Source: an uncultured Aliiroseovarius sp. (GTDB lineage: Bacteria > Pseudomonadota > Alphaproteobacteria > Rhodobacterales > Rhodobacteraceae). Taken from it: a stretch of 64,000 nt of DNA. Made by a program: the position numbers and the translations under genes. The stretch covers positions 1-64,000 of the forward strand of contig NZ_CANMFT010000006.1 in assembly GCF_947497285.1 (NCBI RefSeq). Direction: 5' to 3'. Below the pieces are notes generated by a model. The model made no database searches. It was not told where the DNA came from and saw only the letters and a program-made list of their open reading frames with translations. This document shows positions 1 to 64,000 of this stretch, one piece after another (the first letter of the stretch is position 1; every line of letters starts with the position of its first letter).

Positions 1-1477
1 TCACGTCCTTGCCAAGAAACACAATCCGCAAAAGAACGCCCTTGCTGTCCAGAACAGGCGCAAAACTGCCTTCAACACATGCGATTGTTCCGTTGTCGCA
101 CTGCATTTCGAAGCGACCATAAATGCTTTCACCGTCATTCAGTCGTTCGAAGACAGGGCCTCGTTCGCGTGCCAGATCAGGATCAAACCGGAACAGGTCA
201 TTGACGTGCATCGCTGTCAACGCGTCGGCGGTTTTGTCCAGCAGCTCTCTGAGCAGGGCATTTGACGTCAGGACATGGCCCGACAGGCTGAATTCCGCTT
301 TGACCTGATGGCTGTCGATCGAGCTTAGGATCGCGAGGTTCATGGTTTCCTGGGTCACGTCTTTCCATTCCACGACATACCCCATTGCGGTATCTTCCGG
401 GTCGCAAACCAGGTTGATATCGAGCGTGAAGCGCGCATCCCCAACCGCGATTGTGTCATGGAAAGGGGTCCGCCCACGCCCTTCAAGAAAGCGTTTCACA
501 TCGTCATGTGTCGTTTCGGGCATGACACGCAACAGGCTCTCTCCGATCAGGTTGTCGGGGTCAAACCCACGCGCAACTTGTTCAAAATTCCCTTCATGGG
601 TTCGCAGCACTGCCAAGAGGGCCGGGCTACAGGATGTGATCGTCAGAGCTTCATCCGTCAGCATCAAACTGGCGGACGACCGATCAAAAGCCGTGCCTCG
701 AAACAGGTTCTCGCGCATCTGTTCGACCCCATCGCGCAACCGGTTCGAAAAGGCGCAAAGCGACTTTGCGATGCCTCCCAACTCGTCACCTCGGGTCATG
801 CTTGGGATGGGGGTGTCATAGTCCTCCAAAGCCACACGGTCGATCGCGTCCTTGATTCCAGACAAAGGGCGCGCAACGGTCAGCCACACGACGTAGGTCG
901 TCGCGACCAGAGAAATCAGAAAGATCACGGCCGCGACCACCAAAGCCAAATTCTGATCTTTGCTGGCCACGTCGCGAAGCTGCTGGGCGGACCATGCAAG
1001 CGCAACCACACCAAGCACCTTGTCGTTTCCATCAGCTTGCACGGGCTGGGCGATTAGCGTCCCATCCAACGACCGCTGAACTTCGCCAGTCTCAAACGCG
1101 CGCAAGGCAAGGGCCTGCAAGTCCGGCAACACATCCGCATCGCTGCCGCCGTCAAACAACGTGTCCCTGGGTGTTGCAAAAGCGGCTGCATATCGCAGTT
1201 TTCCCTCACCTTCTGACAAAAGGCCTTCTAGCCGCCGTTCAACACCGACACGGCTATTTGCCCGGAACGACCCGACCAGCACATCCGAAGTAAACTTCGT
1301 CATGTCAGCAGCCTGATAGGCCACCGTGCTGTCGATGATCTTGTTCGAGGTCGCCATGGACAAATAGGCCAAGGCGACACCCACCAATGCACTGCTGATC
1401 GCCACAATAAGTGAGATCTTGAGGAAAATGGTGTTCAAACCCAATTTGCGAGCAATATCACGCGTCGATTTCTTCAT
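1..1477 (-). CDS. Methyl-accepting chemotaxis-type sensor, N-terminal part (cut by window edge)
   Basis: I translated this reading frame by hand from the ATG at 1477. It stays open for about 492 residues to the left edge of the window, so the gene continues outside. A first membrane segment lies at about residues 15-39, a periplasmic stretch follows, and a second membrane segment lies at about 177-199 (VVAAVIFLISLVATTYVVW). A HAMP-like region comes next (ARPLSGIKDAIDRVALEDYD, about 202-221, with MTRGDELGGIAKSL after it). Two PAS-like segments follow, at about 260-380 and 383-490. This is the front half of a transmembrane chemoreceptor or sensor. The methyl-accepting domain is not visible, so a kinase or cyclase output remains possible. 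No ligand can be inferred. Confidence 0.75.
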   Translation of the reverse strand, partial: MKKSTRDIARKLGLNTIFLKISLIVAISSALVGVALAYLSMATSNKIIDSTVAYQAADMTKFTSDVLVGSFRANSRVGVERRLEGLLSEGEGKLRYAAAFATPRDTLFDGGSDADVLPDLQALALRAFETGEVQRSLDGTLIAQPVQADGNDKVLGVVALAWSAQQLRDVASKDQNLALVVAAVIFLISLVATTYVVWLTVARPLSGIKDAIDRVALEDYDTPIPSMTRGDELGGIAKSLCAFSNRLRDGVEQMRENLFRGTAFDRSSASLMLTDEALTITSCSPALLAVLRTHEGNFEQVARGFDPDNLIGESLLRVMPETTHDDVKRFLEGRGRTPFHDTIAVGDARFTLDINLVCDPEDTAMGYVVEWKDVTQETMNLAILSSIDSHQVKAEFSLSGHVLTSNALLRELLDKTADALTAMHVNDLFRFDPDLARERGPVFERLNDGESIYGRFEMQCDNGTIACVEGSFAPVLDSKGVLLRIVFLGKDV

Positions 1478-1720
1478 GCACTGGCATCCTTTTGCGACAC
1501 ATCCACAACGTATCCAAGGCACCATAACCGCGAAGGTATTTCGCTGCAGTTAACGGCGGTCTTGTCGCGGGCTCGCAAAATTCCGGAACCTCAAAAACGT
1601 CTTGTCTATCGGGTCAACGGGCAGCGCAACATAGGCCAGCTGTTGCGGCAGTTCGCCCATGGACGGCGCGGCGCGCTGCCCCTAGAAGGGCGTCAAGATC
1701 AAGTTGAAAGGCGGCAAAAC

Positions 1721-2377
1721 ATGACGGGATGGTATGGATATTTCTTCGCGTTTTTCATGTTTTTCTTATCGCACTCGATCCCGGTGCGCCCTGCCGTCAA
1801 GGCGAGGTTGGTGTCCAGACTGGGCCAACGCGGTTTCACGATTGCCTATTCGGCCTTGTCTACCGCAATGTTGGTCTGGGTTATCGTGGCTGCAGGCCGC
1901 GCGCCCTTTATCGGGCTTTGGGATTGGGCGCTGTGGCAAAACCATGTCACGCTGACTTGCATGTTCCTGGCCTGTGTGATTGCAGCCATGGCGATCGGGC
2001 GGCCCAATCCGCTGTCATTTGGCGGAGCGCATAATGACCGGTTTGAGCCGTCCGCACCGGGGCTGGTCGGCTGGGTGCGCCATCCGCTTCTGGCGGCGCT
2101 GTTGTTGTGGGCGCTGGGGCATATGGTGCCAAACGGAAACCTTGCCCATCTCATTCTGTTCGGACTGTTTGCGGGCTTTTCGCTGCTCGGCGCAAAGATC
2201 GTTAACCGGCGCCAGAAACGGATCATGGGCGAGGCACGCTGGCACGCCCTGACCCAAACACGCCGAGAACTACGCCTCACCACCAACGGCGTGCTGCGTT
2301 TTGGAATTGGGGTCGCGGTCTATCTGACACTGATTGGCCTTCATGGGCCCGTCATCGGAGTCTCACCACTGTTCTGA
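1721..2377 (+). CDS. NnrU family membrane protein
   Basis: This 218-residue integral membrane protein belongs to the NnrU family. Members are found near denitrification genes in some bacteria and are related to plant zeta-carotene isomerase (Z-ISO). The family role in bacteria is poorly defined. The protein has about six hydrophobic segments, beginning with GWYGYFFAFFMFFLSHSIPV. A histidine-containing stretch, SAPGLVGWVRHPLLAALLLW, sits in the middle. The ATG at 1721 is preferred because a purine-rich AAAGGCGG stretch lies just before it. The frame stays open upstream to 1562, but that extension looks non-coding. The last 37 bases overlap the 3' end of the convergent AraC-type gene. No denitrification genes are visible nearby. 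Confidence 0.8.
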   Translation: MTGWYGYFFAFFMFFLSHSIPVRPAVKARLVSRLGQRGFTIAYSALSTAMLVWVIVAAGRAPFIGLWDWALWQNHVTLTCMFLACVIAAMAIGRPNPLSFGGAHNDRFEPSAPGLVGWVRHPLLAALLLWALGHMVPNGNLAHLILFGLFAGFSLLGAKIVNRRQKRIMGEARWHALTQTRRELRLTTNGVLRFGIGVAVYLTLIGLHGPVIGVSPLF

Positions 2378-3327
2378 AGCGCTATGCCGCGCGCCACATC
2401 GCGCGGGTTGCAGCCAAATTCCTGCCGAAAGGCGCGCGCGAATGCGCTGGCATCTGCATAGCCGACCCGCAACCCGACTTCGGCAATTGACAGACCATCC
2501 GCGATCAACATGCGTTTGGCCGCATTCAGGCGTAAACGCTTGTAGACCTGACGCGGGGTCGCCCCGAAATGCTTGTTGAAACGAAGCTCCAGATCGCGCT
2601 GGCGACAGTCAACCTTCCGCGCGAGTTCCGCGATGGTCAGCGGATTTTCGATCTGTGCCGCCATCATACGCAGGCACAGATCGACGCGCCGGTCAGACCG
2701 TATTTGGGGCGGTGCTTGGGTCGCGTGCGAACCATCCGACATGAAAAGCTGCGTGAGCTCCAAAAGCAAAGCCGTCCCGTGATCTTCGCCAATCAGCTCG
2801 CATGCCAGATCGAATGCCGCCATACCACCGCTGCAGGTGATCCGACCACCATCCCGCACCCAGCGCGCACGCTGAACATTGATGGAGGTAAACCTCTCGG
2901 CAAAGGCCTCGGTTCGGTCGAAATGAACTGTCGCCCGACGCCCATCCAAAAGCCCGGCCGCTCCCAAAAGCCAGCTACCGGTATCAATTCCAGCCATCAC
3001 CTGGAAATGACCCGCAAGAGCGCGCAACATCTTGGCGGTCGCAGGTCTGGCATGGGTTTGGTGATCATAACCCGCCACGACATACAGTATGTCACCGCGT
3101 CCGATCTCGCCAAGCGGCGTCGTGGGCATGACCGGCAACCCGCTGGAAGACTGCACCGTGCGGTCACCGGGCGTGCAAATCTGCCAAGTATAAGCCGCAT
3201 ACCCCAACAGCGCATTCGCGGCGCGCAAGGGTTCCAGAAGGTTGGCCAGCGCAAGGTTCGAAAACTGATCGAACAGCAAAAAGCTGATGCGTTGAGTTTG
3301 CTTTTCGGTTTTTGACCATTTCTGCAT
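2341..3327 (-). CDS. GlxA/CdhR-type AraC family transcriptional regulator, probably of carnitine catabolism
   Basis: This 328-residue regulator has an N-terminal DJ-1/PfpI-like (GATase-1-like) domain at about residues 10-190, starting RISFLLFDQFSNLALANLLE. An AraC-type double helix-turn-helix follows at about 225-315 (LTIAELARKVDCRQRDLELR and AEVGLRVGYADASAFARAFR). This architecture is that of GlxA-family activators such as CdhR, which controls carnitine dehydrogenase genes in Pseudomonas. It diverges from the carnitine-cleavage operon with 80 bases between the two starts, and that position is the main reason for the functional assignment. The effector is inferred, not shown. Its 3' end overlaps the NnrU-family gene by 37 bases, in convergent orientation. 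Confidence 0.85.
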   Translation of the reverse strand: MQKWSKTEKQTQRISFLLFDQFSNLALANLLEPLRAANALLGYAAYTWQICTPGDRTVQSSSGLPVMPTTPLGEIGRGDILYVVAGYDHQTHARPATAKMLRALAGHFQVMAGIDTGSWLLGAAGLLDGRRATVHFDRTEAFAERFTSINVQRARWVRDGGRITCSGGMAAFDLACELIGEDHGTALLLELTQLFMSDGSHATQAPPQIRSDRRVDLCLRMMAAQIENPLTIAELARKVDCRQRDLELRFNKHFGATPRQVYKRLRLNAAKRMLIADGLSIAEVGLRVGYADASAFARAFRQEFGCNPRDVARGIALQNSGETPMTGP

Positions 3328-3407
3328 GATTTTGCTTAAATCTGCACATCACGCGCGTCAATCCCGGACATCATGAATGGACACGCGAACCATTCTGCGA
3401 GGATCCC

Positions 3408-4319
3408 ATGCCCCTGACCATGAACACCGATGTTTTCATTACCTGCGCCGTCACCGGGTCAGGCAGCACGCAGGACCGATCGCCCCATGTGCCGCGCAGC
3501 CCCAAGCAGATCGCTGACAGCGCGATTGCCGCCGCGAAAGCAGGCGCTGCCATCGTGCATTGCCATGTGCGCGACCCCGAAACTGGCACGCCCTCGCGCG
3601 ACCCGAAACTCTACCGCGAAGTGACCGACCGCATCCGCGCGTCCGATGTGGATGTTGTTCTGAACCTGACCGCGGGTATGGGCGGCGACATCACGTTCGG
3701 CCCAACGGACGCGCCCATGCCGGTGAACGATGCCGGCACCGACATGATCGGCGCCACCGAACGGGTCGCCCACGTGGCCGAATGCCTGCCCGAGATCTGC
3801 ACGCTGGATTGTGGCACCATGAACTTCGCCGAGGCGGATTATGTCATGACCAACACCCCCGGCATGTTGCGCGCCATGGGCAAGATGATGACCGATCTGG
3901 GCGTGAAACCCGAGATCGAAGCCTTCGACACAGGCCATCTGTGGTTCGCCAAGGAACTGGTGAAAGAAGGCGTGCTGGACAGCCCCGCCCTTGTGCAGCT
4001 GTGCATGGGTGTGCCGTGGGGCGCGCCAGACGACCTGAACACCTTCATGGCGATGGTCAACAATGTGCCCGACGACTGGACCTTCTCGGCCTTCGGGTTG
4101 GGGCGCAACCAGATGGCCTATGTCGCAGCGGCCGTGCTGGCGGGCGGCAACGTGCGCGTCGGGCTTGAGGATAACCTGTGGCTTGGCAAGGGCGAGCTTG
4201 CGACCAACGAACAGCTTGTGACCCGCGCGCGTGGCATCATCGAAGGCATGGGCGCCCGCGTGATTGGTCCCGAGGACGTGCGCGAAAAGCTGGGCCTTGT
4301 GAAAAGAGCCCCGAAATGA
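3408..4319 (+). CDS. BKACE family 3-dehydrocarnitine cleavage enzyme
   Basis: This 303-residue enzyme belongs to the beta-keto acid cleavage (BKACE, formerly DUF849) family. Members condense a beta-keto acid with acetyl-CoA and split it into acetoacetate and a CoA ester. Family landmarks are FITCAVTGSGST near the start, the metal-binding AIVHCHVRDPETG at about residues 46-58, and the FDTGHLWFAKEL and CMGVPWGAP stretches. Its partner is the carnitine dehydrogenase gene that overlaps its stop codon by 4 bases. This indicates that the substrate is 3-dehydrocarnitine, yielding acetoacetate and betainyl-CoA. The ATG at 3408 follows GCGAGGATCCC; an in-frame ATG at 3420 is an alternative. The reaction follows from family knowledge plus context. 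Confidence 0.9.
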   Translation: MPLTMNTDVFITCAVTGSGSTQDRSPHVPRSPKQIADSAIAAAKAGAAIVHCHVRDPETGTPSRDPKLYREVTDRIRASDVDVVLNLTAGMGGDITFGPTDAPMPVNDAGTDMIGATERVAHVAECLPEICTLDCGTMNFAEADYVMTNTPGMLRAMGKMMTDLGVKPEIEAFDTGHLWFAKELVKEGVLDSPALVQLCMGVPWGAPDDLNTFMAMVNNVPDDWTFSAFGLGRNQMAYVAAAVLAGGNVRVGLEDNLWLGKGELATNEQLVTRARGIIEGMGARVIGPEDVREKLGLVKRAPK

Positions 4320-5710
4320 AGGCGGCAATCATTGGCGGCGGCGTCATCGGCGGCGGCTGGGCCGCGCGGTTCCTTCTGAACGGGTGGGACGTCGCCGTGT
4401 TCGACCCCGACCCCGAGGCTGAACGCAAGATCGGCGAGGTTCTGATCAACGCCCGCCGCGCGCTGCCGGGCCTCTACGAAACCGCGCTGCCTGCAGAGGG
4501 CAAATTGACCTATCACGACGATCTGGCCCAAGCCGTCGCAGGTGCCGATTGGGTGCAGGAAAGCGTGCCGGAGCGGCTGGACCTAAAGCACAAAGTCTTT
4601 GCAGACCTGATGCGTCTCGCGCCGGAAACGGCGATCATCGGTTCATCAACATCGGGCTTCAAACCCTCGGAACTGAACGAAAAAGGCGAGCGTGCGATTG
4701 TCGCGCATCCGTTCAACCCGGTCTACCTTCTGCCGTTGATCGAGCTTGTGGGCGACGAAGGCACCTGCACCCGTGCCGCCGACATCCTTCAGTCCATCGG
4801 CATGTACCCCCTGAAAGTGCGCAAGGAAATCGACGCCCATATTGCCGACCGCTTCCTTGAGGCGGTCTGGCGCGAGGCGCTCTGGCTAGTCAAGGACGGC
4901 ATCGCAACGACCGAGGAAATCGACGAGGCGATTCGCATGGGCTTCGGCCTTCGCTGGGCGCAGATGGGCCTGTTTGAAACCTACCGCGTCGCGGGTGGCG
5001 AGGCGGGCATGAAGCACTTCATGGCCCAGTTCGGCCCCTGCCTGTCCTGGCCCTGGACCAAGCTGATGGACGTGCCGGAATTCACCGATGAACTGGTTGA
5101 CCTGATCGCAGGCCAGTCGGACGCGCAATCCGGCCATATGTCGATCCGCGAATTGGAGCGGCTGCGCGACGACAACCTCGTCTCGATGCTACGCGCCCTT
5201 AAGGCCCGCGGGCCGGGATCCGGCGCAGGCCGGGTGATCCGCGAACACGAGGCGGACCTGTGGCCTACGATGACCGATACCGTTCCCCTGCGCACCGTCA
5301 CCCGTGACGTGCCGGTGGACTGGACGGACTATAACGGCCACATGAACGAAGGACGCTATGGTCAGGTGTTCTCGGATGCTGCCGACCGGGTGATGGCGCA
5401 TGTGGGCGCAGATGCGGATTATATCGCGTCGGGCCTCAGCTATTTCACCGCTGAAACCAACATCAAGTATATCGACGAATGCCATGCGGGCGAAACGGTC
5501 TACGTGGACACCACCGTGACCCTTGGCGAAGGCAAAAAGCTGCGCCTGTGGCACGAGATGAAGCGCACGAAGGATGGCGGGCTGCTGGCAACCTGCGATC
5601 AATTCCTGCTGCATGTGGACCTAAACACCCGCAAATCCTGCCCGCCCCGCGCCGATGTCGAAGCGCGCGTCGTAGCTTTGGCATCCTTACATGCCAACCA
5701 CAGCGCATAA
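4316..5710 (+). CDS. Fused L-carnitine dehydrogenase / betainyl-CoA thioesterase
   Basis: This 464-residue fusion has an N-terminal 3-hydroxyacyl-CoA dehydrogenase-like part at about residues 1-315. That part has an NAD-binding glycine motif at its start (AAIIGGGVIGGGWAARF), SSTSGFKPSEL, and the catalytic-histidine region AHPFNPVYLLPLIELV. From about residue 325 a hot-dog 4HBT thioesterase domain follows (DWTDYNGHMNEGRYGQ). The dehydrogenase oxidises carnitine to 3-dehydrocarnitine. The thioesterase can release glycine betaine from the betainyl-CoA made by the upstream BKACE enzyme. The start ATG overlaps the previous stop (ATGA), which implies translational coupling. The same fusion is known from rhizobial carnitine degradation. 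The fusion boundary was judged by eye. Confidence 0.92.
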   Translation: MKAAIIGGGVIGGGWAARFLLNGWDVAVFDPDPEAERKIGEVLINARRALPGLYETALPAEGKLTYHDDLAQAVAGADWVQESVPERLDLKHKVFADLMRLAPETAIIGSSTSGFKPSELNEKGERAIVAHPFNPVYLLPLIELVGDEGTCTRAADILQSIGMYPLKVRKEIDAHIADRFLEAVWREALWLVKDGIATTEEIDEAIRMGFGLRWAQMGLFETYRVAGGEAGMKHFMAQFGPCLSWPWTKLMDVPEFTDELVDLIAGQSDAQSGHMSIRELERLRDDNLVSMLRALKARGPGSGAGRVIREHEADLWPTMTDTVPLRTVTRDVPVDWTDYNGHMNEGRYGQVFSDAADRVMAHVGADADYIASGLSYFTAETNIKYIDECHAGETVYVDTTVTLGEGKKLRLWHEMKRTKDGGLLATCDQFLLHVDLNTRKSCPPRADVEARVVALASLHANHSA

Positions 5711-5756
5711 GGGTCGCGGGTCCGGCAACACGCTCAGCCAGCAGACGTGATGCGCG

Positions 5757-6893
5757 CTAGTCCAGCGTCTGGCGATAGCGTTTAAGCGCAATGGTCACGA
5801 TCACCAGCATGATCACCGCGATGCCCAGCAAATCAACCGCGATATCGCTAAGATCAGCACCTTTCAGCATGACTTTGCGCACAAGGCGCAGAAAATGCGT
5901 CGCAGGAATGGCATTGCCAATTGCCTGCGCCCATCCGGGCATGGCGGCGAACGGAAACATGAAACCCGAAAGCAGAATGGTCGGGAGCAACGTGAAGAAC
6001 GAGATTTGCATGGCCTGCATCTGACTGCGCGCCACCGTTGAGATTAGAAAACCAAGCGCAAGGTTCACGACGATGAACAGGTTGAAGCCGACGAAGAACG
6101 CCACTGGCGATCCGATGAAAGGCACACCGAACAGCACCCGCGCCGCGACCAGAAACACCAGCGTCTGCACATAACCCACAAGGATATAGGGGGCGATTTT
6201 ACCCAGCATGACCTCCATCGGACGCACCGGTGTTGCGATCAAGGTCTCCATCGTGCCTTTTTCGCTTTCGCGCACGATCGCGACCGCCGTGATCATGATC
6301 ATCGTCATCGACAAAATGACCCCCAGCAACCCCGGCACGATGTTGATCGAAGAGTTGCCTTCCGGGTTGTATTGACGGTGAACCACCACGCCGAACGGCG
6401 GCGGGCGGGCTGCGGTAAACCCAAGCGCGCCGGTCAGGGTCTGCGCCATCGCGGTGTCCACGATCCCCGACATCGCGCCTGCGGCCCCCCCAACGGCCGT
6501 CGGGTCAGAGGCATCAGCCGCAATCAGGATTTCAGGCGACAGACCGCGAACGATATCGGTTTCAAACCCCTGCGGGATCACCACGACGAAATTGGCGGTG
6601 CCGTCGCGCAGCGCACGCTCTCCTTGCGCCGGGCTTGTGACGACGCCCTCAAAATCGAAATAGGTCGAGCTTTGCATGCCCATCAGGATGGCGCGCGTGA
6701 CGGGTCCTTCGTCTGCCATTTCGACCAATGTCGGCAAATGACGCGGGTCAGAGTTGATCGCATAGCCAAAGATCAGGAGCTGCATGATCGGAACGCCGAT
6801 CATCATCACGAAGGTAATTCGGTCGCGCCGCATCTGCACGAATTCCTTGGACAGAACGGCCAAAAATCGGGACCACGAAAACCGCCACCTCAT
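5757..6893 (-). CDS. ABC-2 type efflux permease
   Basis: This 378-residue permease of the ABC-2 family (YhhJ/YbhR-like) begins with a cytoplasmic segment and a first membrane helix (FVMMIGVPIMQLLIFGYAI). A large extracytoplasmic domain follows, and then about five C-terminal membrane helices. A typical signature is EKGTMETLIATPVRPMEVML. The start at 6893 (MRWRFSWSRF) overlaps the stop of the ATPase gene by 4 bases. The frame is open further upstream but there lies inside the ATPase gene. It is the last gene of a leftward operon TetR - HlyD - ATPase - permease. Such systems export drugs, bile-salt-like compounds or other small hydrophobic molecules; the substrate here is unknown. Confidence 0.9.
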   Translation of the reverse strand: MRWRFSWSRFLAVLSKEFVQMRRDRITFVMMIGVPIMQLLIFGYAINSDPRHLPTLVEMADEGPVTRAILMGMQSSTYFDFEGVVTSPAQGERALRDGTANFVVVIPQGFETDIVRGLSPEILIAADASDPTAVGGAAGAMSGIVDTAMAQTLTGALGFTAARPPPFGVVVHRQYNPEGNSSINIVPGLLGVILSMTMIMITAVAIVRESEKGTMETLIATPVRPMEVMLGKIAPYILVGYVQTLVFLVAARVLFGVPFIGSPVAFFVGFNLFIVVNLALGFLISTVARSQMQAMQISFFTLLPTILLSGFMFPFAAMPGWAQAIGNAIPATHFLRLVRKVMLKGADLSDIAVDLLGIAVIMLVIVTIALKRYRQTLD

Positions 6894-7828
6894 GCCGGAC
6901 CTCCGTCGTAATTGTCCGCTGCCCCCGCCATCAGATAAATGAACGCCTCTTCCAGCTCGGCCTCTTTCAAGACCCATTTATGTGTGCCTTTGGCTTGGTT
7001 TTGTGCCGCGAGCGCCTTCAGCGCCGCTTCATCCGTGCCCGACACATGCAAGACGGCCCCAAACCGCGCCACCTGCCCGACCCCGGGGTCAGCGCGCAAT
7101 GTGGCCTCAAGCGCAGTCAGGTTCGGGCCGGTCACGCGATAGGTGTGCAGTCCGATCATTTTCGGGATATCGCGCGCGGTGCCCGAGATGAGCTTTTTGC
7201 CATACGCGATATAGGCGATAAAGTCGCACTGGATGGCTTCGTCCATGTAATGGGTGGACACCAAAACGGTGACCCCTTTGGCGGACAAGCGCCGAATTTC
7301 ATCCCAAAAGTCACGTCGCGCCTTGGGGTCCACGCCCGCCGTGGGTTCGTCCAGCAACAAAAGTGCCGGATCGTGGATCATGCAAGCCGCCAGCGCCAGT
7401 CGCTGCTTCCAACCGCCTGACAAGGTGCCCGCCAACTGCCCTGCCCGATTGGCAAGACCCAGATCCTCCAACGCGGCTTGCACCCGTGCGCGGCGGTCCT
7501 TGACTTGAAACATCCGTGCGATGAAGTCGAGGTTTTCACGAATGGTCAGGTCTTCATAAAGCGAAAACCTTTGGGTCATGTAGCCCACGTTTTCCTTGAT
7601 CTGGTCCTGTTCGGTCAGAATGTCATAGCCAAGGCAGGTGCCGTGCCCCCCATCAGGCGTCAAAAGCCCGCACATCATGCGGATCGTTGTGGTCTTGCCC
7701 GACCCGTTCGGTCCCAGAAAGCCGTAGATCGCACCTTTCGGCACTTCCATGTCGAAGTGATCCACGACCACGCGACCACTGAAGGACTTTGTCAGATCGA
7801 CCACAGATATGGCGGGCGCTTGGGTCAT
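6890..7828 (-). CDS. ABC transporter ATP-binding protein (efflux)
   Basis: This 312-residue ATPase carries Walker A (GFLGPNGSGKTTTIRMMCGL, about residues 36-55), the signature sequence GTLSGGWKQRLALA and Walker B (ALLLLDEPTAGVDP). A D-loop and H-loop histidine (VLVSTHYMDEA) follow. The C-terminal regulatory segment ends near residue 312, as in YhhJ/YbhF-type partners of ABC-2 permeases. The gene overlaps the upstream membrane-fusion gene by 4 bases and the downstream permease by 4 bases, so the three are translationally coupled. It energises export by the adjacent permease. Only one permease gene is visible, so the transporter may work as a permease homodimer. Confidence 0.92.
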   Translation of the reverse strand: MTQAPAISVVDLTKSFSGRVVVDHFDMEVPKGAIYGFLGPNGSGKTTTIRMMCGLLTPDGGHGTCLGYDILTEQDQIKENVGYMTQRFSLYEDLTIRENLDFIARMFQVKDRRARVQAALEDLGLANRAGQLAGTLSGGWKQRLALAACMIHDPALLLLDEPTAGVDPKARRDFWDEIRRLSAKGVTVLVSTHYMDEAIQCDFIAYIAYGKKLISGTARDIPKMIGLHTYRVTGPNLTALEATLRADPGVGQVARFGAVLHVSGTDEAALKALAAQNQAKGTHKWVLKEAELEEAFIYLMAGAADNYDGGPA

Positions 7829-8775
7829 TGGCGGGGGCTAAGTGTCAGGGGTTGGCCCGGCAACACGCCGTCGGCATTTTCCAGAACGGCCTCGGCGCGG
7901 AACACAAGGCGGGCGCGTTCTTCGCGACTATAGATAATGGGAGGTGTATATTGCGGCGTTGTCGCCAGCCGCGTCACCCGCGCCGTCAGATTGGCGGGAC
8001 AACCATTGCAGGTCACGTCAAAGACCTCTCCGGGTTGAACGCTGGCGCGATGTGCCTCGGGCACGAAGAACAAGGCTTTCAGAGCATCCGGCGGCAGGAT
8101 GGACATAACGGGCGCGGCCGCGCCGACCACCTCGCCTTCTTCATAGAAAACGCGGTCAATCAACCCGCCGACCGGGGCGATCACCTCGCGATCAGCCAAA
8201 GCGGACCGGGCGTCGTCCAGCTGTGCCAGGGCGGCTTCGTGCGATGCTTCGGCGGCGATACGCTGGGCGTCGCGCGCTGGCAATTCTGCAACCTGCAACT
8301 GCGCCTCAAGCTGGGCCACACGCGCATTGGCACTCAGAACCATGGTTTGGTCTGCATCGACACGTGCCTTTGACACGGACCCACTGGCCAGCAATTGCTC
8401 GGACCGATCAAGCGTGGACTGGGCCAACCTCTGGTCAGCCCGGGCCTGATCCAGCGTCGCCCGGATCACATCAATCTCGGCCGTCCGGCTGCCTGTCGAC
8501 AGGTTGTCGAGGTTGGCCTGCGCCACCGCGACTTGTGCCGTAGCGGCGCGCAGAGCCGCCTTTTGGTGCGAGGCATCAATCCTGAACAGGACATCGCCCG
8601 CCCCAACCATTTCACCTTCGTCGACCCCCATCTGCACGATCCGCCCCACAGCCGAGGGCGCGACGTAAACATAATCCGCCTCCACATAGCCGTTATAGGC
8701 GCTGACATCGGGGGATCCGAAGCCGGGGATAACGATGCTGATCAACGCAATCAGCCAGTCGGGTAGCGAGCTCAT
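7825..8775 (-). CDS. HlyD family membrane-fusion (adaptor) protein
   Basis: This 316-residue periplasmic adaptor has one N-terminal membrane anchor (LIALISIVIPGFG). A biotinyl-lipoyl-like segment follows (DYVYVAPSAVGRIVQMGVDE). A long coiled-coil hairpin lies at about residues 75-190 and is rich in Ala, Gln and Arg. A second lipoyl half (VIAPVGGLIDRVFYEEGEVV) and a beta-barrel region follow. It should connect the ABC-2 permease to an outer-membrane channel. No TolC-type gene is present nearby, so the channel would be encoded elsewhere. It overlaps the TetR gene by 4 bases upstream and the ATPase gene by 4 bases downstream, giving a tightly packed operon. Confidence 0.9.
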   Translation of the reverse strand: MSSLPDWLIALISIVIPGFGSPDVSAYNGYVEADYVYVAPSAVGRIVQMGVDEGEMVGAGDVLFRIDASHQKAALRAATAQVAVAQANLDNLSTGSRTAEIDVIRATLDQARADQRLAQSTLDRSEQLLASGSVSKARVDADQTMVLSANARVAQLEAQLQVAELPARDAQRIAAEASHEAALAQLDDARSALADREVIAPVGGLIDRVFYEEGEVVGAAAPVMSILPPDALKALFFVPEAHRASVQPGEVFDVTCNGCPANLTARVTRLATTPQYTPPIIYSREERARLVFRAEAVLENADGVLPGQPLTLSPRQ

Positions 8776-9422
8776 TGGGCATCTCCTTCAAGGGGGGCCA
8801 ATCCCGCACACAGAATTTGCAGGTGGTTTTCAACCAATTCGTCCAGCTGCAAACCTCCGTCAGGGGCAACGCTGAAGACTTCGAACAAGATGATATGGGC
8901 GATGATCGGCCCCATCACAGATCGCGCAGTCAGCTCGGGGTCGATCGGTCGGATATGCCCCCCCTGAACCCCTTGCGCCAACAGCGCCGCGATGGCGGGC
9001 AGCGCACGAAACAGCACCTTGTCGCGAAACAAGCTTGCCAGTTGGGGCGCGATCGAGGCTTCGCGCAGGATGATCATCGGCACGGCCCGCACGGCGTCAT
9101 CACTGAGCGCCTGCCCGACCTGTCGCAGAAACATCGCCAAAACAGGTCGGGGGTCGCCTTTATACCCCTGCATCGCGTCGAAAACAGATCCGGTCAACGG
9201 GGCGATGGCGCGTTCGACCAGTGCTTCCAGAATGGCATCTTTCGACGTGAAATACAGATAGACAGTGCCCTTTGAAAACCCGGCCCGACGCGCGATCTGG
9301 TCGACCGTGGTTTGAGAGAAGCCTTTTTCGGTGAACAGAGCGAGCGCTGCGTCCAAAACCTCATCCGGGCGCGCCTCGGCGCGACGGCGAAACTTTGGCT
9401 CTTTGGGTTTGAATGCTGTCAT
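8772..9422 (-). CDS. TetR family repressor of the efflux operon
   Basis: This 216-residue regulator has an N-terminal TetR helix-turn-helix (FTEKGFSQTTVDQIARRAGF, followed by SKGTVYLYFTSKDAILEAL) at about residues 26-65. A divergent ligand-binding C-terminal domain follows. The ATG at 9422 is chosen over the longer open frame to 9536, because the extension would run through the palindromic operator-like site and lacks family character. It is the first gene of the leftward efflux operon, and the palindrome at 9433-9452 begins 10 bases upstream of its start. This arrangement is typical of a self-repressing local regulator that also controls the transporter genes. The inducer is unknown. Confidence 0.9.
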   Translation of the reverse strand: MTAFKPKEPKFRRRAEARPDEVLDAALALFTEKGFSQTTVDQIARRAGFSKGTVYLYFTSKDAILEALVERAIAPLTGSVFDAMQGYKGDPRPVLAMFLRQVGQALSDDAVRAVPMIILREASIAPQLASLFRDKVLFRALPAIAALLAQGVQGGHIRPIDPELTARSVMGPIIAHIILFEVFSVAPDGGLQLDELVENHLQILCAGLAPLEGDAQ

Positions 9423-9432
9423 GCTTTCATTA

Positions 9433-9452
9433 ATAACTGACTGGTCAGTTAT
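9433..9452. promoter_or_regulatory. Operator-like palindrome before the TetR efflux operon
   Basis: Two perfect 9-base arms, ATAACTGAC (9433-9441) and GTCAGTTAT (9444-9452), are separated by TG. The site lies 10 bases upstream of the tetR start. Its length, symmetry and position fit a TetR-family dimer site. Binding itself is inferred. Confidence 0.75.
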
Positions 9453-9514
9453 ATAAAGGGAAAAGTGTGCTGCCTTGCGTAAGCGCCTTGCCAAGCAACG
9501 CTTGCCGGCGTCGG

Positions 9515-10282
9515 CTACTTCTGGAAAACCGCCCAATAAACACCTGCCACCAAGACACCGCCGCCAACGATGTTGCCAAGGGTCACAAAGATGAGGTTGC
9601 GTAGAAAGCCCAACACATCATAGGCCACGATACCTTCAAACATGGCGACCGGAACCACATACATATTGGCAACCGAGTGCTCGAACCCGACGGCAACGAA
9701 GGCGGCAATGGGCAGCAAGACCGCCACAACCTTGCCCGTTACAGTGTGCGCCGCATAGCTCATCCATACCGCCAAACAGACCAGCATGTTGCACAATATG
9801 CCGCGAAAAAGCGCCTCTGTCGCTGTCAGGTCCAGCTTGGCCTGCGCCATCGCAGCGGCTGTCGTGGAAAGGTTGGCGCTGTCCAAGACCCCTGACTGCA
9901 CGACAAAAGCGGCGATCATCAACGCGCCGACAAGGTTGCCCGCATACACGATCGTCCAGTTGCGCATCATCGCCGCAAGCGTGAAGTCCTGGTTGAGCCA
10001 TGGCAGGACCATCAAGGTATTGCCGGTGAACAGCTCACCGCCCGCCACCAACACCAGCACAAGCCCGACCGAAAAAGCCAGTCCCCCGATCAGACGTGTC
10101 GGCCCAGCGCCAAAGGAGCTGTCGGAGATCACAAGCGTGTAAAACAGTGCGCCCAAGGCAATGAAAGCCCCTGCCATCAGTGCAAGTAAGGCAAGTTGCC
10201 GTGTGGTGTTCTGACTTTTGGCAAGGCCAATTGTGGCGACTCGTTCGGCAATCTGCGCCGGGGTTCGGGCTTCCATGTCCAT
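9515..10282 (-). CDS. Formate/nitrite transporter (FNT) family channel
   Basis: This 255-residue protein has six predicted membrane helices and FNT landmarks: LALMAGAFIALGALFYTLV early, AGGELFTGNTLMV in the second repeat half and VGFEHSVANMYVVPVAMFEG in the later half, which has the family histidine. FNT channels carry formate, nitrite, hydrosulfide or related small anions, so the substrate cannot be fixed here. The ATG at 10282 follows AAGAGGGTG, a good ribosome-binding site. An in-frame GTG at 10288 and an ATG at 10276 are alternatives. The gene lies 10 bases downstream of PEP synthase on the same strand. Co-transcription would link small-acid handling with PEP formation from pyruvate. Confidence 0.85.
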   Translation of the reverse strand: MDMEARTPAQIAERVATIGLAKSQNTTRQLALLALMAGAFIALGALFYTLVISDSSFGAGPTRLIGGLAFSVGLVLVLVAGGELFTGNTLMVLPWLNQDFTLAAMMRNWTIVYAGNLVGALMIAAFVVQSGVLDSANLSTTAAAMAQAKLDLTATEALFRGILCNMLVCLAVWMSYAAHTVTGKVVAVLLPIAAFVAVGFEHSVANMYVVPVAMFEGIVAYDVLGFLRNLIFVTLGNIVGGGVLVAGVYWAVFQK

Positions 10283-10292
10283 ATGCACCCTC

Positions 10293-12692
10293 TTATGTGC
10301 GCTTTGATTTGCGATGCTCTGCGGCCGCCACGTTCTGCTTCACGTTCAGAAAACTGTCAGGCGTGACAGATATCGAATCGATCCCAAAGCCGACAAGCGT
10401 GCGCGCATAGCCGGGGTCGTTGCTGGGCGCCTGACCGCAAAAGCCAACCTTCGACCCAACGGCATGCGCCTCGCGGATCACGGTTTCGATCATCCACAAC
10501 ACCGCAGGGTCATTTTCGCGAAACAAAGGAGCCAGCAATTCGGAATCGCGGTCAATGCCAAGGGTCAGCTGGGTCAGATCATTCGACCCGATCGAGAAAC
10601 CGTCAAACCGCTTGGCAAATTCTCGCGCCAGAATGACATTCGATGGCACCTCGCACATCACATAGACCTGAAGCCCGTTCACCCCGCGTTCCAACCCGTT
10701 CTCGGCCATGACCCGCAGCACATCGTCTGCTTCAGCCGGGGTGCGGCAGAACGGGATCATCACGATGGCATTGTCAAACCCCATTTCTTCGCGCAGTCGA
10801 CGAATGGCACGGCATTCAAGGGCAAACCCCTCGCGGTATTCATCCGAGTAATACCGCGAAGCACCACGGAACCCGATCATCGGGTTTTCCTCGTGCGGCT
10901 CGAACTGGCGTCCGCCCAGCAAATCGGCATATTCGTTGGTCTTGAAATCGCTCATTCGAATGATGACCGGTTTGGGATGGCACACAGCCGCGATCCGCGA
11001 CAAGCCACGCGCCAGTTGATCAACGAAATATTGCGGCTTGTCGTCATACCCGCTTGTCAGCTCTTCGATGGCCTCACGCGCGGCCGCGTCCTTCAGCGCG
11101 TCAAACTTCACCAGCGCCATAGGGTGCACCTTCACGGCCGAGTTTACCACAAATTCCATCCGCGCAAGGCCAACACCCGCGACAGGCAGGCGCCACCACC
11201 GGAATGCGGCAGCCGGGTTGGCGATGTTTAACATCACGTCCGTCGTCGTGTCGGGCACTGCGTCAAGGCGTTGCTCTTCCACGCTTATTTCGGCGTGGCC
11301 TGCATAGACGAACCCATCCTCGCCCTCTGCGCAGGACACGGTGATTTCCTGTTCGTCATGCAACACATGCGTGGCATCGCCACAACCGACAATCGCGGGC
11401 AACCCCAGTTCTCGGCTGACGATAGCCGCATGAGATGTCCGGCCCCCATGATCGGTCACGATGGCCGCTGCGCGCTTCATGATCGGCACCCAATCCGGGT
11501 CGGTGGTCGAGGTCACGAGGATCGCGCCGTCGACAAAACGGTCGATATCTGCCGCCGTCTCGATCAGGCAGACCTGACCGTTGACAGCCGCCTCGCCTAC
11601 GCTGAGACCCGTCAACAGCACCTCTCCCGTGCCAGACACGCTGTAGGATTTCAATGCCCCCGCTTCGACCCGCGACTGCACGGTTTCTGGGCGGGCCTGA
11701 ACGATGAACAACGCGCCGCTGTTTCCATCCTTGGCCCATTCCATATCCATTGGCTGACCATAATGGTCCTCGATCGTGCGCGCATGCCGGGCGAGTTCAA
11801 GGATCTCATCATCTGACAGCACAAAAGCCGCGCGTTCTGCCTTTGAGGTGGGCACATTGCGGATATCGCCCCCGCTGGCCCCGGCATAGATCATTTTCTT
11901 TTCTTTTGCCCCAAGCCGCTTTTCAAGGATCGGGGTCAGCGAGGGGTCATCCAGAAATGGCTTGAAGGCCTGATATTCGTCCGGGTTAACGGCGCCTTGA
12001 ACGACGTTTTCGCCAAGCCCCCAAGCCGCGCTGATCATCACCGTCTTATCAAAGCCGGTTTCCGTATCGATCGAGAACATGACCCCAGACCCTCCAATGT
12101 CCGAGCGCACCATCTGCTGGACCCCGACCGACAACGCCACCTTGGCGTAATCAAACCCCTTCAGCTGGCGGTATGTGATCGCACGATCGGTAAAAAGTGA
12201 TGCAAAACACCGGCGACAGGCGTGCAGCAACGCCGCCTCGCCGCGAACGTTCAGGAACGTTTCCTGCTGACCGGCGAAACTCGCGTCCGGCAAATCCTCG
12301 GCAGTGGCGCTGGAACGCACGGCAACGGGCAAATCCGTGACACCAGAGCGCGCACCCAGATCGCGGTAGGCCGTGCGGATATCCGCCTCAAGATCGTCGG
12401 GTAAGTCGCCCTCAACAATGGATTTTCGGATTGCTTGCCCGGCCTCCTGCAAGGTTAGCTTCCCAGCCCCCAGCCTGTCCATCAGATCGGTGATCCGCAC
12501 GCCCAGATCGTTGGCCGCCAGAAACGACCGGAATGCGTTGGCCGTGGTGGCAAAGCCCGGCGGCACCTGCACACCACGTTTGCCCAATTCTCGCACCATT
12601 TCGCCCAATGACGCGTTCTTGCCGCCGACAATGTCAACGTCTCCCCGCTTCAACTCCTCAAAGAAAACTACGGTTTGATCCTTCAGCGACAT
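10293..12692 (-). CDS. ppsA: Phosphoenolpyruvate synthase
   Basis: This 799-residue enzyme converts pyruvate, ATP and water to PEP, AMP and phosphate. The N-terminal ATP-binding domain starts [20 protein letters not shown] and includes [20 protein letters not shown]. The swivelling phosphohistidine domain contains [20 protein letters not shown] with the catalytic histidine. The C-terminal barrel contains [20 protein letters not shown]. The length and domain order match bacterial PpsA. The ATG at 12692 follows a strong GGGAGG site. The gene is followed at 10 bases by the FNT channel gene and diverges from the P-type ATPase gene. No dedicated PEP synthase regulatory protein gene is seen alongside. 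Confidence 0.95.
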
Positions 12693-12889
12693 CGCAACCT
12701 CCCTGCGTCATGAATTCGCCAAAGGATAGCCGGTTTGGCTGCCTGCCGGTATGATCCGCGTCAAGGCCGGGCCAAGCGATTCGTGCCCGATGTCAGGTGG
12801 TCACCGTCCCCCGCCCAGACGCCTCGCCCATCGCGCGACGGTTGATCAGGATCAACGCAAACGGCACAAGAACCCGCGCAAGTTAAGCC

Positions 12890-15499
12890 ATGACGCAACG
12901 CGAGACCAAGACCTTGCCAGCCAAGGGCGCCGCGGCCACAGGCCTGTCGCGTGCCGAGGTTGAAACCCGGCGTGCGACGCATGGCTGGAACGAGCTTCCG
13001 CAGCCTCCGACCACGCCCCCCATCACCGTGTTCATCCGTCAGTTTACCAATTTTCTGGTGGTCATCCTGATCCTTGCCGCGGTGATCGCCTTCTTCGTCG
13101 GTGATCCGGTCGACACGCTGGCGATTGGATTGGTCATCATGTTGAACGGCGTGCTGGGCTTTGTGCAGGAATGGCGCGCCGAAACGGCATTGATCGCCCT
13201 GCGCAAGATGCTGAGCACCCACACAACCGTCGTGCGTGACGGGCAGGAAGTGACCATCGACCCGCGCGAGCTGGTGCCCGATGACCTGATCCTGCTGGCA
13301 ACCGGTAACCGCGTGCCCGCCGACGCGCGCCTGACGCACGCCTTGCAACTGAAATGCGACGAAAGCGTGCTGACCGGGGAAAGCCTGCCGGTCGAGAAAA
13401 GCACCGATCCATCTGAAGGCCACGACCTTTTCGCCGGCACCACGATCGTTTCAGGCCGCGCCGAAGCCATCGTGACAGCCATCGGCGCGGCGACGGAATT
13501 TGGCAAGATCGCCACCCTGACAAGCACCGCCCAGCGCGCCAAGACCGGGTTGCAAACGCAACTGGACCGCTTGGCGCGTCAGTTGGGGATAGCCGCCATC
13601 CTGATCGCTGGCTTTGTCTTTGCTTTGGGGATTTACCAACAGCAAGACCCCGTTGTAATCTTCATGACCGCCTTGTCGCTTGCCGTGGCGATGGTGCCCG
13701 AAGGCCTGCCAGCCGTCGTGACGATTACACTGGCCCTTGGCGCGGCCGCGATGGCGCGTCGCAATGCCCTTGCCCGCCGCCTGCAAGCGGTCGAGACATT
13801 GGGCGCGGCCTCCGTGATCTGCACGGATAAGACCGGCACATTGACAGAAAACATGATGACAGCGACACGGGTCTGGACCCCGGATCGCTCCTATGAGGTC
13901 ACCGGAAGCGGCTATGACCCCACGGGTCACATCGCCTATCAGGGGCAGCGTCTGCGCGCCTCGGACGATCCGGGTCTGGCGCGGCTTCTCACGGCGGTCC
14001 TGACCTGTTCACACGCGCGCCTGAGCCGACAGGGCGACAGTTGGTCGATGACCGGCGAACCCACCGAAGGCGCTTTGGTCACATTGGCTTACAAGGGCTG
14101 GTGCACGGCGCTTGACAGCACCGACGTTCTGCACGAACTGCCCTTCACGAGCGAACGCAAGCGCATGAGCGTTCTGGCTAGGACCGACGCCGGGCATATG
14201 GTCTTCACCAAAGGCGCGCCGGAACAGGTGCTGGACGTGTGTGACCAGGTGCAGGAGGGGGCGAACGCCCGCAAGCTAGGCGACCGCGACGTGGCCCTGA
14301 TCAGCGAAAGCTATCACCAGATGGCCGAGGACGGGCTTCGTGTGATCGCGGTTGCTGCCCGCCCGACGACGTCCGAGGACTGCCGGGAAGCCGGGCTGAT
14401 CTTCTTGGGGTTGGTCGGCCTGATCGACCCCCCCCGCGCCGAGGTTAAATCAGCGATAGCCTCTACGCGGTCCGCTGGCATTCGGGTAATCATGATCACC
14501 GGCGATGGACCGGTCACGGCCCGTGCCATTGCCCGCGCGGTCGGCCTGCCCGTTGCCCAAACGATGACCGGGGACGAACTGGATGCGCTGACCCCAGAGG
14601 CGTTGTCCAGGGCTCTGACGACAGACATTCTTTTTGCGCGCACCCAACCCATTCACAAACTGAAGATTGTGCAGGCGCTACAGGCGCAGGGCCAAGTGGT
14701 CGCCATGACTGGCGATGGGGTGAATGATGCCCCTGCCCTGAAAACAGCGGATATTGGCGTTGCCATGGGGGTTCGCGGCACGGAAGTTGCGAAAGATGCC
14801 TCGGACCTTGTGCTGCTGGACGACAATTTCGCAACCATCGTAAACGCCATCGAAGAAGGTCGGCGGCAATTTGCGAACATCCGTAAATTCGTGCGCTACC
14901 TTCTGGCCTCGAACGCGGGAGAGGTGGTGGCTCTGGTGGTAAACATCCTGATCGGCGGTCCGCTGATCTTTCTTGCCACGCAAATCCTGTGGATGAACCT
15001 TGTCACCGACGGCGTCACCGCAGTGGCGCTTGGACTGGAAAAGACCGAGCCCGACCAGATGGATCACCGCCCCCGGCAGAAGTCCACACCGATCCTTGGC
15101 AAAACCGGCGTGGCCGTCATTTTGGGGTTTGGGCTCTATACCGGCTTGGCGAGCCTCTTTGTCTTTACACATTTTCTGGCGGTTGATGTCACGCAGGCCC
15201 GCACTGCAGCCTTCACAGCGATGGTCTTCTTCGAAAAGTTCAGCGTCTTCGCGTTTCGGTCGCTGCATCACCCGTGCTGGCGCATTGGCTGGTTGTCGAA
15301 CCCGCTCTTGATCGGTGCACTGACGATCACGTTGGGCGCACAGATCGCAGCCGTCTATTGGCCGCCGCTGCAAACTCTGTTGCACACAGGACCGCTGCAG
15401 ACCGACCATTGGGTCATGATCCTTGCCCTGACCGCCCCCATTTTGCTGGTTCCAGAGATCTTCAAGTCGCTTGCGCGTCGCAGATACGCCAAGGCCTGA
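12890..15499 (+). CDS. P2-type cation-transporting ATPase, SERCA/PMR1-like
   Basis: This 869-residue P-type ATPase carries the TGES loop (ESVLTGESLPVEK), the phosphorylation site ICTDKTGTLTEN and the hinge MTGDGVNDAPALK. Membrane-helix residues that bind calcium in SERCA appear conserved: VAMVPEGLPAV in M4, SNAGEVVALV in M5 and NLVTDGVTAVALG in M6. This makes Ca2+ (or Mn2+) export the most likely role, although many bacterial relatives are annotated only as cation ATPases. The ATG at 12890 lies in a GC-rich leader with a weak ribosome-binding site. The gene diverges from ppsA. The conclusion on ion rests on residue comparison from memory of the SERCA family. Confidence 0.85.
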   Translation: MTQRETKTLPAKGAAATGLSRAEVETRRATHGWNELPQPPTTPPITVFIRQFTNFLVVILILAAVIAFFVGDPVDTLAIGLVIMLNGVLGFVQEWRAETALIALRKMLSTHTTVVRDGQEVTIDPRELVPDDLILLATGNRVPADARLTHALQLKCDESVLTGESLPVEKSTDPSEGHDLFAGTTIVSGRAEAIVTAIGAATEFGKIATLTSTAQRAKTGLQTQLDRLARQLGIAAILIAGFVFALGIYQQQDPVVIFMTALSLAVAMVPEGLPAVVTITLALGAAAMARRNALARRLQAVETLGAASVICTDKTGTLTENMMTATRVWTPDRSYEVTGSGYDPTGHIAYQGQRLRASDDPGLARLLTAVLTCSHARLSRQGDSWSMTGEPTEGALVTLAYKGWCTALDSTDVLHELPFTSERKRMSVLARTDAGHMVFTKGAPEQVLDVCDQVQEGANARKLGDRDVALISESYHQMAEDGLRVIAVAARPTTSEDCREAGLIFLGLVGLIDPPRAEVKSAIASTRSAGIRVIMITGDGPVTARAIARAVGLPVAQTMTGDELDALTPEALSRALTTDILFARTQPIHKLKIVQALQAQGQVVAMTGDGVNDAPALKTADIGVAMGVRGTEVAKDASDLVLLDDNFATIVNAIEEGRRQFANIRKFVRYLLASNAGEVVALVVNILIGGPLIFLATQILWMNLVTDGVTAVALGLEKTEPDQMDHRPRQKSTPILGKTGVAVILGFGLYTGLASLFVFTHFLAVDVTQARTAAFTAMVFFEKFSVFAFRSLHHPCWRIGWLSNPLLIGALTITLGAQIAAVYWPPLQTLLHTGPLQTDHWVMILALTAPILLVPEIFKSLARRRYAKA

Positions 15500-15592
15500 G
15501 CCTCCCGCAGGTGCGCGCTGCATCGCCTTTATTAGGCGGCCCTGCTGCACTGTGCATTTGGGTTGTGAGGTGCTGCCCGGGGAAGAAAATAT

Positions 15593-15608
15593 TTTACCAT
15601 CTGGTAAA
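15593..15608. promoter_or_regulatory. RutR-like operator upstream of preTA
   Basis: The 16-base palindrome TTTACCA-TC-TGGTAAA lies 56 bases upstream of the preT start. The known E. coli RutR site is TTGACCA-NN-TGGTCAA, which differs only at one symmetric position in each arm. A RutR-like gene lies 3.6 kb downstream. The assignment is inferred from sequence similarity and context. Confidence 0.7.
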
Positions 15609-15663
15609 TTTTTTGATTCTGTGCCTTCATTGGTCCATCAAAATCAACAACAGGAATCAAAAA

Positions 15664-17004
15664 ATGGTTCATTCCAACAGGGAAAACGGAGTTTCTTCGG
15701 GTCGAATAGCGCCAGCCGACGTGCAAGCCAACTTCTCCGACCTCCATCCAGCTTATGACGAACACGAAGCGCTCGTGGCCGCAGATCGTTGCTATTTTTG
15801 CCACGACGCGCCCTGCATGACGGCGTGTCCGACCTCGATCGACATCCCGCTGTTCATCCGCCAGATCGCCACCGGAACGCCGGAAGCAGCGGCCAAGACC
15901 ATCCTTGACCAGAACATCCTGGGCGGCATGTGCGCGCGGGTCTGTCCGACCGAGACGCTCTGCGAAGAAGTGTGTGTGCGCGAAGTTGCCGAGGGCAAGC
16001 CCGTCGAAATCGGTCGTCTGCAACGCTTTGCCACCGATACATTGATGGCCAAGGGCGTGCACCCGTTCGTGCGTGCGGCTGAGACCGGCAAGCAGATTGC
16101 TGTCGTGGGCGCTGGCCCGTCCGGCCTTGCCTGCGCGCACCGCTTGGCGATGCTGGGCCACAACGTTGTGGTCTTCGAGGCGCTGTCCAAAGGGGGCGGT
16201 CTGAATGAATTTGGCATTGCTGCCTACAAATCCACCAACGACTTCGCCCAGAAGGAGTTGGACTGGCTGCTGTCGATTGGCGGGATCGAAATCCGCTATG
16301 ATCAACCGCTTGGCAAATCCGTCACGCTGGACGGGCTGCAAGATGATTTCGACGCGGTGTTTCTTGGCATGGGCCTGACCGCCGTCAACGCATTGCGTCT
16401 TGACGGTGAAGACAAAACCAACGTCACGGATGCCGTCGACTTCATCGCCGATCTGCGTCAGGCAAGCGACCTGACCGCCCTGCCCGTTGGCCGACGCGTC
16501 GTCGTCATCGGCGGCGGCATGACCGCGATTGACGCGGGCGTTCAGGCGAAACTGCTGGGCGCCGAGGACGTGACGATCGTTTACCGTCGCGGGCAAGAGG
16601 CCATGGCGGCGTCGCAATTCGAACAGGACTTGGCGCGGCAGAAAGGCGTGACGTTGATCTGCAATGCGACCCCGGTGGGGATCGAAGGCAACGGATCGCT
16701 GACTGCCGTGACCTTCGCCTATACCGAAACGCGCGATGGCAAGTTGGAGACGTTGGACGAGACCTTCACCCTGCCCGCCGATCAACTGTTCAAAGCCATC
16801 GGCCAGAAACTTGGTGATACGCCGGACGGGTTGACGCTGGACGGCGGCAAGATCGCGGTCAATGACGCGCAGAAAACCAACTTGGCAAATGTCTGGGCCG
16901 GGGGCGATTGCGCCTCGGGCGGGGACGACCTGACCGTCACCGCCGTTGCCGAAGGTCGCGATGCGGCCATGGACATCCACGCCACTCTGACAGGAGCAAG
17001 CTAA
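15664..17004 (+). CDS. preT: NAD-dependent dihydropyrimidine dehydrogenase, PreT subunit
   Basis: This 446-residue flavoprotein subunit transfers electrons from NAD(P)H for reduction of uracil and thymine. The N-terminal iron-sulfur region has RCYFCHDAPCMTACPTSIDI and MCARVCPTETLCEEVCVREV. An FAD-binding motif (AVVGAGPSGLACAHRLAMLG) and a nucleotide-binding motif (VVVIGGGMTAIDAGVQAKLL) follow, then the flavin-closing segment VWAGGDCASGGDDLTVTAVA. The start at 15664 (MVHSNREN) is chosen because the upstream open frame overlaps the ATPase gene and lacks homology. A CAGGA stretch lies about 10 bases before it. The stop overlaps the preA start by one base (TAATG). A RutR-like box lies in the promoter region. 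Confidence 0.93.
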   Translation: MVHSNRENGVSSGRIAPADVQANFSDLHPAYDEHEALVAADRCYFCHDAPCMTACPTSIDIPLFIRQIATGTPEAAAKTILDQNILGGMCARVCPTETLCEEVCVREVAEGKPVEIGRLQRFATDTLMAKGVHPFVRAAETGKQIAVVGAGPSGLACAHRLAMLGHNVVVFEALSKGGGLNEFGIAAYKSTNDFAQKELDWLLSIGGIEIRYDQPLGKSVTLDGLQDDFDAVFLGMGLTAVNALRLDGEDKTNVTDAVDFIADLRQASDLTALPVGRRVVVIGGGMTAIDAGVQAKLLGAEDVTIVYRRGQEAMAASQFEQDLARQKGVTLICNATPVGIEGNGSLTAVTFAYTETRDGKLETLDETFTLPADQLFKAIGQKLGDTPDGLTLDGGKIAVNDAQKTNLANVWAGGDCASGGDDLTVTAVAEGRDAAMDIHATLTGAS

Positions 17005-18308
17005 TGGCCGACCTGACATCAAACTTTCTTGGAATTAAGTCACCCAACCCGTTCTGGCTGGCCTCGGCCCCGCCCACCGACAAGGAATACAATGTGCGCC
17101 GCGCGTTTGAGGCCGGATGGGGCGGTGTGGTCTGGAAAACACTTGGAGCCGAAGGGCCGCCCGTCGTCAACGTGAACGGGCCTCGTTACGGCGCAATCCA
17201 CGGGGCTGATCGCCGTCTTCTGGGTCTGAACAACATCGAGTTGATCACCGATCGCCCGCTTGAGGTGAACCTTGAGGAAATGACCCGTGTGAAGAAGGAC
17301 TATCCCGATCACGCGTTGATCGCCTCGGTCATGGTGCCGTGCGAAGAAGACGAATGGAAACGCATCATTCCGCGCATCGCCGAAACCGGCTGCGACGGGT
17401 TCGAGCTGAACTTCGGCTGTCCGCACGGGATGGCCGAACGCGGCATGGGATCGGCCGTCGGCCAGGTGCCGGAGTATATTGAGATGGTCACGCGCTGGTG
17501 CAAGGAAGCCACCGACCTGCCCGTCATCGTGAAGCTGACGCCCAACATCACCAACATCCTTCTGCCCGCGCAGGCGGCGAAAGATGGCGGCGCGGATGCG
17601 GTCAGTCTGATCAACACGATCAACTCGATCACCAACGTCAATCTGGACGCCATGGCGCCCGAACCGATGATCGACGGCAAAGGCACCCATGGCGGCTATT
17701 GCGGCCCGGCGGTGAAACCCATCGCCCTGAACATGGTGGCCGAGATTGCCCGCAACCCCGGCACGCATGGCTTGCCCATTTCGGGCATTGGCGGTGTGAC
17801 CACATGGCGCGATGCAGCCGAATTCATGGCGCTTGGCGCGGGCAACGTGCAGGTTTGCACGGCGGCGATGACCTATGGGTTCAAGGTGGTGCAGGAAATG
17901 ATCTCGGGCCTCAGCCAGTGGATGGATGAAAAGGGCTACACCTCAATCGAAGAAGTGGTCGGCCGTGCGGTGCCAAACGTGACCGACTGGCAATATCTGA
18001 ACCTGAACCACGTCACCAAGGCGCGCATTGACCAAGACGCTTGCATCCAATGCGGGCGCTGTTATGCAGCCTGCGAAGACACCTCGCACCAAGCGATCAG
18101 CATGTCCGAGGATCGCGTTTTCGACGTGAAAGACGACGAATGCGTGGCGTGTAACCTGTGTGTGAATGTCTGCCCGGTCGAGGGCTGCATCACCATGGAG
18201 ACCATCGCCCCTGGCGCTATGGATGAACGAACGGGAACGGTTGTGAAGGAAGACTATGCCAACTGGACGACCCACCCCAACAACCCAAGCGCCACAGCCG
18301 CCGAGTAA
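17004..18308 (+). CDS. preA: NAD-dependent dihydropyrimidine dehydrogenase, PreA subunit
   Basis: This 434-residue catalytic subunit reduces uracil to dihydrouracil in a PreT-PreA complex. The FMN-binding dihydroorotate-dehydrogenase-like barrel spans about residues 1-330, with FWLASAPPTDKEYNVRRAFE, FELNFGCPHGMAERGMG and GIGGVTTWRDAAEFMALGAG. A ferredoxin-like C-terminus with two 4Fe-4S motifs follows (CIQCGRCYAACEDTSH and CVACNLCVNVCPVEGC). The start is fixed by the one-base overlap with preT. The first step of the reductive pyrimidine pathway is therefore complete here. The next two steps are encoded at 21975-23429 and 20650-21897. Confidence 0.95.
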   Translation: MADLTSNFLGIKSPNPFWLASAPPTDKEYNVRRAFEAGWGGVVWKTLGAEGPPVVNVNGPRYGAIHGADRRLLGLNNIELITDRPLEVNLEEMTRVKKDYPDHALIASVMVPCEEDEWKRIIPRIAETGCDGFELNFGCPHGMAERGMGSAVGQVPEYIEMVTRWCKEATDLPVIVKLTPNITNILLPAQAAKDGGADAVSLINTINSITNVNLDAMAPEPMIDGKGTHGGYCGPAVKPIALNMVAEIARNPGTHGLPISGIGGVTTWRDAAEFMALGAGNVQVCTAAMTYGFKVVQEMISGLSQWMDEKGYTSIEEVVGRAVPNVTDWQYLNLNHVTKARIDQDACIQCGRCYAACEDTSHQAISMSEDRVFDVKDDECVACNLCVNVCPVEGCITMETIAPGAMDERTGTVVKEDYANWTTHPNNPSATAAE

Positions 18309-18315
18309 GGCTGGG

Positions 18316-19206
18316 ATGGCCCTGTCCTCCTCCCGGCAGGGCCATCTGGCGATGTTGTCTTTCTCGGCGCTGGTGTCGCTGTCCTTCAGCTTTGGCCACA
18401 TCGTCGCGAAAGAGATCACACCCACCGCCCTGAACACAGTGCGGTTTGCACTGGCCGCGCTGGTCCTGTTCGGGCTGGCGCGCGTCATGCGTATACCGGT
18501 GCGTCCGGTCTTCACGGGTTTTTGGCGCTTTGGCCTGATGGGCGGGCTGATGGCCGTCTATTTCATTACCATGTTCGAAGCGCTCAGGATCACGACCCCG
18601 GTCTCGACCGCTGCCGTCTTCACCCTAACCCCGCTGATGGCCGCCGGTTGCGGATTGCTGATCGCGGGGCAACGGTCGGGGCGGTGGACGTTGATTGCGC
18701 TGACCATCGGTGCGGTGGGGGCGGTGTGGGTCATTTTCCGCGCCGACCTGAACGCACTGTTGCGTTTTGAGGTTGGGCGCGGCGAGGCGCTGTTTGCGAT
18801 CGGCGCGCTTTGCCATGCGCTGGTGCCCGCTTTGGCGCGCAAGCTGGCGCAGGGTGTGCAGCCTTTGCAGACCTCGATCGGGACTGTGCTGGGCGCGTTG
18901 ATCGTCACCGGCATTTATGGGTTCCGCGACGTGATCCACACGGATTTCGCGGCCCTGCGCCCGGCGGTTTGGATGGTCATTACCTATCTTGCGGTTGTCA
19001 CCACAGCCGGCACGTTCTTTCTGGTCCAATATGCCAGCCAGCGCCTGCCCGCCAGCAAGGTCATGGCCTATACATATCTGGTGCCCAGCTGGGTAGTGCT
19101 GTGGGAATTCCTGTTTTACGGCGCGACCCAACCTGCCCTTCTGATGGCCGGTGTGGCCGCAACCCTGCTGGCACTTGCCATGCTGCTTAGGGGCGAAGCG
19201 TTCTGA
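18316..19206 (+). CDS. EamA/DMT family transporter
   Basis: This 296-residue protein has about ten hydrophobic helices in two EamA repeats (AMLSFSALVSLSFSFGHIVA opening the first, LFAIGALCHALVPALARKLA opening the second). DMT-superfamily members export amino acids, purines or other metabolites. The ATG at 18316 begins 8 bases after the preA stop, so it probably belongs to the pre operon. It could export a pathway product or toxic analogue, but this is inference from position only. The frame is open upstream to 18256 inside preA, which I reject as a start. Its 3' end overlaps the convergent rutR-like gene by 20 bases. Confidence 0.85.
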   Translation: MALSSSRQGHLAMLSFSALVSLSFSFGHIVAKEITPTALNTVRFALAALVLFGLARVMRIPVRPVFTGFWRFGLMGGLMAVYFITMFEALRITTPVSTAAVFTLTPLMAAGCGLLIAGQRSGRWTLIALTIGAVGAVWVIFRADLNALLRFEVGRGEALFAIGALCHALVPALARKLAQGVQPLQTSIGTVLGALIVTGIYGFRDVIHTDFAALRPAVWMVITYLAVVTTAGTFFLVQYASQRLPASKVMAYTYLVPSWVVLWEFLFYGATQPALLMAGVAATLLALAMLLRGEAF

Positions 19207-19813
19207 CCAGCATATGGGTGATGAACGCCTCGGCATCTTCGAACCGTGTGTCACTGCGCACCGGCCCCAAGACCGCCTGCACCTGAAGGTCGAAATCCGC
19301 ATAATGCTGTGTCATCGCCCAGATCGAGAAGATCAGGTGATGCGGGTCGATGGTTGCCAGTCGCCCCTCGACCATCCAACCTGCGATGATCGCAGCTTTT
19401 TCATCCACCAGCGTCTTCAGATCGGTGTTCAGCATATCGCCCAGACGGGGCGCGCCATGCAAAACCTCGGTCGCAAACAATCGGCTTTCACGGGGCATGT
19501 CGCGTGACATTTCGATCTTGCGGCTGACATAAGTCAGGATTTCTTCCATTGGATCACCGTCCGCGGACAAGTCGCGCAGCGGGCTGACCCATTGTTCAAG
19601 AAGACCTTCCAACAGTTCGGAATAAATCGCTTCTTTGCCGTTGAAGTAATAGACTATGTTTTGCTTGGATATCCCGGCAGCTTTGGCGATCTGATCAAGC
19701 GTTGCCCCCCGCAACCCCTTTTCCGAAAACACATCCAACGCCGCCTCAAAAATCGCCTGTCGCTTTTCGCGCTGAATCCGTGTCGGGCGGGATGTTGCAC
19801 CTGCTTTCGCCAT
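19187..19813 (-). CDS. rutR: RutR-like TetR family regulator of pyrimidine catabolism
   Basis: This 208-residue protein has the TetR helix-turn-helix (VFSEKGLRGATLDQIAKAAG, then ISKQNIVYYFNGKEAIYSEL) and a C-terminal region with HHLIFSIWAMTQHYADFDLQ, which is characteristic of the RutR C-terminal family. RutR senses uracil and controls pyrimidine use. The ATG at 19813 overlaps the stop of the next TetR gene by one base (TGATG), so the two regulators are translationally coupled. It lies between preTA and the hydrolase genes. The most likely target is the TTTACCA-TC-TGGTAAA site upstream of preT. The longer open frame to 19882 lies inside the neighbouring gene and is rejected. Confidence 0.88.
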   Translation of the reverse strand: MAKAGATSRPTRIQREKRQAIFEAALDVFSEKGLRGATLDQIAKAAGISKQNIVYYFNGKEAIYSELLEGLLEQWVSPLRDLSADGDPMEEILTYVSRKIEMSRDMPRESRLFATEVLHGAPRLGDMLNTDLKTLVDEKAAIIAGWMVEGRLATIDPHHLIFSIWAMTQHYADFDLQVQAVLGPVRSDTRFEDAEAFITHMLVRTLRP

Positions 19814-20460
19814 CAGGTGTCCCCATGCAGCTGAACGCCGGACAGCAGCAAGTCTTTGACGGCTGTCTTGGTCTCGTCCCACTGCGTATCCGACAGCTCG
19901 ACCCCATTGTTCAGTGTCGTGATCTGATGGGTAAAGTCAGCGTAATGCTGCGTCGTCGCCCAAATCGCATAGAGCAAATGGCGCGCGCTGATCGGCCTGA
20001 TCTTTCCGTTTTCGATCCATGCCTCGATCACCGTAATCCGGTTTTCGGTCCAGGATCGCAACTCGTCTTCCAGATAGTCCTGCACGATGGGCGCGCGCTG
20101 GATAATCTCGTTCGCCCAAACTTTCGAGCCATATGGCCGCGTCCGCGCCAGATCCAGTTTGGTGTCGATATAGTCGCCCAGCGCCTGGATCGGGTCGTTG
20201 TCGACCCTGATACTGTCCGCCGCTGCACGCCAGATATCGAAGATCTCGCCCACGACACGGCGATACAGCGCCTCTTTCGTCTCGAAATAATAAACCACGT
20301 TTGATTTGGGCAGCCCCGCCACGGCCGCGATGCGACTGATCGAGGCTCCGGCATATCCAAACTCGGCAAACACCTTTTCGGCGGCAACCAGAATGCGGGC
20401 TGTCACCTCTTCGCGATTGCGGCTTTGGATGCCTCTTGTCGTCTTGTTCACGTCGCTCAT
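19813..20460 (-). CDS. Second RutR-like TetR family regulator
   Basis: This 215-residue paralogue of the adjacent RutR-like protein has its helix-turn-helix at about residues 30-65 (VFAEFGYAGASISRIAAVAG, then LPKSNVVYYFETKEALY). The C-terminal segment RHLLYAIWATTQHYADFTHQ closely parallels that of its neighbour. The ATG at 20460 is chosen because it fits TetR protein length; the open frame runs on to 21336 antisense to the hydrolase gene. It diverges from the hydrolase-dihydropyrimidinase-ABC operon, and a large inverted repeat lies between the two starts. It probably controls that operon and itself, while its partner controls preTA. That division of labour is inference. Confidence 0.88.
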   Translation of the reverse strand: MSDVNKTTRGIQSRNREEVTARILVAAEKVFAEFGYAGASISRIAAVAGLPKSNVVYYFETKEALYRRVVGEIFDIWRAAADSIRVDNDPIQALGDYIDTKLDLARTRPYGSKVWANEIIQRAPIVQDYLEDELRSWTENRITVIEAWIENGKIRPISARHLLYAIWATTQHYADFTHQITTLNNGVELSDTQWDETKTAVKDLLLSGVQLHGDT

Positions 20461-20535
20461 CACACTCGTTGTTTGTGCAAAATCCGCACAGGGTTTCATC
20501 TTGTGGCACGAGTTTTGCGCAAAAAACAGGTGTTG

Positions 20536-20576
20536 TCTGCACGATCGGTCAGAAAAAGATTGACCGATCGTGCAGA
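20536..20576. promoter_or_regulatory. Large double operator-like inverted repeat between the second RutR-like gene and the hydrolase operon
   Basis: Two perfect 16-base arms, TCTGCACGATCGGTCA (20536-20551) and TGACCGATCGTGCAGA (20561-20576), flank the 9-base spacer GAAAAAGAT. Each arm contains a near-palindrome of its own, TGnnCGATCGnnCA, with centres 23 bases apart. That layout fits two TetR dimers side by side. No T-run follows, so a terminator is unlikely. Confidence 0.75.
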
Positions 20577-20649
20577 AACACGCCAGCCTGTGGGTAACGA
20601 CGGAATCTAATTTCCGCACGCCGCAAGGCCGACCAAATGGGAGATGACT

Positions 20650-21897
20650 ATGAGCCACGGGAAAAACCTGCGCATCAATCCTGACCGTCTTTGGGACAGC
20701 ATTATGGAGATGGCCAAGATCGGGCCGGGCGTCGCGGGCGGTAACAATCGCCAGACCCTGACCGACGAAGACGCCGAAGGCCGCGCTCTGTTTCAAAGCT
20801 GGTGCGAGGCTGCAGGCTGCACCATGGGCGTCGATACTATGGGCAACATGTTTGCCACCCGCCCTGGCGAAGACCCCGACGCCCTGCCTGTCTATATGGG
20901 CTCGCATCTGGATACGCAGCCGACGGGCGGCAAGTATGACGGCGTGCTGGGTGTGCTTGGCGGGCTGGAAGCCATCCGCACGATGAATGACCTGAACGTC
21001 AAGACCAAACACCCGATTGTGCTGACCAACTGGACCAACGAAGAAGGCACGCGCTTCGCCCCTGCCATGCTGGCCTCTGGCGTGTTTGCCGGCAAGCACA
21101 CGCAAGACTGGGCTTACGCGCGCGAAGATGCCGAAGGTAAGAAATTCGGAGATGAACTGAAGCGCATCGGCTGGGTCGGCGACGAGGAAGTCGGCGCGCG
21201 CAAGATGCACGCGATGTTTGAACTGCACATTGAACAAGGCCCCATTCTTGAGGCTGAGGGCAAAGACATCGGCGTCGTCACCCATGGCCAAGGGCTGAAC
21301 TGGCTGGAAGTGACCATTATCGGCAAGGAAAGCCACACGGGGTCAACCCCTATGCCCATGCGGATCAACGCAGGACGTGGCTTGGCGCTGATCACCGAAC
21401 TGGTCCACGAGATCGCGATGAAGCACCAACCCAACGCGGTGGGGGCGATTGGCCATATCGACGTCTACCCGAACTCGCGCAACATCATTCCCGGCAAGGT
21501 CGTCTGCACCGTCGATTTCCGCTCGCACCTGCAAGAGGTCATCGACGCGATGATCGCCGAGTTTGACGAGCGCGCGCCGAAGCTCTGTGCGGATATCGGC
21601 GTGGAAATGAGTTGGGAGATGGTCGGCACCTTCGACCCGCCTGCCTTTGACGAGGGCTGCGTGAAGGCCGTGCGCAATGCCGCGAAAGAACTGGGCTATA
21701 GCCACATGGACATCGTGTCTGGCGCGGGCCACGACGCGTGCTGGATCAACGAGATTTATCCGACGGCGATGATCATGTGTCCTTGCGTGGATGGCCTTAG
21801 CCACAACGAGGCGGAGGACATTTCCAAGGAATGGGCGGCGGCAGGCACGGACGTGCTGATGCATGCGGTTTTGGAGACGGCGGAAATCGTCGACTGA
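20650..21897 (+). CDS. Zn-dependent amidohydrolase, probable beta-ureidopropionase
   Basis: This 415-residue member of the M20-like hydantoinase/carbamoylase family most likely hydrolyses N-carbamoyl-beta-alanine to beta-alanine, CO2 and ammonia. Metal-ligand regions are visible as YMGSHLDTQPTGGKYDGVLG, TNWTNEEGTRFAPAM (the catalytic glutamate pair) and FELHIEQGPILE, with a late histidine in DGLSHNEAED. The family also contains allantoate amidohydrolases and L-N-carbamoylases. Here the dihydropyrimidinase next door and preTA decide the assignment. The ATG at 20650 lies 7 bases after GGGAG. An in-frame ATG at 20644 is a less favoured alternative. It begins a rightward operon that continues through dihydropyrimidinase and the ABC importer. 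Confidence 0.88.
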   Translation: MSHGKNLRINPDRLWDSIMEMAKIGPGVAGGNNRQTLTDEDAEGRALFQSWCEAAGCTMGVDTMGNMFATRPGEDPDALPVYMGSHLDTQPTGGKYDGVLGVLGGLEAIRTMNDLNVKTKHPIVLTNWTNEEGTRFAPAMLASGVFAGKHTQDWAYAREDAEGKKFGDELKRIGWVGDEEVGARKMHAMFELHIEQGPILEAEGKDIGVVTHGQGLNWLEVTIIGKESHTGSTPMPMRINAGRGLALITELVHEIAMKHQPNAVGAIGHIDVYPNSRNIIPGKVVCTVDFRSHLQEVIDAMIAEFDERAPKLCADIGVEMSWEMVGTFDPPAFDEGCVKAVRNAAKELGYSHMDIVSGAGHDACWINEIYPTAMIMCPCVDGLSHNEAEDISKEWAAAGTDVLMHAVLETAEIVD

Positions 21898-21974
21898 ACA
21901 ACTAGTTATGGCGCAAAGGTGCCCCACCCACTGGGTGAGGATATCAAAAGACGCCATCCACAGGGAGAACTGAA

Positions 21975-23429
21975 ATGACCACAGTCATTAAAAATGGAAC
22001 CGTCGTCACAGCAGACCTTACCTACAAGGCAGACGTCTTGATCGACAACGGCAAGATCATCGAAATTGGCCCGGATCTGAAAGGCGACAAGGAGTTGGAC
22101 GCCACCGGCTGCTATGTCATGCCCGGCGGGATCGACCCGCACACGCATCTCGAAATGCCGTTCATGGGGACCTATTCCTCGGATGATTTCGAAAGCGGCA
22201 CGCGGGCGGCGCTTGCAGGTGGCACGACGATGGTGGTCGATTTCGCTCTGCCAAACCAAGGGGAAAGCCTGCTGGACGCATTGAAACGCTGGGACAACAA
22301 ATCGACCCGCGCGAACTGCGACTACTCGTTCCACATGGCGGTCACGTGGTGGGGCGAGCAAGTGTTCGACGACATGAAAACCGTCGTTCAGGAACGCGGC
22401 ATCAACACGTTCAAGCACTTCCTTGCCTATAAGGGCGCGCTGATGGTGAATGATGACGAGCTGTTCGCCTCGTTCAACCGTCTGGCCGAGCTGGGCGCGA
22501 CCCCAATGGTCCATGCCGAGAACGGCGACGTCGTGGCGGAACTGTCCGCCAAGCTGCTGGCCGAAGGCAACACAGGGCCCGAGGCGCACGCCTATTCCCG
22601 CCCGTCGCAGGTCGAAGGCGAAGCCACCAACCGCGCGATCATGATTGCCGACATGGCCGGTGCGCCGCTCTATGTCGTGCATGTGTCCTGCGAGGAAAGC
22701 CACGAGGCGATCCGCCGCGCCCGCATGCAGGGCAAACGGGTTTGGGGTGAGCCGCTAATCCAGCACCTGACCTTGGATGAAAGCGAGTATTTCAACAAGG
22801 ATTGGGATCACGCAGCGCGTCGCGTGATGTCGCCGCCCTTCCGCAACAAGATGCACCAAGACAGCCTGTGGGCCGGTCTGCAATCGGGCAGCTTGTCCGT
22901 CGTCGCGACCGACCACTGTGCCTTCACGACCGAACAAAAACGCTATGGCGTTGGGGATTTCACCAAGATCCCGAACGGCACCGGCGGGCTTGAGGATCGG
23001 ATGCCGATGCTCTGGACGAACGGCGTGGCCACGGGGCGCCTGACGATGAATGAATTTGTCGCCGTCACCTCAACCAACATCGCCAAAATCCTGAACTGCT
23101 ATCCCAAGAAAGGAGCTGTTCTGGTGGGGGCCGACGCCGACCTTGTTGTGTGGGATCCCGAGAAGGAAAAGACCATCACGGCAGGCAGCCAACAATCGGC
23201 CATCGATTATAACGTGTTTGAAGGCCACAAGGTCAAAGGCCTGCCCCGCTTCACGCTGACACGCGGCCAGGTTGCGGTGCATGACGGCGAGATCAAGACG
23301 CAGGAAGGCCACGGCAAGTTTGTTGAACGCGAACCGAACGCGACGGTCAACACCGCGCTCAGCAAATGGAAAGAACTGACCGCACCACAGCCGGTCAAAC
23401 GCACCGGCATTCCGGCGACAGGTGTCTAA
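21975..23429 (+). CDS. hydA: Dihydropyrimidinase (D-hydantoinase)
   Basis: This 484-residue amidohydrolase opens the ring of dihydrouracil or dihydrothymine to N-carbamoyl-beta-amino acids. Metal-binding residues are visible in GGIDPHTHLEMPFMG (HxH), in the carbamylated-lysine segment FKHFLAYKGALMV, in PMVHAENGD and VVHVSCEE (histidines), and in SVVATDHCAF (aspartate). The length matches bacterial dihydropyrimidinases. The ATG at 21975 follows GGGAGAAC. It lies 77 bases after the hydrolase gene and directly before the ABC ATPase gene. Together with PreTA and the hydrolase it completes uracil to beta-alanine. A role on other cyclic amides cannot be excluded. Confidence 0.95.
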   Translation: MTTVIKNGTVVTADLTYKADVLIDNGKIIEIGPDLKGDKELDATGCYVMPGGIDPHTHLEMPFMGTYSSDDFESGTRAALAGGTTMVVDFALPNQGESLLDALKRWDNKSTRANCDYSFHMAVTWWGEQVFDDMKTVVQERGINTFKHFLAYKGALMVNDDELFASFNRLAELGATPMVHAENGDVVAELSAKLLAEGNTGPEAHAYSRPSQVEGEATNRAIMIADMAGAPLYVVHVSCEESHEAIRRARMQGKRVWGEPLIQHLTLDESEYFNKDWDHAARRVMSPPFRNKMHQDSLWAGLQSGSLSVVATDHCAFTTEQKRYGVGDFTKIPNGTGGLEDRMPMLWTNGVATGRLTMNEFVAVTSTNIAKILNCYPKKGAVLVGADADLVVWDPEKEKTITAGSQQSAIDYNVFEGHKVKGLPRFTLTRGQVAVHDGEIKTQEGHGKFVEREPNATVNTALSKWKELTAPQPVKRTGIPATGV

Positions 23430-23430
23430 G

Positions 23431-24213
23431 GTGAGCACAGAAACCATCGTAAAGGCCGAGAACCTCTCGCTGACCTTCCAAACCAATGACGGCCCGGTGC
23501 ATGCGCTCAAGGACGTGTCGCTTGATATCAACAAGGGCGATTTCGTCAGCTTCATCGGCCCGTCGGGCTGTGGCAAGACAACGTTCCTGCGCTGCATGGC
23601 TGACCTGGAGGAGCCCACAGGTGGCTCGATCACGGTGAATGGTGTGTCGCCACGCGAGGCGCGTAAATCGCGCGCCTATGGTTATGTCTTTCAGCACGCA
23701 GGGCTGTATCCATGGCGCACCATCGGGCGCAATGTTCGCCTGCCGCTTGAAATCATGGGGTATTCGAAAGAGGACCAAGACGCACGCATCAAACGCGTTC
23801 TCGAACTGGTCGAACTGGACGGGTTTGAGAAGAAATTCCCGTGGCAGCTGTCTGGCGGGATGCAACAACGCGCCTCGATCGCGCGGGCGCTGGCGTTTGA
23901 CGCGGACATTCTGCTGATGGACGAACCCTTTGGCGCGCTGGACGAGATTGTGCGCGACCACTTGAACGAGCAGCTTTTGAAGCTGTGGGCCAAGACGCAG
24001 AAGACGATTGCTTTCGTCACCCACTCGATCCCCGAAGCGGTGTATCTGTCCACCAAGATCGTCGTCATGTCGCCCCGTCCGGGCCGGATATCCGACGTGA
24101 TCGAGAACCCACTACCGGTGGATCGTCCCTTGGACATTCGGGACACTCAGGCGTTTCTGGACGTCGCACATCGGGTGCGCGAAGGGCTGCGGGCGGGACA
24201 TTCCTATGACTAA
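23431..24213 (+). CDS. ABC importer ATP-binding protein (pyrimidine-type uptake)
   Basis: This 260-residue ATPase of the nitrate/taurine/thiamine-precursor class has Walker A FIGPSGCGKTTFLRCMADLE, the signature LSGGMQQRASIARALAF, Walker B ILLMDEPFGALDE and the H-loop IAFVTHSIPEAV. The start is uncertain. A GTG at 23431 just after the dihydropyrimidinase stop gives MSTETIVKAENL, and an in-frame GTG at 23422 would overlap that stop. The gene overlaps the first permease gene by 8 bases downstream. Because it sits in the pyrimidine operon, the importer probably brings in uracil, thymine, dihydropyrimidines or carbamoyl intermediates. This substrate assignment is contextual. Confidence 0.9.
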   Translation: MSTETIVKAENLSLTFQTNDGPVHALKDVSLDINKGDFVSFIGPSGCGKTTFLRCMADLEEPTGGSITVNGVSPREARKSRAYGYVFQHAGLYPWRTIGRNVRLPLEIMGYSKEDQDARIKRVLELVELDGFEKKFPWQLSGGMQQRASIARALAFDADILLMDEPFGALDEIVRDHLNEQLLKLWAKTQKTIAFVTHSIPEAVYLSTKIVVMSPRPGRISDVIENPLPVDRPLDIRDTQAFLDVAHRVREGLRAGHSYD

Positions 24214-25141
24214 GACCGCGCTTTCCGTTCTGACCGTTTTGGCTGCCATCGTCGTCATCTGGTATCTCGCTGTCGCGCCGATGAATATTCGCGTGGCTCT
24301 TGATCAGGCGGCACGCGCGGGCGCGGAAATTGAGCCCCCGTCAGCGGTTGAGCGGCGCAATGTGCCGATTTTGACCCTGATGTCGAACAACCGCGACCAC
24401 ATCGCGGCGGGATATGACCTTGATCGCCCCCGGCTTCCCACCCCCATGCAAGTCGGCGAAGAGCTGTGGAAGACCACGGGCGCGATGGTCCTGAAGGGGC
24501 GCACGTGGTCGAAACGGTCGCTGATCTATCACGGATGGATCACGCTTCAGTCCACCTTCTGGGGCTTCCTTCTGGGCACCACAATTGGCATCGTTGGTGC
24601 CATCGCCATCGTGCAGTCCCGCGTGATCGAGATGTCGGTGATGCCGTGGGCCATCATCTCGCAAGCCATCCCCATCGTGGCGCTGGCGCCGATGATCATC
24701 GTCTTGTCATCGCAGGTCGGGATCGAGGGGCGCGGGTTTCCCAAGGCGTTGATTTCATCCTACCTCTGCTTCTTCCCGGTGCTGGTGGGCATGGTCAAAG
24801 GCCTTCGCTCGCCCACCGCAGAGCAGTTGGACCTGTTGAAAACCTACAGCGCGTCCGGCGTGCAGCGGTTCCTGAAACTGCGCATGCCAGCTTCGCTGCC
24901 CTACCTTTTCACGTCGCTGAAAATCGGCATTGCGGCCGCTCTTGTCGGTGCCATCATTGGCGAGCTTCCGACGGGGGCAATCAGCGGTCTTGGCGCGCGC
25001 ATCCTGATCGGCGATCAGTTTGGCACGCCGTTGGCGATCTGGGCGGCGCTGTTTGCAGCCGCCATTCTGGCCGGTGTGCTGGTCACCCTGCTTGACCGAA
25101 CGCAGCATGTGCTGCTGCGAAGGATGGGGATGCGCTCATGA
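24206..25141 (+). CDS. ABC importer permease 1
   Basis: This 311-residue permease of the BPD_transp_1 type has an N-terminal membrane helix (LSVLTVLAAIVVIWYLAVAP), an approximately 80-residue extracytoplasmic loop, and a core of about five helices. The conserved EAA-type loop reads DLLKTYSASGVQRFLKLRMP. The long loop after helix 1 (about residues 30-110) is unusual against the shorter partner encoded next. The gene overlaps the ATPase gene by 8 bases and the second permease by 4 bases. The two permeases should form a heterodimer with the ATPase and the periplasmic protein at 26024-27013. Confidence 0.88.
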   Translation: MTKTALSVLTVLAAIVVIWYLAVAPMNIRVALDQAARAGAEIEPPSAVERRNVPILTLMSNNRDHIAAGYDLDRPRLPTPMQVGEELWKTTGAMVLKGRTWSKRSLIYHGWITLQSTFWGFLLGTTIGIVGAIAIVQSRVIEMSVMPWAIISQAIPIVALAPMIIVLSSQVGIEGRGFPKALISSYLCFFPVLVGMVKGLRSPTAEQLDLLKTYSASGVQRFLKLRMPASLPYLFTSLKIGIAAALVGAIIGELPTGAISGLGARILIGDQFGTPLAIWAALFAAAILAGVLVTLLDRTQHVLLRRMGMRS

Positions 25142-25983
25142 ACTGGTTGATCTTCGCCCTTGTCTTCTGGCTGGCGGCTTGGGCTGCAAATGTCACCATG
25201 GTCCGGTCCAAATGGTCCGACACGGCGCTTGTGCGATATGCGGTGCCGATCATCTTCGGCATGACACTGTTGGTCGCGTGGGAGGCTTTGGTCCACAGCT
25301 TCAACGTCTCAGCCGCAATCCTGCCGGCACCATCTGCGGTCGCGGACACGTTTGCGAACTCGACAGGGTTGCTGTGGGTGGATTTCAAGCAAACCGTTTT
25401 GAAAGGTGCGCTTAGCGGCTACTTTATCGGTGCGGGTGCGGCCTTTGTAATGGCGGTCTTGATTGACCGGTCCCCCTTCCTGACGCGCGGGCTTCTGCCC
25501 ATCGGGAATTTTGTGGCCGCCCTGCCCATCGTCGGCATCGCCCCGATCCTTGTCAGCTGGTTCGGGTTTGACTGGCAGTCAAAAGCGGCTGTGGTGGTCG
25601 TCATGGTGTTCTTTCCCGTTCTGGTGAACACGGTGCAAGGCCTGCGCGAAACCGACGCCATGCTGCGCGATCTGATGAAAACCTACGCCGCGGGATATTT
25701 CAAAACCCTGTGGAAACTGCGCATCCCGGCCGCCATGCCGTTTATCTTCAACGGGCTGAAAGTGGGGGCCACGCTGGCCCTGATCGGCGCAATCGTGGCC
25801 GAGTATTTCGGATCACCCACCCGCGGCATGGGCTTTCGCATTTCAACCGGTGTCGGCAGTCTGTCCATTGATCTGGTCTGGGCGGAAATTGCCGTCGCAG
25901 CATTGGCAGGCACGATGTTCTATGGTGTTGTGGCGTGGATCGAAAAGAAGGTGACATTCTGGCACCCGTCCCAACGAGGCTGA
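25138..25983 (+). CDS. ABC importer permease 2
   Basis: This 281-residue BPD_transp_1 permease starts LIFALVFWLAAWAANVTMV and has about six membrane helices. The EAA-type coupling loop is DLMKTYAAGYFKTLWKLRIP, close to that of permease 1. The start overlaps the previous stop by 4 bases. The C-terminal part, VWAEIAVAALAGTMFYGVVA, is the last helix. It is the heterodimer partner of the preceding permease in the ThiX/SsuC-like class. The AT-rich 40 bases after it contain the ribosome-binding site for the binding-protein gene and no obvious terminator, so all four transporter genes are probably cotranscribed. Confidence 0.88.
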   Translation: MNWLIFALVFWLAAWAANVTMVRSKWSDTALVRYAVPIIFGMTLLVAWEALVHSFNVSAAILPAPSAVADTFANSTGLLWVDFKQTVLKGALSGYFIGAGAAFVMAVLIDRSPFLTRGLLPIGNFVAALPIVGIAPILVSWFGFDWQSKAAVVVVMVFFPVLVNTVQGLRETDAMLRDLMKTYAAGYFKTLWKLRIPAAMPFIFNGLKVGATLALIGAIVAEYFGSPTRGMGFRISTGVGSLSIDLVWAEIAVAALAGTMFYGVVAWIEKKVTFWHPSQRG

Positions 25984-26023
25984 GCAATAATAATAACAAA
26001 CGAAGTTCAACAAGGAGAGAGAC

Positions 26024-27013
26024 ATGAAATTCAATTCAGTGATCGGGGCTGCTGCCCTGGCGCTCACCTCGGGCACCGCTGTGGCGGCGGACGAAGTGAA
26101 ATTGCAACTCAAATGGGTCACCCAGTCGCAGTTCGCGGGCTATTACGTCGCGCTGGACCAAGGGTTCTATACCGAAGAGGATCTGGACGTGACCATTCTG
26201 CCCGGTGGACCGGATATTGCGCCCACTCAGGTGATCGCAGGCGGCGGGGCCGACGTGATCGTTGAATGGATGCCTGCCGCACTGGCCGCACGCGAAAAGG
26301 GTCTGCCGCTGGTCAACATCGCGCAGCCGTTCGCGTCGTCCGGTATGATGCTGACCTGCTGGGGCGATGTCGGTATCAGCGCGCCGGAAGATCTGGCCAA
26401 CCGCACCCTTGGTGTCTGGTTCTTCGGCAACGAGTTTCCGTTCATGAGCTGGATGTCCAAATTGGGTATCGCAACCGATGGTGCAAGCGAAACAGGTGTC
26501 GAAGTGTTGAAGCAAGGTTTCAACGTCGATCCCCTTGTGCAACGTCAGGCCGATTGTATTTCGACCATGACTTATAACGAATACTGGCAGGTCATTGACG
26601 CCGGTGTCACACCGGAAGAACTGGTGACGTTCAAGTATGAAGACCAAGGCGTCGCGACGCTGGAAGACGGCCTTTACGTGATGGAAGAAAACCTGAGCGA
26701 CGAGGCGTTTACCAACAAGATGGAACGCTTCGTGCGCGCCTCGATGAAGGGTTGGAAATGGGCCGAAGAAAACCCGACCGATGCCGCCATGATCGTTCTT
26801 GAGTATGACGAAACCGGCGCCCAGACCGAGAACCATCAGGTGCGCATGATGGGCGAGATCGCCAAGCTGACGGCGGGTTCGAACGGTGCACTTGACCCGG
26901 CCGCTTACGAGCGGACGGTTCAGACGCTTCTGGCTGGCGGGTCGGACCCCGTCATCACGATGGAGCCTGAAGGTGCATGGACCAGTGCCATCACCGATGC
27001 TGCATTGAACTGA
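26024..27013 (+). CDS. Periplasmic NMT1/THI5-like substrate-binding protein
   Basis: This 329-residue protein has an N-terminal signal peptide (FNSVIGAAALALTSGTAVAA, cleavage near residue 22). A mature NMT1/THI5-like fold follows, with KLQLKWVTQSQFAGYYVALD at its start. The same fold binds hydroxymethylpyrimidine precursors in ThiY, so a pyrimidine-like ligand is plausible. The ATG at 26024 follows a strong AAGGAGAG site. It is the last gene of the operon, and a hairpin with a TTCG loop follows 15 bases after its stop. The ligand is inferred from fold plus operon partners, not from identified binding residues. Confidence 0.9.
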   Translation: MKFNSVIGAAALALTSGTAVAADEVKLQLKWVTQSQFAGYYVALDQGFYTEEDLDVTILPGGPDIAPTQVIAGGGADVIVEWMPAALAAREKGLPLVNIAQPFASSGMMLTCWGDVGISAPEDLANRTLGVWFFGNEFPFMSWMSKLGIATDGASETGVEVLKQGFNVDPLVQRQADCISTMTYNEYWQVIDAGVTPEELVTFKYEDQGVATLEDGLYVMEENLSDEAFTNKMERFVRASMKGWKWAEENPTDAAMIVLEYDETGAQTENHQVRMMGEIAKLTAGSNGALDPAAYERTVQTLLAGGSDPVITMEPEGAWTSAITDAALN

Positions 27014-27027
27014 TGCGACCAACAAAG

Positions 27028-27049
27028 CGGCGTGCCTTCGGGCGCGCCG
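27028..27049 (+). terminator. Hairpin after the pyrimidine ABC operon
   Basis: A 9-base-pair stem, CGGCGTGCC (27028-27036) and GGCGCGCCG (27041-27049) with one G-U pair, closes on the stable tetraloop TTCG. No long T-run follows, so it may stabilise the 3' end or terminate weakly. Confidence 0.5.
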
Positions 27050-27120
27050 TGACATGTTGCAATTGTGCCCGCGCGATTGAAGCACTACAGTTGGCCAGAC
27101 CGATACAATAGCTTCCACCC

Positions 27121-27143
27121 GGCCGTTCACGTTCGTGACGGCC
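27121..27143 (+). other. Leader hairpin upstream of the DUF1538 operon
   Basis: GGCCGTTCAC (27121-27130) pairs with GTGACGGCC (27135-27143), with one bulged base and a GTTC loop. It ends 25 bases before the TTG start of the first DUF1538 gene. It could be a leader structure or the end of the preceding transcript. Function is unknown. Confidence 0.4.
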
Positions 27144-27168
27144 GACCTGCATTTCCGACGGGCTCGAA

Positions 27169-27912
27169 TTGTTAGAAGAGATCAAATCACTTGCAATTCT
27201 GACGCTTGGAACCGCGCGGGATCTGGCCCCTATCGTCGGTGTCGTGGCCGTCTTCCAGTTTCTGGTTCTTCGCCAACCTATGGTCGATGTGGGTGACAAG
27301 CTTGTCGGGCTGTTGTTCGTCATGGCCGGTCTGGCAATCTTCGTGCGCGGGTTGGAACTGGCCTTGTTTCCGTTGGGCGAAACACTGGCAGATTCCTTTG
27401 CCAACAAGGGCAGCCTTGTTTGGCTGTTGCTGTTCGCTTTCGCCCTGGGGTTCGGCACCACAGTCGCCGAACCCGCCCTGATTGCCGTTAGCCGCGAAGC
27501 CGCGCGGGTGATGGCGGACATTGGGGCGGTTGATGCAGATGCAGCAGCGCAAGCCAGCTATGCCAACGCGCTGCGCTATACCGTTGCCGCCGCCGTTGGG
27601 TCGTCGCTCGTCATTGGCGTCATTCGTATCCTGCTGGGCTGGCCGATCCATTTCCTGATCATCGGTGGCTATCTGCTGGTGGTCGTGCTGACCGCCTTCG
27701 CGCCCGCCGAGATCATCGGCATCGCCTATGACAGCGGCGGGGTCACCACCTCGACCGTAACCGTTCCGCTGACGACGGCGCTTGGGGTCGGACTGGCAAG
27801 CGTCATTCGCGGACGCAACCCGATGATTGACGGCTTCGGGCTTGTCGCTTTTGCCAGCCTCTTGCCCATCGTCTTCGTTCTGGGGTTCGGGATCGTGGGG
27901 GGCATGAAATGA
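27169..27912 (+). CDS. DUF1538 membrane protein, UmpA-like antiporter subunit
   Basis: This 247-residue protein has about seven hydrophobic helices. DUF1538 proteins work in pairs; UmpAB of Halomonas has been described as a Na+(Li+, K+)/H+ antiporter. Key conserved stretches are [15 protein letters not shown] and [16 protein letters not shown], both repeated nearly identically in the next gene. The start is the TTG at 27169 (MLEEIKSL), because no nearer ATG or GTG exists in the frame before the first helix. The gene overlaps the second DUF1538 gene by 4 bases. It starts a four-gene operon with a PII-like and a CBS-domain protein, which suggests ligand-controlled ion exchange. Confidence 0.85.
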
Positions 27913-28691
27913 TCGCGGACCTCTTGGGAACGATTGTCGTCACCATCAAGGATGTGCTGCCAATTGCGCTGGTGCTGGTCATCTTTCAGGCCGGCGTGCT
28001 GCGCAAACCGATCCCCCACCTGAAAAGCGTGTTGATCGGCGGCGTCTATGTCGTGCTGGGACTTGGCTTGTTTTTGTTCGGGCTGGAACGCGCGCTGTTT
28101 CCGCTGGGCGAGGCGATGGCACGCCAATTGACCGACCCGGCGTTTCTGGGCGACCCGACGGACTGGACGGCACATGGCTGGACTTATCTCTTTGCCTTCG
28201 CAATCGGGTTCTCGACCACCATCGCCGAGCCTTCTTTGATTGCCGTCGCCATGAAGGCCCGCGAGGTTTCGGGGGGCACCGTCAAGGAATGGGGCCTGCG
28301 TCTTGCCGTGGCTCTGGGCGTGGCCCTGAGCCTTGTGTTCGGCACCTACAGGATCGTCACGGGCACACCGCTCTATCTTTACATGATGGTCGGGTATGCG
28401 ATTGTCATCGTGCAAACCATCTATGCGCCGAAAATCATCGTGCCGCTCGCCTATGACAGTGGCGGGGTGACAACATCCACCGTCACCGTGCCTTTGGTCG
28501 CCGCCCTTGGGCTTGGGCTTGCTTCGACCGTGCCGGGACGCAGCGCTGCCCTTGACGGGTTTGGGTTGATCGCGCTTGCCAGCCTGTTTCCGATGATCAC
28601 GGTCATGGGCTATGCACAGATCGTGCAATGGAATGAACGACGCCGGGGCGGTGCTGATCTGCCGCGTCACGAAACGGAGAACACGGAATGA
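27909..28691 (+). CDS. DUF1538 membrane protein, UmpB-like antiporter subunit
   Basis: This 260-residue DUF1538 protein has about seven helices and is the paired subunit of the preceding gene. The two motifs shared with its partner are [18 protein letters not shown] and [16 protein letters not shown]. The Glu-Pro and Asp-Ser-Gly-Gly residues lie in or near membrane segments, where they could bind cations. The start overlaps the previous stop by 4 bases, and its own end overlaps the PII-like gene by 4 bases. Strict overlap across the operon suggests fixed stoichiometry. Transport of Na+, K+ or H+ is known for the family in one case only; here it is inferred. Confidence 0.87.
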
Positions 28692-29041
28692 AGTTCAAAT
28701 TGATAATTGCGCTTGTGCAGGATGCATTGACCGATGCAGTGCTGGATGCCGCACGTGCGGCCGGGGCAACCGGGTCCACCGTCATCACCAATGTCAGGGG
28801 GGAAGGGCTTGAACAGAAAAAGACGTTCCTTGGCCTGACCGTCGCAGGCCAGCGCGACATGGCGCTGTTTTTGGTGGAAGAGCACCGCGCGACCACCATT
28901 CTGGAAACCATCAGCGATGCGGGTCGTTTTCTGGATGAGCCCGGGCGCGGCGTCGTGTTTCAACTGGATATCGAAGACGCCATCGGCCTTGAAACGCAAG
29001 TCCAGGCCCTGAAGACCTCGTTGGAGAAGGATGAACTATGA
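28688..29041 (+). CDS. PII-like signalling protein linked to the DUF1538 antiporter
   Basis: This 117-residue protein has the PII fold: KLIIALVQDALTDAVLDAAR as the first beta-alpha unit, then a T-loop-like stretch (NVRGEGLEQKKTFLG) and later helices and strands. The canonical uridylylated tyrosine of GlnB/GlnK is not apparent in the T-loop, so it is probably not part of nitrogen signalling through GlnD. PII-like proteins often bind nucleotides and gate a membrane partner (SbtB with SbtA is one example). Its gene overlaps the upstream DUF1538 gene and the downstream CBS gene by 4 bases each. Regulation of the antiporter by a nucleotide is therefore inferred. Confidence 0.82.
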   Translation: MKFKLIIALVQDALTDAVLDAARAAGATGSTVITNVRGEGLEQKKTFLGLTVAGQRDMALFLVEEHRATTILETISDAGRFLDEPGRGVVFQLDIEDAIGLETQVQALKTSLEKDEL

Positions 29042-29430
29042 GCACGCCGGAAGAGACACGGGTCAAAGATGCCATCAGCCAAAAGCCGCACGTCATCAAT
29101 GGTCTGGCGACGGTCGCGGATGCTTTGGAGATCATGCGCGACACCTCGCATGACGCCTTGGTCATCGAAAAGCGCTCGGTTGACGACGAATATGGCTTGA
29201 TCACCACCAACATGATTGCCCGTCAGGTCACTGCATCAAACAGAAACCCGTCGCGTGTCAGCGTCTATGAGGTTATGGAAAAGCCAGCGGTGCATATCTC
29301 TTGCGACATGCAGGCGCGCTATGCGATCCGCCTTCTGACGCGCCTTGGTCTGGAATTTGCCCTGGTGATCGAAGAGGGTCACTTGATCGGCACAGTCAAC
29401 CTGCGCGACCTCACTTTGGCCGAGATGTAA
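29038..29430 (+). CDS. CBS-domain protein linked to the DUF1538 antiporter
   Basis: This 130-residue protein consists of a CBS-domain pair. The first CBS motif covers ISQKPHVINGLATVADALEI onward, to about residue 60. The second covers YEVMEKPAVHISCDMQARYA, with FALVIEEGHLIGTVNLRDLT at its end. CBS pairs bind adenosine nucleotides or S-adenosylmethionine and control channels and transporters, including ion carriers. There is no membrane or catalytic domain. The gene is the last of the operon, overlaps the PII-like gene by 4 bases, and ends 15 bases before the convergent ugpC. It probably senses adenylates for the antiporter together with the PII-like protein. Confidence 0.82.
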   Translation: MSTPEETRVKDAISQKPHVINGLATVADALEIMRDTSHDALVIEKRSVDDEYGLITTNMIARQVTASNRNPSRVSVYEVMEKPAVHISCDMQARYAIRLLTRLGLEFALVIEEGHLIGTVNLRDLTLAEM

Positions 29431-29445
29431 GCCCCCTCGCCGCGC

Positions 29446-30501
29446 CTACGGGATCAACCTCAGATGCGTCGCGGGGTCGAACAGGTGGGCATGCTCGGGG
29501 TCGACCGACAGTTTAAGAACATGTCCGGCGTCACGCGCATGATGAACGCCCGGCAGGCTTGCCGTGAACAAGATCCCGTCGCCATCCAAGCGACCATGCA
29601 GCAGCGTATTGGCGCCCAGGGGCTCTGCCAGATGCACTGTCAGAGAAAGCGGCCCGTTCTCATCTGGCACGACATGTTCGGGTCGAATGCCCAGCTTGAC
29701 CGGGCCATCGGGCGCGGACGTGTTGCTGACGAGGGCTTGCCCCAATCGCACTTTTCCGCCTTGCACCTTGGCATCCAAAATGTTCATCGCAGGGCTGCCG
29801 ATGAACTGCGCAGCAAAGAGTGTTCGGGGCGTTTCATAGACCTCAAGGGGCGTGCCGATCTGTTCTGCCACACCAGCATTCATGACGATCATGCGGTCGG
29901 CCATCGTCATCGCCTCGACCTGATCATGGGTCACGTATAGCGCGGTGATGCCCAGCTTGGATTGCAACTCCTTGATCTCCAACCGCATCTGAACGCGCAG
30001 CTTGGCGTCGAGGTTCGACAGCGGTTCGTCAAACAGGAACACCGCCGGTTCGCGCACAATGGCGCGGCCCATGGCGACGCGCTGGCGCTGACCACCGGAC
30101 AGTTGCTTGGGGCGGCGATCCAGCAACGCCTCAAGCTGCAACAATTCTGCCGCCTCGCGCACCTTGCGGGCAATCTCATCCTTGGGCAGCCCTGCGATCT
30201 TCAGCCCGTAGCCCATATTCTGCGCCACAGACATATGCGGATAGAGCGCGTAGTTCTGAAACACCATGGCGATGTCGCGGTCCATCGGCTCTTTCTCGTT
30301 GGCACGTTCACCGCCGATCAGCACCTCGCCCGAGGTCACGGTTTCCAGCCCTGCCACCATACGCAACAGTGTGGACTTGCCACAGCCTGATGGGCCGACG
30401 ATCACGATGAACTCGCCATCTTCTATTTCCGCGCTGATGCCGTGGATCACGTCCACGGGGCCAAAGCTTTTCTTGATATCTTTCAGCGTGACAGTCGCCA
30501 T
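29446..30501 (-). CDS. ugpC: sn-Glycerol-3-phosphate ABC importer ATP-binding protein UgpC
   Basis: This 351-residue ATPase of the MalK/UgpC class has Walker [21 protein letters not shown], the signature [19 protein letters not shown], Walker [13 protein letters not shown] and the H-loop [19 protein letters not shown]-terminal TOBE-type regulatory region ([20 protein letters not shown]) follows. The gene lies 3 bases after ugpE at the end of the leftward ugpBAEC operon. It powers uptake of glycerol-3-phosphate or glycerophosphodiesters. The related maltose-type systems share this ATPase, so the assignment depends on UgpB and the permeases. No Pho box was confirmed. Confidence 0.92.
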
Positions 30502-30504
30502 GAA

Positions 30505-31362
30505 TTATTTCTCGCTATCTACTAGGCCACGGATGAACAGTTTCTGCATCGACACCACGACGATCACCGGTGGGATCATCGCAAGGATCGACGTCGCCAT
30601 GATCACCGGCCAATCCGCCACATCATCGCCCGACGGGAACATCTGCTTGATGCCCATGACGATGGTATTCATTTCAGGGTCCGTGGTGATCAGAAGCGGC
30701 CAGAGGTATTGGTTCCAGCCATAGATGAACAGGATCACGAACAGGGCGGCCACGTTCGTCCGGCTCATCGGCACGACGATGTCCCAAAAGAACCGCATCG
30801 GGCGGGCGCCGTCGACGCGCGCGGCCTCGGCCAGTTCATCGGGGATGGTCAGGAAAAACTGGCGAAACAGGAAGGTCGCGGTGGCCGAGGCGATCAGCGG
30901 GAAGATCAGCCCGGAATAGCTGTTGAGCATCCCGAAGCCCGCGACGACCTCGTATGTCGGCACGATCCGCACCTCAACCGGCAGCATCAGAGTCAGGAAG
31001 ATCATCCAGAAAAAGAACGTCCGCCCCGGAAAGCGGAAATAGACGATGGCGAAGGCGGACAGAAGCGAGATGATGATCTTGCCCACGGCAATCCCAATCG
31101 CCATCACCAGCGAGTTGAACAACATCGTCGCCACCGGCACGTTGACGCCGGAAAACAGCGCCGCCTTGTAGTTTTCAAAGAACTGATCACCGGGCCAAAG
31201 CGGCATCGGCGGACGCACGATTTCCGGCTGCGTGACGGTCGAGGCCACAAACGCCAGCCAGATCGGGAAAAAGATGACCAACACGCCCAGGATCATCAAA
31301 ACATGGGTCAGCCAAAGCCCTGCCCCGCGTTTTTCGACCATGCCATGTATTTCGCGGGCCAT
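30505..31362 (-). CDS. ugpE: sn-Glycerol-3-phosphate ABC importer permease UgpE
   Basis: This 285-residue permease of the MalG type has about six membrane helices, starting [20 protein letters not shown]. The EAA coupling loop is [20 protein letters not shown]. Its translation start overlaps the ugpA stop by one base (TGATG). It pairs with UgpA. The UgpE-like C-terminus [18 protein letters not shown] is typical of the family. The gene order ugpB-ugpA-ugpE-ugpC is the standard one, which supports the name. Confidence 0.92.
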
Positions 31363-32243
31363 CAGTAATGCACCCTTTTCTCAACAAACTTGAACTGGAG
31401 GACGGTCAACAGGCCGACCACGATCAGAAGGATCACCGACTGCGCCGAGGATGAGCCTAGATCCTGCCCGACAAACCCGTCCGCAAACACCTTATAGACA
31501 AGGATCGTGGTGGATTGTTGCGGCCCGCCCGAGGTGATGGTGTGGATCACGCCGAAGGTTTCAAAGAAGGAATAGACCACGTTGACCACCAGCAGAAAAA
31601 ACGTGGTGGGCGACAGAAGTGGCAAGACGATGGTGAAGAAGCGCCGCCAGAAGCGCGCGCCGTCGATCGCGGCAGCCTCGATCACCGACCGGGGCACCGC
31701 TTGCAGGGCGGCAAAGAAAAACAGGAAGTTATAGCTGATCCGCCCCCAGGCCGAGGCGACAACGACCAGCCCCATCGCCTCGTTGCCATTCAGCACATGG
31801 TTCCAGTCATACCCCAAATTCCCCAGATACCACGACACCACGCCGACGCGGGTGTTGAACATGAACAGCCACAGTACACCGGCCACAGCAGGCGCGACGG
31901 CATAGGGCCAGATCAGCAGCGTGCGGTAGACGCCCGCCCCCTTGATCAGACGATCCGCCATCACCGCCAGAAACAGCGCCGGGATCATCGAGACAAGCGT
32001 GACGAGGATCGAGAATACTCCCGTCGTCACGAAGGACGCGCGATAGAACTTGTCCGACAGCAGATATTCGAAATTGCCCAAGCCCACATATTGCATCGAC
32101 AGCCCGAACGGGTCGGGAATGAACAGCGACTGCCAGATCGCCTGCCCCGCCGGATAAAAGAAAAACACCGCCGAGATTATGACCTGTGGCGCAATCAGGC
32201 ACAGCGGCAATAGCCAGCCCCGGAAGGTGACACGTTTTTCCAT
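31362..32243 (-). CDS. ugpA: sn-Glycerol-3-phosphate ABC importer permease UgpA
   Basis: This 293-residue MalF-type permease starts [20 protein letters not shown] and has about six membrane helices. The EAA-type loop is [20 protein letters not shown]. Its length matches UgpA rather than the longer MalF proteins, which carry an extra periplasmic domain. It lies 57 bases after ugpB, and that gap holds a hairpin. It forms the transmembrane channel with UgpE. The gene is coupled to ugpE by a one-base overlap. Confidence 0.92.
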
Positions 32244-32264
32244 GTGAGCCCTCGAAATAGGTAA

Positions 32265-32285
32265 GACGGGCCGGTGGGGCCCGCC
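32265..32285 (-). terminator. Hairpin between ugpB and ugpA
   Basis: On the minus strand, GGCGGGCC pairs with GGCCCGTC around a 5-base loop, with one G-U pair, and is followed by TTACC. Such hairpins behind binding-protein genes often lower expression of the permease genes or protect the binding-protein message. A full stop of transcription is unlikely here. Confidence 0.5.
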
Positions 32286-32300
32286 TTCTTGATGCGTGAC

Positions 32301-33614
32301 TTACTTGTTGGCTTGCTCGAACCGGCGCAGAAGCGCATCGCCGCGTTCCTTGGCGCTGTCCATGGCCTCTTGCGCGGTCTTGTCACCCGCCCAGATGCCT
32401 TCCAGCTCTTCATCGATGATACCGCGGATCTGGTCGAACGATCCCAGACGAAGGCCCTTGGAATTGGCGGTCGGCTCTTTGGCGGTCATCTGGATCACAG
32501 CCACATCAGTGCCTGGGTTTTCGTCGTAGAACCCAGCTTCCTTGGTGGCGTCACCCGCGGCGACCGTGATCGGCAGATAGCCGGTGTCCTGATGCCATTG
32601 CGCCTGAACCGGGGTCGAAGACAGGAAGGACAGGAATTCACCCACGCCCTTGTATTCCTCGGCCTCGTGACCCTGCATCACCCAAAGGGACGCGCCCCCG
32701 ATGATGGTGTTTTGCGGCGCGTTACCCACACCTTCCCAATAAGGTAGCGGGCGCACGTCGAAGGCAAATTCTGCCTCGGCTTTGATGCCTGCGTAACCTG
32801 CCGAGCTTTCGGTGAACAGCGCGCATTCACCCGCACGGAAGTTCGCACCGCCTTCGTTGCGTCGGCCAGTATAGATGAACTCGCCATCCTTGGCCCATTC
32901 GCCCATCTTCGTCAGATGCGCCACCTGCGCTTCGCCGTTCAGCGCAAGTTCGGTGTCCAGACCGGCAAAGCCGTTGTCTTTCGTGGCAAACGGCACGTCG
33001 TGATAGGCCGAGAAGTTCTCTAGATGGATCCAGCTTTGCCAAGCCGTGACCAGCGGGCAGTCCTCGCCGCCAGCCTTCAACTGCTCAAGCACCGCGTCCA
33101 CGTTCTGCCATGTGGACAGGTCAGTGTCCGGGTCCACCCCGGCGGCCTCCATCGCGTCACGGTTCACCCACAGAACGGGCGTGGAGGAGTTGAAGGGCAA
33201 GGACAGCATCTGGCCGTCTGTGGTGGTGTAATAGCCTTTGACAGCGCCGATGTAGGCGTCAGAATCGAACGCGGCACCGCTTTCGGCCATCACCTCATAG
33301 ACGGGCTTGATCGCACCGCCCGCCGCCATCATCGTGGCGGTGCCAACTTCGAACACCATCAGAACATGGGGTTGTTCGCCCGCACGAAACGCCGCGATCC
33401 CGGCGTTCAGGGTTTCCGAATAGTTGCCCTTGTGGCTGGCAACGACGGTGTAGTCGCTTTGACTGCCGTTGAACTGGTCCACCTGTGCGGCCACAAGCTC
33501 TCCCAGACGACCTGTAAAGGCGTGCCAGAATTGGATTTCAGTTTGCGCCATGGCCCCGATCGGGGACATCGCAGTGGTTGCAGCGGCAATTGCGCCGATC
33601 ACGAATTTCTTCAC
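32301..33614 (-). CDS. ugpB: sn-Glycerol-3-phosphate periplasmic binding protein UgpB
   Basis: This 437-residue binding protein has an N-terminal signal peptide (FVIGAIAAATTAMSPIGAMA, cleavage near residue 23). The mature start TEIQFWHAFTGRLGELVAAQ is characteristic of UgpB. The protein continues through VASHKGNYSETLNAGIAAFR to a C-terminal alpha-helical end, in line with the usual length of about 430. The start codon is GTG at 33614, placed after AGGGAGGATGAA; the nearby ATG is out of frame. It is the first gene of the operon. The divergent LysR gene and three palindromes in the shared promoter region suggest LysR control, perhaps beside phosphate control. Confidence 0.93.
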   Translation of the reverse strand: MKKFVIGAIAAATTAMSPIGAMAQTEIQFWHAFTGRLGELVAAQVDQFNGSQSDYTVVASHKGNYSETLNAGIAAFRAGEQPHVLMVFEVGTATMMAAGGAIKPVYEVMAESGAAFDSDAYIGAVKGYYTTTDGQMLSLPFNSSTPVLWVNRDAMEAAGVDPDTDLSTWQNVDAVLEQLKAGGEDCPLVTAWQSWIHLENFSAYHDVPFATKDNGFAGLDTELALNGEAQVAHLTKMGEWAKDGEFIYTGRRNEGGANFRAGECALFTESSAGYAGIKAEAEFAFDVRPLPYWEGVGNAPQNTIIGGASLWVMQGHEAEEYKGVGEFLSFLSSTPVQAQWHQDTGYLPITVAAGDATKEAGFYDENPGTDVAVIQMTAKEPTANSKGLRLGSFDQIRGIIDEELEGIWAGDKTAQEAMDSAKERGDALLRRFEQANK

Positions 33615-33715
33615 TTCATCCTCCCTTGCACCAGCAGCGGTGCAGTTGTCAGTCTGCGCACGCAGGGCAAGTCACCCTGAACCGTGTCTTTTTGAAGCGT
33701 TGCATCCCGGTCAGC

Positions 33716-33761
33716 ATAATGCAAGAGCATTTACTGCAGCAGTTTCATAACACTGCATTAT
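33716..33761. promoter_or_regulatory. Nested palindromes in the ugpB/lysR divergent promoter
   Basis: Three symmetric elements lie within 46 bases. AATGC-AAGA-GCATT (33718-33731) resembles a LysR-type site. ACTGC-A-GCAGT lies at 33733-33743. An outer pair, ATAATGCA (33716-33723) and TGCATTAT (33754-33761), encloses them. This is a plausible LysR binding region; binding is inferred. Confidence 0.6.
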
Positions 33762-33797
33762 AGTATAAACAGACGCGGTGAGCAAAAGGAGCGCCGG

Positions 33798-34700
33798 ATG
33801 AAACAGCCGTTACGACTGCGGCAGCTTGAAGCCCTGATCGCTGTCACCCGTCACGGTTCGATGACGCGTGGCGCACAAGAACTGGGGATCAGCCAGCCCG
33901 CAGTCAGCCGCCTTTTGTCCGATCTGGGTGACGTCCTTGGCTTTTCGCTTTTTGACCGACGCGGTGGGCGATTGGTACCAACCCAAGAGGTGCGCCTGCT
34001 TTTGCCCGACATTCGCCGGGTCTTGGACATGATGGTCCAGATCTCAGAAGCAAGCCACAACATCACCGAAAAGAAGGCGGGGCATATCAGCATTGCCTGT
34101 TTGCCGGGCTTTGCGACCAGCCATCTTCCCGCTGTGGTGGCGGCCTTGTTGCGCGATCGTCCCGGCGTCAGCGTTACCATCGAACCCGACCGGCCCGAAC
34201 GCATTCTGGAATGGATGGTTGGGGAGCAATATGATTTCGGCATAACCGATGGGTTCGAAGGCCACCCGGCGGTTGAAAGCGAACAGATCGACATCAGAAC
34301 CGTTTGCATCTTCCCCACGGGTCACCCCCTTGCTGCCAAGAAGGTTGTCGAGCCTATTGATCTGGCAGAAGAAAGCCTTATTCACACGCGCCGCGACAGC
34401 CAGTTTTTCCGCGACCTCAACGAAGCCTTCCTGAAAGCCAATACACAGATCAACTCGATCGTGGAATCGCGCCAATTCACCGCCGCCTGTGAATTGGTCT
34501 GTGCCGGGGTTGGCGTATCCGTCGTCAGCGAAGTTGACGCTGCAAAATATCTGGGCAAGGGGCTTGAGTTTCGACCCTTTTCACCCCGTGTGCCGCATCG
34601 GCTTTCACTTGTGCGCCCAATCCTGAAACAGCCTTCCATGATCACCCTGGAATTTATCGAGCTGTTCACCAAAAGCCTTGAGCCCTTCCGGCAAGACTAA
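33798..34700 (+). CDS. LysR family transcriptional regulator, divergent from ugp
   Basis: This 300-residue LysR protein has its winged helix-turn-helix at about residues 5-65 (LRQLEALIAVTRHGSMTRGA, then QELGISQPAVSRLLSDLGDV). A periplasmic-binding-like effector domain follows from about residue 95. The ATG at 33798 follows AGGAGCGCCGG. The gene diverges from ugpB, with 183 bases between starts holding several palindromes. LysR genes next to ugp are less common than PhoB control, so the link is a hypothesis. The effector could be glycerol-3-phosphate or a related organic acid. It is the last gene before the AT-rich region that runs to the tRNA-Ser gene. Confidence 0.88.
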   Translation: MKQPLRLRQLEALIAVTRHGSMTRGAQELGISQPAVSRLLSDLGDVLGFSLFDRRGGRLVPTQEVRLLLPDIRRVLDMMVQISEASHNITEKKAGHISIACLPGFATSHLPAVVAALLRDRPGVSVTIEPDRPERILEWMVGEQYDFGITDGFEGHPAVESEQIDIRTVCIFPTGHPLAAKKVVEPIDLAEESLIHTRRDSQFFRDLNEAFLKANTQINSIVESRQFTAACELVCAGVGVSVVSEVDAAKYLGKGLEFRPFSPRVPHRLSLVRPILKQPSMITLEFIELFTKSLEPFRQD

Positions 34701-34855
34701 GCTGCCCGTCTGCCAACTGGGTGGACGATTAGAGAACAGGCCAGGGCCCTTGGCCCCGCTGCCTGATTGATTTGTAGAATAGTGAGCCGGTTTTCAGACG
34801 TAACGCCAATCGCACTTGACGCCCTATGCTTGAGTAAAAGCAACCAGCGGCGCGC

Positions 34856-34867
34856 TGGCGGAGGAGG
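34856..34867 (+). repeat. Left copy of direct repeat matching the tRNA-Ser 3' end
   Basis: TGGCGGAGGAGG is identical to 39052-39063, which is the CCA end and acceptor stem of tRNA-Ser on the minus strand. Both copies have the same orientation. The repeat also lies in a local GC-rich hairpin region, so chance identity is possible. Confidence 0.5.
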
Positions 34868-35187
34868 CGTCCGCCGCATCCTTGAAGTCAAAGCATTGTT
34901 TTAAATTAGCTTTACAGTTTCAGAATCAACAGAGCACCACATTCAATACCATATCAAAGAATCCGAACACTGGGTTTCAAGGAAATTTGACTTATCACGG
35001 CCTACCCTTCGACCACCAGCGTGCTGCGCTTCTGACAATGCCAAACCAACTGCAAAACCTTCAAACTTTGGCCGGATGACGGTCAAGACCTGGTCTCTGC
35101 AAGGGTTTTCGATCTTTGGGTCTACAACCTTCCCATATTTTCGGTATTCCAATAGCTATTCCACGCAGGAATACCTCCTCAAATAAT

Positions 35188-35388
35188 CTATTCCTGATCC
35201 CCCCTTAGGACTTCAACCATCACGGCTCGGAGATATGCTGCGTTGATTGGTGGACCGTCGGCGAATGTCTCTTGGATCTGCTTCATTGTTGGATGATTGA
35301 AAGTGTCATCCTGGATCATTTTCAAGCTGTTTGAAAGTGCGTGGCCTAGATAGCTTTCCCAATCTTTAAGCATCGGCAAATTCACCAC
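35188..35388 (-). CDS. Possible small protein or gene remnant, 66 codons
   Basis: This short frame reads with amphipathic, protein-like composition (LKDWESYLGHALSNSLKMIQ; INAAYLRAVMVEVLRGDQE at the end). I recognise no family. The start would be GTG at 35388 or the ATG at 35373. No convincing ribosome-binding site is seen, and the surrounding DNA is otherwise empty. It could be a true small gene, the tail of a decayed gene, or chance. It is listed only because it is the most protein-like frame in this stretch. Confidence 0.3.
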   Translation of the reverse strand: MVNLPMLKDWESYLGHALSNSLKMIQDDTFNHPTMKQIQETFADGPPINAAYLRAVMVEVLRGDQE

Positions 35389-35658
35389 CGAATGATCGCT
35401 TTGTTTGCTTCTTGATCAGGGATTTCGACCAGACTGTTGACTGAGTGTTGAACGGTAACTCTGGGACCAAACATTTCGCCAGTAGGTGGGAACTCCGGTC
35501 CAAGAATTTCAACGATGCACAGTGGTAGGCGAGCGTGGCTGTCCTAGATCGTACAATCGCTGCGTCTGCATGTCGCAGTTCGCGTTCACAATATGCACAC
35601 ATTCGATTCTTATGATGTTTGCATGAGTGACGCGCGCAACCCAAGGAGAAGAAACGAA

Positions 35659-36315
35659 ATGTTTAAAGCAGGTGTATTGAGTGCAGCTATTTTCACTGCA
35701 TGTCTGGCGGCCCCACTTGAGGCGGGCATCAGCACTTTGACCGCAGAAGCAGAAGCCGCGCTTCTTGAGGCCTTGAACGACGAATATCACGCGCAAGCGT
35801 TCTATAGTGCTTTGATCGATGAATACGGGGCGAACACGCCCTTTACCAAAATCATGGCGGCTGAAGAAAAGCACGCGGATCGGTTGATCCGCCTTTTGAC
35901 AAAATACGGTGTTGAAGTTCCCGAAAACGGTTATCTCGATGGTAGTCTTCCGATGGCGTCGCTGCCGTCTTCTTTGGAAGAGGCGTACGAGGGAGGCATT
36001 TCCGCCGAGATCGCAAACATCGCGCTTTATGAGCAGAAACTTCTGCCAGCGGTTGCGGGCTACAAAGATGTGACGCGTGTTTTCACGTCGCTCAAAAGAG
36101 CATCTGAAAGCAATCACCTGCCTGCCTTCGAAAGATGTGACAACGGCGGCTGCCAAGTATCCGCGGCAACCGGTGGCCAAGGCGCACGCAAATTCTCGCA
36201 ACGCCAAGGCGATGGGTCAGCCGCAAGCAAAGGCGCGGGCGCTCAGAGGGGCGACAGAAAAGGGCAGCGCAAAGGCAAAGGCAAAGGTAACGGCAATGGA
36301 AAAGGCCGCAGGTAG
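35659..36315 (+). CDS. Secreted DUF2202 ferritin-like protein with a basic Gly/Lys tail
   Basis: This 218-residue protein starts at the ATG at 35659, after the strong site AAGGAGAAG. A signal peptide (FKAGVLSAAIFTACLAAPLEA) precedes a four-helix DUF2202 domain. Ferritin-like metal-ligand patterns are visible as LNDEYHAQAFY, MAAEEKHADRL (ExxH), ISAEIANIALYE and RASESNHLPAF (ExxH). From about residue 165 a low-complexity tail rich in Gly, Lys, Arg and Gln follows (for example KGQRKGKGKGNGNGKGRR). The domain suggests iron binding or oxidation outside the cytoplasm. The basic tail could bind polyanions. The gene is in an AT-richer segment, with no clear operon partner except the autotransporter gene downstream. 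Confidence 0.82.
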   Translation: MFKAGVLSAAIFTACLAAPLEAGISTLTAEAEAALLEALNDEYHAQAFYSALIDEYGANTPFTKIMAAEEKHADRLIRLLTKYGVEVPENGYLDGSLPMASLPSSLEEAYEGGISAEIANIALYEQKLLPAVAGYKDVTRVFTSLKRASESNHLPAFERCDNGGCQVSAATGGQGARKFSQRQGDGSAASKGAGAQRGDRKGQRKGKGKGNGNGKGRR

Positions 36316-36652
36316 TCTGCCGTGGGTTCACTGAGCCTTGTCGGCAAAACCTGACTTTCAGTAACAACTGCCTGGCCCTCAGACAAATGCGGGCTAGGCA
36401 ACCTGCGCATTGGCTCCCACTTTGGCGGGCCCGGCTGCTTTGACTCCCCCAACAAAACACGCTCAGATTGTGTTAAATTGGCAACAAGTTAACACAATTG
36501 AACGCCGGTCAATCCTGCCGTCTACTCCGCTTGATCGAAGTCAAATTAAGATATTCGAATGTGATTAGAACACCATTATCACTCTGATGTATGGGTTAGT
36601 TTTTTGCTCAGTTCTACAGGGTGTGAGGGAAAGACATCTGAAGGGGAACGAA
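36316..36652. other. Intergenic region before the autotransporter gene
   Basis: This 337-base AT-rich region carries a 10-base perfect inverted repeat (36467-36498) and should hold the promoter of the autotransporter gene. No further gene or RNA is seen. Confidence 0.6.
36467..36498. promoter_or_regulatory. Perfect inverted repeat upstream of the autotransporter gene
   Basis: ATTGTGTTAA (36467-36476) and TTAACACAAT (36489-36498) are separated by 12 bases. The repeat lies 155 bases before the start codon and could be an operator or form a cruciform. No T-run follows the right arm, so a terminator is unlikely. Confidence 0.55.
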
Positions 36653-38875
36653 ATGCGCAACAGATTTGCAAGATATGCGACCGTAGCACCGGCAGCTCTA
36701 ATGGTCGTGCTGAACGGGCCGTTGAACGCGGGTACGTTCGAAGACATTGCTCTGCAAGAGGTCTTCGGTGACGGATACGTTTACGTTGACACCGAAGAGG
36801 GCGTGGTCGAACCGGGTGTTCAGGCCGTAACAGGCGACGTGAACGCGGACTACCCGAACACCAGCAGCCCAAGCGGCATTGAAAACTGCCTGATGGCAAG
36901 CAACCCAGACGTGACTTGCACCTCTGAACGTGGATCAGGCAAGCGCATCAAAACCAGACTGACCGGTCAAGGTGGCATGGACATGCTGTTCAGCACCCGT
37001 GCCAGCAGCGGGATTACTGAGTATTTCCTATACGGTAAAACCTCGAACCTTAGTGGTGCCCGCATAACCGGGATGGATATTCAATTGGGCACTGGGAGCG
37101 GCGAAGATTTCGTTCTGATGGATCCGAGCGATCCGGCAGTCGCGGCCCTATTCGACACGGACTATATTAGTAAATTCAACCTACCGGACGGCTTGTTCGG
37201 AAACGGTGGTAACGAAGGTGCAGGTACTGGCTTCTTCGACGACACCAAAGCGACGATGACCAGCACGCTGACAAACCCAACGCTTGCCTTGACCGATCTG
37301 ACCAATGCGGCCCACAGCATGTATTTTGGCGATGCGCTTCTGGACAACAGCATGGTGCCCGATGGGTATTTCTGGGATGCAACCGGCACGCCGCTTGAAT
37401 CAGACGAAGGTGTGTTGATTGCGTGGTACAACACCGGGGAAGGCAAGTGGCTTTATGGCACTCTCGGCACCGATACACCTGATCCCGGTGTCTTGTCACA
37501 AGACGAGCGTGTGGCCGAGCTTGCTAAGAGTCTTGGCGTAACCGTCGCACAATTGGGTTACACCAGCGGAGGGGAAATCCCCGCCGACATCTTGGCTAAA
37601 ATGGAAGCCGACAGCATTTTCTCGGTCGACGTGATCGAGGATCTTCGCAACCTGAACCTCAACTTCATCATTGATCTTGGTGATGTCGATGGAAATCAGG
37701 TTACATTGCGCTTGGTGCCAACGTTTGAACCGATCGTTCAACAGGCACAGACACCCTATCAATTCTCAGTCGCCGGTCATCTGGATGGTGCTGCGAACGT
37801 GCCTTACCTTGACCTTGGCAATGCTGCGATATACAGCGCAGCGATCGATAGCCTGCTAGCAATGGACGCAGTCCAGCGCGCTGATCAGTTGGAGCGTATC
37901 GGCTTCAGCTTCATGCCTGCATTCTCTAGCCTTGGGTTCGAATTCTCGCGCAGTCAAGTAGGTGCTTTCAACAACGCATCCGGCCCTGCGTCTGGTGCAG
38001 ACGAATCTGTGTCAACGCGCGGCGATGCAAGCAAATGGCAAATGGGAAGTGATCTGAACGCCATCATGTCGATCTCGGGCACGCGCACGCAATACGACAA
38101 TTCATTGAATAGCGTTGGCTACGACCTCGACTTTGCCAATGTCAGCGTCGGCGTAGAAAAGACTGTGAACAACGATAGCTCAGTTGGCCTCATGCTGGGG
38201 TGGTCCAAAGGGACTGCCGACGCTTTCTTTGATCGCGGTTCGGTTGAGGCAACGGGCGTGTCGCTCGCTGCGTTCGGACGCACGACTTTTGGCAAGTCCG
38301 GCAACTTGCAGGGCATCATCGGCTACCAAGGCTTGTCCTATGACTCGACACGCAATGTGATGGGGCAAACGGCAACCGGAAGCACGGATGGATCGCAAAT
38401 CTTCGCGGCAGTGCGCGGTGATTACATGGTCCAAAAAGGTGCGCTTTCCTTCGGTCCGACCATGGCGCTTGAATACTATGGACTAAATGTCGATGCCTAC
38501 GATGAAACCGGGGCTGGGCCTTGGAATCTGACAGTTGGCGATCAGTCCAGTGACGTGTTCCTGGCGTCGGTCGGGGTGCGCGGCGCCTATGACTTGCCTA
38601 GCAATCGCGGCAACACGAAGCTGACGGGTAGCATCGCATTCACAAAAAGCTCGGGCAGGGACTATGTTGTTGAGAACGGGTTCGTCGGCCTGAATGGCAA
38701 CCCTATCCCGGTTGATGGCTTTGATGAAGGCTGGGTGGACGTGAGCGTTGGCATTTCAACCGAGCTGTCGCGTTCAAACGGGTCACAGACCGTTCTTCAC
38801 GGCGGTTACTCAGGCTCGTTCAGCGACACTTATGAAAGCCACGGTTTGAGCGCTGGCTTGCAGATGGTTTTCTAA
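36653..38875 (+). CDS. Choice-of-anchor F family autotransporter
   Basis: This 740-residue protein starts at the ATG at 36653, after AAGGGGAACG. A signal peptide (ATVAPAALMVVLNGPLNAG) ends near residue 23. The N-terminal part has the pattern of choice-of-anchor F proteins (GTFEDIALQEVFGDGYVYVD at its start; GITEYFLYGKTSNLSGARIT in the middle). From about residue 460 a C-terminal autotransporter beta-barrel follows, rich in alternating strands such as DNSLNSVGYDLDFANVSVGV, and it ends LSAGLQMVF with a terminal phenylalanine, the classic outer-membrane signal. It probably displays its passenger on the cell surface. The target of the passenger is unknown. Codon use looks AT-richer than in neighbouring housekeeping genes. 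A strong terminator follows. Confidence 0.87.
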   Translation: MRNRFARYATVAPAALMVVLNGPLNAGTFEDIALQEVFGDGYVYVDTEEGVVEPGVQAVTGDVNADYPNTSSPSGIENCLMASNPDVTCTSERGSGKRIKTRLTGQGGMDMLFSTRASSGITEYFLYGKTSNLSGARITGMDIQLGTGSGEDFVLMDPSDPAVAALFDTDYISKFNLPDGLFGNGGNEGAGTGFFDDTKATMTSTLTNPTLALTDLTNAAHSMYFGDALLDNSMVPDGYFWDATGTPLESDEGVLIAWYNTGEGKWLYGTLGTDTPDPGVLSQDERVAELAKSLGVTVAQLGYTSGGEIPADILAKMEADSIFSVDVIEDLRNLNLNFIIDLGDVDGNQVTLRLVPTFEPIVQQAQTPYQFSVAGHLDGAANVPYLDLGNAAIYSAAIDSLLAMDAVQRADQLERIGFSFMPAFSSLGFEFSRSQVGAFNNASGPASGADESVSTRGDASKWQMGSDLNAIMSISGTRTQYDNSLNSVGYDLDFANVSVGVEKTVNNDSSVGLMLGWSKGTADAFFDRGSVEATGVSLAAFGRTTFGKSGNLQGIIGYQGLSYDSTRNVMGQTATGSTDGSQIFAAVRGDYMVQKGALSFGPTMALEYYGLNVDAYDETGAGPWNLTVGDQSSDVFLASVGVRGAYDLPSNRGNTKLTGSIAFTKSSGRDYVVENGFVGLNGNPIPVDGFDEGWVDVSVGISTELSRSNGSQTVLHGGYSGSFSDTYESHGLSAGLQMVF

Positions 38876-38901
38876 GTCTCTGTGACACAAAAGACAGAAT
38901 G

Positions 38902-38926
38902 CGGCGTCCAATTGGGCGCCGTTTTT
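38902..38926 (+). terminator. Rho-independent terminator after the autotransporter gene
   Basis: CGGCGTCC (38902-38909) pairs with GGGCGCCG (38914-38921) around the loop AATT, with one G-U pair, and is followed by five T (38922-38926). It lies 26 bases after the stop codon. Confidence 0.85.
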
Positions 38927-39051
38927 CCATCTCCATTTGGCCTCCGCCAAAATCAGACACCAAGCTCCGCTATGGGCCGATTTTTACGACAGCGTAGAAT
39001 TGCTCGGAAGCTCGCCCACAATGCAATGCAGACAAAGATACAATATCTATA

Positions 39052-39063
39052 TGGCGGAGGAGG
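39052..39063 (+). repeat. Right copy of direct repeat (tRNA-Ser 3' end)
   Basis: TGGCGGAGGAGG is the complement of the tRNA-Ser CCA end plus acceptor stem and matches 34856-34867 exactly. The two copies flank about 4.2 kb of AT-richer DNA, the arrangement expected for an element inserted at a tRNA 3' end. Confidence 0.5.
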
Positions 39064-39141
39064 TGGGATTCGAACCCACGGTAGACTTTCACCTACGTCG
39101 GTTTTCAAGACCGGTGCATTCAACCACTCTGCCACTCCTCC
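39052..39141 (-). tRNA. tRNA-Ser (anticodon UGA)
   Basis: The minus strand folds as a class II tRNA. The acceptor stem is GGAGGAG with CUCCUCC, the anticodon loop reads CUUGAAA with anticodon UGA, and the variable arm is long. The T-loop is GGTTCGAATCCC, and an encoded CCA lies at 39052-39054. The long variable arm and anticodon agree on serine. Its 3' end faces the AT-rich region on the left. Confidence 0.95.
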
Positions 39142-39306
39142 GACCGGCGCAGAGATAACGGGCCTGATCCGATTCTGAAAGTGCCGAAATTTCGGGCCGG
39201 TTCCCGCCCATCAAAAGAACGCTGAACGCGAGAGCCTTTTCACGCGCCGCTCATGTCGTTAGACTGCCTTTCAAACACGGGCCAAAGGCCCATCGGCAGA
39301 GCAGTC

Positions 39307-39322
39307 TGGGCCATCTGGCCCA
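39307..39322 (+). other. Small hairpin before the SPOR lipoprotein gene
   Basis: TGGGCC (39307-39312) and GGCCCA (39317-39322) flank the loop ATCT, just before the ribosome-binding region of the gene at 39344. It may affect translation; role unknown. Confidence 0.4.
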
Positions 39323-39343
39323 CAATGGAATTAGGGGCGAGAC

Positions 39344-40255
39344 ATGGCAAGCAAGACCACTCTGAAAGTGGCCATGGCGCTTAGCGGCGCTTTTTTACTT
39401 GTGGGGTGTGACGACACGAACCTCCCGGCATTCATGAAAAATTCAAAAGACGCAAGCGCCGAGAGGGCAACCGGGCAACGAAAAGCAGCGAGCGTCGGCG
39501 AACGCGACGTGGAAGCGCCTGAAGTGTTCCAGATCGCCGAGAAAGGGCTTTGGGACGGCCGTCCAAGCCTGGGTGGTGTTTGGGTCGCGCATCCAGATGC
39601 CACCGACCCGGAGCGGGTGATCGTGCGCAACCAATCCAATGGGAAATCCGTCATCGGCGCACTGTTTCGGCGCGAACGAGACATGCCCGGACCGCGCTTT
39701 CAGGTGTCCTCTGACGCGGCCGAAACGCTGGGCATGCTTGCCGGTGCGCCCGCTGAACTTAGCGTGACGGCACTGCGCAAGGAAGATATTCCGCAAGAGC
39801 CGGACACACCGACCGAAGATTTGGCAGCCCCCGAAGAGATCCAGCAAGGCACGCTTGATGATCCTATCGAAGCGGCTGCCGCGGCATTGGACAAAGCCGA
39901 GACCGCAGCCAAGGCCGGAGCAAAACCCGCCCCAAGGGCAGCAGCGAAACCCGCCGCCAGCGCGGCTGCGGCCAAACCGGCGGCAGCGGCCAAGCCCGCC
40001 CGCTCGCTACCAGCCGGAAATCTGACCAAGCCGTTCATTCAAATTGGCATCTTCTCGGTCGAAAAGAATGCCAAGAACACGGCTGAATCTTTGCGGCAAG
40101 CCGGCATGGTGCCGACCGTCAAACCGGGCAATACGAATGGCAAAGCCTTTTGGCGTGTTATCGTTGGTCCCGCCACCACCAGCACGGAACGCGCGGCGCT
40201 GTTGAAAAAAATCAAGGGGCTCGGCTTTGCTGACGCCTATTTCGTCACGAACTGA
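39344..40255 (+). CDS. SPOR-domain lipoprotein
   Basis: This 303-residue protein has an N-terminal lipoprotein signal (KVAMALSGAFLLVGCDD, lipobox LVGC with the acylated cysteine at about residue 22). A long Ala/Pro/Lys-rich linker occupies about residues 155-225. The C-terminal SPOR domain (IQIGIFSVEKNAKNTAESLR to the end) binds denuded glycan strands at the septum. The ATG at 39344 follows a purine-rich GGGGCGAG. It lies directly upstream of the D-Ala carboxypeptidase gene, a cell-wall partner in the same direction. A role in cell division or septal peptidoglycan remodelling follows from the domain; the precise partner is not known. Confidence 0.87.
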   Translation: MASKTTLKVAMALSGAFLLVGCDDTNLPAFMKNSKDASAERATGQRKAASVGERDVEAPEVFQIAEKGLWDGRPSLGGVWVAHPDATDPERVIVRNQSNGKSVIGALFRRERDMPGPRFQVSSDAAETLGMLAGAPAELSVTALRKEDIPQEPDTPTEDLAAPEEIQQGTLDDPIEAAAAALDKAETAAKAGAKPAPRAAAKPAASAAAAKPAAAAKPARSLPAGNLTKPFIQIGIFSVEKNAKNTAESLRQAGMVPTVKPGNTNGKAFWRVIVGPATTSTERAALLKKIKGLGFADAYFVTN

Positions 40256-40308
40256 TGCCCGTTTGGGCCAAACAGACACTACAGAGATAAAAAGGTCCCC
40301 GAACCGCT

Positions 40309-41502
40309 ATGCGCATGCGACTGTTTCTTCTGATCCCTTCCCTTTTCACTGCGCTGCTGTTGGCAAGCCTGCCTGCACGCGCATTCGATACGCGCGCCAG
40401 CTCGGCCTATGTGCTTGATGTCACCACCGGCACAGTTCTGATGGAAAAAAACGCCGAGGTGCCCCTGCCCCCGGCGTCGATGTCGAAACTGATGACGGTG
40501 ACCCTGCTGTATGAGGCGCTGGCAGACGGGCGCGTCACCATGAGCACGCCTTTCGGCGTCTCGGAACGGGCGGCTGCGATGGGGGGCTCGACGATGTTTC
40601 TGAATCGTGGCGACCGTCCGACGGTCGAGGACTTGATCCAGGGCATTGTCGTGCAATCCGGCAATGACGCCTGCGTGGCAGTGGCCGAAGGCCTTGCCGG
40701 CACCGAAGATTCCTTTGCGCGCATGATGTCCGATCGCGCCCGCGATCTGGGGATGAACAACTCCAGCTTCGGAAACTCGTCGGGCTGGCCCCATCCGATG
40801 CAGCGTATGTCGATGAAGGATCTGGCGATACTTGCCCGTCATATCATCGTCGAGTTCCCCGACTATTATCACTATTTCAGCCAGACCGAATACCATTACG
40901 ATGGCCGCGCGCCGGACAACCGGTTCAACCGCAATCCACTGCTGGACCTTGGGATCGGCGCGGATGGCTTGAAGACCGGGCATACCCAAGAAGCAGGCTA
41001 TGGCCTTGTCGGGTCAGCCAAACAGGGTGACCGCCGGATCGTGTTCGTGATTTCGGGCATGACATCGGAGAAAGAGCGCGCTGACGAAGCCGAGGCCATC
41101 GTCAACTGGGCGTTCCGCCAATTCACCATGAAAACCACGCTGAAGGCCGGCGAGCGCGTCGCCGAAGCGCCGGTTTGGCTTGGGTCTGTGGACACGGTGG
41201 GATTGGTCCCGGCGCAGGATGTTGCGCTGTTGATCCCGGCCGCAGATCGCGAAGGGATCAGCGCGACGATCAACTGGAACGGCCCGATTGCCGCGCCGAT
41301 TGCGCAGGGGCAGGAATTGGCCGAAATGGTCATCAGCCGCGAAGGGCTTAGCGACACGGTCATTCCGCTCTTTGCAGAACAAGGTGTAGGAAATGCTGGT
41401 TTCGCCAAGCGCCTGACCGTTGCGGCCGAACGTGTGTTGGCGTTGGCTTTGGGCAACGACGCCCCGCCTGCCGCGATCCAGCCTGACCCCGTCACGAACT
41501 GA
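40309..41502 (+). CDS. D-alanyl-D-alanine carboxypeptidase (S11 family)
   Basis: This 397-residue penicillin-binding protein has a signal peptide (FLLIPSLFTALLLASLPARA). The serine-protease-like motifs of S11 peptidases are all visible: the SxxK site PASMSKLMT at about residues 57-65, the SGN motif VVQSGNDACVA, and the KTG motif DGLKTGHTQEA. The C-terminal domain follows, as in DacA/DacC/DacF. It trims the terminal D-Ala from peptidoglycan side chains in the periplasm. The ATG at 40309 or the ATG at 40315 could start translation. The gene lies between the SPOR lipoprotein and tmk, and 10 bases separate it from tmk. Confidence 0.92.
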   Translation: MRMRLFLLIPSLFTALLLASLPARAFDTRASSAYVLDVTTGTVLMEKNAEVPLPPASMSKLMTVTLLYEALADGRVTMSTPFGVSERAAAMGGSTMFLNRGDRPTVEDLIQGIVVQSGNDACVAVAEGLAGTEDSFARMMSDRARDLGMNNSSFGNSSGWPHPMQRMSMKDLAILARHIIVEFPDYYHYFSQTEYHYDGRAPDNRFNRNPLLDLGIGADGLKTGHTQEAGYGLVGSAKQGDRRIVFVISGMTSEKERADEAEAIVNWAFRQFTMKTTLKAGERVAEAPVWLGSVDTVGLVPAQDVALLIPAADREGISATINWNGPIAAPIAQGQELAEMVISREGLSDTVIPLFAEQGVGNAGFAKRLTVAAERVLALALGNDAPPAAIQPDPVTN

Positions 41503-41512
41503 CCCCCGAAGG

Positions 41513-42151
41513 ATGCGCGGACTATTCATCAGCTTCGAAGGGATCGACGGCTCGGGCAAATCAACCCAAGCGCAGGTTCTGGCCAAGACCCTGCGTGATC
41601 ATGGCCACGATGTTGTCCTGACTCGCGAACCCGGCGGCAGCCCCGGTGCCGAAGAAATCCGCGCGCTGGTGCTGGAGGGCGACCCGGATCGCTGGTCCGC
41701 CCAGACCGAGCTTTTGCTGTTCACCGCGGCGCGGCGTGACCATCTGGAGCGCTTGATCAACCCCGCCCTTGCTGCCGGAAAAATCGTGATCACGGACCGG
41801 TTTGCAGACAGCACGCGGGTGTATCAGGGTACGCGATCGGGTGATCTGCGCGGCATGGTGGATCAGCTCCACAACCTGATGATCGGACAGGAACCTGACC
41901 TGACCTTCCTGATCGACATGGACCCCGACACAGGTCTTTCCCGTGCAAAAGGGCGCGGCGGCACGGAAGAACGGTTCGAAGATTTCGGCGCCGATCTGCA
42001 ACGCTCCTTACGCAAAGGCTTTCTGGATCTGGCAGCCACTGATCCAAAGCGGTTTCGGGTGATTGACGGCACCCGTTCGATCGACAGTGTCGCGCGCGAC
42101 GTCTCGGAAATAGCGCTGGCGGCTCTTGCCTCTGAGGCCTCGGACCCATGA
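41513..42151 (+). CDS. tmk: Thymidylate kinase
   Basis: This 212-residue kinase phosphorylates dTMP to dTDP. The P-loop FEGIDGSGKSTQAQ lies at about residues 7-20, followed by TREPGGSPGAEEIR and the DR motif ITDRFADSTRVYQGTRSG. The lid region contains SRAKGRGGTEERFE. The start ATG at 41513 follows CGAAGG; the open frame to 41420 lies inside the preceding gene. It overlaps holB by 4 bases, the conserved tmk-holB pairing in bacteria. The two are expected to be co-expressed for DNA replication. Confidence 0.95.
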   Translation: MRGLFISFEGIDGSGKSTQAQVLAKTLRDHGHDVVLTREPGGSPGAEEIRALVLEGDPDRWSAQTELLLFTAARRDHLERLINPALAAGKIVITDRFADSTRVYQGTRSGDLRGMVDQLHNLMIGQEPDLTFLIDMDPDTGLSRAKGRGGTEERFEDFGADLQRSLRKGFLDLAATDPKRFRVIDGTRSIDSVARDVSEIALAALASEASDP

Positions 42152-43278
42152 GCACCGCGCATGAAGACATTCCCGAACCCGATCGTATCGAAGGGGCGCC
42201 CCATCCGCGCGAAGCAGGTGCATTGGTTGGACAAGACGCGGCCGAAGCCGCTTTTCTTGAGACGTTCAATTCGGATCGGCTGCACCACGGGTGGTTGATC
42301 ACTGGCCCACGTGGGGTCGGCAAGGCGACCTTGGCATGGCGCATAGCGCGGTTCTTGCTGGCCACGCCGCCAGATGACGGCGGGATGTTCGCAGCCCCCG
42401 CCCCAACAACGCTTGATATTGCGCCCGATCATCCCGTAGCGCGTCGCCTTCGGGTTCTGTCTGACCCCGGACTGTTTTTGTTGCGCAGACCGTGGGTCGC
42501 AAAAGACAAACGCCTGCGCGGTGAAATTACCGTCGATGAGGTGCGCAAGCTCAAATCGTTCTTTGCGCTTTCTTCGGTGGACGGAGGGCGCCGGGTGGTG
42601 ATCGTGGATGTGGCCGACGAGATGAACAATTCAGCGGCCAACGCGCTGTTGAAGCTGTTGGAAGAGCCGCCCGAAGGGGCAGTGCTTTTGCTGGTCAGCC
42701 ACCAACCCACCCGACTGCTGCCCACCATCCGATCGCGGTGTCGCGAGTTGCGCCTTGGCAGGTTGTCCCCAGACGCTTTGGCACAGGTTCTGGGAACGCT
42801 TGACGAACAGCCGTCAGCCGCAGACACGATCAAATTGAACGAACTGGCAGCCGGATCCGCCGGAGAGGCGCTGCGCCTGATCCATCTGGACGGGCTGGCC
42901 ACCTATCAGGCGTTGATCGACATTTTCTCGCAAGGACGCGAAATTGACCGGCCCCGCGCCCTGAAGCTGGCTGCCAGTGCGGTCGGCAAAGCCAATGCGG
43001 ACCGGTTCGAGCTGATCTTGCGGCTGATCGACACGTTTCTGGCCCGTCTCGCCCGACATGGCGCAGGGGTGGCGCTGGCCGCCGAAGCCGCCCCTGGTGA
43101 ATTCGCCTGCCTTGGACGCCTGGCCCCCACCCCCGACGCCGCCCGCGCCTGGGCTGATTTGCAGCAACAACTTTCAGCCCGCGCCAATCATGGCCGGGCG
43201 GTGCACCTTGACCCTGAGGCGCTCATCCTTGATATGGTTTTCAGGATCAATGATATGGCGGCACGCCGAGCCGCTTGA
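42148..43278 (+). CDS. holB: DNA polymerase III subunit delta'
   Basis: This 376-residue clamp-loader subunit has an AAA+ core with a P-loop-like TGPRGVGKATLAWRIARFLL at about residues 50-70. The segment VVIVDVADEMNNSAANALLK and the sensor-1 region LLLVSHQPTRLLPTIRSRCR follow, typical of HolB. It overlaps tmk by 4 bases. In the replisome it assists loading of the beta clamp. The C-terminal domain is less conserved. The next gene, tatD, follows within 15 bases. Confidence 0.92.
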   Translation: MSTAHEDIPEPDRIEGAPHPREAGALVGQDAAEAAFLETFNSDRLHHGWLITGPRGVGKATLAWRIARFLLATPPDDGGMFAAPAPTTLDIAPDHPVARRLRVLSDPGLFLLRRPWVAKDKRLRGEITVDEVRKLKSFFALSSVDGGRRVVIVDVADEMNNSAANALLKLLEEPPEGAVLLLVSHQPTRLLPTIRSRCRELRLGRLSPDALAQVLGTLDEQPSAADTIKLNELAAGSAGEALRLIHLDGLATYQALIDIFSQGREIDRPRALKLAASAVGKANADRFELILRLIDTFLARLARHGAGVALAAEAAPGEFACLGRLAPTPDAARAWADLQQQLSARANHGRAVHLDPEALILDMVFRINDMAARRAA

Positions 43279-43292
43279 GGCAAGGACGCCCG

Positions 43293-44105
43293 ATGAGCAC
43301 GCACACGACGCCACAGATCACAGACAGCCATTGCCACCTCGATTTCCCTGATTTCGAAGGTGAACTTGATCAGGTCATTGCCCGCGCGGCGCAAGCCGGG
43401 GTCACGCGTATGGTGACGATCTGCACCAAGATGTCGAATTTGGCTCAGGTGCGCGCGATTGCTGAAGCCCATGACCCGGTGTTCTTCGCCGCAGCCACCC
43501 ACCCTATGAGCGTCGCCGCAGAGCCGATGGTCACGGTGGAGGATCTGGTTGCCTTGGCACAGCACCCCAAATTCGTCGGCATCGGCGAAAGCGGGCTGGA
43601 CTACCATTACACCGCCGACAGCCGCGCGGTGCAAATCGAAAGCCTGCTCATCCACATCGAGGCGGCGCGACAGACCAACCTTCCCTTGATCATCCATTCG
43701 CGTGACGCAGATGACGATATGGCGCGCATTCTGGCCCAAGAACACGCCAAGGGTGCCTTTTCTTGTGTGATGCATTGCTACAGCTCTGGCCCTGACCTTG
43801 CGCGGGTCGCGCTTGAGCTTGGGTTCTACCTGTCGATGTCCGGGATCGCGGCCTTCCCCCGCAGCCAAGAGGTGCGCGATATCTTTGCCGCCGCCCCCGT
43901 CGACCGGATCCTGGTTGAAACCGACGCGCCCTATCTGGCCCCGCCGCCGCATCGCGGCAAACGCAATGAACCCTCCTTCACCGCCCACACTGCCAAGGTT
44001 GGGGCAGATCTGTTCGGTTTGAGCTACCAAGCGTTCGCGGCACAGACACAGGCAAATTTCGACCGGCTTTTCTGTAAAGCCGCGGCCTATGGGGCGGTGT
44101 CCTGA
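43293..44105 (+). CDS. tatD: TatD family metal-dependent DNase
   Basis: This 270-residue hydrolase has the TatD motifs ITDSHCHLDFPDFEG near the start (HxH metal ligands), FVGIGESGLDYHYT (glutamate and related ligands), LPLIIHSRDADDD, VMHCYSSGPDLA and VETDAPYLAPPPHRG (late aspartate). Family members are 3'-5' exonucleases or have DNA-repair roles. The ATG at 43293 follows AAGGACG and is preferred to the TTG at 43275. Its stop overlaps the next gene by one base (TGATG). The gene order holB-tatD-MBL hydrolase is common. Confidence 0.93.
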   Translation: MSTHTTPQITDSHCHLDFPDFEGELDQVIARAAQAGVTRMVTICTKMSNLAQVRAIAEAHDPVFFAAATHPMSVAAEPMVTVEDLVALAQHPKFVGIGESGLDYHYTADSRAVQIESLLIHIEAARQTNLPLIIHSRDADDDMARILAQEHAKGAFSCVMHCYSSGPDLARVALELGFYLSMSGIAAFPRSQEVRDIFAAAPVDRILVETDAPYLAPPPHRGKRNEPSFTAHTAKVGADLFGLSYQAFAAQTQANFDRLFCKAAAYGAVS

Positions 44106-44917
44106 TGGCGCAGATCGACTTCACCTTGCTGGGCACAGGATCGTCTGGCGGTGTGCCGCGACTTGGCGATCAGGTTGGCGGAAACTGGGGCGACTGCGAC
44201 CCGACAAACCCCAAGAACCGCCGCCGCCGCTGCTCGGCTCTGGTGACGCGCACCGGTGACGATGGCGGTGTGACGCGGGTGCTGATCGACACCTCGCCGG
44301 ACATGCGCGCCCAATTGCTGGATGCGGGCGTGGGCAAGCTTGATGCGGTCGTCTTCACCCACAGCCATGCCGACCACATGCACGGGATCGACGACCTGCG
44401 CATGATCGTTTTCAACATGAAAGACCGCCTGCCCGTCTGGGCCGACGCCCCCACAGAAGAGGCGCTGATGTCGCGCTTCAGCTATGCGTTCATGCAACCC
44501 GAGGGATCGAGCTATCCGCCCATCCTGACCCTGCACACGATCACCGGCGACGTGGTCATCAAAGGTGCGGGCGGCGATATCCGCCTGACCCCGTTCGAGG
44601 TTCGCCACGGTCGCATGGACTCGCTTGGTTTCCGCATTGGAAAGCTGGCCTATCTGCCGGATGTCAGCGACATCCCCGAACAGGCTTTGCCCGCGCTTGA
44701 ACAGCTTGACGTTTTCGTTCTGGACGCCCTGCGCCGCGCGCCGCACCCGACCCATTTCAATCTGGATCAGGCACTGGAATGGATTGACCGGGTCAAGGCC
44801 AAACGCGGCGTGTTGACCAATATGCATTTCGATCTGGACTATGCGACGGTTGATGCTGAGACCCCGGCACACATCACCCCGGCCTATGACGGCATGACCA
44901 TTCGCATCGACGCGTGA
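44105..44917 (+). CDS. MBL-fold metallohydrolase (PhnP-like)
   Basis: This 270-residue metallo-beta-lactamase-fold protein has the HxHxDH motif FTHSHADHMHGIDDLR at about residues 84-99. It starts FTLLGTGSSGGVPRLGDQVG, a pattern of PhnP-like phosphodiesterases. A late histidine lies in TNMHFDLDY. The substrate could be a cyclic phosphodiester or nucleic acid. It is translated with tatD by a one-base overlap. The following AEC transporter starts directly after its stop. Confidence 0.88.
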   Translation: MAQIDFTLLGTGSSGGVPRLGDQVGGNWGDCDPTNPKNRRRRCSALVTRTGDDGGVTRVLIDTSPDMRAQLLDAGVGKLDAVVFTHSHADHMHGIDDLRMIVFNMKDRLPVWADAPTEEALMSRFSYAFMQPEGSSYPPILTLHTITGDVVIKGAGGDIRLTPFEVRHGRMDSLGFRIGKLAYLPDVSDIPEQALPALEQLDVFVLDALRRAPHPTHFNLDQALEWIDRVKAKRGVLTNMHFDLDYATVDAETPAHITPAYDGMTIRIDA

Positions 44918-45859
44918 ATGAGCGCACTTGTCGAAATCGTCCTTCCGGTTTTCGTGGTGATCGGGTTCGGGTATCTGGTGCGCTGGCGCCAGATCCTGCG
45001 TGACGACGCCATAAATGGGCTGATGACGTTTGCCCAATCGGTTGCGATCCCCTGCCTGTTGTTCCTGGCCATCGCCCGTCTTGACCTGAGCGCCGAATTC
45101 GATCTGTCACTGCTGTCGAGCTTTTACACGGGTGCGATTGCAGGCTTTCTGGCCGGTTTGCTGGGCGCACGGTTTCTGTTCGCACGCCCCTGGCCAGACG
45201 CTGTGGCGTTTGGCTTCGTGTCGCTCTTCTCCAACTCGCTGCTGCTGGGCCTTCCAATCACCGAACGCGCCTTCGGGCCAGACGCTTTGGCAGGGAACTA
45301 TGCCATTATCTCGATCCACGCGCCGGTTTGCTATGCCATCGGGATCACGGCGATGGAGATCGCGCGTGCGCAGGGCTCCAGCGCCTTTGACACGTTAAGG
45401 CAAATTGCCCGCACGATGGTGCGCAACATGCTGGTGATGGCCATTGCGGCAGGTTTCGTGGTCAATCTGGCGCAGCTTGCCCTGCCCGGCGTGATCGAAG
45501 AGGCGCTCAGCCTTCTGGCGCGCGCCGCCCTTCCCACCGCCCTTTTCGCCCTGGGCGGTGTGCTCTATCGCTATCGCCCCGAAGGCGATCTTCGCATCGT
45601 TGCCTTCTTGTGCGTGGTATCGCTGGGTCTGCACCCTGTCATCACCTGGGGGCTGGGGCGCAGCCTTGGCCTTGACGAGGACCAGTTCCGCTCGGCTGTT
45701 CTGACGGCTGCAAGTGCGCCGGGCATCAACGCATATATCTTTGCCAATCTCTATGGCGTGGGCAAGCGGGTTGCGGCCACAACTGTTCTGGTGGCAACAG
45801 CTCTGTCGATCCTGACGGTCTGGGGGTGGCTCGCCGCCTTGGGGGCCACGGGATACTAA
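44918..45859 (+). CDS. AEC family transporter
   Basis: This 313-residue membrane protein has ten hydrophobic segments, starting LVEIVLPVFVVIGFGYLVRW, with a central charged loop. AEC (auxin efflux carrier) family members move organic acids such as malonate or malate. The ATG at 44918 immediately follows the stop of the MBL gene (TGAATG), so it may be cotranscribed. No regulator or pathway gene indicates a substrate. It converges with the XRE-type regulator gene, whose stop lies 9 bases away. Confidence 0.87.
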   Translation: MSALVEIVLPVFVVIGFGYLVRWRQILRDDAINGLMTFAQSVAIPCLLFLAIARLDLSAEFDLSLLSSFYTGAIAGFLAGLLGARFLFARPWPDAVAFGFVSLFSNSLLLGLPITERAFGPDALAGNYAIISIHAPVCYAIGITAMEIARAQGSSAFDTLRQIARTMVRNMLVMAIAAGFVVNLAQLALPGVIEEALSLLARAALPTALFALGGVLYRYRPEGDLRIVAFLCVVSLGLHPVITWGLGRSLGLDEDQFRSAVLTAASAPGINAYIFANLYGVGKRVAATTVLVATALSILTVWGWLAALGATGY

Positions 45860-45867
45860 GCCCGCAC

Positions 45868-46662
45868 CTAGCAGACCTCGCTGATCAACAGGTCTTGCAA
45901 GTGCGGCGCCAGATCGGCGACGGGCTTTCCGCCGCGCTGACGCAAGCATTCCAGCAATCGACGGTCTTGCGGCAGGATTTCCAGCGCGCACCGCTGGATG
46001 CGCCCGACCTGAGGGGAAACAGGACGGCCAAACATTGTGACGCCCGGATAAACCGGACGCGTCGCCAAAAGCGGATGGTTGAAGAAGCTGAAAGAGGCGC
46101 GATCTCCGTTCGCCAAGAAGGTATAGGCGATCAAACCATCAGCCAGTTCGACCATCAAAGACCGAATTTCGTGCCGATCAACCAGCTTTGTCGTGCCTGT
46201 TTCAGTGCCATCCAGCCCTTTGTCGCTGAACCCACGCAGCACCGTAGCCCCTGACATCTCGAAGATGCGCACCGTGTAGCTGTTGGCCCATCCCGACCGG
46301 CTCGAGGAGGTCTGCCAGTAGGTGTGAATGCCAGAGGGCGGTGGATTGCGGCGCACCAAAAAGGTCGGGTCATTCACCAAAAACTGGTTGAGCCGCTGCA
46401 TCGAGCTTTTCTCAGCCACGGCATCGGCCTCGCGGATCTGGTCCAGCGGCTCTAGTATGATGCGCCCGTCGACACCGAAATAGCTGCAAATGCGGTGCAG
46501 CACTTCGGGGCGTGGGTTGGTCTGCCCGCTGAGGTAGCGATTGAATTGCGTTCGGTTCACACCGATGGCGCGGCACAAACTCGCCACCCGAACACCGCGT
46601 TCAGCAACCAATTGCCTTAGGTTCCGCGAGAAGGTCGCATGAATTTCACTAGCGCTTGGCAT
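45868..46662 (-). CDS. XRE family transcriptional regulator divergent from the phenylacetate cluster
   Basis: This 264-residue regulator has an N-terminal helix-turn-helix (VRVASLCRAIGVNRTQFNRY, then LSGQTNPRPEVLHRICSYFG) at about residues 20-60. The rest has no confident family for me. The long C-terminal region, about residues 70-264, may be an effector or dimerisation domain. The ATG at 46662 is chosen over the open frame to 46788, whose extension lacks homology. It diverges from paaJ with a 361-base gap. That position makes it a candidate regulator of the paa operon beside the PaaX-type gene at the other end. No binding site was confirmed. Confidence 0.85.
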   Translation of the reverse strand: MPSASEIHATFSRNLRQLVAERGVRVASLCRAIGVNRTQFNRYLSGQTNPRPEVLHRICSYFGVDGRIILEPLDQIREADAVAEKSSMQRLNQFLVNDPTFLVRRNPPPSGIHTYWQTSSSRSGWANSYTVRIFEMSGATVLRGFSDKGLDGTETGTTKLVDRHEIRSLMVELADGLIAYTFLANGDRASFSFFNHPLLATRPVYPGVTMFGRPVSPQVGRIQRCALEILPQDRRLLECLRQRGGKPVADLAPHLQDLLISEVC

Positions 46663-47023
46663 GCATCTTCCCCTGGCGCGCCATTTTTGGTTTCGCGTCA
46701 AACACCCTTTGCAATCGTCCTGGACAACGCGACTGTCCCGCCGCTTTTGCACCCAATACAACCTGCAGCTAGCCACCCCCGGCACCACACAGTGCCAAGC
46801 AGGACGAGTCGGCTTTTCTTCCTTTGAGCGTATAGAAGTATGCCCACCAACCTCAAGGTGGTATTTTGGGTCATCTGCGTCGTGTTTTGCGCTGTGGCGT
46901 TACGCGATCAGGCGAGAGCCTGAAAACCCGTAACATATGGCTTGTCGCGAATCGCCACGCCGAGTATTGTCGACCAAACGGTCAGCTTTAGTTGGCGCCG
47001 TTTTTTGGGTTTGGGAGGACCAC
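46663..47023. other. Divergent intergenic region, XRE gene and paaJ
   Basis: This 361-base region should hold two promoters. Short inverted repeats are present: GGCAC...GTGCC (46781-46785 and 46792-46796), and CCACC...GGTGG (46844-46848 and 46857-46861). They are weak operator candidates. No additional gene or RNA is seen. Confidence 0.6.
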
Positions 47024-48226
47024 ATGGACGCATTGATCTGCGACGCAGTTCGCACCCCCATCGGACGATACGGTGGTGCCCTGTCGCTCGTGCGCGCCGA
47101 TGATCTGGCGGCCCTACCCATTGCCGCCCTGATCGCACGAAACCCGGATGTTGACTGGGCCTCGGTTGATGATGTGATCTATGGATCAGCCAATCAGGCG
47201 GGTGAAGACAACCGCAACGTGGCCCGCATGGCAGCACTTCTGGCTGGGCTTCCGGTGGACGTGCCCGGCACCACGATCAACCGCCTGTGTGCCTCCGGCA
47301 TGGACGCGGTGGGCATGGCCGCGCGCGGGATAAAAGCGGGCGACTATGATCTGTGCATCGCTGGCGGCGTTGAAAGCATGAGCCGCGCGCCTTTCGTGAT
47401 GCCCAAAGCGACCTCCGCTTTCACCCGCGCCAATGCGGTCTATGACACCACCATCGGCTGGCGCTTTGTGAACCCGAAGATGGACAAGATGCACGGCACC
47501 CACTCGATGCCGCAAACCGCTGACAATGTGGCTGAAGACTACGCCGTAAGTCGCGAAGATCAGGATGTTTTTGCCGCACGTAGCCAAGAACGCTGGGCGG
47601 CCGCACACGAGGCCGGGAGTTTTGCGGACGAGATCATTCCCGTGACGATCCCGCAGCGCAAAGGTGACCCGATTGTGGTCGATACAGACGAACACCCGCG
47701 CCCCGGCACCTCGGCGGAGAAGCTGTCGAACCTGCGCGGCGTGAACGGCCCGGACCTGACGGTCACGGCGGGCAACGCGTCGGGCGTCAACGATGGGGCC
47801 GCCGCGATGTTGATCGCGTCGGACGCAGCCGCTGCAAAGAACAACCTGACCCCGATGGCGCGCGTTATCGGCATGCAAGCCGCTGGCGTGGCCCCGCGCA
47901 TCATGGGCATCGGCCCTGTGCCAGCAAGCCGCAAGGTGTTGGCAAAAGCAGGTCTCACCATCGACCAGATGGATGTGATAGAATTGAACGAAGCTTTTGC
48001 CGCACAAGGTCTTGCCACCTTGCGCGAATTGGGCGTCGCGGATGATGACCCGCGGGTAAACCCAAATGGCGGCGCAATCGCGCTTGGCCACCCGCTTGGC
48101 ATGTCGGGCGCGCGCCTTGTTTTGACGGCGGCTTATCAACTGAAACGCACAGGCGGGCGCTATGCGCTGTGCACGATGTGCGTGGGCGTGGGCCAAGGTG
48201 CGGCCCTCATTCTGGAAAGGATCTGA
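47024..48226 (+). CDS. paaJ: 3-oxoadipyl-CoA / 3-oxo-5,6-dehydrosuberyl-CoA thiolase
   Basis: This 400-residue thiolase has the nucleophilic cysteine region [20 protein letters not shown] at about residues 86-105, the conserved histidine [20 protein letters not shown], and the late cysteine [14 protein letters not shown]. The start [20 protein letters not shown] is typical of the PcaF/PaaJ subgroup. The ATG at 47024 follows GGGAGG. It lies 2 bases before paaA, so the thiolase of the final steps of phenylacetate breakdown heads the operon. A role in beta-ketoadipate metabolism would use the same enzyme family; the context favours phenylacetate. Confidence 0.9.
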
Positions 48227-48228
48227 CG

Positions 48229-49221
48229 ATGTATGCTCAATTGGTGAAAACCGCAGGCACTGGCGTTAAGACCCGCGAGGAAATGTCTGATGAAGAACGG
48301 AATTTTCAAGATCGCGTGGATCGGGATGAGAAGATCGAACCGAAGGATTGGATGCCGGACGACTACCGCGCGACGTTGATCCGCCAGATCGGCCAGCACG
48401 CCCATTCCGAGATCGTCGGCCAATTGCCAGAAGGCAACTGGATCACCCGCGCACCCACGTTGGAGCGCAAGGCGATCCTGTTGGCGAAGGTGCAGGACGA
48501 GGCCGGTCATGGCCTGTATCTCTACGGTGCGGCTGAGACGCTCGGCGTTACCCGTGATGAGCTGACCGAAGAATTGCTGTCGGGCCGGATGAAGTATTCC
48601 TCTATCTTCAACTATCCCACGCTGAACTGGGCCGATATTGGCGCGGTTGGCTGGCTGGTGGATGGGGCGGCGATCATGAACCAGGTGCCGTTGCAGCGGA
48701 CATCCTATGGCCCCTATTCCCGCGCGATGATCCGCATTTGCAAGGAAGAAAGCTTCCACCAGCGCCAGGGCTACGACATCATGATGAAGATGGCCGCAGG
48801 CAACGACGCCCAGCGCCGCATGGCGCAGGATGCTCTGAACCGGTTCTGGTATCCGTCGCTGATGATGTTTGGCCCGTCCGACAAGGACAGCGTGCATTCC
48901 GCCCAATCGCTTGCGTGGAAGATCAAGATCGACACCAATGACGAGCTGCGCCAGCGCTTTGTTGATCAGACCGTGCCGCAGGCGAAATACCTTGGCCTGA
49001 CGATCCCGGATGAGCACCTGAAATGGAACGAGGACCGCGGTGCGCACGACTTCTCGGAACCCGACTGGACCGAGTTCTTCAACGTCATCAAGGGTAAAGG
49101 CCCCTGCAACGTCGAACGGATGGAAGCCCGCGTCAAAGCTTGGGAAGACGGTGCATGGGTGCGCGACGGGCTTATGGCCCACGCCCGCAAGAAAACCGCT
49201 GCCCGAACAGCCGCTGAATAA
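48229..49221 (+). CDS. paaA: Phenylacetyl-CoA epoxidase catalytic subunit PaaA
   Basis: This 330-residue diiron monooxygenase subunit makes the 1,2-epoxide of phenylacetyl-CoA. The two ligand motifs are visible: [20 protein letters not shown] and [20 protein letters not shown] (each ExxH). The ATG at 48229 sits right after the paaJ stop. The flow continues paaB, paaC, paaD and paaE. The protein ends [10 protein letters not shown]. Length and motifs match PaaA (also called PaaG). Confidence 0.95.
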
Positions 49222-49232
49222 GGAAAGATCAC

Positions 49233-49517
49233 ATGTCCAAAGAATGGCCCCTCTGGGAAGTTTTCATCCGCGGTCAGCACGGGCTGAGCCACCGTCACGT
49301 GGGCAGCCTGCACGCCCCGGACGAAGAAATGGCGATCAAAAACGCCCGTGACGTTTACACCCGTCGCAACGAAGGTGTGTCGATCTGGGTGGTCGAAGCG
49401 CGTCACATCGCGGCCTCAAGCCCCGAAGAAAAAGGGCCGCTTTACGAGCCGTCGAACTCGAAAGTCTATCGTCACCCGACATTCTTCGACATCCCTGACG
49501 ACGTGGGGCATATGTGA
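49233..49517 (+). CDS. paaB: Phenylacetyl-CoA epoxidase subunit PaaB
   Basis: This 94-residue protein starts WPLWEVFIRGQHGLSHRHVG, the PaaB signature, and continues through YTRRNEGVSIWVVEARHIAA. PaaB bridges the PaaA-PaaC dimers in the epoxidase complex and has no catalytic site. The ATG at 49233 follows AAGGAAAG. Its stop codon overlaps the next start by one base. It is clearly a short gene rather than a shadow, because its family sequence is conserved over its whole length. Confidence 0.95.
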   Translation: MSKEWPLWEVFIRGQHGLSHRHVGSLHAPDEEMAIKNARDVYTRRNEGVSIWVVEARHIAASSPEEKGPLYEPSNSKVYRHPTFFDIPDDVGHM

Positions 49518-50287
49518 TGGCTGGAAAAACGAACGACGACGCCTTGTTTCAATTCCTGCTTCGGATGGGCGACAACAGTCTGATCCTTGGCCACCGGGTC
49601 AGCGAATGGTGCGGCTTGTCGCCTGTGTTGGAAGAAGACATCGCACTGGCCAACACCGCGCTGGACCTGATCGGTCAGACGCAATTCTGGCTGGGTCTGG
49701 CGGGCGAGGTTGAAGGCAAGGGTCGCACGGCTGATGATCTGGCCTTCCTGCGCGACGCATGGGATTTCCGCAACGTGCTAATGGTCGAACTGCCCAACGG
49801 CGATTTCGGCCAGACCATGATGCGCCAGTTTCTTTACGACGCATGGTCGCAGGTCATGGTCGGTCGCCTGATCAAGAGCGGTGATAAACGCATCGCTGAT
49901 ATCGCCGAGAAGGCCTCAAAGGAAGTCGCCTATCACGTCGAGCGGTCGGCTGACACCGTGGTTGGTCTTGGTGACGGGTCCGAGGAAAGCCACGCAAGGA
50001 TGCAAGCCGCGATCGACTACCTCTGGCCTTATGTGGGCGAGATGTTTGACGGCGACGAGGTTGATGCGGCCATGGTCGCCGCCGGCATTGCCCCCGATCC
50101 CGCGTCCTTGCGCGAAGAATACGACGCGCTGGTGAACAAGGTGCTGTCTGAGGCCACCCTGAAAGTGCCGACAGACGTGTTCCACCACAAAGGCGGGCGC
50201 ACGGGTTATATGCACACCGAACATCTGGGCCACCTTCTGACCAGCATGCAGTGGCTGCAACGCGCTTATCCCGGTGCGACCTGGTAA
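49517..50287 (+). CDS. paaC: Phenylacetyl-CoA epoxidase structural subunit PaaC
   Basis: This 256-residue ferritin-like subunit supports PaaA. It starts LFQFLLRMGDNSLILGHRVS, with EDIALANTALDLIGQTQFWL after it. The helical pattern matches PaaC, including KEVAYHVERSADTVVGLGDG. The start ATG at 49517 overlaps the paaB stop by one base (TGATG). The protein ends LGHLLTSMQWLQRAYPGATW, the usual PaaC terminus. PaaC is not catalytic. Confidence 0.95.
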   Translation: MAGKTNDDALFQFLLRMGDNSLILGHRVSEWCGLSPVLEEDIALANTALDLIGQTQFWLGLAGEVEGKGRTADDLAFLRDAWDFRNVLMVELPNGDFGQTMMRQFLYDAWSQVMVGRLIKSGDKRIADIAEKASKEVAYHVERSADTVVGLGDGSEESHARMQAAIDYLWPYVGEMFDGDEVDAAMVAAGIAPDPASLREEYDALVNKVLSEATLKVPTDVFHHKGGRTGYMHTEHLGHLLTSMQWLQRAYPGATW

Positions 50288-50748
50288 TGGGCCAGCCCTC
50301 GGTTGATACGATCTGGGACTGGCTCGACCAAGTGCCCGACCCCGAGATCCCAGTGATCTCGCTGGTCGATCTTGGCATCATCCGGGACGTGCAGTGGGAA
50401 GGTGACATGTTGAATGTCACCGTGACGCCCACCTATTCGGGCTGCCCCGCGACCACGATCATCAACCTTGATATTCAGACCGCGCTGCGCGAGCACGGGA
50501 TCGAAAAGCTGACGCTGCACCGACAGCTTTCCCCGGCCTGGACCACCGACTGGCTGACCGATAAGGGCAAGGCGGCGTTGGAGAAATTCGGCATCGCCCC
50601 CCCATCGGCCAAGGGCGAACCGGAACGCTGCCCCAATTGCGGTGGTCACGATCTGGAACGCACCAGCCAGTTCGGCTCGACCCCCTGCAAGGCACTGTGG
50701 CGTTGCCGCGACTGTCTTGAACCTTTTGACTATTTCAAGTGCATCTGA
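50287..50748 (+). CDS. paaD: PaaD, DUF59-type iron-sulfur maturation factor
   Basis: This 153-residue protein has an N-terminal MIP18/DUF59 domain (DQVPDPEIPVISLVDLGIIR, then VTVTPTYSGCPATTI). The C-terminal zinc-ribbon-like region has four cysteine-bearing motifs (CPNCGGHDLE, then CKALWRCRDC and FKCI). PaaD is thought to help assemble the iron-sulfur cluster of PaaE. The start at 50287 overlaps the paaC stop by one base (TAATG). The 20 bases before paaE contain its ribosome-binding site. Confidence 0.93.
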   Translation: MGQPSVDTIWDWLDQVPDPEIPVISLVDLGIIRDVQWEGDMLNVTVTPTYSGCPATTIINLDIQTALREHGIEKLTLHRQLSPAWTTDWLTDKGKAALEKFGIAPPSAKGEPERCPNCGGHDLERTSQFGSTPCKALWRCRDCLEPFDYFKCI

Positions 50749-50768
50749 CTGCATTGAGGAGACCCAAC

Positions 50769-51833
50769 ATGGCGCGCTTCCACAGCCTTACCGTGACCGA
50801 CATCCAGAAAACCATCCGCGACGCGGTGGTGGTGACGCTGACTCCGGACGATCCTGAGGCCTTCAACTATACCCAAGGCCAATATCTGACCTTCCGCCGC
50901 GACTTCGACGGGCAGGAATTGCGCCGCTCCTATTCGATCTGTTCGGGGCTGGACGATGGCAAGCTGCAAGTTGGCATCAAACGGGTCGATGGCGGCGCGT
51001 TCTCGACTTGGGCGAACGAGGACTTAAAGCAGGGCGACACGGTTGAGGCCATGTCTCCCATGGGCAACTTCTTCGTGCCCTTGGCGCCGGATCTGGACCG
51101 CCACTATCTGGGCTTTGCGGGGGGGTCTGGCATCACACCGGTTCTGTCGATCATCAAGACGACACTGGCACGCGAACCGAATGCGCAGTTCACGCTGGTC
51201 TATGCCAACAAGGCCATCACCACGATCATGTTCCGCGAAGAGCTGGAAGACCTCAAGAACCGTTTTATGGGCCGCTTCAACGTGATCCACATCCTTGAAA
51301 GCGACGCGCAGGATATTGACCTGTTCACCGGGCGGGTGGACGAGGCGAAATGCGCCCAACTGTTTAAAAACTGGATCGACGTTCAATCCGTCGATACCGC
51401 CTTTATTTGCGGCCCCGAGCCTATGATGCTGGGCATTGCCAAGGCGCTTCGCGACCACGGGCTGGATGACGCGCAGATTAAGTTTGAGCTGTTCGCCTCG
51501 GGCCAACCCGGTCGCGCTGCAAAGAAAGCCGCCAGCAAAGCGGCAGTGAAAGGCGACGGGATCGATGCTGTCGTCGCGCTGGATGGGGCCAGCCGGTCTT
51601 TCACGATGGACGCCGAGACTTCGATCCTTGACGCGGCCTTGGCCAACGACATCGACGCGCCTTATGCTTGCAAGGCCGGGGTCTGTTCGACCTGTCGCTG
51701 CAAGGTGATCGAAGGCGAGGTCGAAATGCTGACCAACCACGCGCTCGAAGATTACGAGGTCGAGAAGGGCTATGTCCTGTCCTGCCAATCCTACGCCAAA
51801 TCGGCGCGCGTCGTCATCGACTACGACCAGTAA
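50769..51833 (+). CDS. paaE: Phenylacetyl-CoA epoxidase reductase PaaE
   Basis: This 354-residue reductase passes electrons from NADPH to the PaaA diiron centre. The FAD-binding region has ELRRSYSICSGLDD and GFAGGSGITPVLSIIKTTLA. The C-terminal plant-type 2Fe-2S ferredoxin has CKAGVCSTCRCKVIEGEVEM plus the last ligand in VLSCQSYAKS. The ATG at 50769 follows GAGGAGACC. The length matches PaaE (also called PaaK). It precedes the PaaA-like gene by 23 bases. Confidence 0.95.
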   Translation: MARFHSLTVTDIQKTIRDAVVVTLTPDDPEAFNYTQGQYLTFRRDFDGQELRRSYSICSGLDDGKLQVGIKRVDGGAFSTWANEDLKQGDTVEAMSPMGNFFVPLAPDLDRHYLGFAGGSGITPVLSIIKTTLAREPNAQFTLVYANKAITTIMFREELEDLKNRFMGRFNVIHILESDAQDIDLFTGRVDEAKCAQLFKNWIDVQSVDTAFICGPEPMMLGIAKALRDHGLDDAQIKFELFASGQPGRAAKKAASKAAVKGDGIDAVVALDGASRSFTMDAETSILDAALANDIDAPYACKAGVCSTCRCKVIEGEVEMLTNHALEDYEVEKGYVLSCQSYAKSARVVIDYDQ

Positions 51834-51856
51834 CCCCCAATGGAACGGAGACCGCT

Positions 51857-52615
51857 ATGTCTGAGATGAGCATCACCGACTATCTGGCCCAAGGGGGCGT
51901 ATTGACCGCACCGGGCAATGTGCCCGCACGCTATCGGGCCGAGCTTATGCGCCTGATGGCAACTTTCGTGGACAGCGCGCTGGCGGGGGCGGCTGGTTTT
52001 GCCGATATCGTCAACCAAGGGCCGGGCATCAAGGAACGCATCGCGGCCTCAAAAATCGTGCTGGAAAAAACTGACAATGCCGACAAGGTGCTGTCGATCA
52101 TGGGTGAATTTGGCGCCGACACGGCCCGCTATGCCAACCACCATCCGTGGACGGATCGCTTGGCCCGCGACGCCGATATTGGCACCTCACGCACGGATAC
52201 GGACATGCGGCTGGCCGTCTTCAACTACCCGCTGGAAGGCTGGTCGGACGCGGTGGTGATGAACCTGCTTATGGGCCTTGCCGTTGGTGTGCAGATGGGT
52301 GAATTCAAGCGCGTGTCTTATGCGCCGCTGGCTGAAGTATTTCGTGCCATTGCGCCGGTTGAAGCCCGTCACGCCGAACTGGCCGCCGAAGGAATTGCCC
52401 GACTGATCGATACCGGCACCGACATCGCAACACTGCAAACCAGCGTCGATTACTGGTGGCCCCGTGTGGCGGCAAGCTTCGGCAAAGATATTTCGACCCG
52501 CGCGGCGCAATTGCAGGCCTTCGGCTTGCGCAACTCAACCAATGCCGAACTGCGCGAAGAATGGGAAGCGGCAGCCGCGACCGAGCTTTCAAAACTTGGC
52601 CTAAGCGCGCCCTAA
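51857..52615 (+). CDS. PaaA/PaaC-like paralogue with incomplete diiron motif
   Basis: This 252-residue helical protein is a member of the phenylacetic acid catabolic (ferritin-like) family but is not one of the standard paa genes. The first ExxH ligand region of PaaA is replaced by VLEKTDNADKVLSIMGEFGA, while a later EARH remains (IAPVEARHAELAAEG). It may therefore be an inactive scaffold, like PaaC, rather than an oxygenase. The ATG at 51857 follows GGAACGGAG, and MSEMSITDYLAQGG begins the protein. An alternative ATG at 51866 exists. It lies between paaE and paaZ, in the same direction. Its role is unknown; a chaperone or assembly function is only a guess. Confidence 0.8.
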   Translation: MSEMSITDYLAQGGVLTAPGNVPARYRAELMRLMATFVDSALAGAAGFADIVNQGPGIKERIAASKIVLEKTDNADKVLSIMGEFGADTARYANHHPWTDRLARDADIGTSRTDTDMRLAVFNYPLEGWSDAVVMNLLMGLAVGVQMGEFKRVSYAPLAEVFRAIAPVEARHAELAAEGIARLIDTGTDIATLQTSVDYWWPRVAASFGKDISTRAAQLQAFGLRNSTNAELREEWEAAAATELSKLGLSAP

Positions 52616-52653
52616 GCCGCCCGCCCCCTGACATTTCCGACGAAGGACAGAGC

Positions 52654-54681
52654 ATGACCCTGATGAAAGTCTCCAGCTTCGCGGCTGGCAAATGGATTGC
52701 CCCTGGCGCCAATGCGCGCCCGATCGCCTCGGCCATTACCGGCGCGAAGATCGCCGAAGCCGGTGGGGCAGATATCAACAAGCAGGCGATGTTGGATTAT
52801 GGGCGCAATGTGGGCGGCCCTGCCCTGCGCGCCATGGGGTTTCACGACCGCGCCAAAATGCTGAAAGCACTGGCCGCCCATCTGGGTGGGCACAAGCAGG
52901 CGCTTTATGACCTGAGCTTCGACACCGGCGCCACGCAATCCGATCACATGATCGACATTGATGGCGGCGTCGGCACCATGTTTGTGTTCGCCTCTAAGGG
53001 TCGGCGCGAAATGCCGGACGGCCAAATCTATCTGGACGGCGAGATCGAACAGCTGAGCCGCAATGGCACCTTCCTTGGCATGCACATTGCAACGCCCCTG
53101 AAAGGCGTGGCCGTGCACATCAACGCCTTCAACTTCCCGGTCTGGGGGATGTTGGAAAAACTCGCCCCGACCCTGTTGGCGGGCGTGCCTGCCATCGTAA
53201 AGCCAGCGACCTCGACGTGCTATGTGACCGAAGCCGCCGTGCGCATCTTGCTGGACAGCGGCATTCTTCCTGAGGGCGCGTTGCAGTTGATTTCCGGCGG
53301 CACGGGCGATCTGCTGGACCGGCTTGGCCCACAAGATATCGTCAGCTTCACCGGTTCGGCGAAAACCGCCAGTATGTTGCGGTCAAACCCGAATATCCTG
53401 AAGAACTCTGTGCGGTTTGTGGCGGAACAGGACAGCCTGAATGCGTCGATCCTAGGTCCAGATGTCACGCCGGACACCCCGGAATTTGACCTTTTCATCA
53501 AAGAGGTGCACCGCGAGATGACCACGAAAGCGGGGCAGAAATGCACCGCCATCCGCCGCATCATCGCGCCCGACGCACAGGTTCAAAACGTGATCGAAGA
53601 ACTGTCCGCGCGACTGGCAAAAACCGTCATCGGTGACCCGCGCGATGAAGCGACCCGCATGGGTGCTTTGGTATCTGCAGGCCAGAAGATCGACGTGCTG
53701 GAAAAAGCCGCGGCCATCGGATCGGAAAGCAAACTGGTCTATGGCGACTCGGACGACAACGACTTCGCGGGTGGGGTGGATGCGGGTGCGTTCGTGAAAC
53801 CAATGCTCTTTCACTGCGAAGACCCCGACACCGCCACGGTGGTGCACGAGACCGAAGCTTTCGGGCCCGTCTCAACCATCATGGGCTATCGTGACATCGC
53901 GCACGCCATCGACCTTGCCAACAAGGGCGAAGGATCGCTGGTGGCCTCTGTCATCACAGCCTCCGGCGAGGTGGCGCGCGAGGTCGCGATGGGCGCAGGC
54001 GCGTTCCACGGGCGGCTCTATTTCAACAACGCAACCTCGATGAAGGAAAGCACCGGCCACGGCAGCCCCCTGCCCCACATGGTGCATGGCGGCCCCGGAC
54101 GCGCAGGCGGCGGCGAGGAAATGGGCGGCGTGCGCGGCGTTCTGCATTACATGCAACGCACCGCCATTCAGGGCAGCCCTGACATCCTGACCGCTATTGG
54201 CGGCAAATGGGTGCCCGGCGCGACCGAGATCAAAGGCCCTGCCCACCCCTTCACCCGCAAATTCGGCGATCTGTCGATTGGTGAAACGCTGCACACAGCC
54301 TTGCGCGAGGTCACGTTGGATGACATCGAGAAATTCGCGCATTTCACCGGCGACACGTTCTATGCCCACATGAACGATGAGGCCGCGAAGCGAAACCCGT
54401 TCTTCCCCGGCCGCGTGGCGCATGGCTATCTGCTACTGAGCTTTGCGGCAGGGCTGTTCGTGGAACCCGACGAAGGCCCGGTGCTGGCCAACACAGGGCT
54501 GGACAACCTGCGCTTCATGAAACCGGTCGAGGCCGGCGACCGCATCGCCGTCCGCCTGACCGTCAAAGCCAAGACACGTCGCACAGATGAGTATGGCGAA
54601 GTGCGTTGGCATGTAACCCTGACCAATCAGGATGACGATCTGGTGGCGGAATACGAGCTTCTGACCATGAACGCCTACTGA
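52654..54681 (+). CDS. paaZ: PaaZ oxepin-CoA hydrolase / 3-oxo-5,6-dehydrosuberyl-CoA semialdehyde dehydrogenase
   Basis: This 675-residue bifunctional enzyme has an N-terminal aldehyde dehydrogenase domain. It includes the catalytic glutamate in [13 protein letters not shown] and the catalytic cysteine in [14 protein letters not shown]-terminal MaoC hydratase domain follows, with [20 protein letters not shown] and [16 protein letters not shown]. It opens the oxepin ring and oxidises the resulting aldehyde. The ATG at 52654 follows AAGGACAGAG. The protein length matches PaaZ. The gene is followed one base later by the PaaX-type gene. Confidence 0.95.
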
Positions 54682-54682
54682 C

Positions 54683-55468
54683 ATGTGCGCCGGGGTGATC
54701 GCTGACGATGTGCAGGACGTTCTAACCCGTATGCGCGGCTCAAGCGATCTGCGGGTCTGGTCGGTGATCGTCACCATCATGGGCGACATGGTGCGCGGAC
54801 AGAGCGATCAAATAGCCGGGACCACGCTGACTGCCCTGATGGGCGCCCTTGGCATCCGCCCCGAAGCCACACGTGTCGCGCTTTTTCGTCTGCGCAAGGA
54901 CGGCTGGATCGACAGCCAACGCGCCGGGCGCGGGTCATTTTATGCGCTGACCGATCACGGGTTGGCCGAGACTCTCTCCGTGATGGACCGCATTTATGGC
55001 GCCCCACAGCCCGCGCCAGAAACCTGGCATCTTGCCGTGAGCCTTCTGGCCACTGACAGGCTTGGCTGTGAAGACGCCTTGACAGGCCAGGGCTTCGCCG
55101 AACTTTCCCCCGGCGTGTTTTTGGGAACTGCGCCTCCAGAACGAAGCGCGGGTCTGCTGGTGTTCTCAGACAGGACGCCGACCTTCCCAGACCAGATCCT
55201 GCCCCTGTTGGTGCCAACTTCGGTCCGACACGATGCCCGTAACCTGAGCGACGCCGCAAACCGTGCGCGCAATCTTACCGCGCACGCGCTGCCGCCGCTC
55301 GCGAAGGCTGCTTTACGGGTCTTGGTGTTACACAACTGGCGGCGCATCGCACTTCGTCTGCCTGACTTGCCCCTAAAGGCGTTCTGGCCCGAGGCAACAC
55401 TGCGAGAAGACGTGCACGCTTTGCTCAACCGCCTTGGCCCGATCGACATCACCGCCCTGCCTCAGTGA
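54683..55468 (+). CDS. paaX: PaaX-type transcriptional repressor
   Basis: This 261-residue protein has the PaaX layout. The N-terminal winged-helix part is LRVWSVIVTIMGDMVRGQSD and ALGIRPEATRVALFRLRKDG, and the C-terminal domain is SLLATDRLGCEDALTGQGF onward. PaaX represses paa genes until phenylacetyl-CoA appears. The ATG at 54683 begins one base after the paaZ stop; the ATG at 54731 (MRGSSDL) is an alternative. It lies at the end of the operon, which would allow negative feedback. How it shares control with the XRE-type gene is unknown. Confidence 0.87.
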   Translation: MCAGVIADDVQDVLTRMRGSSDLRVWSVIVTIMGDMVRGQSDQIAGTTLTALMGALGIRPEATRVALFRLRKDGWIDSQRAGRGSFYALTDHGLAETLSVMDRIYGAPQPAPETWHLAVSLLATDRLGCEDALTGQGFAELSPGVFLGTAPPERSAGLLVFSDRTPTFPDQILPLLVPTSVRHDARNLSDAANRARNLTAHALPPLAKAALRVLVLHNWRRIALRLPDLPLKAFWPEATLREDVHALLNRLGPIDITALPQ

Positions 55469-55602
55469 TGCCGTGTCGCATCAATATCCAGGGCCGGTCC
55501 AATCGTGGACAGCGCCCAGCCGAATCGACGGGAATACGGTCGCAGCTAGCAGAAGCCCAAGCGACATCGCCTTTGCTTTTCAATAGCTTGCCAGATCTGG
55601 AA

Positions 55603-55678
55603 TGGTGCCCCCACACGGACTCGAACCGCGGACCTACTGATTACAAATCAGTTGCTCTACCAGCTGAGCTATAGGGGC
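55603..55678 (-). tRNA. tRNA-Thr (anticodon UGU)
   Basis: The minus strand forms a standard tRNA. The 5' acceptor strand is GCCCCTA, paired with TGGGGGC. The D-stem reads GCTCAGCTGGTAGAGC, the anticodon loop has TGT in CTGATTTGTAATCAG, and the T-loop is GGTTCGAGTCC. CCA is encoded at 55603-55605. The anticodon UGU indicates threonine. Confidence 0.95.
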
Positions 55679-55728
55679 ACAGGGCGCATTTAAGATGTTC
55701 TGGCGCGGGGATCAAGTGAAAGCTTTCA

Positions 55729-57387
55729 TCAGCGACTTGCGCGCGCCATCAAGGCCACCGCGCAAAGGCCAACTGCGATCACCATCAGGGCGGGTGGTGC
55801 AGCCTGTCCCAGCTGTTCAAGCGACGCCTGTTCATAGACGCGCGTGGCCAGTGTGCCATAGTTGAACGGGCGCAGAAGAAGCGTTGCCGGAAGCTCTTTG
55901 ACGCTGTCCACGAAGACCAAAAGCAGTGCAGTGCCGACCGAGTTTCGGATCAGAGGCACATAGACCTCACTCAACGTGCCGCGGGCTGAGCGCCCAAGTG
56001 ACCGGGCTGCCATCGGAAGGTTAGGGGAAACACGCTCGATCGCGGCATCGGTTGCGCCTTGGGCGATGGCGAAGAACCGAACGCAATAGGCGTAGATGAC
56101 CGCAAAGGCTGTGCCCGTCATCAACAAGCCAGGATCCCACCCGGTCAGCGCCAGAACGCCGTCTGCCAAGCCATTGTCGGCTGCTGCCATGGGGATCAGA
56201 ATTCCGATCCCCAAAACCGCTCCGGGAGCGGCATATCCGATCGTCGTCAGCGGCATGAGCTTGCGCGGCAATGCGTGCCCGGAAAGGCGCACTCCATAGA
56301 CAAGAAACAACGCGCCCAGCACCGTGACGACAGCGGCGATGCCTCCAACTGTCAAAGTGTGCAACAGCGCCGACCCCAACCCGTTTGAAAACCAGTATTC
56401 CGGTTTTGCGATGGCATGACCGATCAGGACTCCAACGGGCAAGACAAACCCAACCACGAAGGGGATCGCGCAAGCGATGGTTGCACAGAGCCCGGCCCAA
56501 CCCGACAGCGGGCGGGGTTCGACGGGGCGGCTTTGGCGCGACATCCGATAGAACCGGCTGCGCGACCGGCTGATCTTTTCCAGCGCAGCCAAAAGGAAGA
56601 CAAACACCAATATGACCATTGCGATCTGCGCCGCGCCACCTGCGTTGTGGCTTTCGAGCCAAACCGTGAAGATGCCCGTGGTCAGGGTTTGGACCGCGAA
56701 ATAGTCGACCACGCCGAAATCCGACACGGTCTCCATCATCACGATCGCAACACCGGCTGCGATGGCGGGGCGCGCCAATGGCAGGCCAACCCGCCAGAAC
56801 CGCGCGAAGGGACCAGCGCCCAGCGCGCGCGCCACCTCGTAGGCATCACCGGACTGTTCGCGAAACGCCGCGCGGGCCAGCAAAAACACATAGGGGTTCA
56901 GCGCCGCCGCCAGCACGACCACTGCCGCCCAGCGCGACCGGATCTCGGGGAACCAGTAATCCTGCGCGCTTTGCCAGCCAAAAAGCGCACGCAAGCCGGT
57001 CTGGACCGGCCCCGCATATTCAAGAAAATCAACCAGCGCATAGGCCCCGACATAAGCAGGGATCGCAAGTGGCGTCAGCAGCAGCCATTCCAGCCAGCGC
57101 GCGCCCCTGAAGCGATACATGGTGATCAGCCAAGCCGAACCGGTGCCCACCGCCGCAGACATCCCCCCAACGGTCAGGCACAGGATCAGCGTATTGGAGA
57201 CATAGCGCGGCAAGGTGGTGTTCATCAGGTGCGGCCACGCATTCTCGGCGGGTGTAAGCGCCAACCAGACGATCGACAGGATGGGCAGCAAGACGAGAAG
57301 AGCAATCAGCAAAGCACCCAACGACCAAAGGTTCGGCAGCCATAGGGCACTTCTGGGTGCTACATTCTGAGTCTTTTGGTCGGTCAT
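55729..57387 (-). CDS. Fe(3+)-type ABC transporter permease (two fused permease domains)
   Basis: This 552-residue permease has two BPD_transp_1 domains in one chain, about residues 50-270 and 330-540, and about 12 hydrophobic helices. The EAA-like loops include DAYEVARALGAGPFARFWRV in the first half and SLGRSARGTLSEVYVPLIRN in the second. This fused layout is typical of FbpB/AfuB/SfuB iron permeases. No binding-protein or ATPase gene sits beside it, so the rest of the system must lie elsewhere or outside the window. The start is the ATG at 57387. Other FbpB-type substrates such as putrescine or thiamine use split permeases, so iron is the best guess. Confidence 0.88.
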   Translation of the reverse strand: MTDQKTQNVAPRSALWLPNLWSLGALLIALLVLLPILSIVWLALTPAENAWPHLMNTTLPRYVSNTLILCLTVGGMSAAVGTGSAWLITMYRFRGARWLEWLLLTPLAIPAYVGAYALVDFLEYAGPVQTGLRALFGWQSAQDYWFPEIRSRWAAVVVLAAALNPYVFLLARAAFREQSGDAYEVARALGAGPFARFWRVGLPLARPAIAAGVAIVMMETVSDFGVVDYFAVQTLTTGIFTVWLESHNAGGAAQIAMVILVFVFLLAALEKISRSRSRFYRMSRQSRPVEPRPLSGWAGLCATIACAIPFVVGFVLPVGVLIGHAIAKPEYWFSNGLGSALLHTLTVGGIAAVVTVLGALFLVYGVRLSGHALPRKLMPLTTIGYAAPGAVLGIGILIPMAAADNGLADGVLALTGWDPGLLMTGTAFAVIYAYCVRFFAIAQGATDAAIERVSPNLPMAARSLGRSARGTLSEVYVPLIRNSVGTALLLVFVDSVKELPATLLLRPFNYGTLATRVYEQASLEQLGQAAPPALMVIAVGLCAVALMARASR

Positions 57388-57475
57388 ATCCTGGCTCTTT
57401 AGCCCGAAACAGGTTTAACTGTCCAGAAAACCAACATATGTTTGCGTCATTCGAGCGAAAAGGACCGCGCAAAAC

Positions 57476-58351
57476 ATGCATATCTCGTTTCATCTCGGCG
57501 CTCACTACACAGATGAAGATCAACTGATCAGATCTCTTCTGAAAAATGGCGGGGCGATGACACAAGAAGGGATCGCGCTGCCCGGTCCCGGGCGCTATCG
57601 CGGATTGATGGCCGATGTTCTGGTGAAGCTGGATGGCGCACGCGCGGATGCGGAAACACAGGAAATGCTGTTCGAGGCATTTGTTGACAACGAAGACGCA
57701 AAACGGCTGGTACTGGGGCACAAAAACTTCCTTGGCGCGCCGCACCGGGCCTTGGAACATGGACAGTTCTATCACTTGGCAAAACGCAACACCCAGCGGT
57801 TGCGATACCTGTTTTGCGATCATACGGTTTCGTTTTTCATCGGCATGCGCAACCCGGCCACCTTTGTGCCTTCGGTGCTGAGCGCCCTAAGCGATGCCCA
57901 ACGCAATGCGATCATGGCACAGCTTGACCCGCGTGCCTTGTTCTGGTCCGACATCCTTCTGGCCATTCGCGAGTCAAACCCCGAAACCCAGATCACCGTC
58001 TGGTGCGATGAAGACACGCCCTTGATCTGGTCCGACGTCATGCACGCGGTTTCGGGCATAGCCCCCGAAACACCCCTAGAGGGCAGTCTGGATATTCTGG
58101 AAAAGATCACTCACCCCGACGGCATGAAGCGGCTTACGGACTACCTGCAAGCCAACCCCATCCAGAACGAGGGGCAGCGCCGGCGCATCCTGACGGCATT
58201 CCTTGATAAATATGCCATCGATTCCGAGTTGGAGATGGAGATAGATTTGCCCGGTTGGTCTGACCAGTTGGTTGATGATCTGACGGCGACCTATGATCAG
58301 GATATGGACAGGATATCGCATATTCCGGGCGTCACGCTGTTGACCGCATGA
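57476..58351 (+). CDS. Unrecognised conserved-type protein, possibly sulfotransferase-like
   Basis: I do not recognise this 291-residue protein. It starts MHISFHLGAHYTDEDQLIRS, where FHLGAH recalls the HIGAHKTGT start of sulfotransferase-like proteins, and a conserved-looking helix follows. There is no signal peptide or membrane segment. The composition is soluble and mixed, with a C-terminal acidic end (DLTATYDQDMDRIS). The ATG at 57476 follows a GGACCGCGCAAAAC region with only a weak ribosome-binding site. It diverges from the iron-type permease, and a terminator follows it. The sulfotransferase idea rests on a six-residue resemblance and is weak. Confidence 0.7.
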   Translation: MHISFHLGAHYTDEDQLIRSLLKNGGAMTQEGIALPGPGRYRGLMADVLVKLDGARADAETQEMLFEAFVDNEDAKRLVLGHKNFLGAPHRALEHGQFYHLAKRNTQRLRYLFCDHTVSFFIGMRNPATFVPSVLSALSDAQRNAIMAQLDPRALFWSDILLAIRESNPETQITVWCDEDTPLIWSDVMHAVSGIAPETPLEGSLDILEKITHPDGMKRLTDYLQANPIQNEGQRRRILTAFLDKYAIDSELEMEIDLPGWSDQLVDDLTATYDQDMDRISHIPGVTLLTA

Positions 58352-58359
58352 TACAAAAA

Positions 58360-58380
58360 AAGCCCGCCAAAAGCGGGCTT
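58360..58380. terminator. Bidirectional terminator between the unrecognised gene and gapR
   Basis: AAGCCCGC (58360-58367) pairs with GCGGGCTT (58373-58380) around the loop CAAAA. An A-run on the left and TTT on the right give a terminator for both strands, serving the rightward gene at 57476 and the leftward gapR. Confidence 0.85.
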
Positions 58381-58406
58381 TCCGTGCGGCTCGCCGGTTG
58401 GCCGCG

Positions 58407-58664
58407 CTACATGCCGAGCGCTTCTTTATACATTTCCAGCACGGCTTCTTCTTCTGCAATGTCGTCCTTGTCGCGCTTGCGAAGGGCGATCACCTTGCGC
58501 ATCACCTTGGTGTCATAGCCACGCGATTTCGCTTCGGCCATAACCTCTTTTTGTTGCTCGGCAATGTCTTTCTTTTCCATATCGAGCCGTTCAATTCGTT
58601 CGACGAACTGGCGCAACTCGTTGGCGGTGACACGATAGCTGTTGTCGGCTTGATTTTCGTCCAT
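58407..58664 (-). CDS. gapR: GapR family (DUF2312) nucleoid-associated protein
   Basis: This 85-residue protein is GapR-like throughout (RVTANELRQFVERIERLDME, then EAKSRGYDTKVMRKVIALRK). GapR of Caulobacter binds overtwisted DNA ahead of forks and RNA polymerase and stimulates topoisomerases. It is helical with many charged residues. The ATG at 58664 is chosen because the family begins near there; the long open frame to 58817 is an artefact. It is a marker for alphaproteobacteria. Its own terminator lies downstream at 58360-58380. Confidence 0.93.
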   Translation of the reverse strand: MDENQADNSYRVTANELRQFVERIERLDMEKKDIAEQQKEVMAEAKSRGYDTKVMRKVIALRKRDKDDIAEEEAVLEMYKEALGM

Positions 58665-58817
58665 GGGATCCTCTTGCTCGGGTTGCCCCTGACTAGCCCG
58701 TCCCTTTGTCCGCTTCAAGGGTGCAGACGCACCGAATACGAGGGCTGGCAGATGTTGAGGGGGTTGCACCACTGACGCGCACGCGCTAGGCGAACACACG
58801 CAACACCGGAGGCACAC

Positions 58818-59033
58818 ATGGAGTGGCTGATCATCGTAGGCGCAGTCTTGTCGCTTGTCGGGCTTGCTGGACTAATCGCCAGCGCCGTCAAGGTCATGAA
58901 GGCCAAACGCGCCGGGCTGGAAGATGCCGAACTGCGCGCGCGCGTTCAAAAGGCCATGGCTTTGAACATGGGTGCTTTGGGACTGTCCGTGATCGGCTTG
59001 ATGTGCGTGATCTTGGGTGTATCGCTGTCCTGA
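58818..59033 (+). CDS. Small two-helix membrane protein
   Basis: This 71-residue protein has two hydrophobic helices (WLIIVGAVLSLVGLAGLIAS and ALGLSVIGLMCVILGVSLS) linked by a charged loop of about 25 residues. The ATG at 58818 follows CCGGAGGC. I do not know its function. It diverges from gapR and converges with the FadJ-type gene. The good ribosome-binding site and clear membrane topology support a real gene. Confidence 0.75.
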   Translation: MEWLIIVGAVLSLVGLAGLIASAVKVMKAKRAGLEDAELRARVQKAMALNMGALGLSVIGLMCVILGVSLS

Positions 59034-59049
59034 CCTGTTCCGCGACATG

Positions 59050-61137
59050 TCAGTTCATATCGCTGAAATGACGCCCGTTTTTGATCAATCTGTCAAAAAG
59101 CGCAGAGGGCGCCCAGAATTTTGGCTCTTCCGACTGGCAGGCTTTCAACGCGTTTTGAACCACCAGAAGGCCACGCTGATCGGCTGACATCATCGGGCCG
59201 CCGCGGTGACGCGGGAAGCCATACCCGAACAGCAAAACCACATCGATATCCGAGGGGCGCAGGGCGATCCCCTCTTCCAGCAAACGCGCGCCCTCGTTCG
59301 CCATCGCATTCAGGCAACGCTGCTGGATCTCTTCCGTGCCAAAATCGCGCGGCGTGATGCCCTTGGCGCGCCGCTCTGCATCGATGATCGCAAGTGCGCC
59401 GGGGTTTTCAATCGGACCGCCGTCCTGATCATGGATGTAATAGCCGCGCCCGGCTTTCTGGCCAAACCATCCCTGCTCGCACATGCGGTCGCCGATCGCC
59501 ACATATCGGTCCTGCGGATCACGGGTGGCGGCCAATCGTTTGCGGCGCGCCCATGAAATGTCGAGCCCCGCCATATCGAGCACCTGATAGGGACCGATCG
59601 GGAAGCCATAGGCCCGTATTGCGGCGTCAATCTGTGCGGGGCTGGCCCCGTCCTCGAGCATGAAATCCGCAGCCAGCCGATAGGCTGCGAGGATGCGGTT
59701 TCCGATGAACCCATCAGCCACCCCTGCCCGCACCGGCACCTTGTGCAGTTTCTTGGCAAGCGCAAAGCCAGTCGCAACGACATCGCGGTCGGTTTTCGCA
59801 CCGACAACAACTTCGAGCAGTCGCATGATGTGGGCGGGTGAAAAGAAGTGATACCCCACCACGTCCTGGGGCCGCGTTATCGTGGCGGCAAGCGCATCAA
59901 TGTCCAGATATGAGGTATTGGTTGCAAGAATTGCGCCGGGCTTCATGACAGCGTCAAGCTGGGCAAAAACCTCGCGCTTCACATCTTCGTCCTCGAACAC
60001 GGCCTCAATCACCAGATCCACCTGACCGAGTTCGGACATATCGGTTGTGCCGCGCAGCCGAGCCAGTCGGTCTTCGCTGATCGCTGAGGTGATCCGCCCT
60101 TTGGCCACAGATTTCTCATAGTTGGCCACGATCCGATCCGTGCCACGTATCAAGCCTTCGTCATCACGTTCGACCAATGTTACGGGGAACCCTGCGTCAA
60201 GGCACGAGATGGCAATCCCGGTTCCCATTGTGCCGGCGCCAACCACGCCGATCGTGTCCACCTTGCGAAGCTGAGCGCCCTCCAACTCTGGCACTTTGGC
60301 GGCGCGCCGTTCTGCAAAGAAGGCATGGCGCAGGGCTGTGGCCTCGGGGCCTGGTTCGCAATCGTCAAAACATCGGCGTTCAAAGGCGACGCCGTTTTCA
60401 AATGGCAACAACAGGGCCGCTTCGACGCAATCCACGATCAAAGAAACGGACGGGACCGGATTGCCTGATACTCGCGCGCGCCACGCCTTGATCGCTTTCA
60501 TGTAAGCCATCGGATCATCAAGTCCTGCTTGCCGATCGCGGGTTGGGCGCGGCTTGGTGCCATGCTTGATCATGTTGCGCGCCGATCCGACGGCAGCCTG
60601 ATCAAGGTTGCGTTCGATGACCTTGTCCACCAAACCCATCGCCGCGGCCTTGTCTGCCAAGACCGCCTTTCCTGTTACCATCAAATTCAAGGCCGCATCC
60701 GCCCCGATCATGCGGGGCACCCGCTGGGTGCCGCCACCGCCGGGCAACACACCCAGATTGACCTCGGGCAGGCCCAGTTTGCTGCCTTGTGCGGCAAGTC
60801 GATAGTGGCAAGCCAAAGCAAGTTCGAAGCCTCCGCCAAGCGCATTGCCTTGCACTGCGGCGATCACCGGCTTTGGGCATGTTTCGATCAGGTTGCAGAC
60901 ATCTGACAAGATGGGCGCGGCGCGCGGGCGACCGAATTCACGGACATCCGCGCCTGCAGGAAAGGTGCCGTTTTCGGCGCGCAACACCACCGCGCGCACC
61001 AGATCATCTTTGCAGACAGCTTCAAATGCCTCAAATAGACCCTGACGAACCGCATGCCCCAGTGCATTCACCGGTGGGTTGTTGATCGAGACGATGGCGA
61101 CACCGTCTTCGATTTTCATCTGAACCTGATCTGCCAT
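59050..61137 (-). CDS. fadJ: Fused enoyl-CoA hydratase / 3-hydroxyacyl-CoA dehydrogenase
   Basis: This 695-residue multifunctional enzyme has an N-terminal crotonase domain (about residues 1-200), with INNPPVNALGHAVRQGLFEA and GNALGGGFELALACHYRLAA. An NAD-binding dehydrogenase domain follows from about 295 (IGVVGAGTMGTGIAISCLDA) and its C-terminal helical part from about 480. The catalytic histidine region is VGYHFFSPAHIMRLLEVV. It carries out two steps of fatty acid beta-oxidation. The partner thiolase is not visible next door. The ATG at 61137 follows GGAGGGAAT. The FadJ/FadB distinction is not certain; the length near 700 fits both. Confidence 0.93.
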   Translation of the reverse strand: MADQVQMKIEDGVAIVSINNPPVNALGHAVRQGLFEAFEAVCKDDLVRAVVLRAENGTFPAGADVREFGRPRAAPILSDVCNLIETCPKPVIAAVQGNALGGGFELALACHYRLAAQGSKLGLPEVNLGVLPGGGGTQRVPRMIGADAALNLMVTGKAVLADKAAAMGLVDKVIERNLDQAAVGSARNMIKHGTKPRPTRDRQAGLDDPMAYMKAIKAWRARVSGNPVPSVSLIVDCVEAALLLPFENGVAFERRCFDDCEPGPEATALRHAFFAERRAAKVPELEGAQLRKVDTIGVVGAGTMGTGIAISCLDAGFPVTLVERDDEGLIRGTDRIVANYEKSVAKGRITSAISEDRLARLRGTTDMSELGQVDLVIEAVFEDEDVKREVFAQLDAVMKPGAILATNTSYLDIDALAATITRPQDVVGYHFFSPAHIMRLLEVVVGAKTDRDVVATGFALAKKLHKVPVRAGVADGFIGNRILAAYRLAADFMLEDGASPAQIDAAIRAYGFPIGPYQVLDMAGLDISWARRKRLAATRDPQDRYVAIGDRMCEQGWFGQKAGRGYYIHDQDGGPIENPGALAIIDAERRAKGITPRDFGTEEIQQRCLNAMANEGARLLEEGIALRPSDIDVVLLFGYGFPRHRGGPMMSADQRGLLVVQNALKACQSEEPKFWAPSALFDRLIKNGRHFSDMN

Positions 61138-61284
61138 ATTCCCTCCGGTCAAACCTAACACTCAAAGGGCTGATCCAAGGGTCGTTTGTCAATGCCTACG
61201 ACGTGTCTGCACAATATTCCCAACCGTTTGGTCGGCTATACTGCATGCCCGCCACAGCGCGACACCCGGTTCGATCCGCCCGTT

Positions 61285-61497
61285 CTACACGGGCATATTG
61301 TCGAACAGATCGTCCGCATCATCATCTTCAAGCTCGTTCTCGAACTTGCGGAAATCTTCGGGCACAGGCTGGCCCATCTTCTCCAGCTCCGAGATCTTCT
61401 CTCGAAGTTGTTCTTGCAAAACATGCCGATCTTCAGGGCGTTTTGCAATTTCATCCAGGATCAAGCTGATCGAGGCCTTAAGCTCTTCAAATGCCAT
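61285..61497 (-). CDS. Small conserved-type acidic protein, unknown function
   Basis: This 70-residue protein starts at the ATG at 61497, after GGGAGGATGAA. It is helical and strongly acidic at its end (ELEDDDADDLFDNMPV). No motif is recognised. It lies between the DksA/TraR-type gene and the FadJ gene, on the same strand. Its good ribosome-binding site and coding-like composition support it as a gene. I infer no function. Confidence 0.7.
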   Translation of the reverse strand: MAFEELKASISLILDEIAKRPEDRHVLQEQLREKISELEKMGQPVPEDFRKFENELEDDDADDLFDNMPV

Positions 61498-61565
61498 TTC
61501 ATCCTCCCAAAATGGTGCCAGACGTGGCGTTTTCACGGCGCTAAACAAGCGCACTCACGATAAGA

Positions 61566-61892
61566 TCAAGCGTGCTTTGCTGCGCAGTCGCGGCAGAAAG
61601 GGGTGTGGGGCAGCACGTCAAGTCGTTCTGACGAAATCTCGGTGCCACAAGTCGCACAAAACCCGAACTCGCCTTCTTCTATGCGCGCCAACGCGGCATT
61701 GATCTTGATGATCTCATCTTGACCCGATGTGCCCAAACCTTCAAGGACTTCGTCCTCTTCGCGTTCGACGGCAAGCTCTTCCCAGTCCTTGGACTGGTGG
61801 CTGTCGAGTTCTTCTTCGATCTCGCGCAGCCGCACATTCAATTCTTTCAAACGTGCATTCAGCATGTCGCGATATTTAGACACATCAACCAT
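61566..61892 (-). CDS. DksA/TraR family zinc-finger protein
   Basis: This 108-residue protein has an N-terminal coiled-coil (DMLNARLKELNVRLREIEEE) and a C-terminal zinc finger (FGFCATCGTEISSERL, then PFCRDCAAKH, with four cysteines). Proteins of this family enter the RNA polymerase secondary channel. The length is short compared with E. coli DksA (151 residues) and is nearer to the TraR/YbiI class. The ATG at 61892 follows AAAGGAGG. The gene lies directly upstream of the acidic small protein gene, and the two may be cotranscribed. Confidence 0.88.
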   Translation of the reverse strand: MVDVSKYRDMLNARLKELNVRLREIEEELDSHQSKDWEELAVEREEDEVLEGLGTSGQDEIIKINAALARIEEGEFGFCATCGTEISSERLDVLPHTPFCRDCAAKHA

Positions 61893-61975
61893 GGCGCACC
61901 TCCTTTGCAGACCGATATTGCGCCTCGCGGGGGGCACGCGCTTTGATGCATATCAAGCGGATTTCAACCGGGGGA

Positions 61976-63109
61976 TCAATGCACAGGGTTCAAGTCTGCT
62001 GCGGGTAAATCCGGCAAATCTGGAAGGTCCGGCAGGTCGCCAAGCTCGGACAGATCTGACAGCTGCGCCATGTCAGAAAGGCCTGTCATTTCAGAAGGCT
62101 CAGTCATGTCGACGTTGGGCGGTAAATCCGAACTGTTGTCCGGTCTTGGCAGCGGCGCCGGGTCGGCTTCGGTGCGCGGAGCAGCCCTATTGTCCAATGC
62201 CCTTGGTCCCGCTCCTGCCACGCGATCCGCCGGGTCTGATTGCCCGATCCGCAAGGCGCGTTGCCCTTGCGCCTGACCAAGCCTGCAGAGCACCACGCAA
62301 GCCCCATCCAGATCTTCAAGTGCCACAGCACCAAGGTTTTCGCGCGGCAGGGTCAGCATCATCCCAGGCTCAAGCCCGGACACATCGTCAAGCGTCATGT
62401 GCACCCGGTGCAACACGGCTTTCAGATCTGCCTTGGTCTGCAGGATCGCTTCGGCCACATTCTCAGCCGCCTGCCCTTCTTGGTCCGAAGGCAGTGTTGG
62501 CTTGGGTCGCGGTGGGTCATAGGGCAACAAAAGCGAAAGCGCGCCAGACTTTGCCCCGCGCCCCAAATCAAGCGACGCAGAGAACCGCCGATAGGGGATA
62601 TCCTCCAACGCCAATTGGACGGCGCGATAGTCGACAAGTTGCAGCGCGAACCGAAACCCCGTCGCCGCAGTTGCGATTGGCAGCTGGGCTTGTGCGATCT
62701 CGGTTTCAAACCGCTCAAGCACCCCGTCCAGGAAATCGGCACACATGATGGCATCTGTGCGCGTTGGTTCGCGCGGAATTGCGGGCGATGGCACCACGCG
62801 GCCTGTGGTCAGCATTTCGATAAGCGCCGCCAACAAGCCCGGATCGACGACGAACAGCCCGAACTGGCTTTCTGGTCCTTCAACAAGAGCGAACAGCGCG
62901 TGATCGGGCAAATCATCTGCAACCGAAGACAGGATCACCCGGTCTTCGACGATTTGGGTCGGCGTGATTTCAAGTGCGGCCACGTCTTCGGCAGCCCGCA
63001 CCAACGCCGCCCGCAACGCACCCGTTGTCGAGGCGGGCGCGATTTCTGGCGGGGGTCGCCCAGCGCCGGCTTTGCGGCGGATCGCACTGGTCTGGTCGTG
63101 GTCAGCCAT
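61976..63109 (-). CDS. FliM/FliN family flagellar motor C-ring protein
   Basis: This 377-residue protein has an N-terminal region of mixed helices. A SpoA/FliN-type domain follows at about residues 230-295, in the stretch containing MTLDDVSGLEPGMMLTLPRE and GAVALEDLDGACVVL. The C-terminus is a low-complexity repeat, starting LSDLSELGDLPDLPDLPDLP. This identifies a FliM/FliN family member, but it lies away from any flagellar operon in the window. It could be a switch component or a second, divergent copy. The ATG at 63109 is preferred to the open frame to 63151. A histidine kinase gene lies directly upstream on the same strand. Confidence 0.8.
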   Translation of the reverse strand: MADHDQTSAIRRKAGAGRPPPEIAPASTTGALRAALVRAAEDVAALEITPTQIVEDRVILSSVADDLPDHALFALVEGPESQFGLFVVDPGLLAALIEMLTTGRVVPSPAIPREPTRTDAIMCADFLDGVLERFETEIAQAQLPIATAATGFRFALQLVDYRAVQLALEDIPYRRFSASLDLGRGAKSGALSLLLPYDPPRPKPTLPSDQEGQAAENVAEAILQTKADLKAVLHRVHMTLDDVSGLEPGMMLTLPRENLGAVALEDLDGACVVLCRLGQAQGQRALRIGQSDPADRVAGAGPRALDNRAAPRTEADPAPLPRPDNSSDLPPNVDMTEPSEMTGLSDMAQLSDLSELGDLPDLPDLPDLPAADLNPVH

Positions 63110-63181
63110 TGAGGGTCCGTTTTGATAGCGTCCCCCTAGGTCTGCCAACACAAGGTTTACAAATGATTGATTTCCGGTCTG

Positions 63182-64000
63182 TCAGGCCGGCTTTTCAAGC
63201 GGAAGCGTCACGCGAAAGGCCCCGCCGCTTTGCCCCGGCAGATAGGCGATGGTGCCCCCAAGCTTTCCCATGATCTCTTGACAGATGGCCAAACCCAGCC
63301 CTGCCCCGCCGGCTGCGGCCTGATCTGTCAGGCGCGAGAATTTCTCGAAGATCAGCGCTTCACTTTCGGGAGGGATTCCCGACCCGTTATCCACGAAATC
63401 GACCCGCAATTCCCCGTCGCGACGCCCGACCTTGATGCGCAGCTGTTTGTCAGACGCGTCACAATACTTGGCCGCATTCGCAATCAGGTTGATGAACACC
63501 TGAACCAGGCGGTCCGTATCGGTGACAAGTTCGACCTGCTCGTGCATCGGATAGCGCCGCACGCGCAGCCCTTCGGCGTCGATCACCGAGCTGGTCGCCG
63601 AAACAGACCGGTCCAACAGGTTGGACAGCACATCACGTTGCGGGTTGAGTTCAACCTGTCCGTTTTCAAGAACGCTGAGGTCCAGAAGGTCATCCAGCAG
63701 ACGGGTCAGCCGCACCGCTTCGTCATGGATGATCGAGGCATGGCGGCCAGCAGCATCCGGGTGCGCCGTGCCGCCGTCGCGCAAGATCTCGGAAAACGCC
63801 CGGATCGAGGTCATCGGCGTGCGCAGTTCATGGCTGATCTGGCTCAGAAACGCATCTTTCTGGATCGACAGCTGGGTCAGTTTTTCGTTGGCGGCAGACA
63901 ATTGACGTGCGGTCGTGGTTAGTTCGGATTGCTTGGCTTCAAGGCGTTGGGAATATTCCAGCATCTGTTGCGTTTCGTCGGCAACGGCCATCAGATCATC
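63182..64000 (-). CDS. Sensor histidine kinase, C-terminal part (cut by window edge)
   Basis: The frame runs off the right edge; about 272 residues are visible. The H-box is SQISHELRTPMTSIRAFSEI, the N-box is INLIANAAKYCDASDK, and the G boxes are VDFVDNGSGIPPESEALIF and AGGAGLGLAICQEIMGKL. A coiled-coil segment precedes the H-box, suggesting an upstream sensor domain outside the window. The protein ends FRVTLPLEKPA. No response regulator is visible. The kinase may belong with the FliM/FliN gene, but the link is only adjacency. Confidence 0.88.
   Translation of the reverse strand, partial: DDLMAVADETQQMLEYSQRLEAKQSELTTTARQLSAANEKLTQLSIQKDAFLSQISHELRTPMTSIRAFSEILRDGGTAHPDAAGRHASIIHDEAVRLTRLLDDLLDLSVLENGQVELNPQRDVLSNLLDRSVSATSSVIDAEGLRVRRYPMHEQVELVTDTDRLVQVFINLIANAAKYCDASDKQLRIKVGRRDGELRVDFVDNGSGIPPESEALIFEKFSRLTDQAAAGGAGLGLAICQEIMGKLGGTIAYLPGQSGGAFRVTLPLEKPA

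Follow-up and report, generated by a model that had tools for sequence, protein, structure and literature searches.

PII proteins tie the nutrient state of the cell to transport, and few PII–transporter pairs have been described. The precedents for docking through the T-loop are SbtA–SbtB and AmtB–GlnK, according to the accessible part of PMC8352866. For membrane proteins of the DUF1538 family, the closest described system is UmpAB of Halomonas zhaodongensis, which is encoded by paired overlapping genes: a 2017 study of a 4.2-kb fragment with four open reading frames (ORF1-4) reported that E. coli expressing just umpA and umpB had Na+(Li+, K+)/H+ antiport activity (PMC5484666, accessible part). 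The words PII and CBS are absent from the accessible text of that article, and no PII words occur either in other articles on DUF1538 and on UmpAB of cable bacteria (PMC6055358, PMC5996927, PMC10030654, PMC12093952); moreover, "P-II" is absent from PMC13255231, and the single "pii" of PMC7221264 is part of a motif string. A DUF1538–PII pairing was not found in titles and abstracts on PII-like proteins with transporters or antiporters, a search mainly of open-access literature. The records of plasmids carrying such genes already label the neighbours as "DUF1538" and "P-II family nitrogen regulator", therefore the parts are known; of their union as a regulated system we found no description in the literature searched. 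Here we compare with these systems a locus of an uncultured Aliiroseovarius sp., in which a DUF1538 pair is encoded together with a PII-like protein and a CBS-domain protein.

Results

The locus lies on contig 6 of a 3.37-Mb genome, within the stretch of 64,000 nucleotides analysed in this work (hereafter, the window). Four genes, all on the + strand, occupy positions 27169–29430: A (27169–27912), a UmpA-type DUF1538 membrane protein of 247 aa with a TTG start; B (27909–28691), a UmpB-type DUF1538 membrane protein of 260 aa; P (28688–29041), a PII-like protein of 117 aa; and C (29038–29430), a two-CBS protein (Bateman module) of 130 aa. As the first-pass annotation of this DNA had noticed, the genes overlap by 4 bases each, and the sequence reads ATGA at the A/B, B/P and P/C junctions. 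On the same strand, the operon of an ABC transporter whose binding protein is of the NMT1/THI5 type (23422–27013) stops 155 bases upstream of A. Between 26950 and 29550 no sigma-70-like promoter was found, and terminator-like sites were not above shuffles. No further match to a DUF1538 protein was found anywhere in the host genome, which encodes two other PII proteins elsewhere, both of the ordinary type.

The assignment of A and B to DUF1538 in the first reading was correct, as they scored 217 and 222 bits, respectively, against Pfam PF07556 (cut-off 22.6). Their best NCBIfam matches are UmpA and UmpB, at 334 bits for A and 313 bits for B; since these values are under the equivalog cut-offs of 490 and 500, A and B are homologues of UmpA and UmpB and not equivalogs, and antiport by the pair is predicted by homology only. 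The model NF041627, searched at E 1e-120, had zero matches in 398 genomes. The 16-residue segment said to be common to the two proteins is indeed present in both, at 27724–27771 in A and 28449–28496 in B (+ strand). In the AlphaFold2 model of A, built from 86 sequences (mean pLDDT 91.8), the segment spans a helix break; the model is all helical, with nine helical segments and breaks around E101 and directly after D188, where helices 180–192 and 198–212 are separated by residues 193–197. Across the 86 aligned A and B sequences, D188 and G190–T196 are invariant, and so are D18, E101, D221, R136, R153 and R216. In a profile comparison, the two halves of A did not match each other as an internal repeat (probability 1.2%, 22 columns). 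A matched no solved chain by sequence, nor by fold at E 0.001, therefore no fold kinship with SbtA or with known antiporters is claimed.

P scored 45.9 bits against Pfam PF00543 (P-II, cut-off 25), and in alignment A3 all 67 members, window P included, matched P-II. Its AlphaFold2 model has the ferredoxin-like PII fold (pLDDT 80; Foldseek best E 8.6e-6), with the T-loop as the low-confidence part, and matches many PII structures, among them, at rank 8, 5d4p (CPII in complex with bicarbonate and ADP), ordinary PII proteins matching equally well. The PDB chain 9p1x_H matched P weakly, and no paper with the code 9p1x was found. The T-loop segment (residues 40–57; 28805–28858, + strand) is tyrosine-free and, compared with both ordinary PII proteins of the host, shorter by five residues; the lack of a uridylylation tyrosine, already remarked for P, extends to 77 of 77 relatives. 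In GlnB and GlnK, a B-loop Lys and a C-loop Arg hold the ATP phosphates as a pair. The P family does not have this pair: in the B-loop, a Lys or Arg occurs in none of the 77 relatives (the position being set by alignment to the PII proteins of the host), and the C-loop is varied, with VGVSHQ (13/77) and VGVAHQ (11/77) as the commonest forms, any Lys or Arg in 16/77, and IGLETQ in window P. The P matches in six genomes carried flags for in-frame stops; in five of these genomes there was nothing special, the P frame being whole and ending a few residues before the end of the model.

The CBS pair expected in C was recovered as two stretches matching Pfam PF00571 (47 bits, cut-off 24). A profile of C built from 34 sequences matched the chain 5nmu_A of CBS-CP12 at 1.3e-35, the nearest in sequence among solved structures; however, C has 130 aa and the chain 208, and since the match stops at chain residue 126, the CP12 part is absent from C. 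Unlike CBS-CP12 and stand-alone CBS-pair proteins, C is encoded together with P and a transporter. CBS-CP12 binds AMP, and the motif of adenosine-binding CBS pairs is Gxx[ST]xx[DN]. In window C this motif is incomplete in both domains: CBS1 reads GLITTNMI (29194–29217, + strand), with Met where 68 of the 77 relatives have Asp, and CBS2 reads GTVNLRDL (29389–29412, + strand), with Asn in place of Ser/Thr. Among the 77 relatives it is complete in 15 for CBS1 and in 47 for CBS2, and, of the five nearest, one has it in CBS2 and four in neither domain. Thus, of the earlier proposal that both soluble proteins belong to nucleotide-binding classes, the family assignments stand (PF00543 and PF00571), but the B-loop Lys missing from P and the incomplete CBS motifs of the window weaken it; elsewhere in the family, given the complete CBS2 motif of 47 relatives, C may bind nucleotides.

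The conservation of the locus was evaluated in the best 80 of at least 547 relatives of A. The order A-B-P-C, on the same strand, was found in 77 of the 80 loci, including two with B split into two frames; in two of the exceptions a contig edge cuts B, and the third (L084) is A-B only. The closest named relatives in this set are Aliiroseovarius loci, with 81–87% identity in A, and the A of one alphaproteobacterial MAG is 89% identical to that of the window. Judged by their labels, the 80 loci range over taxa such as Alpha- and Gammaproteobacteria, Mariprofundus, Desulfobulbaceae and Nitrospirales; one assembly supplied two loci, with the labels Binatia and Myxococcota, that are possibly misbinned. 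With start codons chosen by script, overlaps were counted in 46/77 loci for A-B, 34/75 for B-P and 75/77 for P-C, the last being of exactly 4 bases in 55 of the 75. None of the ORFs in these 80 loci is a natural P-C fusion. Beyond the four, no flanking gene is constant, the commonest cluster being found in 15 of 76 loci and at scattered positions. The distances of A and P are correlated (Mantel r 0.84, a value that none of 999 permutations reached; 114 of 120 loci, with some few places entered twice); we set this aside as proof of contact, because joint inheritance predicts it.

More distant loci showed other arrangements. In ten of them A-B-P was found with no detected C, and in an eleventh (L122) likewise, the contig there ending 172 bases past P. 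In five, A and B are fused in a single frame of 504–574 aa followed by P and C; in another five, the fused AB is accompanied by a divergent PII (two of these are cut by a contig edge), and in four by two different PII genes (AB-P-P'). Two loci, L119 and L132, have A-B without P nearby, with P elsewhere in both genomes. In L127 (2499–6714) two DUF1538–PII clusters of different subtypes stand back to back, a fused AB-P-C and then P with split A-B, and in L172 (3738–8350) A-B-P is followed in one stretch by a fused AB with divergent PII.

In plasmids, A matched 9 records (tblastn), and the gene arrangement was taken from 7. The Methylocystis plasmid has A-B-P, and that of Chelativorans (L191:3217-4555) has a short first DUF1538 gene of 273 bases, then B and P. 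Five records are from Clostridia, in which a fused AB precedes a double PII protein of 217–224 aa, lying in Subdoligranulum inside a 305-aa frame. A general PII profile, built without those five sequences, found two PII domains in each protein, the second in every case at 1e-22 or better, the first at 1e-10 or better in four proteins and, as a partial match, at 3e-5 in that of Vescimonas; Pfam saw the second half in 5/5, and the first half above cut-off only in Peptoclostridium. Because the DUF1538–PII link is kept while the other parts vary, PII is the core partner of DUF1538, nearly universal, and the second soluble slot is taken by a CBS protein, by another PII or is empty. Therefore, of the PII and CBS sensor pairing noted at first, the PII partner stands, but the pairing is not fixed, CBS being one option for the second slot.

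In the phylum, 299 genomes were sampled; one family is overrepresented among them, so that the genome counts are not independent. DUF1538 was present in 116 genomes, and 95 had a P match at E 1e-15: 90 had both, 5 had P alone, 26 DUF1538 alone and 178 neither. DUF1538 thus occurs in 90 of 95 genomes with P versus 26 of 204 without it, with a Fisher p of ~1e-45 that is inflated because the sampled genomes are related. When wider stretches were inspected for 10 of the 26 genomes with DUF1538 alone, a divergent PII was next to DUF1538 in 9; in L185, no PII was found in the 1.2 kb between B and the contig end. C (at E 1e-25) was found in 62 genomes, every one with P and DUF1538, within ~70 bp of P in 60, at 371 bp in one and on another contig in one. 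By these counts, in the 299 genomes, C is confined to genomes that have P, and P is nearly confined to those that have DUF1538. The first-pass annotation had made its proposal depend on the recurrence of the four genes elsewhere, and they do recur, as A-B-P-C in the close relatives and as DUF1538 with P across the sample. The distribution of DUF1538 is patchy, with no match in 13 of 13 listed same-family genomes from other genera. In 14 control genomes, PF07556 was found in none and PF00543 in 13, therefore it is the special P, and not PII generally, that tracks DUF1538.

Some P-type PII genes are not directly next to DUF1538. In five loci (L164, L169, L171, L173 and L176) they adjoin the gene of an SH3_3-domain protein, which may represent a second PII partnership, and P has the gene of an ETF-quinone oxidoreductase as another neighbour in two loci, L161 and L164. 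In two genomes of one genus (L167:1317-4636 and L168:1121-4802) the P-type gene lies downstream of mutS, on the same strand.

Discussion

We consider it probable, though far from settled, that the four genes encode a regulated cation/proton antiporter, in which A-B is the carrier, P docks on it and tunes it, and C is a second sensor. A and B would form a two-part transporter of the UmpAB type. P, a dedicated PII-like protein and presumably a trimer, would dock on the cytoplasmic face of the transporter and insert its loop, throttling or releasing transport as GlnK does on AmtB and SbtB on SbtA, and C, co-translated with P, would adjust either P or the transporter. Given the SbtA–SbtB and AmtB–GlnK precedents, we infer docking and gating by P, the docking from linkage only, and likewise the trimeric state, the direction of control and sensing by P and C. 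The tight P-C junction suggests that C and P work together; C is absent or replaced by a second PII elsewhere and is therefore not essential.

Several lines of evidence argue for this regulated antiporter: A-B-P-C order in 77/80 loci, P-C overlap in 75/77, a PII beside DUF1538 in the A-B-P and the fused arrangements and in five Clostridia, no constant fifth gene and the PII fold of P, together with the finding that, without DUF1538, P occurs in just 5 of 95 genomes and C in none of 62. The recurrence of the pairing across distant bacteria, judged from gene content, suggests that the sensors may control the antiporter. On the other hand, the T-loop is shorter and modelled with low confidence, the B-loop Lys is absent from P, A-B clusters without adjoining P exist (L084, L119, L132 and L185), some P-type genes are away from DUF1538, and E. 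coli, in which the Halomonas pair was active, carries PII proteins of its own. Of the exchanger gated by two nucleotide sensors that was first proposed, the co-occurrence of the four genes holds and the regulatory link stays inferential, but the "two nucleotide sensors" are weakened.

The known pairs resemble the locus in part. Like it, SbtA–SbtB combines a transporter gene and a PII-like gene in one operon, with the PII fold, but window P lacks the cysteine-containing CGPxGC tail (PMC8352866, accessible part), and the fold of A, as said above, matches no solved chain. AmtB–GlnK shares with the locus a membrane transporter and a PII partner; however, window P has a shorter, tyrosine-free T-loop and no B-loop Lys. 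In another reading, the natural cargo of the DUF1538 pair is no cation: the pair could carry bicarbonate, a different anion or some metabolite, and P would then sense the corresponding state of carbon or energy, the part that SbtB plays for SbtA. Indeed, bicarbonate and ammonium carriers with PII partners are known (PMC8352866, accessible part) and the structure matches of P include the ADP- and bicarbonate-bound CPII. We regard this as unlikely: that structure is matched no better than ordinary PII proteins, Na+, Li+ and K+ antiport was measured for the Halomonas pair (PMC5484666, accessible part), no flanking gene family is constant, and UmpA matches no solved chain by fold at E 0.001.

That the transporter needs P and C as subunits for its structure or assembly, and that they are not sensors, is quite improbable. 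The strict gene order and the start/stop overlaps would fit such subunits, as would the incomplete CBS motifs of the window and a P without the GlnB/GlnK B-loop Lys, but Halomonas UmpAB alone was active in E. coli (PMC5484666, accessible part). Moreover, many A-B-P clusters have no C, and in some of the fused ones its place is taken by a further PII. By analogy with the Halomonas pair, active with only umpA and umpB expressed, P and C are probably dispensable for activity and, if acting, would modulate it. Finally, that the genes are merely co-expressed, with P and C acting on other targets in salt or pH stress, is very improbable: P without DUF1538 in 5/95 genomes and the several stand-alone copies adjoining SH3_3 proteins agree with it, but the link persists through gene fusion, loss and divergence to another phylum, which co-expression alone would rarely explain.

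Conclusions

Beyond the probable regulated antiporter of the window, we propose, tentatively and with some doubt, that transporters controlled by PII include a third broad class next to Amt–GlnK and SbtA–SbtB, formed by the DUF1538 carriers. Their control head would have two slots, of which one nearly always holds a PII-like protein and the other a CBS pair or a further PII, unless it stays empty. In the five Clostridia, fusion of the carrier halves goes together with fusion of two PII domains, a hint that the regulator mirrors the carrier in its two-part build. If this third class is real, the energy or nutrient state of the cell would directly set cation/proton exchange. Should DUF1538 antiporters in general be PII-controlled, many marine bacteria and some Clostridia would have their Na+, K+ and pH balance linked to a metabolic sensor, and one could test what a set of proteins annotated as "P-II family nitrogen regulator" do.
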